IMG/VR virus record: IMGVR_UViG_3300003690_000097
Coordinates: 1 to 26,396 of that record
Length of the DNA stretch: 26,396 bases
Strand: one strand, 5' to 3'
Origin: a virus
Below are positions 1-26,396 of the stretch, piece after piece. The stretch's first letter is position 1; the number at the start of each line of letters is the position of its first letter. The notes under the pieces were generated by a model. It saw nothing but the letters and a program-made list of their open reading frames with translations. It made no database searches and had not been told where the DNA came from. The position numbers were made by a program, and so were the translations under genes.

Positions 1-660
1 AGCACGGGGTTCTGCAAGTATAAGGCATCGAAAGAAGACGAGCCTCGAATCTCTCCACCAATCTCAATGGCGGTGGATATGTACAATGCCCGGCTCCTCC
101 ATCTCTGTTTCCCATCTAACTCACCGCCCCAGAGACTTTACTTCTCGGATACGATTGGAAAGGATGACGGCCCTCCACCGATTGGTCAACATAAGTTCAA
201 GGTCGGTTTCGATCTGATGATCTACGTGATCAATAAGTATAAGGATGAGATGATCGGTGTCCTTCCCTGGATTGCCCACTCCAACGGAGCACAGCAGAGT
301 TTCAATCTGATGCACGATATATGGTTAAAGGGGAAAGGGCCGAAGAGACCACAAGAGGTTCCTGTCTTCGCTTGCGCTGGCTCTGAAAAGAAACCGGTGG
401 GAACGAGCTACCAAACGGAGGTAATGATCATCTCCCTTATTAAGTGGTCCAAAAGGGATGAAATCCCAGGTCTAAACTCCGCGAATGAGACACGCGAAGA
501 AAGCAACATCGCACCAGAGGATTCAGGCTTTTCGGATCGGGAATCAGTGGATGCCTTCTCGGAGCCCATCCAAGATAGTAATGATATTTTCGGGTCAAAA
601 GCTGAAGTAGATGTCGAGGTTGTTGAAGAAGAGAATCAAGAAAGCGATCTCCCGTTCTAG
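1..660 (+). CDS. Phage protein with SSB-like acidic C-terminal tail (5' truncated)
   Basis: The reading frame is open from the first base of the window, so the gene starts upstream. The first in-frame ATG (67) has no Shine-Dalgarno site and is probably internal. About 219 residues are visible. The N-terminal two thirds look folded (positions about 60-150 hold beta-like segments such as FDLMIYVINKY and TEVMIISLIKW). The last 65 residues are low-complexity and very acidic, ending in SDLPF. That ending resembles the acidic tip (DDDIPF-like) by which bacterial single-stranded DNA-binding proteins bind partner proteins. Together with the nuclease and resolvase just downstream, this suggests a ssDNA-binding or recombination accessory protein. 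The SSB idea is inference from the tail alone; I do not recognise an OB fold with certainty. A long hairpin follows the stop. Confidence 0.6.
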   Translation, partial: STGFCKYKASKEDEPRISPPISMAVDMYNARLLHLCFPSNSPPQRLYFSDTIGKDDGPPPIGQHKFKVGFDLMIYVINKYKDEMIGVLPWIAHSNGAQQSFNLMHDIWLKGKGPKRPQEVPVFACAGSEKKPVGTSYQTEVMIISLIKWSKRDEIPGLNSANETREESNIAPEDSGFSDRESVDAFSEPIQDSNDIFGSKAEVDVEVVEEENQESDLPF

Positions 661-672
661 CTTCATTTTTTC

Positions 673-744
673 TCTGATCATGGCAGGGAAGCGGATCGTA
701 TATTGGGACTGCGATCTCCGCTTCCCTGCCCTGTCATGATCAGA
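673..744. repeat. Long imperfect inverted repeat (hairpin) between genes
   Basis: Arms 673-695 and 717-744 are complementary over 23 bp, interrupted only by a five-base insertion (730-734) in the right arm. The loop is 21 nt (696-716), and TCG/CGA inside it could pair further. It starts 12 nt after the stop at 660 and ends just before the purine-rich ribosome-binding region of the next gene (start 765). No T-run follows the right arm, so it is not a standard intrinsic terminator; the T-run at 666-671 precedes the left arm. It could be an RNA processing site, an mRNA-stabilising structure or a protein-binding site. Confidence 0.8.
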
Positions 745-764
745 AAGGAAAGGAGAGGAGAAGA

Positions 765-1694
765 ATGGAACGGATAAGAGATTCCAAAGGATTTTATCAA
801 CCAGCTACATCTCTAAAATGGCCCGAAGGAAACATCTCGGTGACAACGATTCTTCCAAAGGGGGATCTCTCAAATGTCCCCCCCCATATCCTGATACAAG
901 CTGGGCTTCGTGGATCGGCAGTTCATGAGGCTACGCACCACCTCGACCTCCATGATAATCCAGCGTGGGATTTATCAGACTATTCTATCGATATACAGGA
1001 GATCATCAAACCATACATGGTCGCATATAATAGATACCTGATGGACAAACGACCACGCTATTCCGAATTCGAGCAAGTGGTCTCGTCGGATGAGTACGGT
1101 TTCGCAGGACGGTTTGATCGCATGGGGGAATGGCAGGATCAGCCCGCTATTTTCGACATCAAAACCGGAATGGCATCAGCGACTGAAGGGCTACAGATGT
1201 CTGCATATCTCCTGGCTTATGAAGAACAACATGATATTGATGTGATGGATTATCTCAGGATCTCGATTCATCTATCGAAGGATGGAAATTATAAAATCAG
1301 TCGATGGAATTGCGGAGATGATTTGCGGGAGGACATGGACTTATTTATATCATTTCTCAATACTTACAGATGGAAAAGTAAACACAATCTTCAGGAAAAG
1401 GAGAAGATCCGACAATCTCAAACAGACATCGCAACAACGGAGATTTCCGTTATTTCTAATCCTGACATCGAGAAGAAGCTGGACAAACTTGAATCATTAA
1501 AGATCTCAAAATCGGATTGTGAGACCCTTGATCGGGAATTAAAATCTTTCTTCGAGGGCCATACCGGACAAACGCGATATGGGAAATGGATAATTGAAAG
1601 CAAAGAAATCGAACGCCACTACAAGCCAAAGCCCGCGCAAGAGGCAAGAATCGCCAAGTCTTGGTCCACCAAATTCACCAGGGGGCTTGGATGA
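765..1694 (+). CDS. PD-(D/E)XK nuclease, RecB/lambda-exonuclease type
   Basis: This 309-aa protein carries the motif series of the RecB-like PD-(D/E)XK nucleases. An SVTTIL segment lies near residue 25, GSAVHEA with the conserved His at 54, GRFDRMG with the metal-binding Asp at 118, FDIKTG with Asp131 and Lys133, and LQMSAYLLAY with Gln144. The four-cysteine Fe-S cluster of Cas4 is absent, so a phage recombination exonuclease is more likely than Cas4. The C-terminal 70 residues are a basic tail often seen in phage exonucleases. It probably resects double-stranded ends for recombination or replication, together with the upstream SSB-like protein and the downstream RusA. The start follows a strong purine-rich site (AAAGGAAAGGAGAGGAG). 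The stop overlaps the start of the resolvase gene. Confidence 0.85.
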   Translation: MERIRDSKGFYQPATSLKWPEGNISVTTILPKGDLSNVPPHILIQAGLRGSAVHEATHHLDLHDNPAWDLSDYSIDIQEIIKPYMVAYNRYLMDKRPRYSEFEQVVSSDEYGFAGRFDRMGEWQDQPAIFDIKTGMASATEGLQMSAYLLAYEEQHDIDVMDYLRISIHLSKDGNYKISRWNCGDDLREDMDLFISFLNTYRWKSKHNLQEKEKIRQSQTDIATTEISVISNPDIEKKLDKLESLKISKSDCETLDRELKSFFEGHTGQTRYGKWIIESKEIERHYKPKPAQEARIAKSWSTKFTRGLG

Positions 1695-2130
1695 GGCATG
1701 GATCGAAGTTGCTGAGATTGTAGTCTCCGGCCAGCCAATGGCGCAACCAAGAGCAAGGATGACTCGGGGCGGTCATGTTTATACACCAGGGAGCGCGAGT
1801 GGATGGAAGGAGAGAATACATTGGGAGGCAAAGAAAACGTGTCCTTGCCCTGTTGGTGGAAAAGAAACACCCGTGAGGGTTGACATCGAGTTTTATTTGA
1901 AACGCCCAAAACGCTTATGCAGAAAGAAAGATCCGCCTCATCGAATCTATGCAACAAGGAAACCTGACCGGGACAATCTCGATAAGGCCGTACTTGATTC
2001 CCTTGTTGGCGCGGGTGTTCTTTTGGACGATTCCCAGGTAGTTTCTGGTCTCATCGAAAAGTTTTATCATCCAATCGGTGAGGGACCGAGTGTCTTGATC
2101 AGCATCTCTATATGGGAAATGTCTGGATAG
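1687..2130 (+). CDS. rusA: RusA-family Holliday junction resolvase
   Basis: The protein matches RusA: a first strand with VSGQPMAQPRAR, a middle basic region, then KPDRDNLDKAVLDSL and GVLLDDSQV. The aspartates of DRDN and the later DD pair correspond to the catalytic acidic residues of the family. RusA enzymes cut Holliday junctions and are common in phage recombination modules. I chose TTG at 1687, preceded by GGGGG and overlapping the nuclease stop by 8 bases. An ATG at 1594 would add 31 unconserved residues inside the nuclease gene. ATG 1738 would remove the first conserved strand. The product would be about 147 aa, slightly longer than E. coli RusA (120 aa). The exact start is uncertain. 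Confidence 0.85.
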   Translation: MDEAWIEVAEIVVSGQPMAQPRARMTRGGHVYTPGSASGWKERIHWEAKKTCPCPVGGKETPVRVDIEFYLKRPKRLCRKKDPPHRIYATRKPDRDNLDKAVLDSLVGAGVLLDDSQVVSGLIEKFYHPIGEGPSVLISISIWEMSG

Positions 2131-2152
2131 CAACATGAAGGAGGTTTGCGCC

Positions 2153-2181
2153 TTGACGTATGCATTGAAATCTGATACACT
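2153..2181 (+). promoter_or_regulatory. Sigma70-type promoter with extended -10
   Basis: TTGACG at 2153-2158 is followed after exactly 17 bases by TACACT at 2176-2181. TG one base upstream of the -10 makes it an extended -10 element. Transcription would begin near 2188, only about 9 bases before the ATG of the 45-aa gene, giving an almost leaderless message for that gene. It lies just after the rusA stop and would drive the small gene and the helicase-methyltransferase. Confidence 0.6.
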
Positions 2182-2196
2182 AACTATCAATAGGAC

Positions 2197-2334
2197 ATGA
2201 GGACACGGTTTTATATCATCACCTGGGCCGACAGGCGCGACCAGATGGAGCAGGACGGCTGGACACTGGTAAAGATATACTCGCTTACGGGCTGTCACCA
2301 TGCGCCCAGCGCACTGTTCTGGAGGGAAGGATGA
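2197..2334 (+). CDS. Small hypothetical protein, 45 aa
   Basis: The ATG at 2197 opens a 45-codon frame ending in TGA 2332-2334, which overlaps the helicase-methyltransferase ATG at 2331 (ATGA), the usual sign of translational coupling. The protein begins MRTRFYIITWADRRDQMEQDGW and ends with the Cys-His-rich segment SLTGCHHAPSALFWREG. This compact pattern looks like a real small phage protein rather than noise, and the two histidines and cysteine could bind a metal. There is little room for a Shine-Dalgarno site (AGGA lies one base before the ATG). Function unknown. Confidence 0.6.
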   Translation: MRTRFYIITWADRRDQMEQDGWTLVKIYSLTGCHHAPSALFWREG

Positions 2335-4526
2335 CTGGTTACCAGGAATTCCTTGAATCAAAAACCGTTATTGAGCCGGAATTCGGCACACTGGAAAGCG
2401 TTAAGATCAATCCAATGCTCTATCCTTTCCAGGCCGATATTGTCCGGTGGGCTCTGCGGAGGGGAAGGGCCTGTATTTTTGCGGATTGCGGACTCGGGAA
2501 GACGCCTATGCAGCTTTCGTGGGCTGAAAATATCCCAGGGAAGGTTCTTATCCTCGCACCGCTTGCCGTCTCTGATCAAACCATCCGAGAGGGGGAGAAG
2601 TTCGGGATCGATGTTCGTGGAGCCAGGGATCAAAGCCAAGTCACGGGAAAGATAACAATAACGAACTACGAGATGTTGAGCCATTTCGAGCCTGGGGAAT
2701 TTTCCGGGATAGTCCTTGATGAGTCATCCATTATCAAGAACTTCGACGGGAAGCTCAGAGGGCAGATAATAGAGATGTTCAGGGATACATCCTATCGTCT
2801 CGCCTGTACAGCGACTCCTGCGCCGAATGATTACATGGAGCTAGGCAATCATTCGGAGTTTGTGGGCGCGATGACCAGGACAGAAATGCTCTCAATGTTC
2901 TTTGTTCATGACGGCGGGGAAACACAGAAATGGAGGATTAAAGGCCACGCGCAGGACAAGTTCTGGACCTGGGTTTGTTCATGGGCCGTACTTATCAGGA
3001 AACCATCCGACCTGAAGTATGAAGATTCCGGCTTCAATCTCCCGCCCATTTATATCCATGAGCATCTCGTTGAAGCAAACTCTTCGCAAGATGGGTTTCT
3101 ATTTCCAATGGAGGCAAAGACCTTACAAGAACGTCAAGGGGCTCGGCGAGAATCCATCTCGGAAAGGGTTTCCGCATGTGCCGAAAAAGTGAATAGCAGC
3201 CATGAGCCTTGGGTCGTCTGGTGTAACTTGAACAGCGAAAGCGATGCCTTAAAAAAGGCAATACCGGATTCCGTTGAAGTCAGGGGGAGCGATTCCAGGG
3301 AGGTCAAAGAGTCCCGTTTATTAGATTTCGGAAGGGGGAGGGTCCGCGTGATGGTGACGAAACCCTCCATCGCGGGATTCGGCCTGAACTGGCAGCATTG
3401 CCCTAACATGGCCTTTGTCGGCCTCTCTGATTCCTTCGAGCAATACTATCAGGCGACCAGACGATGTTGGAGGTTCGGGCAAGATAAGCCCGTAAATGTC
3501 CACATAATCACAGCAAGGACCGAGGGGGCCGTGGTGTCGAATATCAAGAGGAAGGAGAAAGATGCCGAGGAAATGATCAAGGGGATGTTAGCCAACATGA
3601 AAGATATCAACGCCGATGAAGTCAGGGGAGAGGCCATGAGTGAGGTGGAGGGGAAGGCCGTGGTAAAGGAGGGACCAGAATGGAAGATGATCATGGGGGA
3701 CTGTGTTGATGTCGTCGGCAAACTTGAACCGGGAAGCATCCATTATTCTATTTTCTCTCCACCTTTTTCATCTCTCTACACATATACGGACAGCGAGAAG
3801 GACATGGGCAACAGCCGGGACGACCGGGAATTCTATGAACATTTCCGCTTCCTGGTCAAAGAATTATACCGGGTGATTTTGCCGGGGCGGCTTGTGAGTT
3901 TTCATTGTATGAACCTCCAAACAACGAAAACACATTTCGGTTATATTGGGATCAGGGATTTCAGGGGCGAAATGATCCGGTTGTTTGAAGCGGAAGGATT
4001 CATTTACCATTCCGAAGTTTGTATTTGGAAAGACCCAGTTATAGCGATGCAGAGGACGAAGGCCCTTGGTCTACTTTACAAACAACTTAAAAAAGATTCG
4101 GCCATGTCAAGGCAGGGGATTCCGGATTATCTTGTGACAATGAGGAAGCCGGGAGACAATCCAGAGGCCGTCACAAAAGACCCAGAAGATTTTCCTGTGT
4201 CGGTGTGGCAGCGTTATGCTTCCCCGATATGGACCGACATAAACCCATCCGACACGCTTGCATTCAGATCAGTGCGGGAGCATAAGGATGATAAACATAT
4301 TTGCCCTCTCCAGCTAACCGTGATCCAGAGGGGTGTGGAAATATGGACGAATCCCGGTGACACGGTTCTTTCACCGTTCGCTGGCATTGGAAGTGAAGGT
4401 TACGTGGCAGTGAATCTTGGCCGAAGATTTCTTGGTGTTGAATTAAAGGGATCATATTTCCGTCAAGCGTGCGAAAACATGAAATCGGCGAGAGGGGGAG
4501 ACCTATTCAGTGGGGAGGCCACATGA
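2331..4526 (+). CDS. SNF2-like helicase fused to N4/N6 DNA methyltransferase
   Basis: A single 731-aa chain holds two enzymes. Residues 1 to about 440 are a superfamily 2 helicase/translocase: Walker A ADCGLGKTP (51-59), the DExx box LDESS (129-133), motif III CTATPAPND (159-167) and motif VI ATRRCWRFGQ (about 375-385). These are typical of SNF2-like proteins. Residues about 455-731 are a DNA methyltransferase. The catalytic motif IV reads IFSPPF (about 472-477) and comes before the AdoMet-binding motif SPFAGIGSEG (about 681-690), the beta-class order. An SPP(F/Y) motif is more usual for N4-cytosine than for N6-adenine enzymes, but the product base cannot be decided from sequence. It may modify phage DNA as it translocates, protecting it from restriction, or act at replication forks. 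It is coupled by ATGA to the small gene upstream. Confidence 0.9.
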   Translation: MTGYQEFLESKTVIEPEFGTLESVKINPMLYPFQADIVRWALRRGRACIFADCGLGKTPMQLSWAENIPGKVLILAPLAVSDQTIREGEKFGIDVRGARDQSQVTGKITITNYEMLSHFEPGEFSGIVLDESSIIKNFDGKLRGQIIEMFRDTSYRLACTATPAPNDYMELGNHSEFVGAMTRTEMLSMFFVHDGGETQKWRIKGHAQDKFWTWVCSWAVLIRKPSDLKYEDSGFNLPPIYIHEHLVEANSSQDGFLFPMEAKTLQERQGARRESISERVSACAEKVNSSHEPWVVWCNLNSESDALKKAIPDSVEVRGSDSREVKESRLLDFGRGRVRVMVTKPSIAGFGLNWQHCPNMAFVGLSDSFEQYYQATRRCWRFGQDKPVNVHIITARTEGAVVSNIKRKEKDAEEMIKGMLANMKDINADEVRGEAMSEVEGKAVVKEGPEWKMIMGDCVDVVGKLEPGSIHYSIFSPPFSSLYTYTDSEKDMGNSRDDREFYEHFRFLVKELYRVILPGRLVSFHCMNLQTTKTHFGYIGIRDFRGEMIRLFEAEGFIYHSEVCIWKDPVIAMQRTKALGLLYKQLKKDSAMSRQGIPDYLVTMRKPGDNPEAVTKDPEDFPVSVWQRYASPIWTDINPSDTLAFRSVREHKDDKHICPLQLTVIQRGVEIWTNPGDTVLSPFAGIGSEGYVAVNLGRRFLGVELKGSYFRQACENMKSARGGDLFSGEAT

Positions 4527-4545
4527 CCAGAGCCACAACCTCTGG
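4527..4545 (+). terminator. Weak hairpin after the helicase-methyltransferase
   Basis: CCAGAG (4527-4532) and CTCTGG (4540-4545) form a 6-bp stem with a 7-nt loop directly after the stop codon. Only a poor T-rich stretch (CTTGATTT) follows, so any termination would be partial. Confidence 0.3.
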
Positions 4546-4546
4546 C

Positions 4547-4575
4547 TTGATTTCCGACTTCCCATCTGCTATAAT
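4547..4575 (+). promoter_or_regulatory. Near-consensus sigma70 promoter with extended -10
   Basis: TTGATT at 4547-4552, a 17-base spacer, then TATAAT at 4570-4575 preceded by TGC, an extended -10. Along with 6568-6596 it is one of the two best promoter matches I found. Transcription would start near 4582 and run through about 460 bases without a convincing gene before the 52-aa gene at 5045. Confidence 0.7.
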
Positions 4576-4581
4576 GTTTCA

Positions 4582-5044
4582 TTTGGACCTCCAGCGGTCC
4601 TCGAACTCGGCCAGATAAGTGTCCTTGTGGACCTCTCCTGTTCCCTTCACAGGATGCTGAGGTTGGGTTTCGGGGATCGCTTTTAAGATAATAGATCCAA
4701 GGTCGCTTGGAGCCTTCGGATCTTTCATCCTTAATCCAACTGGCCTGGACAAACGCCAGAGTCAAAACTGTCCACTTGAGGCGGGAATCTTACTTCCGTT
4801 TATAGCGGGAGGCTCCCGGTCCTGGAGGGTGTCCGCGCGAGACGGTCCCTTCAAGAAACCAGAACACTGCATATTTTGAGGGTCCGAATCCCTCAAGCAG
4901 GGCGCTTGGCCGTCGAAACCGGCCATCTGGTGGATACGCCTCAGAAGCCTTCTTGCCCCTGCCCATACAGCATGCAGGGATTAAGGGAGGAGGGGTGTGT
5001 CTAACGCATGACTCATCATTAGCCGGGACGGGAGGGAACGTGGG
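4582..5044 (+). other. Non-coding leader or structured RNA candidate
   Basis: No frame on either strand here looks like a protein with a usable start. Several local hairpins can be drawn. They are GGACC/GGTCC (4585-4600), a 10-bp stem with one bulge at 4693-4723 followed by a T-rich stretch, TGGACA/TGTCCA (4746-4774), a 7-bp stem with loop TCCGAAT (4876-4896), TGGCCG/CGGCCA (4907-4925) and CCCTGC/GCAGGG (4957-4979). The loop at 4883-4889 resembles a tRNA T-loop, but no acceptor or anticodon arm fits around it. Placed between a consensus promoter and the replication genes, the region may be a long regulated 5' leader, a small RNA, or an origin region. Which of these holds cannot be told from one sequence. 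Confidence 0.4.
4693..4723 (+). terminator. Possible intrinsic terminator/attenuator inside the leader
   Basis: AGATCCAAGG (4693-4702) pairs with CCTT-C-GGATCT (4713-4723), with one bulged C and a 10-nt loop. TTCATCCTT follows. The T-run is imperfect, so this would be an attenuator or partial terminator for the transcript starting near 4582. Confidence 0.3.
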
Positions 5045-5203
5045 ATGGAGAGAGCGAGAGTTGAGAAGGTGCTGGAGCGGCTTGTGCGGTTGAAGGAGAT
5101 GTCCAACGGGGAGTCGAGCGCGGTGGAACTTGAAAAACACATAATGGAGTTGACAGCCCTTTTGACGCATCTGGAAGATGCAGATGAGGAGGAAAGAGAA
5201 TGA
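5045..5203 (+). CDS. Small charged helical protein, 52 aa
   Basis: The ATG at 5045 follows GGGAGGGAACGTGGG, a good ribosome-binding site. The 52-codon frame ends in TGA 5201-5203, overlapping the next ATG (5200) as ATGA. The product is almost all charged and leucine residues (VEKVLERLVRLKEM, VELEKHIMELTALLTHLEDA, then DEEERE) and should form one or two amphipathic helices or a coiled coil. It lies at the head of the replication genes and is translationally coupled to the replisome-type protein, so it may be a partner or regulator of it. I do not recognise the family. Confidence 0.7.
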   Translation: MERARVEKVLERLVRLKEMSNGESSAVELEKHIMELTALLTHLEDADEEERE

Positions 5204-5550
5204 AATATCCTCTAGCATTTCAGAATTTCTGGAAACTCTATCCTCGGCGGGTTGGGAAGAAGGTGGCCTTCAAAATGTGGGAGATAGCCATCGAGCAGGT
5301 AGAGCCGGAAGTGATTATGAGAGCCGTTCGAGAACAGCTTGAAGCTGGAGAATTCACCGAGGTGCGTTACACGCCCCATCCATCCACATGGTTGCGTGGA
5401 GAGCGGTGGGAAGATGAGGTACGCATGGAGGGTATGGAGGGGCTGGGTCTTGGGCAGGGAAGCCGGAACGTCCTTGCACATACCAAACAAGCCAACACGA
5501 GGATGGTGGTAAGTGGTAAAAGTTACCCCAATTTCCGTCGATCAGGATAG
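5200..5550 (+). CDS. Phage replication protein, replisome/helicase-loader type
   Basis: The 116-aa protein has the pattern of the small DNA-replication domain found in many phage initiator or loader proteins. It begins FQNFWKLYPRRVGKKVAFKMW (about residues 7-27), has a helical middle, and then YTPHPSTWLRGERWEDE (about 57-73). The PHP(A/S)TWL...RWEDE signature is common at the C-terminus of phage replication proteins. The usual N-terminal winged-helix domain is absent, so this is a minimal version. The last 40 residues are less conserved and are overlapped for 38 bases by the next gene. The family signature gives good confidence in a replication role; the exact biochemical step is inferred. 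Confidence 0.7.
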   Translation: MKYPLAFQNFWKLYPRRVGKKVAFKMWEIAIEQVEPEVIMRAVREQLEAGEFTEVRYTPHPSTWLRGERWEDEVRMEGMEGLGLGQGSRNVLAHTKQANTRMVVSGKSYPNFRRSG

Positions 5551-5917
5551 GGCAGGGGACGAGGCTCTAAGGGCAGACCTAGACAACCCGCTCCTGATCT
5601 TGACAGCCGCTTTTCCGAGATTCCTTTTTCCACCGGAAAGCGTTGCGATATATATGGATAAGCTCTCGCGTGTGCCGGGCCCAGAACTGCGCTTGGTCCT
5701 GCACGAGTGGATTGTGCGGGAGAAGCATTTCCCGACGATAGCGGAGATCCTTGCCTTGTGGCGAGCCAACAGGGAGCCACAGAATCTCCTTCCGCAGTAT
5801 TCTGGACCAGAGACCACGGAGCAGGATTCAAAGATGCGCCATGAAAATATAGAACAGGGGAGGATATACCTTCAGAATTTACGCAAGCTGAAAAAAAGCA
5901 CGGCCATGAATGGATGA
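5513..5917 (+). CDS. G39P-like replicative helicase loader/inhibitor candidate
   Basis: A GTG at 5513, with GAGG about ten bases upstream, opens a 134-aa frame overlapping the previous gene. Residues about 25-85 run NPLLILTAAFPRFLFPPES, then VPGPELRLVLHEWI, then HFPTIAEILALWRA. This alternation of helices with a FPTIAEI turn resembles the helical N-terminal domain of SPP1 G39P-type proteins, which bind and load the replicative helicase. The C-terminal 50 residues are polar and probably flexible, as in G39P. The position next to another replication gene fits. No replicative helicase is present in this window, so it may act on a host helicase or one encoded elsewhere in the phage. Family assignment is by eye and moderate. 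Confidence 0.6.
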   Translation: MVKVTPISVDQDRAGDEALRADLDNPLLILTAAFPRFLFPPESVAIYMDKLSRVPGPELRLVLHEWIVREKHFPTIAEILALWRANREPQNLLPQYSGPETTEQDSKMRHENIEQGRIYLQNLRKLKKSTAMNG

Positions 5918-6164
5918 TAATCCCTTTTTTGGAGGCTTGAAGTTGAAAACCGCATTGAAGAAAGCTGGTGGAAAACGAGAAGGGGCTGGGAGACCGAGGA
6001 GAAATGGCTCTGGTGGCGCACTTCTCTGCGCCACTGGAATTGTGTACTTAACTGGTGTTCAGCGGAGCATACTCGATTCTCATGCCGAATCTGAAAATTT
6101 GACGATCTCGGAATTGTTGAGACGGATAGTCGAAGGGTATCTTGAGGCGAGGAAGGACTCCTGA
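5910..6164 (+). CDS. Small basic DNA-binding protein (hook plus RHH-like helix)
   Basis: 84 aa, overlapping the previous stop by 8 bases. Residues about 20-33 (GGKREGAGRPRRNG) form a basic, glycine-rich GRPR segment like an AT-hook or flexible DNA-binding arm. The remainder runs IVYLTGVQRSILDSHAESENLTISELLRRIVEGYL. This has the strand-helix-helix spacing of a ribbon-helix-helix or similar small repressor domain. It may regulate the replication operon or neighbouring promoters. A convergent hairpin lies directly after the stop. Function is inferred from composition and predicted secondary structure only. Confidence 0.65.
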   Translation: MDDNPFFGGLKLKTALKKAGGKREGAGRPRRNGSGGALLCATGIVYLTGVQRSILDSHAESENLTISELLRRIVEGYLEARKDS

Positions 6165-6167
6165 TCA

Positions 6168-6216
6168 GGGAAGTGCCTCTGTGAGCGATATAAACGTTTC
6201 TGAGGCACTTTATCCC
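6168..6216. terminator. Convergent hairpin terminator candidate
   Basis: AAGTGCCTC (6171-6179) and GAGGCACTT (6202-6210) form a perfect 9-bp stem. GGG and CCC flank it on the outside (6168-6170, 6214-6216) and could pair across a TAT bulge. It sits between the end of the replication operon (6164, + strand) and the end of the minus-strand gene (6238), where a bidirectional terminator is expected. Runs of T are short on both strands. Confidence 0.5.
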
Positions 6217-6237
6217 TTGCCGAGTACAATCCCCCCC

Positions 6238-6549
6238 CTAGAGTTGTTTCAAGTTGTCCAGGTGCGCGGAGAACATTGACTTCCACCGGACTCGATTGCC
6301 AAATTTCATCTTATCCCCGTGATTGACACCATTTAGGTACCAGAGCGCGAGAGCCGCAGGAAGGAGTCCACCGCATTTGTTGCATCGCATGACTTCCTGA
6401 GATAGATCCACGTCTTCTTCCGGTGAAACGACCTCCCAAAAATGATGCGGAATGTCGCAGTTATCCAAGGCTTCAGAATTGATGGTCATTCTTGCAACCA
6501 GATGACTTTGTTCATTAATGTCAACCTCATCAGATTCTAATCGCCACAT
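6238..6549 (-). CDS. Hypothetical protein with CxxC motif, only minus-strand gene
   Basis: This 103-aa frame is the only convincing minus-strand gene. It begins MWRLESDEVDINEQSH, has a central acidic stretch (VVSPEEDVDLSQEV) and then MRCNKCGGLLPAALALWYLNG with a CxxC pair near residue 55-58. The composition is protein-like and no + strand gene competes for the space. AAAGGA lies about 13 bases before the ATG. The position between replication and late operons, transcribed opposite to both, is where phages often place small regulators or accessory (moron) genes. Two cysteines alone would need a dimer or further ligands to bind zinc. No family is recognised and no clear -35/-10 pair is seen upstream. 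Confidence 0.55.
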   Translation of the reverse strand: MWRLESDEVDINEQSHLVARMTINSEALDNCDIPHHFWEVVSPEEDVDLSQEVMRCNKCGGLLPAALALWYLNGVNHGDKMKFGNRVRWKSMFSAHLDNLKQL

Positions 6550-6567
6550 GATCTGTCATTCCTTTAT

Positions 6568-6596
6568 TTGAGATTGTAGATCGGATGTCGTATAAA
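6568..6596 (+). promoter_or_regulatory. Probable late promoter, sigma70 type
   Basis: TTGAGA (6568-6573), a 17-base spacer and TATAAA (6591-6596) make a good promoter pointing into the terminase genes, with a start near 6603. It is divergent from the minus-strand gene and is the only good promoter seen between the replication genes and the structural block. It is therefore the best candidate for starting the long packaging-head-tail transcript. Confidence 0.6.
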
Positions 6597-6622
6597 TATA
6601 TGGGATAAGGGAGAGAAGATCA

Positions 6623-6676
6623 ATGACGTTTCATTTCATGTCACTAATAAAAAAGAGAGGGAGCTTCCGCCGATGA
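6623..6676 (+). CDS. Possible 17-aa leader peptide before terS
   Basis: ATG at 6623 follows AAGGGAGAGAAGATCA, a good ribosome-binding site, and opens a 17-codon basic peptide (MTFHFMSLIKKRGSFRR). Its TGA overlaps the terS ATG as ATGA (6673-6676). The layout matches a coupled leader peptide that feeds ribosomes into terS. It is very short and has its own dyad (6624-6643), so the match could be chance. Confidence 0.3.
   Translation: MTFHFMSLIKKRGSFRR
6624..6643. promoter_or_regulatory. Dyad downstream of late promoter, operator candidate
   Basis: TGACGT (6624-6629) and ATGTCA (6638-6643) form an inverted repeat with 5 of 6 matching positions across 8 bases, about 20 bases after the predicted transcription start. 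It is a possible repressor or activator site, but short. Confidence 0.25.
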
Positions 6677-7110
6677 AAAAAGGGGTTGCAAGTGTCGCAA
6701 GTCTCCCATCACGGAAACGAGCAAAGTTCATCTCAGGATTGAGGACTCATGGGTGCGTTGCAAGAGCCGCCAGGGAATCAAATTTGCACCGTCAGAACGC
6801 CTATCAGATGAAAGCCAAACATGAGGAGTTTTCAGAGGAATGGGACACCGCGCTCGAAGAGTGCTGGGATGAGATGGAGATTGAAGCTCGTCGGCGTGGA
6901 GTCGAAGGTGTTCCAGAAGGGCAATACTTCAAGGGGAAGAAGATCGACGAGGTGACAAAATATTCCGATAATTTATTGATGTTCGTTTTGAAAGCAAAGC
7001 GTCCCGAATTCCGTGATCGGACGGCCCATGAGATCAGCGGCCCAGAGGGGAAGTCCTTGAATCTGACATTTTCCCAGTTGGTTGGATCAGCAGAAGATGA
7101 TAAAAGTTAA
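6673..7110 (+). CDS. terS: Terminase small subunit
   Basis: The 145-aa protein starts with a basic N-terminus, then FISGLRTHGCVARAARESNLHRQNAYQMK (about residues 19-47). This is the helix-turn-helix DNA-binding domain of TerS proteins, in which AA precedes the recognition helix. Next come FSEEWDTALEECWDEMEIEARRRGVEG and YSDNLLMFVLKAKRPEFRDRT, a run of helices that many phage TerS-like proteins share. TerS recognises the packaging site and forms the ring that regulates the large subunit. It lies two genes before terL, and GAGGGAG precedes the ATG. Family recognition is good. Confidence 0.8.
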   Translation: MKKGVASVASLPSRKRAKFISGLRTHGCVARAARESNLHRQNAYQMKAKHEEFSEEWDTALEECWDEMEIEARRRGVEGVPEGQYFKGKKIDEVTKYSDNLLMFVLKAKRPEFRDRTAHEISGPEGKSLNLTFSQLVGSAEDDKS

Positions 7111-7444
7111 TGGATCGGGAGGAAGAGATGATGCTTGTCGGAGTCTTGTCTCGGCTGTGATGCTGGAGGCGGTTAAGGATTACCGTCAGGATTTCCGAAA
7201 GCCGATGGATGATTATACACTGAAGCTACGCAAGAGAGATCAGGCAGAAGCCGAGACATGGATTTTCGGAATGTCAATCCGTGATGGATCAAGACGGTTT
7301 ACTTTCTCAGACTGTTGTGAACATTTGGGTCTTGAGGAAAATAATGTCCGGCAGAAATTAAAAGAGAGAGAACAGAAACTGGTGGATTTTGAGGTCGAAA
7401 AACTTTGGAAGGAATTGGGTCTGGATGTCGAAGACAAATCTTAA
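7097..7444 (+). CDS. Conserved-type small phage protein between terS and terL
   Basis: About 115 aa from ATG 7097; a TTG at 7082 in the same frame is an alternative. The middle, EAETWIFGMSIRDGSRRFTFSDCCEHLGLEENNVRQKL, has the pattern W...FSF..vCe.LGl....vR seen in small phage proteins that sit near terminase genes. It looks like a short helix-turn-helix. It overlaps terS by 14 bases and terL by 20 bases, so all three are co-translated. It may be a DNA-binding packaging or late-regulation partner. Function is not established. Confidence 0.65.
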   Translation: MIKVNGSGGRDDACRSLVSAVMLEAVKDYRQDFRKPMDDYTLKLRKRDQAEAETWIFGMSIRDGSRRFTFSDCCEHLGLEENNVRQKLKEREQKLVDFEVEKLWKELGLDVEDKS

Positions 7445-9071
7445 AGATTTAGAACACAATCGGATCATCGAAGTCGTGACGAAGGCGCAACGTGATCCAT
7501 GTTGGTTTGTGCGCGTGGTTCTCGGTTGCCAGATGTGGGAAAAGCAACGGATGATCTTGGAATCAATCCGAGATCACGATGAAACAGTTGTGGCTTCCTG
7601 TCATGGGGCAGGCAAATCGTGGACAGCGGCTGTATCTGTCTTGTGGTTCCTCTTCACTCATAGACACTCTATTGTAATAACGACCGCTCCAGGCAATAGA
7701 CAGGTAAAGGGAATACTCTGGAAAGAGATCAGACGTTTGCATCAGCAAGCCAGATTCCCGCTGGGTGGACGGGTTATCCAACAGGAAATAAAGGTGGATA
7801 CTGACTGGTTCGCCTGGGGATTTACCGCATCGGATCATGATCCTGATAAGTTTCAGGGCTTTCATTCTTCTTCGGGTTGGGTGTTGGTTGTAGTCGATGA
7901 ATCTTCTGGTGTTTCAAATCCAATCTTCGAGGCAATAGATGGTGTCTTATCGTCTGAGTATTCCAGGCTTCTTCTCATAGGAAACCCAACCAATCCGATG
8001 GGACGATTTGCCAAGAGTTTCGTCAAGAATCATTCGGCGCATAAAATAAATATCTCCGCTTTCGATACCCCAAACTTCAGGCATTTCAAGGTAGGGCCGG
8101 ATGATATCGAATCAGGGTCATGGAAAAAGAAAGTCGGTGATAAGTCCATGCCCTTTCCCATGCTCGTCACGCCAAAGTGGGCGGCTGAAAGACAGGCCAG
8201 ATATGGAAAGCGTTCTCCCTGGTATGTGGCGCGTGTCCTCGGCAGATTTCCATCAAGCCGTGATGATACATTGATTCCGCTGACGTGGCTTACACAGGCG
8301 CAGGGGAAACTGGTCGGGGATGCTGAATCATTGGATGGTTTGCGGATCGTGGATTCACCACTGATGACCGCTCTGGGTGTGGATGTGGCAAGGTACGGTC
8401 AGGATCGCACAGTGTTCACCGTACTTCAGATCCATGAAATCCTTTGCGGTGACAAGGATTCTCCACCAGAATTCTTTTCTCAGATCACTTGCATCCAGGC
8501 GCGAGATCGCACGAGTGTCACCGAAGTGGCGACAGAAGCCCAGTTGATCTCGGATACTTATCGATGCGATGGTATTGCTGTGGATGATACTGGTGTGGGC
8601 GGGGGTGTCACGGATATCCTTCAGGATGCGGGACTCATGGTTGAGCCAGTCTTGTTTGGTTCGGCATCATCGGAAACTGATGAAAAGGTTTATATCAATC
8701 TGAAGGCGGAACTGTTCTGGAGTTTGAGAAGGGCATTTGAAAAGGGACAGATTGGTTTTGATACCGAGGATGAAACCCTTGAATCCGAGATTGATATAAT
8801 GGTGGGTCAGTTGTCCATGATGTTATACGAGGTCACGCCAAGAGGCATCAGAATCATAGATCCAGATGAGTCTGCCGGAAAGCGCAAGGCATTGGGCGAT
8901 TTAGTTAGAAGCCCTGACTACGCCCACAGTCTAGGTCTGGCTTGGTGGTATGCTAAAATCGGAGGGCCGGGAAGTGTGGCACTTACCGATGCGGAGACGA
9001 CATCAATCAGTGATACCAAGCGGTCCCTATTTGGAAGCAGTAGAGACAGAATGGGAGATGTATTCCGATGA
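7425..9071 (+). CDS. terL: Terminase large subunit
   Basis: The 548-aa protein has both TerL domains. The ATPase has Walker A SCHGAGKSW (about residues 57-65), the TAPGNRQV segment, Walker B VLVVVDESSG (about 152-161) and coupling motif LLIGNPTNPMGRF. The RNase H-like nuclease has LGVDVARYGQDRTV (first metal-binding Asp near 318), VDDTGVGGGVTDIL (about 385) and a late Asp in SPDYAHSLGLAWW (about 496). It powers DNA translocation into the prohead and cuts the concatemer. I chose ATG 7425, with GGAAGGAA upstream; a TTG at 7389 would overlap the previous gene far more. The stop overlaps the portal start as ATGA. Confidence 0.95.
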   Translation: MSKTNLKDLEHNRIIEVVTKAQRDPCWFVRVVLGCQMWEKQRMILESIRDHDETVVASCHGAGKSWTAAVSVLWFLFTHRHSIVITTAPGNRQVKGILWKEIRRLHQQARFPLGGRVIQQEIKVDTDWFAWGFTASDHDPDKFQGFHSSSGWVLVVVDESSGVSNPIFEAIDGVLSSEYSRLLLIGNPTNPMGRFAKSFVKNHSAHKINISAFDTPNFRHFKVGPDDIESGSWKKKVGDKSMPFPMLVTPKWAAERQARYGKRSPWYVARVLGRFPSSRDDTLIPLTWLTQAQGKLVGDAESLDGLRIVDSPLMTALGVDVARYGQDRTVFTVLQIHEILCGDKDSPPEFFSQITCIQARDRTSVTEVATEAQLISDTYRCDGIAVDDTGVGGGVTDILQDAGLMVEPVLFGSASSETDEKVYINLKAELFWSLRRAFEKGQIGFDTEDETLESEIDIMVGQLSMMLYEVTPRGIRIIDPDESAGKRKALGDLVRSPDYAHSLGLAWWYAKIGGPGSVALTDAETTSISDTKRSLFGSSRDRMGDVFR

Positions 9072-10528
9072 GAATCTTTGAGCGTCTTCAACGAGCCATG
9101 AACGGATTTAGACTAAGGGAGGGGGTGGATGTTTCGACTGGTCTGATTGACGACGATGAACATCTTTATCGACGATTGGGAGATGCAAAGCCACGGGATC
9201 TGCAACCGCTCAAGCGTGAGAAGGCGGTGAACATCGCCTTGTATATGTATATGTCCAACCCATTGGCTCATCGTCTCACGGAGGACTTGAAGGATTGGGT
9301 GGTGGGAAGCGGGATCAAGGTCAGGCATGACAATCCAGAATTGCAAGATGTTCTTAATGCTCATTGGGAAGATCATATAAATAACTGGAACATTAGCCAG
9401 CATGAATTTGTCCGCGATCTGGGTTTGTTTGGCGAACTGATTATGCCGACTTTTGTTAATGAGGCAAATGGTCATGTCCGGTTTGGTGTTCTCGATCCTG
9501 GCCTTGTCAAAAGAATTGAATACGATCCTGAGAACGCTCGAATTCCAATCTCAGTTATAAAACGTGGGAAGAACAGGACCGATCACTCCCTATCTATTGT
9601 CAAGGAAGACGAGAACCCTGTCTCGTCTTCTTATGGCCGGTTGATCGGAGAGACATTTCTTTTTATGGTAAACAGGACTGTCTCACAGGGTCATGGTTAT
9701 CCTGACTTGCTTGCCATGTCGGACTTTCTGAACGCTTATGATCAATTCATGTTCGATGACATGGAACGAACTGTCTTGATGAAAAGGTTCATTTTCGATC
9801 TTGAGATCAAGGGAGCGAATAAAAAGGTTTTGCAGGAACGGTCTGATTTATTGAAGAACTTGAAGCCTGGACAAGTCTATGCTCACAATCCAGGTGAGAC
9901 CTTAACGTCAGTTTCACCCAACATTCAGGCATCTGATAATGCGGCGGCTGCAAAGATGTATCGGTCCCATGTTCTTGGTGGGGCGGGATGGTCGGAGGAA
10001 TTGTTCTCAGGTTCGGATAAAGTCCCATCCTCATCTGGAGGGCAATCAATCGGCGAAGCAGTTTTGAAACGTGTGGCATCCCGTCAGAGGTTCGTGGAAT
10101 ATATGATCAGGCATGAGATGAAATACGTGATGGATCAATGGTGGATTCATAATCCAGAGATGCGGGGCAGGATAGATGGAGCCCTGACTAATTCCGATCC
10201 GGTTGAGGTGAATAAAGTCCTGCATTCTTTCGATGTTGTCATGCCAGAGCCAGTGGCGCGGGATATGTCGAAAATCTCAGATGCGATTCTCAAATTGACA
10301 CTTGCCGCGATCAATGCGCTGAATAATGTTGAAGGTGAGTTGATGTCGCTTGAGGATGCCAGGAAAGCCGTGGCGGTTGCATGGGCCAATTTCGGAGTAG
10401 AGATAGATCCAGTGATTGATGATGGTCCGAGGGAAGAGGCGGAAACCCCAGGGGATCGTGAGACTATGGGCGATGACGTAGAAGCAGAGCTTGGAATGGA
10501 TCTGGTAAATAGAAATGGGGATTCTTGA
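9068..10528 (+). CDS. Portal protein
   Basis: At 486 aa it has the usual portal length and position after terL. It begins MRIFERLQRAMNGFRLREG, then has NPLAHRLTEDLKDWVVGSGIKV (about residues 60-85). A long alpha-helical middle includes the stem-like DLLAMSDFLNAYDQFMFDDMERTVLMKRFIFDLEI and, near 300-330, SSGGQSIGEAVLKRVASRQRFVEYM. The last 50 residues are acidic and likely flexible. The dodecameric portal is the DNA entry channel and the docking site for terminase and for the head-tail adaptor. ATGA coupling with terL and a one-base overlap with the MuF gene indicate tight co-expression. Confidence 0.9.
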   Translation: MRIFERLQRAMNGFRLREGVDVSTGLIDDDEHLYRRLGDAKPRDLQPLKREKAVNIALYMYMSNPLAHRLTEDLKDWVVGSGIKVRHDNPELQDVLNAHWEDHINNWNISQHEFVRDLGLFGELIMPTFVNEANGHVRFGVLDPGLVKRIEYDPENARIPISVIKRGKNRTDHSLSIVKEDENPVSSSYGRLIGETFLFMVNRTVSQGHGYPDLLAMSDFLNAYDQFMFDDMERTVLMKRFIFDLEIKGANKKVLQERSDLLKNLKPGQVYAHNPGETLTSVSPNIQASDNAAAAKMYRSHVLGGAGWSEELFSGSDKVPSSSGGQSIGEAVLKRVASRQRFVEYMIRHEMKYVMDQWWIHNPEMRGRIDGALTNSDPVEVNKVLHSFDVVMPEPVARDMSKISDAILKLTLAAINALNNVEGELMSLEDARKAVAVAWANFGVEIDPVIDDGPREEAETPGDRETMGDDVEAELGMDLVNRNGDS

Positions 10529-11433
10529 TGCCCTTGCCAGAATCTTCCAAGAAGGAAAAGGGATTTTCCATTCGTGAAAAGAATCTCACCAATGCACAGA
10601 GAACGGCGCGATATAATGCGGCTCGGGATAGGGTCGCAAATCAAGCATTTGTTCAGAGCAGGAATGCCCAGCGGCAGACTCTCAAGCTAATTGCGGAGAT
10701 GCGACAGAGAGTTGTGGCGAGAGTGGCGGTCACGGACTTCGAGGCATTTAATCTCAAACAGGTGTTAGATTCTCTGGATGAGAGTGTTGCGGCATTCGAG
10801 AGTCGATATGCTTCAGTCCTTAGCAAAGCGCAGGGTGAGGCGTATGAATTTGGGGCGGCGGCATTGGACAAGGGATTCAAAGCCGCACAATATGGTGTGG
10901 AGTTGCCTCTAATGTCTCAGACTCGCTTGGAGATACTCAGAGCGGGCAACTCGGCATTGGTGTCCGGTGTAACTGCTACGATGCGCCAGCAAATATCCGT
11001 TGAACTTTCCCAGGTCTTTATCGGCGCGATCTCACCACACGATGCGATGAAGACCCTGCGCAGTATGTTTGCAACACAAGCCACTGGGCCGATGAAGAGA
11101 TTCGGTGGTGTCACAGAACGGGCGCGGCGCATTGTAAGAACCGAGACCCGAAGCGTTCAAGAGTTTGCTTCAAAGATTAGAAGAAAACAGTGGGAAGATG
11201 CCGGGGTGGAAAAGATGCTGGTACTTTGGGATGGGTGCTTTGAGCGTCCCGGTCATACGGCTCTGAACGGGAGTAGTGTTCCGTTGGGGGAAAGATTTAC
11301 CTTGATTGGTGCCGATGGAGTCGTTTACAAACCAGAATATCCGCACGATTCATCGGCTCTGCCAGTGGGGGAGGTTGTTAATTGTGGTGGGTTTTCGACT
11401 ACCATCAAAACGGAATGGGCCGATGCGGCTTAG
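10528..11433 (+). CDS. MuF-type minor head (head morphogenesis) protein
   Basis: 301 aa, with ATG at 10528 inside TGATG of the portal stop. The N-terminal two thirds are helical. Residues about 195-295 form the MuF domain: RARRIVRTETRSVQEFASKIRRKQWEDAGVEKMLVLWDG, then RPGHTALNGSSVPLGERF, PEYPHD and GEVVNCGGF. Family members usually end this domain NCRC; here the final pair is NCGG, a small departure. MuF proteins are carried in the head, bind the portal, and may be ejected with DNA. Gene order portal-MuF-capsid is standard. Confidence 0.85.
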   Translation: MPLPESSKKEKGFSIREKNLTNAQRTARYNAARDRVANQAFVQSRNAQRQTLKLIAEMRQRVVARVAVTDFEAFNLKQVLDSLDESVAAFESRYASVLSKAQGEAYEFGAAALDKGFKAAQYGVELPLMSQTRLEILRAGNSALVSGVTATMRQQISVELSQVFIGAISPHDAMKTLRSMFATQATGPMKRFGGVTERARRIVRTETRSVQEFASKIRRKQWEDAGVEKMLVLWDGCFERPGHTALNGSSVPLGERFTLIGADGVVYKPEYPHDSSALPVGEVVNCGGFSTTIKTEWADAA

Positions 11434-11451
11434 GATGGAGGATAGATCAAG

Positions 11452-11787
11452 ATGGCAATGAGGAAGAAGTATTCCAAGATCGAATCTGCAAAAGATGATG
11501 TCACCCAAGAGAAGTCTGTTCCAAACAAGAAGACAAACAGGATCAAAGAATTAGAAGATGAGGTGAAGCAACTGCGGGATCTATCTGGTCGTGGTCCTGA
11601 TGGGTTTGTTCCAGGCGAGCATGAGATGAAAGCCTTGAAGTCTCTCAATCTCAATCCAGATGGTGTGGATGGTGAATATGGAAAACCAATTTGCACCGTT
11701 GTGGATATAGATGCCGATGGGCAAGCGACAGTTGTGGTCTCAGTTCTTCGAGGACACGATATTGATAAAAGGAAAGTCGTGGTATAG
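11452..11787 (+). CDS. Hypothetical head-region protein, 111 aa
   Basis: A small protein between MuF and the capsid gene, with GGAGG ten bases before the ATG. Residues 1-45 are lysine/glutamate rich and include KKTNRIKELEDEVKQLRDL, a probable coiled coil. Residues about 65-111 (LNLNPDGVDGEYGKPICTVVDIDADGQATVVVSVLRG) are beta-rich. It may be an assembly or scaffold accessory factor by position. I do not recognise the family. Confidence 0.7.
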   Translation: MAMRKKYSKIESAKDDVTQEKSVPNKKTNRIKELEDEVKQLRDLSGRGPDGFVPGEHEMKALKSLNLNPDGVDGEYGKPICTVVDIDADGQATVVVSVLRGHDIDKRKVVV

Positions 11788-11811
11788 ATAGACCCTCAGA
11801 GGACTACTATT

Positions 11812-14136
11812 ATGTCGAGCATAAAAAACCTTCTGTTACATGATCAACGCTTGAGCGAGGTCGTTGGTGACATTCTCTCCCCGGCTGTCATTGGCGTGGA
11901 AGGCGTTGATGATGAAGATGCCTTTAAATCTGGACGAGTATGGGAGGTTGTTTTAATTCGGTCAGGAGTATCTGCAAACAACCATGATTGGACCGCTGAT
12001 GCTCTTCGTGAATCTGTAAGAATGTTTGAAGGTGTGAAGGCTTTCAAAAACCATATCACACAATCAGAGGAGAGAGAACGACCAGAACGAAACATAGATG
12101 ATTATATCGGTTGGTATCAACAGGCACGATATGATGAAACTCTGAATGGCGTTGTTGCTAATTTCTACCTTGTGGACCTCGACTTGAGGATGAAGGTGAA
12201 AGAGGCGTGGGAACTTGGGAATAAGAATTTCCTTCAGTTTTCCATTGACGCTTTGGCGGATGGCACGGCCAATCAGGACGGCGGTCTTACCATCACGCGA
12301 TTGGCTGAAGTCGTTAGTGTGGATGTAGTTACAACGGCGGCGGCTGGTGGTATTGCTCTGAGGTTGGTTGCCTCGGGGGATGGGCGCGACTTATCAACCG
12401 CGCAATCCATGAATGAGAAAGGAAAAGAATCGATGAATATGTTGGAGATCCTGGAGAAATTAAATCCAGCAGAAGCAAAGTTTCTGAAAGACATTGAGGC
12501 CACGAAGGATCAGATCGCTCGTGCCTTAGTTGCTTTTGGAGAGAAGTCGGAAGACATTTCGGCGGAACTAAAGGAAGAGATGGAAACTGCCTTGGCTCTT
12601 CACAATGCAGACGCATCCGAGAAAGAGGACAATCAGGAAGAGGTTGAAACACCAGTCTCTTCTCAAGGAGAGAATGAGTCTGCTGAAGAACTACAACTTG
12701 TTGATGCGGGTGTCTCGGAGAGCAAGAAACCCATGCAACGTAAAAATGCCGGGGCTTCTGGTTCTGGAGATGTACCATCAGACTTGGCTCTGGCAACCTC
12801 GCAAATGGTAATGGAACAGAAGCTGACGGAGAGCGGACTTCCGAAGCCCCTTGCGGATTCGGTTCGTGAACGATACAGGGATCGGATTGTCAGCTTGTCT
12901 GATCTAACTAATTCGATCCAAGAGAGCAGGAAACTCTGGGCTTCCATCACGGAGAGTGGACAGGTGAAAGAGCTTGGGAATGAGTATGTCAGCATGGGAG
13001 AGAATGAAGAAGAGAAACTAGGGCATGGTCTTGACGGGTTCTTTGCCGGGAAGAACATCGGCAACGTCCCGAAGTTTAAATCTCTCAAGGAGGCATACCG
13101 AGCGGCCACGGGGGTGACTGGCGAGATCAATGTCTATTCGCTCCTTCGCGAGTCTTATCCTTCGCACATGGGTGAAAGGATCGCGGACAGTCCGCGTCTG
13201 CGCGAAGCGCATCTGGCGCGGTTGCGGGAATCGCTTGGCACGGCGGATTGGGCGCAGATCCTTGGCGATTCCGTCACCCGAAGGATGGTTGCGGAATATG
13301 CCGCGCCGGATCTTCAGTCATGGAGAAGGATCGTTTCGGACGTTGTTCCGGTCTCGGATTTTAGAACGCAGACCCGGCAACGCCTCGGGGGATACGGTAC
13401 GCTTTCCACCGTTGCTCAGGCTGGCACCTACCAGAACATTGCCAACCTGACTGATGAAGAAGTTTCGTATGCCGCCACGAAACGCGGTGGCACCGACGAC
13501 CTCACGATTGAGATGATTGCCAACGATGACATCGGAGCCATTCGTCGAATCCCTGCGAAGCTGGGAAAAGCGGCGGCGCGGACGCTTTATGAGTTTGTGT
13601 TTGATTTCATCAGGACGAATCCAACATTCGACGCTGACTCGGTTGCGGTGTTTCATTCCTCGCATGGGAACACTGGGACCACGGCTCTGAGTTCTGCCAC
13701 GTTGGATACGGCTCGGCAACAGATGCGGACCCAGGCGGCTTACGGGGACACCTCTGATATTCTTGGGTTGATTCCGAAGCTTCTGATCGTGCCAAATGAG
13801 CTTGAGCATCTCGCTTATCGTTTGGTTACCTCTAGCTTCTATCCTGGAGCCACGAATGAGAACGCGACGACCGTGAACTTGCATCAAGCGATGGATGTTC
13901 TTGTCATCGATTACTGGACGGATGCAAATGACTGGGCAGTTGTTTGCGAACCGGCCAATTGCCCGACGATAGAGATCGGATTCCTTGAAGGGCGTGAGGA
14001 GCCGGAACTGTTCGTGCAGGATATGCCAACGGCGGGATCGATGTTCGATGCCGACAAGGTAACTTACAAGATCCGCCATATCTACGGTGGCGATGTTATT
14101 GATTACCGTGGAATGTGGAAGGGTGTGGTGGCATAG
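11812..14136 (+). CDS. Fused capsid maturation protease, scaffold and major capsid protein
   Basis: 774 aa in one frame. Residues 1 to about 190 are a phage prohead protease: VWEVVLIRSGVSANNHDWTADALRESVRMFEGVKAFKNH (His81), DDYIGWYQQARYD, FLQFSID (Ser144) and the closing VVSVDVVTTAAAGG. His81 and Ser144 fit the Ser-His catalytic pair of assemblin-like proteases. Residues about 205-430 are acidic, Glu/Gln-rich and helical, as in a scaffold. Residues about 440-774 look like an HK97-fold major capsid protein (LGTADWAQILGDSVTRRMVAEY, WRRIVSDVVPVSDFRTQTRQRLGGYG, then RRIPAKLGKAAARTLYEFV). ATG 12433 (residue 208) has GAAAGGAAA eight bases upstream, so a scaffold-capsid form without protease could be made. 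Normally these are separate genes; cleavage would release the capsid protein. Confidence 0.9.
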   Translation: MSSIKNLLLHDQRLSEVVGDILSPAVIGVEGVDDEDAFKSGRVWEVVLIRSGVSANNHDWTADALRESVRMFEGVKAFKNHITQSEERERPERNIDDYIGWYQQARYDETLNGVVANFYLVDLDLRMKVKEAWELGNKNFLQFSIDALADGTANQDGGLTITRLAEVVSVDVVTTAAAGGIALRLVASGDGRDLSTAQSMNEKGKESMNMLEILEKLNPAEAKFLKDIEATKDQIARALVAFGEKSEDISAELKEEMETALALHNADASEKEDNQEEVETPVSSQGENESAEELQLVDAGVSESKKPMQRKNAGASGSGDVPSDLALATSQMVMEQKLTESGLPKPLADSVRERYRDRIVSLSDLTNSIQESRKLWASITESGQVKELGNEYVSMGENEEEKLGHGLDGFFAGKNIGNVPKFKSLKEAYRAATGVTGEINVYSLLRESYPSHMGERIADSPRLREAHLARLRESLGTADWAQILGDSVTRRMVAEYAAPDLQSWRRIVSDVVPVSDFRTQTRQRLGGYGTLSTVAQAGTYQNIANLTDEEVSYAATKRGGTDDLTIEMIANDDIGAIRRIPAKLGKAAARTLYEFVFDFIRTNPTFDADSVAVFHSSHGNTGTTALSSATLDTARQQMRTQAAYGDTSDILGLIPKLLIVPNELEHLAYRLVTSSFYPGATNENATTVNLHQAMDVLVIDYWTDANDWAVVCEPANCPTIEIGFLEGREEPELFVQDMPTAGSMFDADKVTYKIRHIYGGDVIDYRGMWKGVVA
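12419..12435 (+). promoter_or_regulatory. Internal ribosome-binding site and start candidate
   Basis: GAAAGGAAAA before ATG 12433, in frame inside the protease-capsid gene, lies exactly at the protease/scaffold boundary (residue 208). Initiation here would yield a 567-aa scaffold-capsid product without the protease, comparable in principle to the nested scaffold start inside the lambda protease gene. Confidence 0.45.
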
Positions 14137-14197
14137 TTATCGTCTAGGGTCTTGACGAGATTATGCTGGATTTCAAAAAAGCAAGGGAGCGTGAGAA

Positions 14198-14593
14198 ATG
14201 GCTTTAGCATCAGGAGTTGGTGACATGGTGGCCTTCCGCTTGCAGAGCGGAGCTAATATCGCCGCTGATGAAGCAAATGTTGTACGAGAAGCCGTCCCAT
14301 TTGATTGCAGAGTGATTGCGGTTACAGCTGGGGCGCAGGCGGCGGCTGGTTCCACACCATTCACGGATGTGGATGTGACGGTGATGAATGGCTCGACGGA
14401 TTTGTTAGCGTCAAAGATTGCGGTGGTCAATTCTTCGTCACTGGCGGCACCAGCGGCTGGGACTTTGAGCACCACGTCCGCAAGCCTGAATCTGAGTTCG
14501 GGTGATGTTCTTGATCTGGACGTTGATACAACGGGCGGATCATCTCCGACCTTGACGGCTTGCTTCGCAACCGTGTGGGCGGTGCGGCAGTAG
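14198..14593 (+). CDS. Putative head decoration or small virion protein, 131 aa
   Basis: Directly follows the capsid gene, with AAGGGAGCGTGAGAA before the ATG. The protein is small, alanine/serine/threonine rich and beta-strand rich (DMVAFRLQSGANI, DCRVIAVTAGAQAAAGSTPFTDVDVTVMNGSTDLL, SSGDVLDLDVDTTGGSSPTLTACFATVWAVRQ), without cysteine pairs or membrane segments. Position and composition fit a capsid decoration/cement protein or a virion fibre; this is inference. Its last codons contain an 18-base sequence (14557-14574) that is repeated in the intergenic region at 14686-14703, so its 3' end has taken part in a duplication. Confidence 0.7.
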   Translation: MALASGVGDMVAFRLQSGANIAADEANVVREAVPFDCRVIAVTAGAQAAAGSTPFTDVDVTVMNGSTDLLASKIAVVNSSSLAAPAAGTLSTTSASLNLSSGDVLDLDVDTTGGSSPTLTACFATVWAVRQ

Positions 14594-14734
14594 ACAACGT
14601 GGTCGGTCCCGTGTTATCGGCGGCGCGGATATGGCGGGTGAGCTAGTTTGAATCGTCTACGCGGGACCGACCTTTTCAATTTAGGGGCTTGCTTCGCAAC
14701 CGTAGTGACAAATGGAAGAGGTCGGTCCTGTATT
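14557..14734 (+). repeat. Imperfect direct repeat of gene end and hairpin arm
   Basis: GGCTTGCTTCGCAACCGT occurs at 14557-14574 (inside the end of the upstream gene) and exactly again at 14686-14703. Some 30-45 bases after each copy comes GGTCGGTCC (14601-14609 and 14720-14728). A segment of about 120-130 bases therefore appears to have been tandemly duplicated and then to have diverged, leaving a non-coding second copy of the gene's 3' end. Confidence 0.75.
14601..14672 (+). other. Hairpin 1: 14-bp stem, followed by TTTT
   Basis: Arms 14601-14614 and 14659-14672 pair over 14 bp with one G-U wobble, around a 44-nt loop. TTTTCAATTT follows at once, so it may act as an intrinsic terminator or attenuator between two structural genes. 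GGCGG (14619-14623) and TCGTC (14653-14657) can extend the stem across an internal loop. Confidence 0.65.
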
Positions 14735-14799
14735 CGATCATGAAGAGCGATCAGGGCTGAACGATCTTCGTCTAGGATGATAACAATACGGGATCGGCC
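14720..14799 (+). other. Hairpin 2: diverged copy with pairing preserved
   Basis: Arms 14720-14734 and 14785-14799 pair over 15 positions, three of them G-U. Inside, ATCAT/ATGAT (14737-14741, 14777-14781) and GAAGA/TCTTC (14742-14746, 14765-14769) extend the rod. Compared with hairpin 1, one pair has changed G-C to A-T on both sides and four others differ by a single change that keeps pairing. No T-run follows, so termination is unlikely here. It ends 27 bases before the next start codon. Confidence 0.65.
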
Positions 14800-14826
14800 A
14801 ATTCCTATATCATAAGGAAGAACGAA

Positions 14827-15102
14827 ATGCCCATTGCGGAATCAAGCGGGAATCAAACGGCTGACGCGGCTCTGAAAGCGACCAGCGGGATTCTTTATGG
14901 TGTGCAACTTAATGCCGCAGGAGATATTGCAACGATTGCCCTATACGATGGGACAAGTGCATCGGGGGTAAAGTTGATGGAGTTGGAAGTTGCCATAAAC
15001 AGTTTCAATTATATATCCATCCCTGGCGGGATAAGTTTTGCCACAGGGCTATATGCCGATGTTACTGGCACTTCCCCTGTCTATGTTGCATGGTATAGCT
15101 GA
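14827..15102 (+). CDS. Small beta-rich putative virion protein, 91 aa
   Basis: The ATG follows ATAAGGAAGAACGAA. The protein (MPIAESSGNQTADAALKATSGILYGVQLNAAGDIATIALYDGTSASG...ISIPGGISFATGLYADVTGTSPVYVAWYS) has the pattern of small phage proteins with GxLxGv.vn...tat..LYDg followed by pGi.F.tGLyv..tG. These are common in head or head-tail regions and probably fold as a beta-sandwich. A decoration or surface role is likely but unproven. Two hairpins lie in the gap upstream. Confidence 0.7.
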   Translation: MPIAESSGNQTADAALKATSGILYGVQLNAAGDIATIALYDGTSASGVKLMELEVAINSFNYISIPGGISFATGLYADVTGTSPVYVAWYS

Positions 15103-15126
15103 GAGACTAATCGGGGGATAAAAATT

Positions 15127-15873
15127 ATGGTCGCTGGAATGTCAGCGATGAAAGCGTTGGTGGATCGAAAGATTCAAGATGAGGACGGCATCCTTTCGAC
15201 GGCGGCAGATATATACGCCCTGATCGATGATGCCGTGAATCGATACTCTATATATCGTCCACAAGTATTGGTGGAAGATGAGGCGGGAACGAGCGGATTC
15301 GATTATCAGATAGCAGGAACGGCGGGGACAAATCTGCTGGCAAGTTGGGAAAAGAACTTCTCCATTATCAACAAAATCATTTATCCCGTTGATGATGCTT
15401 CTGCAACAGAAACTGTCATTGATGTGGACGACTGGACGATAATCACAAAGGTGGTTTCTGGAACTCAGCGAGACAATATCCGTTTCCTTACGGCAACTCC
15501 AACCAGTGCTGAAACGTTCAGGGTATTTTATACGGCCCGCCATGTAATAAGCATAGCCGGAAGCGAGAGTTCAACCGTTGCAACTGCTGATGATGAAGCC
15601 ATCGCAAACTTGGCATCGTCTCTTGCCATGCAAGTCATCGCTGCCAGATATTCATCCCTGAAGGATTCGTCACTCGATGCGGATGCTACTGATTATGTCA
15701 CCAGGGCATCCGAGGCTTTGAGAGTTTCGGAAGCGTATCATTCGGCATGGATGCGGCACATGGGAATCAGTGATGATGAGAACGATGTCCCTGCCGCTGG
15801 ATTTGTTGGCGATCTTGACATGCAAGCACCGCATCAGGGTGGGTGGCTGTTCCACGAACAGCGAAGACGTTAA
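15127..15873 (+). CDS. Head-tail connector/adaptor protein
   Basis: 248 aa. The pattern is that of a phage adaptor family: helical start (DIYALIDDAVNRYSIYRP), a beta domain with DYQIAGTA...WEKNFSIINKIIYPVDDASATETVIDVDDWTII, then RVFYTARHVI. The helical end is ATADDEAIANLASSLAMQVIAARYSS...DADATDYVTRASEALRVSEAYHSAWMRHMG. Such proteins bind under the portal and close the head after packaging. The position between head and neck genes agrees. The last 35 residues are an acidic, glycine-rich tail. Confidence 0.75.
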   Translation: MVAGMSAMKALVDRKIQDEDGILSTAADIYALIDDAVNRYSIYRPQVLVEDEAGTSGFDYQIAGTAGTNLLASWEKNFSIINKIIYPVDDASATETVIDVDDWTIITKVVSGTQRDNIRFLTATPTSAETFRVFYTARHVISIAGSESSTVATADDEAIANLASSLAMQVIAARYSSLKDSSLDADATDYVTRASEALRVSEAYHSAWMRHMGISDDENDVPAAGFVGDLDMQAPHQGGWLFHEQRRR

Positions 15874-15876
15874 ATC

Positions 15877-16359
15877 ATGTCATTTGAAATCAAGAAAACT
15901 GGTCGGATTTTCTCTCGCCCAGAATCTGTTATCAAACGACATCTGGAAGCGGGGATGTCCGAGATCGCGGCTTATGGTGAGAAAGTGATCAAACAGAAAA
16001 CTCCAAAGGGACATACCCGCGCCCTTGTTGCGGACATCGCTGGCGAATGGAGGAAAACAGCGGCTGGACTTCGTTCCAGGTGGGGGACTTCTCTTATTTA
16101 TGGGAAGGTTGTTGAAGAGGGGCGAAGACCGGGACGACGACCTCCACCATCTGAGGCACTTGAGCCGTGGGTGAGGCGTATTTTGAGAGTGCCAAGAAAT
16201 CAAGTCAAATCTGTTTCTTTCATTATCGCAAGATCAATTGGGAAGAAGGGAATTCCTGCCAAGGGAATGTTTAGCAAATCCGTTGATACAATCGAAAGAT
16301 TCTCGCGGTCGCATCTCCTGAGACGCATCCAACTGATGACCAAGGAACTTTCAAGATAG
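15877..16359 (+). CDS. HK97 gp10-like neck/tail-completion protein
   Basis: The 160-aa protein starts three bases after the adaptor stop. It has the gp10 pattern: a helix over residues 15-45 (VIKRHLEAGMSEIAAYGEKVIKQKTP), a strand region with AGLRSRWGTSLIYGKVVEEGRRPGRRPPPSEALEPWVRRIL, and VSFIIARSIGKKGIPAKGMF. The combination of Y...VEEGRRPG and ARSI...GIPAKGMF is characteristic. These proteins join the head connector to the tail terminator in long-tailed phages. Confidence 0.8.
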   Translation: MSFEIKKTGRIFSRPESVIKRHLEAGMSEIAAYGEKVIKQKTPKGHTRALVADIAGEWRKTAAGLRSRWGTSLIYGKVVEEGRRPGRRPPPSEALEPWVRRILRVPRNQVKSVSFIIARSIGKKGIPAKGMFSKSVDTIERFSRSHLLRRIQLMTKELSR

Positions 16360-16368
16360 GACTCTTCG

Positions 16369-16677
16369 ATGGATTCGAAGTTTGTCATCACCCTGGCCGC
16401 TGGACTTGCGCTTCAAGCTGCCGCCGCTGTTTGGTGGCTGGCAACATTGAGCGCAACGGTCCAGCATAATGACTTTCAGATTCAAATGATTGCAAAAGAT
16501 GTGGCGAAGAATTCCAAATTCGTTGAACTTTGGCCCGCCGGGAAGTGGGGAAGTGGAAGTCTCCCATCTGATGTGCGCCAAGATTTGAAGATCGGTACCT
16601 TGGAAATGAATGTGAGGAGATTGACAGATCGGATTTTCAATGGCGGGAACAAGTCAAAATGTCATGGGCAAACATAA
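16369..16677 (+). CDS. Small single-pass membrane protein in the neck region
   Basis: 102 aa. Residues 5-27 (FVITLAAGLALQAAAAVWWLATL) form one clear membrane segment close to the N-terminus, followed by a polar helical region with QHNDFQIQMIAKDVAKNSKFVELW and LKIGTLEMNVRRLTDRIFNGG. A membrane protein between neck and tail-terminator genes is unusual; it could be a superinfection-exclusion factor, a holin-like protein, or a virion-associated protein. The C-terminus overlaps the next gene by 19 bases. No family is recognised. Confidence 0.65.
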   Translation: MDSKFVITLAAGLALQAAAAVWWLATLSATVQHNDFQIQMIAKDVAKNSKFVELWPAGKWGSGSLPSDVRQDLKIGTLEMNVRRLTDRIFNGGNKSKCHGQT

Positions 16678-17102
16678 GAACGAAGTTAAAGACGCTTATC
16701 GAGGCGGTGAGCGGAATCGGGATCGTGCATGATTATCAACGATGGTCAGTTGAATCGGGCGATGATGCAACCTTGTTTGTCTCGTCTGGAAGATACAACG
16801 TTTGTTATATCACACGGGATGAATCACTGGAGGACTTTGAAGCATCCGATCAGCATTACAGGAGACATCAGGTCCGATTGATCATGTTCTTTTCTGTTGA
16901 TGATTCGGATGCCACGGAGAAGACATTCTCGGATTTGATGGAAGCAATCTGTGATGATTTGAGAGCGGACGCAACCTTGACAACGAGTGCTGAAAGTTCT
17001 GCACCGCCACAGGTTGTCAATGATGGACATACTCGGTTCAGAGGAGCCTTATGTCATTACGGTGAAATCACGGTAGAAATAAGAGAGGACGTGACTTTCT
17101 AA
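16659..17102 (+). CDS. Tail terminator / tail completion protein
   Basis: 147 aa, overlapping the membrane-protein gene. It begins MSWANIRTKLKTLIEAVSGIGIVHDYQRW, then RHQVRLIMFFSVDDSDATEKTFSDLMEAICDDLRAD, then RFRGALCHYGEITVEIREDVTF. The order helix, four strands around a helix and a terminal strand is that of tail-terminator proteins (lambda gpU class), which cap the growing tail tube at the length set by the tape measure. The place between neck and tail tube genes supports this. Sequence identity in this family is low, so the fold assignment is by pattern and position. Confidence 0.65.
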   Translation: MSWANIRTKLKTLIEAVSGIGIVHDYQRWSVESGDDATLFVSSGRYNVCYITRDESLEDFEASDQHYRRHQVRLIMFFSVDDSDATEKTFSDLMEAICDDLRADATLTTSAESSAPPQVVNDGHTRFRGALCHYGEITVEIREDVTF

Positions 17103-17113
17103 GGGGTGCATTG

Positions 17114-17284
17114 ATGAAACGTGTAAAAGTAAATAATGATGTGGACGAAGTTCAATATCATCCAGAGTTGGGTGAGTTGGTGCCGGGGCAGGAAATGGAA
17201 GTAAGAGACGAACTGGCGGGTCTCTCCTGCTTCGCTCCTTTGCGTTCTGTGAAGAAAGATAAGGATAAAGGAGTTGACGAATGA
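17114..17284 (+). CDS. Small hypothetical protein, 56 aa
   Basis: The ATG at 17114 follows AAGGGG by about seven bases. The 56-codon frame ends in TGA 17282-17284, overlapping the tail tube ATG as ATGA. The sequence begins MKRVKVNNDVDEVQYHPELGELVPGQEMEV, has a hydrophobic patch (LAGLSCFAPLRSV) and ends in a basic/acidic tail (KKDKDKGVDE). Tight coupling to the tail tube gene suggests a tail-assembly helper or a short regulator. I do not recognise the family. Confidence 0.6.
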   Translation: MKRVKVNNDVDEVQYHPELGELVPGQEMEVRDELAGLSCFAPLRSVKKDKDKGVDE

Positions 17285-18321
17285 GCGCGGGCAGAGAAGT
17301 CATTGCGGCAGTGAGCAAGGGTGCGGCTTGGGGAACGGCAATCGAATCTGGTGCGTTGGATGGGTTTCTTATCACTGGGGAGGGCATGGGCGCGGGCGCG
17401 CCTGCGGATCTGGTCGCTGAAGAAGCCGGAATTGGATGGCAGCAAACGAGTGAGCCAGGGGATATTGATATTGAAGGAACCCTATCTGGATTCCTTCGAT
17501 ATGATTCCGCTGTCTGGAGATTGATTGCCGCTGGCATGGGGACGGCTGGTGCGCCCGCAACAGTTGATACCTCTGCCAGACTCCACACCTTCCAGCTTGC
17601 AAATTCCCTCTCGGGTATTTACGCAAGTGTGGCTTTTGATAAGGGGCCGGAAGTTTGGGATTATCCATCTGGAAAGGTCATTGGGTTTTCGATCTCGGGT
17701 GAGGCTGGACAACCCGTGACCTACGAGATCACCCTGCGGTGTGATTCGCTTTCGAGAAATACGAGCAGCGGTGTGAATAACAATTCCACGATGGCCAATG
17801 TGACATATCGCTCCAAGGCTACTCGGGTGCTTATGCAGCACCTTATCTTTCGGATGAATGTTGCATCTGGCTCGGCACTTGCGGGTGGGGATGCCATCTC
17901 AATTTCGAGTTTCACTCTTACGGTGGCGCGTCCGCACTCTACGGATCACACCGCAGGGACCAAGGCTATCATCGAGCCAATCGAGGACGGGATGCCAGTT
18001 GTTACGCTCGATATTGCGATTCCCGAATATACGGTGGGAACCCGTTTCGCGGAGATAGTTTCAAGGACGGCGAACAAGGCGGACTTGATTTTCACCAGCG
18101 GAACGCTTGCGGGGGCTGCTTCGCAATATTATCAGATCGACATTCCGATTCCACAACTGATTCTGACGGCTGGCGAATCTAATGTGTCGGCGGGGAGCAA
18201 ACTCACGCAAACATTCGCAGGGCGATGCGAGGAGGCACAGTCTGCTCCTTCCGGGGATATGGGGACCAAGCCATTCCGCATCTTCGTCCACAACAAGCAC
18301 ACCGCAGATGAATTCGCTTGA
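17281..18321 (+). CDS. Major tail tube protein
   Basis: 346 aa, located directly upstream of the G/GT chaperones, where the tail tube gene is expected. The sequence begins with a stretch usual in tube proteins (GREVIAAVSKGAAWGTAIESGALDGFLITG), then beta-rich repeats: EPGDIDIEGTLSGFLRYDSAVWRLIAAGMG, then GKVIGFSISGEAGQPVTYEITLRCDSL, ISSFTLTVARP and PIPQLILTAGES. Codons are GC-richer than in neighbouring genes, as often in highly expressed structural genes. It would polymerise as stacked hexamers around the tape measure. The assignment rests on position plus pattern. Confidence 0.8.
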   Translation: MSAGREVIAAVSKGAAWGTAIESGALDGFLITGEGMGAGAPADLVAEEAGIGWQQTSEPGDIDIEGTLSGFLRYDSAVWRLIAAGMGTAGAPATVDTSARLHTFQLANSLSGIYASVAFDKGPEVWDYPSGKVIGFSISGEAGQPVTYEITLRCDSLSRNTSSGVNNNSTMANVTYRSKATRVLMQHLIFRMNVASGSALAGGDAISISSFTLTVARPHSTDHTAGTKAIIEPIEDGMPVVTLDIAIPEYTVGTRFAEIVSRTANKADLIFTSGTLAGAASQYYQIDIPIPQLILTAGESNVSAGSKLTQTFAGRCEEAQSAPSGDMGTKPFRIFVHNKHTADEFA

Positions 18322-18330
18322 TGTCTTCTA

Positions 18331-18406
18331 GGCGCGTTTTAAGCGAAGTTTATCTCGAACGCATAGGATTGATCCGTTCCTGGTTAAACACGCCTTAGAA
18401 CGCGCC
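18331..18406 (+). other. Hairpin 3 after the tail tube gene
   Basis: GGCGCGTTTTAAG (18331-18343) pairs with CTTAGAACGCGCC (18394-18406) over 13 bp with one wobble, plus CG/CG across a bulged C. Inside, GTTTA/TAAAC (18348-18352, 18385-18389) forms a second 5-bp stem. Size and layout match hairpins 1 and 2. No T-run follows, so it is not a typical terminator. Confidence 0.65.
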
Positions 18407-18439
18407 CCTGTAACTATTTCGGGCGATTGGAGGTAGATC

Positions 18440-18859
18440 ATGGCAGGGATCTTCATCGATCCAAATGAGGTCTTCGATGTCTCCTTTCCAGAGGATGGTG
18501 TGGTCATTCAAGTTCGTCGCCTGGATGTGGATGAACAAGCCAAACTGGGAAAAAAGCATACTCGGATTATCCAGGGCAGAACGGGCCGACAGGAGGATTT
18601 GAACTTTGAACCCTATCGGCATGAAGCCCTGGAAAAGGGGATCAGTGGGTGGCGCGGGGTAAGAGATGAGCATGACAAGGAAATCCCCTTTTCGACCGAT
18701 CTGATTGCCTCTCTCCGACCCGTAGTGCAGGACAAGTTGTTTGCGGCGATTTTTGATCGGGAGGAAGAACTGCTGGGAAAGTCCGTCAGTCAGCCCGCAG
18801 GTACGGCGAGATTAAGGGAAGCACGCCCGGCCTTAGTTGTGGAGACTGTCGGAGGCTAG
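18440..18859 (+). CDS. Tail assembly chaperone, gpG-like
   Basis: 139 aa after GGAGGTAGATC. Residues 5-40 (FIDPNEVFDVSFPEDGVVIQVRRLDVDEQAKLGKKHTR) are beta then helical, and the rest is helical (RHEALEKGISGWRGV, TDLIASLRPVVQDKLFAAIFDREEELLG). Location between tail tube and tape measure is diagnostic for the G/GT pair. The chaperone binds the tape measure and recruits tube subunits, and is not in the virion. A slip site near its end (18775-18781) allows a longer frameshift product. Confidence 0.8.
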   Translation: MAGIFIDPNEVFDVSFPEDGVVIQVRRLDVDEQAKLGKKHTRIIQGRTGRQEDLNFEPYRHEALEKGISGWRGVRDEHDKEIPFSTDLIASLRPVVQDKLFAAIFDREEELLGKSVSQPAGTARLREARPALVVETVGG

Positions 18860-19140
18860 AGGAAGAGGAACAACTTGCCCAGGAAGATGAAGGCAATCCA
18901 TATGAACTTCAACTGCCCTGCGCGTCTTGTCCCTGGATCGATTTTATCGATGATGGAGAAAGTTTGGCGTGGGAGATATACTCCGTGATCTTGCATCCGC
19001 TTATCAAAGATTCTCCAATGGCGCAGGAGATTGCATGGGAGGCTCTTAATCTCAGGATGACAAGGCTGGAGGTTCGGAAACTTTTCCAACGTATATTGGT
19101 CTACGATGATCTGATGCGGCCAGAAAATGCCTCCAAATAA
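18440..19140 (+). CDS. Frameshifted tail assembly chaperone, gpGT-like (-1 shift)
   Basis: Reading join(18440..18781, 18781..19140) gives 233 aa. The slip site GGGAAAG (18775-18781) fits X XXY YYZ in the zero frame (G GGA AAG) and is the heptamer used in lambda. After the -1 shift the frame stays open to TAA 19138-19140 and adds 119 residues with a protein-like sequence. That extension has SCGDC and PCASC, a pair of CxxC motifs suited to metal binding, an acidic linker, then DFIDDGESLAWEIYSVILHPLIKDSPMAQ and EALNLRMTRLEVRKLFQRILVYDDLM. The extension has no start of its own. The T part normally contacts the tail tube protein. Confidence 0.85.
18775..18781 (+). promoter_or_regulatory. Programmed -1 frameshift slip site
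   Basis: GGGAAAG in the correct phase, 26 codons before the zero-frame stop. No strong downstream pseudoknot was found by eye. Confidence 0.85.
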
Positions 19141-19151
19141 GAGATGAGGTC

Positions 19152-21110
19152 ATGCCGAAGAGCAGTATATTCATCGAACTTGCAGTTACCGATAAGGGAT
19201 CACCCGTAGTCAAGAAGTTTGCGACCACGGTCGATTCCTCGATGAAGAAGGCATCATCATCCCACCAGACCTTTGCAACCAAAGCAAAGGCCAGCATGAG
19301 CAAGGCCGAGTCCAGCACGAAGCGTTTTACCAAAGCGATGACCTCCATGAAAACCCTGGTGGGCGGTGCCTTATTGTTTCTAGGGGGACGTGCCGTTCTC
19401 GGAGCAATGAAATCTTTTGTTTCGGCGTTTGCGGTTCAGGAAAAGGCTGTCAATGCTTTGAACACCGCACTGCGCACCCAGGGTATCTTCTCCAAGGAAA
19501 CGTCTAGGGATTTACAAAATTATGCCTCCTCTCTTCAACAGGTGACACTGTTTGGGGATGAAACGATTCTTCGGAATCAAGCCCTTTTGATAAGTTTCGG
19601 GATGCAGGGCGAGCAACTGAAGCGGGTCACAAGAGCATCCCTCGATATGGCACAGGCACAGGGCAAGGACATGAGGATGGCCGTTGATCTGCTTGGCAAG
19701 GCTTTCAAGGGGGAATTTGGAACCTTATCAAGATACGGAATCATCCTTGATAAGAACATTCCGAAATCCCTAAAGTTCGCGGCGGCTCTGACGGCAGTTG
19801 AGAAAATGTTTGGCGGATCTGCGGCGATGGCGGCCCAGACATATTCAGGGCAGCTGAAACAGATGGGCAACTCTATCGGGGATCTGAAAGAACAACTTGG
19901 AGAATTTGTTACCCGTGGATTGGCTATCGTTGCTGGAGCCCTTAAACCCGTCATCAAGTCGATGGGGGATTGGCTGACCAATAACCGAGACCTTATCAAT
20001 CTAAATATTGCTCCATTCTTTGAAGCCCTTGGGACGGCCCTCGAAGCGACTTTTACTATAATGGGAAAACTTGTGACGGTCAGCGGTGTTCTCTTGAAAA
20101 GCTGGCGGGTTCTGTTTCAGACTCAACGCGCAAGAGTTGTTCAGTCTATTGCGGAAGCGAAAACCAACGAAGAACTTATTGGGCTGTGGGATAGAAGCAA
20201 AGAGGCCATAGACCAACAAACAAAGAAATTGGATGCGGCTAACAAATCGGGGGGGGCCTGGGCAAAGCACACTGCCGCAGGGATTAATAATCAACTCAAG
20301 CAAATGAAATTGAAACATATGGAACTGCATGCGCAGATGGTAATACTGGGGACCGCATTTCCCAAAGTTTGGAAGACCATGAGAGATGAGGTGAAGAAGA
20401 CAGGGAAGGAGACAGATAAGACGACAAAGGAGATGAGTTTCTTCGTTAATGAATTTTCCGCATCGACGAAAGAATTCGCAGATGGGACGAAGGCGGTGAT
20501 CTCATACAATCGGGAATTCAGTGCCATCCCCTCAATGCACTGGCCTGTCATTAAAAGTCTGGAATTCCTGACCGAGGGGTCACATGATTTTGCAAATGAA
20601 TTTAAGAAAACGGGAAAGGTTGTCAAGAAAACTGCGCGGGAAATACTCGCCGATCAACGCATCTCTATCAGTGGTCAGAAAACCAGCTTCTCAACTTTAT
20701 GGTCAGCCATAAAGATCGGAGCGAATGAATCATATTTGAATATGAAGAGTTTTGGTGAGCTTGCAGTAGATTCAACGGTTAGAACTTTCGGCTTTATGAC
20801 GACATTCATTCAGGAAGGATTCTTCAACTTTCTAACAGGGAATTTTAAGGGTATCGGCGATGCTTTCGTAGGCATGGCCAAAAGCATTCTGCAAACCTGG
20901 ACAAATATGATCGCACAGATGGTAGCGCAATGGGCCGCGTCAAAAATTGCTGGTTACTTTGGAATTACTCTTGGCCCGACCGGGAGCGGCACCGGCACCG
21001 GCGGCACGGGACAAGCCGTGGGAGAAAAGGTGGTCGATATAGCTATCAATCAAGCGATTAATAAGGGTCTTAAATACGTTTTCGGCGGGGCGGCGGCGGC
21101 GGGAACGTGA
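19152..21110 (+). CDS. Tail tape measure protein (N-terminal, larger part)
   Basis: 652 aa directly after the GT frame. Helical and lysine/alanine rich (VVKKFATTVDSSMKKASSSHQTFATKAKASMSKAESSTKRFTKAMTSM). A hydrophobic segment at about 70-95 (LVGGALLFLGGRAVLGAMKSFVSAF) is followed by the common tape-measure block TALRTQGIFSKETSRDLQNYASSLQQVTLFGDETILRNQALLISFGM. It sets tail length and is ejected with DNA. The frame ends in GGAAAAGT; the following frame continues as tape-measure-like sequence with a GTGA overlap. If both parts act together the total is about 930 residues, which would suggest a tail of very roughly 140 nm by the usual residue-length relation. Confidence 0.85.
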   Translation: MPKSSIFIELAVTDKGSPVVKKFATTVDSSMKKASSSHQTFATKAKASMSKAESSTKRFTKAMTSMKTLVGGALLFLGGRAVLGAMKSFVSAFAVQEKAVNALNTALRTQGIFSKETSRDLQNYASSLQQVTLFGDETILRNQALLISFGMQGEQLKRVTRASLDMAQAQGKDMRMAVDLLGKAFKGEFGTLSRYGIILDKNIPKSLKFAAALTAVEKMFGGSAAMAAQTYSGQLKQMGNSIGDLKEQLGEFVTRGLAIVAGALKPVIKSMGDWLTNNRDLINLNIAPFFEALGTALEATFTIMGKLVTVSGVLLKSWRVLFQTQRARVVQSIAEAKTNEELIGLWDRSKEAIDQQTKKLDAANKSGGAWAKHTAAGINNQLKQMKLKHMELHAQMVILGTAFPKVWKTMRDEVKKTGKETDKTTKEMSFFVNEFSASTKEFADGTKAVISYNREFSAIPSMHWPVIKSLEFLTEGSHDFANEFKKTGKVVKKTAREILADQRISISGQKTSFSTLWSAIKIGANESYLNMKSFGELAVDSTVRTFGFMTTFIQEGFFNFLTGNFKGIGDAFVGMAKSILQTWTNMIAQMVAQWAASKIAGYFGITLGPTGSGTGTGGTGQAVGEKVVDIAINQAINKGLKYVFGGAAAAGT

Positions 21111-21940
21111 TAGGGGCTGGACCGGGTGTGTATGGCGCGGGGGGTGCGTACTCTTCCATGACACCTGCGGCATTCCAAGGGAGCGTTGGGATAGCTGGCT
21201 CGACGGCATTTGGAATGGGGGCGTCCTCTTTCGGGGCGGCCGCGCCGGGGGTGGCGGCGATGGCCGCGCCGGGGTATGCGACGGGGGCGGCATTCACCGG
21301 CACCGCAGTAGCGGGGGCAGGGCTGGCGATACCGGCGGTTGGGGTTATCCTGGGGGCGAAGATGCTCATAGAATCGTTCCTGATGGGCCCACCCGGTGAT
21401 CCGCAAGCACCGGACGCGCAGAGGCACGCGCGTGTTGGTGGCCCTATCATGGAACTGTGGGAAAGGAAGATTTATGGAGAGCAAGGCTATCAAGGGTCGG
21501 GACAGGACATTGGGACCAGTTTCTCTACCGAGATTGGGCAAGCCATGTCTTATCGGAACGATCTGATAGGGCTTGAGGGTGGTATTGTTCGACGAGACTA
21601 CATGCTTGATCTTTTTAATGCTCGTATGGATGAGGCGAAGGGAAGAGGAGCACCTGATATAACAGCGGATGATCTCCCTGACCCGATCCTATTTGCCGCG
21701 CACGGCTTCTCTGGAATCACCAATCGTCCAACGGCATTCATCACATCCGAGTTTGGACAATCCGAAAGAGTAAACATCGAGCCGACTGGTAGAAGAGGGC
21801 AACGCTCTGGCGGTGTCACGGTAAATATAGACACATTAAATATGGGATCGCATGGTGTATCTACACTGGAGAAGCGGAAGTTGGCAAGACAGCTTGAGTC
21901 ATTGATAGAAAAGAATCAACGGAGCCGTCATAGCGCATAA
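21107..21940 (+). CDS. Tape measure C-terminal part, separate overlapping frame
   Basis: A GTG at 21107 overlaps the preceding stop (GTGA). Residues 1 to about 95 are Gly/Ala-rich and hydrophobic (GAGPGVYGAGGAYSSM...AIPAVGVILGAKMLIESFLMG). The end reads GGVTVNIDTLNMGSHGVSTLEKRKLARQLESLIEK, as at the C-termini of many tape measure proteins. The frame is open upstream only to 21074, in a run of GGC/GCG. It could be read by coupled initiation at the GTG, by a -1 frameshift in 21074-21110, or it may be one gene broken by a sequencing indel. No clean slip heptamer is present. It may also be a separate minor tail protein. Confidence 0.7.
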   Translation: MIGAGPGVYGAGGAYSSMTPAAFQGSVGIAGSTAFGMGASSFGAAAPGVAAMAAPGYATGAAFTGTAVAGAGLAIPAVGVILGAKMLIESFLMGPPGDPQAPDAQRHARVGGPIMELWERKIYGEQGYQGSGQDIGTSFSTEIGQAMSYRNDLIGLEGGIVRRDYMLDLFNARMDEAKGRGAPDITADDLPDPILFAAHGFSGITNRPTAFITSEFGQSERVNIEPTGRRGQRSGGVTVNIDTLNMGSHGVSTLEKRKLARQLESLIEKNQRSRHSA

Positions 21941-21951
21941 GGGCAAGATCG

Positions 21952-23475
21952 ATGGGGACTGGAAGATATAGTTTCGATAACATGATCACCACATCCTCAA
22001 CATTAACTGCCTCCACGATATGGGCGGGGACTGTTGGTTCTTCGATTAAATCTGGCACTGGCTCAGGAACGATGACTCCGAGCGGAGCTTATTCTGGAAC
22101 CGATAACCTCCTGTACACAATCGAGATTGACGGTGCTGGGGATGTTGGGGCGGCTACATTCAAGTGGCGTTCTTCGGCATCATCGGGTTGGGAGGCGGAA
22201 ACAGTAACAACGGCCACAACCGCTACCGTTCTTGAATACGCCGTCCAGATCCAATTTGCAGCCGGGACTGGAACTGACTTCGCCGTCGAAGATAGCTGGA
22301 CGTTCAAGGCCACACGATTCTTTGCGCCAAGACAGATCATTGATCTTGATCCAGACACCCCGTGGAGAAGTGAGACATTATCATCCAGACCTTTACTGAC
22401 GGATGTCAATGTCGAAGTTTATGATCACTCCGCAACATCCTTTACTGACAAAACCACGGAAGCCTTTTCAGATTCCTCTTCCACGACTGGTGCATTCTGG
22501 GTTGATATATCTGGGGGGGATTATCTATATGTCGGATGCGTGGTGCCATTCGACAGAATAACGGTTGATGTTTCAACAGCGGCGGCTGGGGCTGGAGCCT
22601 TGACCGTTCAATTCTATAACGGGAGCGCGTGGACGGCGGCTTCCGGTGTGACGGATGGAACAGATTCGGGCGGGAATTCGATGGCGCAGGATGGGGAGAT
22701 CACTTTTACTATTCCGTCTACCTGGGCAAAGCAAGGACACGCCAGCATTGATTCCACTAAGTATTATGTCAGATTGAAATCGGCATCCGATCCTTCAACC
22801 GATCCGATTGCAGAGAGATTTGTTCCAATATCATTACCGGAAACGGTGACAATAGATTTGGCAACCGCGCAGACCCCGACCATTATTATTATTCACGGGC
22901 ATAACATTACATCCACGGCAACTGCAATTCAACTGCTTGGGAATTCTTCCGATGAATGGGGATCGCCAGCCAGCACAACCAATATTACTCATGCCACAGA
23001 TACGATGGTAAGTTTTATTTCGGTGAGCGCGTACAGGTACTGGCAACTAAGATTTGCCGATGATGCAAACGCGGATGGATATGTAAAGATTGGAGAAGTC
23101 TTTCTTGGAACATATTTCGAGCCAACAAGAAACTTCGTCCTTGACTTTGATGAGGCTCAAGAGGTTGATGAGGAGGATGAACGAACTGCGGCTGGTATCT
23201 CGCGTCCAATTTTCAGGAACAGGTCTAGATCATGGGATCTTCCATATCGTGTTTTGCCAGCCGCTGACAGGGCAAACTTCACCACTCTTTTTGAAACGAT
23301 AAAGAGTAGGTCGGAAGCCAAGAGCAAGCCCATGTTCTTCACCCCAGACGGGGTTACTACGCCAGCGGAGACTTATCTGGTCAACTGGGTGGGACCGTTA
23401 AGTTTCCTTCGCCGTTCTTCATCGCATTCGGATTTGCGGGTGATGCTGGAAGAGCGACCCTTGAGTTCCTTCTGA
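21952..23475 (+). CDS. Distal tail (Dit-like) protein with extra beta domains
   Basis: 507 aa, in the place of the distal tail protein. The C-terminal 130 residues (GYVKIGEVFLGTYFEPTRNFVLDFDEAQ..., RSRSWDLPYRVLPAADRANFTTLFETI, KPMFFTPDG, AETYLVNWVGPLSF) fit a Dit-type domain. The N-terminal 330 residues are Thr/Ser/Gly-rich beta modules: GAYSGTDNLLYTIEIDGAGDVGAATFKWRS...FAVEDSWTFKA, a module also seen in phage fibres, then YDHSATSFTDKTTEAF...GDYLYVGCVVPFDRITVDVST and TVQFYNGSAWTA. A jelly-roll or carbohydrate-binding insertion is likely, giving a Dit with host-surface binding modules. Confidence 0.7.
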   Translation: MGTGRYSFDNMITTSSTLTASTIWAGTVGSSIKSGTGSGTMTPSGAYSGTDNLLYTIEIDGAGDVGAATFKWRSSASSGWEAETVTTATTATVLEYAVQIQFAAGTGTDFAVEDSWTFKATRFFAPRQIIDLDPDTPWRSETLSSRPLLTDVNVEVYDHSATSFTDKTTEAFSDSSSTTGAFWVDISGGDYLYVGCVVPFDRITVDVSTAAAGAGALTVQFYNGSAWTAASGVTDGTDSGGNSMAQDGEITFTIPSTWAKQGHASIDSTKYYVRLKSASDPSTDPIAERFVPISLPETVTIDLATAQTPTIIIIHGHNITSTATAIQLLGNSSDEWGSPASTTNITHATDTMVSFISVSAYRYWQLRFADDANADGYVKIGEVFLGTYFEPTRNFVLDFDEAQEVDEEDERTAAGISRPIFRNRSRSWDLPYRVLPAADRANFTTLFETIKSRSEAKSKPMFFTPDGVTTPAETYLVNWVGPLSFLRRSSSHSDLRVMLEERPLSSF

Positions 23476-23984
23476 TGAGGGAGACTTCATTAAACTTCGA
23501 TGCCTCTATGTCGCGTGGTGAGCGACCAATTCTGATTGTGTATTTTATCAACGGATATGGTGCGCGTGTATATTCGTCAGAATATCCTCCGACGATTGCT
23601 GACCTGGCTGGGGATGATAAGTTTCTGGATGGGACTTGGAAGTTGGATGGGAGCATTATTCTTGGGGACGGCGTTGGTGCTATCCATGACCGTGCTGGCC
23701 GACTTATTGAGATCAGTTCTCTTGAGGAAGGAAGTCTTGATGATACGGTCCAATCTGGATTCGAGAGATCGGACCCTGCCAGAATAACGGTTTCCCTTTC
23801 AAATGATGATCTGGGATTGTCCCTGATCGAGTCCGAGGAAAACATTCTTTCCGCAGTATTGAGATTGACAATGATCCAATCAGGTGCAACAGACTGGGTT
23901 GATAAGTTCGAGTTTGGGGAATATCGTGTTATGGAGTATGAATTGAGCCGAGATCGCTTAACTTTACAATGCGAAGAAGTTTGA
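23475..23984 (+). CDS. Tail hub-associated protein, 169 aa
   Basis: Starts at ATG 23475 overlapping the previous TGA by one base. The protein (MRETSLNFDASMSRGERPILIVYFINGYGARVYSSEYPP..., GRLIEISSLEEGSLDDTVQSGFERSDPARITVSLSNDDLGLSLIESEENILSAVLRLTM..., FEFGEYRVMEYELSRDRLTLQCEEV) has the strand pattern of the baseplate/hub proteins between Dit and the central hub in siphoviruses. Its neighbour is the larger hub protein. The exact equivalent is not assigned. Confidence 0.65.
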   Translation: MRETSLNFDASMSRGERPILIVYFINGYGARVYSSEYPPTIADLAGDDKFLDGTWKLDGSIILGDGVGAIHDRAGRLIEISSLEEGSLDDTVQSGFERSDPARITVSLSNDDLGLSLIESEENILSAVLRLTMIQSGATDWVDKFEFGEYRVMEYELSRDRLTLQCEEV

Positions 23985-23988
23985 TCTT

Positions 23989-25245
23989 ATGGTTTCCCCA
24001 GCCACCGTACTACTTAATGAGCCTCATATCCTTTCTCGTGCGGGACAGTATGCAAACCCAGGAAACGAGGCGGCGGCTCTCCCGATTGTATATGGTGATC
24101 TTACCGAGGGTGCTGTCGGGAATTGGGAACTCCCGCAAGTAGACAACACCGCAGGAGCGATGATCTTCGCCTTCGCTGGTCATATTGTTCTTTCAGTCGC
24201 CAATGGTAACAGCGTCACACTCTATGATGGGAATGGAGCGGCCATCTCGGGATCTAATTATACATTTGATGAAGACAACGATCTCGAATCAAAGGGAAGC
24301 ATTGCGACCTGTGCATTCGGATCAAGCGATCCGGTTCTCCCGGTAACGGCCCGTGGAAAGGGAAAGGCAGACGGCGCAACCCTGCTCGAAAATCCGATCA
24401 CTATCATCGAGGATTTCATCCTCAATATAGCAAGCCTTGGAACAGTCGCGGGAGATGTTTTCAATACTGCAAGCCTGGAATCGGCTCGGGAGATAGCCGC
24501 TAACGGATCATATAAAGCCGCTGGCATTATTTCTGAGAATACATCACCAGGGAGCCTGATACAGCAGATTCTGAAGAACTTTCTCGGAGTGCAGTTTCTG
24601 CGAACGGATCGGAAGATTTATCTCCTGCTGGAACAAGAGGTCATTGATGCGTCCTCTTTACCATTTGCTGGTGCGCCGCAGGGATTTATTGTCGCAAGGC
24701 AACGAGGGGATGCTTACATCGGCCCAAGGAGACGCGAGGAGATAATCAACAAACCAGCCGCCTTTTATCGTTTCAATTATCCGACTTACGCATTTCGTGG
24801 ATTCGATGACGGCACCACAAAACAGAATGGGAAAAGTGTTGAAGTACACGGTGCGCTCGGCAGAACAGACGGTCCGTTCGAGATGAACTGGATTAGAGAT
24901 AGAACAACCCTCCGCACGGTGCAGGGAATCATTACATCCCTTTTTAAGAGTAGTCCAAGACTTTTTGAAGTCATACAGAAAGCGGAAACATCGCTTGAAG
25001 TCGAGCGCGGGGATTATGTATCATTATCCTTGGACTTTGCTTATGATACAAACTCAAGAGATTTGATGACGAATCAGATTTGCCAGGTAAAGGCTCGCAC
25101 ATATGAATATGCCAACGGGACCGTGACTTGGCAATTAAGGGATACAGGGATATTCCTTTCAACCCAATGGTTATTGGATGGGACCGTGACGCTGGACGGA
25201 TCGAGGAAGTTGGGATCTGACCGAGACAAAGTTTTAAGGGGATAA
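23989..25245 (+). CDS. Central tail hub/baseplate protein
   Basis: 418 aa, four bases after the previous stop. It opens with a small domain containing ALPIVYGDLTEGAVGNWELPQVD. Next comes GKGKADGATLLENPITIIEDFILNIASLG, then SPGSLIQQILKNFLGVQFLRTDRKIYLLLEQ (near residues 185-215) and ERGDYVSLSLDF with NQICQVKARTYEYANGTVTWQLRD at the end. This set of motifs is found in tail hub proteins that form the ring at the tail tip. It holds the fibre-like proteins encoded next. Assignment from pattern and order; moderate. Confidence 0.7.
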   Translation: MVSPATVLLNEPHILSRAGQYANPGNEAAALPIVYGDLTEGAVGNWELPQVDNTAGAMIFAFAGHIVLSVANGNSVTLYDGNGAAISGSNYTFDEDNDLESKGSIATCAFGSSDPVLPVTARGKGKADGATLLENPITIIEDFILNIASLGTVAGDVFNTASLESAREIAANGSYKAAGIISENTSPGSLIQQILKNFLGVQFLRTDRKIYLLLEQEVIDASSLPFAGAPQGFIVARQRGDAYIGPRRREEIINKPAAFYRFNYPTYAFRGFDDGTTKQNGKSVEVHGALGRTDGPFEMNWIRDRTTLRTVQGIITSLFKSSPRLFEVIQKAETSLEVERGDYVSLSLDFAYDTNSRDLMTNQICQVKARTYEYANGTVTWQLRDTGIFLSTQWLLDGTVTLDGSRKLGSDRDKVLRG

Positions 25246-25249
25246 TGAA

Positions 25250-25738
25250 ATGCCAGATCAGAGAGCGTTGGCGACAGAAGCGGCGGTGGGCGCGAATCAT
25301 CCGACCAAGACAGATACTATCAATCGCCTCACGCTTATCGAACACAATAACGATGGAACTCACGCAACAGCTTTTACTGATACGGTTGGAATTTTGGCAA
25401 CCGCGAGGGAATGGACAGCCCGTCAGAACTTCAACGAGACGACACTGGCGGATGGGGCAAATATATCATGGGCTTTGAACGCCAATCAATGTGCAGTTGT
25501 GACCCTGGCGGGAAATAGAACCCTCGACAATCCGACCCAAATGGTTGCCGGGGGTTGTTACGTTCTACGGGTGGTTCAAGATGGGACGGGCAGTCAAACT
25601 TTGGCATATGGCTCGGCCTATGATTGGGAGGGGAATTCTGCTCCAACCTTATCAACCGGGGCGGCAGACGTGGATCTGCTGTTGTTCTATTCGGATGGAT
25701 CGTCGATGCTGGGAACCTTCCTCTTGGATGTTAATTGA
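25250..25738 (+). CDS. Tail fibre/tip appendage protein, 162 aa
   Basis: AAGGGG lies nine bases before the ATG. The N-terminal 50 residues (LATEAAVGANHPTKTDTINRLTLIEHNNDGTHATAF) resemble the helical anchor used by tail-tip proteins. From about residue 60 the sequence is a common phage appendage domain: WALNANQCAVVTLAGNRTLDNPTQMVAGGCYVLRVVQDGTGSQTL, then YDWEGNSAPTLSTGAADVDLLLFYSDGSSML. It probably attaches to the hub and takes part in host binding or presents the next protein. The C-terminal domain recognition is good, its function less clear. Confidence 0.75.
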   Translation: MPDQRALATEAAVGANHPTKTDTINRLTLIEHNNDGTHATAFTDTVGILATAREWTARQNFNETTLADGANISWALNANQCAVVTLAGNRTLDNPTQMVAGGCYVLRVVQDGTGSQTLAYGSAYDWEGNSAPTLSTGAADVDLLLFYSDGSSMLGTFLLDVN

Positions 25739-25739
25739 T

Positions 25740-26396
25740 ATGTTTACCCAGATCATGGCGGCAAGACGCGGTTACTCGGCGAACGCCGTCAGATTCGATG
25801 GGAGCGCAGACTACCTTTTGCGCGGCGCGGCTCTGACTGGGGAAGCGGACTCCAAAGTTGGGATCCTGTCCTTCTGGTTTCAATTTCAGGGCGGGGATGG
25901 GGTCGGGATCCTGTCCTTCTGGTTTCAATTTCAGGGCGGGGATGGGGTCGAGCAAGCAATCATATCCGGTGCCGCCACGACTGTCCAAATAGTAAAAACA
26001 GCAGCGAACAAGATCAGGATGATTTTGCAGAATAGTGGTTTTGCCTTTGGCTGGGATGCGTCCACATCGACGGCATATACTGCCGATAGTACATGGCACC
26101 ACTTCCTTGCGTCCTGGAATGTCGGCACCTCTGCGGGATACATTTATGTTGATGACTCCGCGGATCTAAGCGAGGCAACAAACACTGATCAGGACATCGA
26201 GTGGACCCAAAGTGACTGGGGCATAGGATCACATACTGGTGCCTCCGCAAAATTGAACTGCGAGATCGCAGACCTCTATCTCAACACTGCCACATCTCTT
26301 GATCTATCTTCGACGGCGAATCGGAGAAAGTTTATCGACTTGAATGACAAGCCTGTGGATCTCGGTGCAACAGGGGCCGGGCCAACTGGAAGTCAG
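25740..26396 (+). CDS. Lectin-fold (LamG/concanavalin-like) tail protein, 3' truncated
   Basis: ATG 25740 lies two bases after the previous stop; the frame runs off the window end after 219 residues. AVRFDGSADYLLRG, ILSFWFQFQGGDG, WHHFLASWNVGTSAGYIYVDD and GIGSHTGASAKLNCEIADLYL are the hallmarks of a LamG/pentraxin-like beta-sandwich, a carbohydrate- or surface-binding fold common in phage receptor-binding proteins. Residues 41-55 and 56-70 are an exact copy of each other (GILSFWFQFQGGDGV), from a 45-bp tandem duplication at 25860-25949. One copy would be enough for a normal strand, so the second is an insertion that could break or alter the fold. No strong Shine-Dalgarno site is seen; coupling to the previous gene is likely. 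Confidence 0.75.
   Translation, partial: MFTQIMAARRGYSANAVRFDGSADYLLRGAALTGEADSKVGILSFWFQFQGGDGVGILSFWFQFQGGDGVEQAIISGAATTVQIVKTAANKIRMILQNSGFAFGWDASTSTAYTADSTWHHFLASWNVGTSAGYIYVDDSADLSEATNTDQDIEWTQSDWGIGSHTGASAKLNCEIADLYLNTATSLDLSSTANRRKFIDLNDKPVDLGATGAGPTGSQ
25860..25949 (+). repeat. Exact 45-bp in-frame tandem duplication
   Basis: Bases 25860-25904 and 25905-25949 are identical and keep the reading frame, repeating 15 codons (GILSFWFQFQGGDGV). No substitutions separate the two copies, so the event is very recent or an assembly artefact. Confidence 0.95.

Follow-up and report, generated by a model that had tools for sequence, protein, structure and literature searches.

The window analysed here is the complete virus record IMGVR_UViG_3300003690_000097 of IMG/VR (26,396 nucleotides, with no larger genome behind it). 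One gene on its plus strand (11812-14136) very probably yields a nested pair of proteins, namely a full-length chain of protease, scaffold and major capsid protein (MCP) and a shorter scaffold-MCP chain begun at an internal start codon, the two of which would co-assemble and then be cleaved. Because the internal Shine-Dalgarno (SD) sequence of the window is, taken alone, only moderate, the case against chance rests on conservation in relatives. The possible internal start proposed in an earlier sequence-only reading of this DNA is strongly supported by the conservation of both start codon and SD in two sets of relatives.

Gene layout and predicted domains

The gene is a single frame of 774 codons without an internal stop, in agreement with the earlier claim that protease, scaffold and MCP lie in one frame, and the one-frame fusion is also found in relatives. 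It is located between a block of packaging and head genes (7389-11433, plus strand), comprising the genes for the terminase large subunit (7389-9071), portal (9068-10528) and head morphogenesis protein (10525-11433), and tail genes including the tape measure gene; this interval is the usual location for protease, scaffold and capsid genes. Within the gene, third-codon-position GC is 0.44 over the protease part but 0.60-0.64 over the capsid part (13006-14133). Such an increase is usual in relatives (mean 0.07), and the window's value of 0.16, which ranks seventh of 145, is perhaps a trace of recombination. Elsewhere in the window, a 731-aa open reading frame (2331-4526), N-terminally matching DNA helicase families and C-terminally DNA methyltransferase families, is a possible helicase-methyltransferase fusion.

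The AlphaFold2 model, computed with 58 aligned relatives, contained a well-folded protease domain at about residues 39-190 (11926-12381, plus strand, as are all parts of the gene). A PDB sequence search with the protease profile returned no match, so that a fold search was needed to place the domain; T4 gp21 prohead protease (5jbl) was the sole clear PDB match to the model (Foldseek E = 6.7e-4), with a VIA Z of 11.0, and the herpesvirus assemblins came next with Z of 5-8. Ser144 was invariant across all alignments and His81 in the protease-part alignments (58-59 relatives), while Asp171 was nearly invariant. Residues 1-200 are thus predicted to adopt an assemblin-type protease fold with His81 and Ser144 as putative catalytic residues, which bears out the prohead protease with these two residues that the sequence-only reading had named, as well as the fold it anticipated for residues 1-190. 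PHROG 15531 ("head maturation protease") matched 56 of 58 members and PHROG 29592 (function unknown) covered most of the window protein, while Pfam gave only two matches to the protease of members, both weak and to Peptidase_S77.

The protease domain is followed by a linker (residues 188-207, 12373-12432) that bears the internal ribosome-binding site and by a delta-domain-like scaffold region between protease and capsid (residues 208-398, 12433-13005). The latter is mostly helical with a computed pI of 4.5, as expected of the acidic scaffold-like region described earlier. A junction with a conserved helix and an N-arm (residues 399-475, 13006-13236; low confidence at 439-475) is where release of the capsid protein would most likely occur; the cleavage site would be expected somewhere in residues 383-476. 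The capsid domain, which begins at about residue 476 in the model (476-774, 13237-14133), is predicted to have the HK97 fold, given 340 Foldseek matches at E <= 0.001, including HK97 1ohg (4e-8), VIA Z values for residues 475-773 of up to 14.9 (12.5 for HK97 Prohead II), and a Pfam PF25209 match at residues 471-770 (1.6e-48). The earlier MCP assignment, together with the HK97 fold anticipated for residues 440-774, is in accord with these matches.

Distribution of the fusion

Separate genes had been held to be the rule in the sequence-only reading, which proved too strong a statement. One open frame was present in all 80 IMG/VR relatives fetched, and the fusion was visible in 78 of them, the protease part having been removed by the contig end in the other two (L003 and L069). 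The closest isolate was Microcystis phage Mae-JY22 (33% identity over 96%), and the relatives diverge to about 30-40% identity across several bacterial phyla. Since these relatives carry the same open fusion with no frame break between the parts, a frameshift or a sequencing join of separate genes was ruled out.

The arrangement, regarded as unusual in that reading, is already catalogued: NCBIfam holds two models for protease/MCP fusions, NF045541 (scaf_prot_MCP2) and NF045540 (ClpP-like, scaf_prot_MCP1). The window protein scored 200.3 bits against NF045541 (curated cut-off 525), matching at residues 467-770 only, which is the capsid part, and 166.4 bits against NF045540 (curated cut-off 475), matching from residue 256 on; its whole-protein scores place it outside both models, and profile comparison of its protease with the ClpP-like protease gave a Prob of 0.1. 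The aligned relatives likewise matched these models through the capsid part and below the cut-offs. The window protease forms a sequence family separate from those of the NF045541 and NF045540 fusions. Protease, scaffold and MCP have been proposed as one gene in Pseudomonas phages in the MD8 paper (PMC8508860), the MD8-type fusion was later described as a "single propeptide" (PMC9855967), and the fusion has been noted in Rhodobacter RcC and Arthrobacter Powelldog phages (PMC8601537, PMC12760985). The search for other phages with the same fusion was therefore fruitful (IMG/VR relatives, MD8, Rhodobacter phages), and the protease-scaffold-MCP fusion is not new but catalogued and widespread.

Two further arrangements were observed. 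Methanoculleus virus Blf4 (L085:3294-4481) has a related capsid protein in a 395-codon gene, too short for a fused protease of such size, so unfused relatives exist. In a Rhodocyclaceae MAG prophage (L153:3941-7260), the fused protease-scaffold-MCP gene is closely followed downstream by a second MCP paralogue, which stands alone, is 361 aa long, lacks a protease and has hardly any scaffold.

Proposed internal start codon in the window

The proposed internal start, ATG 12433 (12433-12435, Met208), is preceded in frame by the SD sequence AAAGGA at 12418-12423, 9 nt upstream. Residues 188-211 had pLDDT below 50 and the first predicted scaffold helix begins at residue 209, one residue past Met208, so that codon 208 lies in the low-confidence linker just before the helices and ATG 12433 falls at the protease/scaffold boundary, where the earlier reading had put it. 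An alternative start, ATG 12439 (Met210), lies six bases further on. SD energies were calculated against a generic 16S tail, from which that of the host may differ; on this measure the energy was -5.6 kcal/mol at ATG 12433 and -5.8 at the first start of the gene. As these two values are about equal, the idea of many short and few long chains is not readable from the window sequence alone, and their near equality counts against the nested pair, as does an in-frame ATG at 12733 (Met308) with a stronger SD (-6.6) than the boundary start. No conserved peak was found at the latter position in relatives.

Conservation of the boundary start

In the first alignment almost all relatives had a Met at the boundary, after Glu/Gly/Lys-rich residues whose codons spell AGGAGG. 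We therefore located boundary starts by a rule blind to the SD, as the first ATG, or else GTG, 10-35 codons past a conserved GG; for a few genes, that of the window among them, this picks the wrong site (in the window, ATG 12409 rather than 12433), which works against the signal. All 59 non-redundant relatives in the first set had a boundary ATG or GTG, and at 57 of these 59 starts the SD energy was -5 or lower, a level reached by 21% of the 903 in-frame ATGs elsewhere (p = 3e-27). A second set, prophages from GTDB genomes collected afterwards at no more than 90% identity to one another and to the first set, had a start with SD in the boundary region in 62 of 63 genes compared with 21% of 1547 equal-length control regions (p = 5e-39). 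These p-values take the relatives as independent, which shared ancestry makes not fully so, and effect sizes are the better guide; this dependence weighs somewhat against the nested pair, although the relatives are at most 90% identical and span several phyla. Chance origin of the boundary start was ruled out by both sets, by the SD-to-start spacing and by the single peak along the gene. As the positive control, the annotated Nu3 start of phage lambda scored -6.9 on the same SD measure. What the sequences of these genes indicate is accordingly an internal start of the lambda C/Nu3 type, in frame and provided with an SD, where protease and scaffold meet. Such a start was not named for these fusions in the literature searched, which covered few subscription journals, and within that literature it is apparently undescribed.

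The published picture of the fusion in phage MD8, as a single gene (PMC8508860) and a "single propeptide" (PMC9855967), would be that of one chain only, each capsid subunit bearing its own protease and the purine-rich block having another role or none. We consider this unlikely for several reasons. The purine-rich, AGGAGG-like block is conserved in relatives at -14 to -8, a spacing suited to initiation, and the SD is kept across the switch between ATG (109 genes) and GTG (13 genes). The boundary was the sole peak along the gene, a start with SD energy of -6 or lower occurring there in 75% of 122 genes and in 26% at the next region. When codons were reshuffled synonymously according to each gene's own usage, the mean SD was weaker than observed in 2000 of 2000 trials, which indicates selection on the nucleotides and not on the amino acids alone. 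Moreover, the published description of MD8 left internal starts unconsidered. Predicted RNA folding also left the boundary site unpaired more often than other ATGs (0.51 versus 0.39, p = 6e-22), and in 77 genes the internal SD outscored the strongest candidate for the primary SD, the reverse being true of 43 genes (p = 2e-5).

It has been suggested that ribosomes are slowed by SD-like sequences within a reading frame, and an SD directly after a folded domain could let the protease fold before the scaffold is made, with no start involved. Such pausing requires no start codon, yet of 116 boundary SD 5-mers, 87 (75%) had an in-frame ATG or GTG 4-10 nt further on, compared with 8.3% of those elsewhere; neither of the remaining frames showed such an excess, which makes pausing a very improbable account of the site.

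Boundary starts in other fusion types

Boundary starts with SD were also found in fusions with other proteases, in 14 of 15 non-redundant genes of the ClpP type (phage mEp460 and relatives; 17% in controls) and in 36 of 46 genes of the S1 type (Stenotrophomonas; 16.5% in controls). The three protease families (window-type, ClpP-type and S1-type) showed no significant profile similarity among one another. Ten of the 46 S1-type genes missed the -5 threshold; two of them (L093 and L096) have an ATG with purine-rich sequence upstream, at residues 204 and 191, respectively, which points to a boundary misplaced by the alignment, and the same holds for the ClpP-type miss (L091), with an ATG at 225 and an SD of -9.3. 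The counts for both types were left uncorrected for misplaced boundaries.

The idea of a relic, in which genes for a protease and for a scaffold-MCP, exactly the two that HK97-type phages keep separate, became joined when a stop codon was lost and the old ribosome-binding site has yet to decay, is hardly credible, since the SD still exceeds synonymous reshuffles among relatives about 30-40% identical in several phyla and the site is kept with three different protease families. It is likely, for the three types together, that tailed-phage fusion genes are generally dual-product genes, in which at least three protease families have been joined to a like scaffold-MCP with the junction start kept, and that the protease dose per capsid is set, within one reading frame, by how strong the internal ribosome-binding site is.

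Proposed products and comparison with known systems

For the nested pair we infer the following scheme. Initiation at 11812 would give the full 774-aa (about 85 kDa) protease-scaffold-MCP chain, and initiation at the internal SD and ATG 12433 a 567-aa (62 kDa) scaffold-MCP chain without protease. By virtue of their shared scaffold and capsid parts both chains would co-assemble into a procapsid with protease on some subunits only, and the protease would then, by cleavage, separate capsid protein from scaffold and release itself from the shell. That the two chains are both made, in what ratio, and that they co-assemble and are cleaved all belong to the model. A protease on every capsid subunit would mean several hundred proteases per procapsid; the "single propeptide" description leaves this dose unexplained, and the conserved internal start would solve it with one short signal. 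If these genes are dual-product, their present annotation misses a product, and a clear prediction follows for phages in laboratory use that carry this fusion, such as mEp213 and MD8.

The closest known arrangements are the NF045541 and NF045540 fusions, which share with the window the one-frame order of protease, scaffold and MCP, a homologous capsid part (200 and 166 bits) and a boundary start with SD, but whose proteases belong to different sequence families from that of the window (PHROG 29592/15531). Gp5 of Pseudomonas phage MD8 likewise joins protease, scaffold and MCP in one gene according to the published proposal (PMC8508860), although its protease is of the ClpP type and an internal start was not considered in that paper. 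In lambda C/Nu3, a protease-scaffold gene has an in-frame internal start (Nu3, annotated at 5132) that gives the scaffold alone (Shaw and Murialdo 1980, as cited in PMC8508860), whereas lambda encodes capsid protein E separately and has an S49-type protease. Herpesvirus UL26/UL26.5 resembles the window in having an assemblin-fold protease followed by scaffold and a nested shorter product without protease (in the window, a proposed one), the long form making up about 10% of the scaffold (PMC12474303), but the herpesvirus MCP is separate, the short form is encoded by UL26.5, a gene in its own right, and the kinship of assemblin with the window protease is by fold alone, from a predicted model. 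HK97 shares the capsid fold, and its gp5 (delta domain-MCP) carries scaffold and capsid protein as would the short product of the window, whereas its protease (gp4) is a separate gene. Unlike lambda Nu3 and the herpesvirus short form, the short product proposed for the window would carry the capsid protein as well, so that a single gene would combine the logic of herpesvirus UL26/UL26.5, lambda C/Nu3 and the HK97 delta-MCP.
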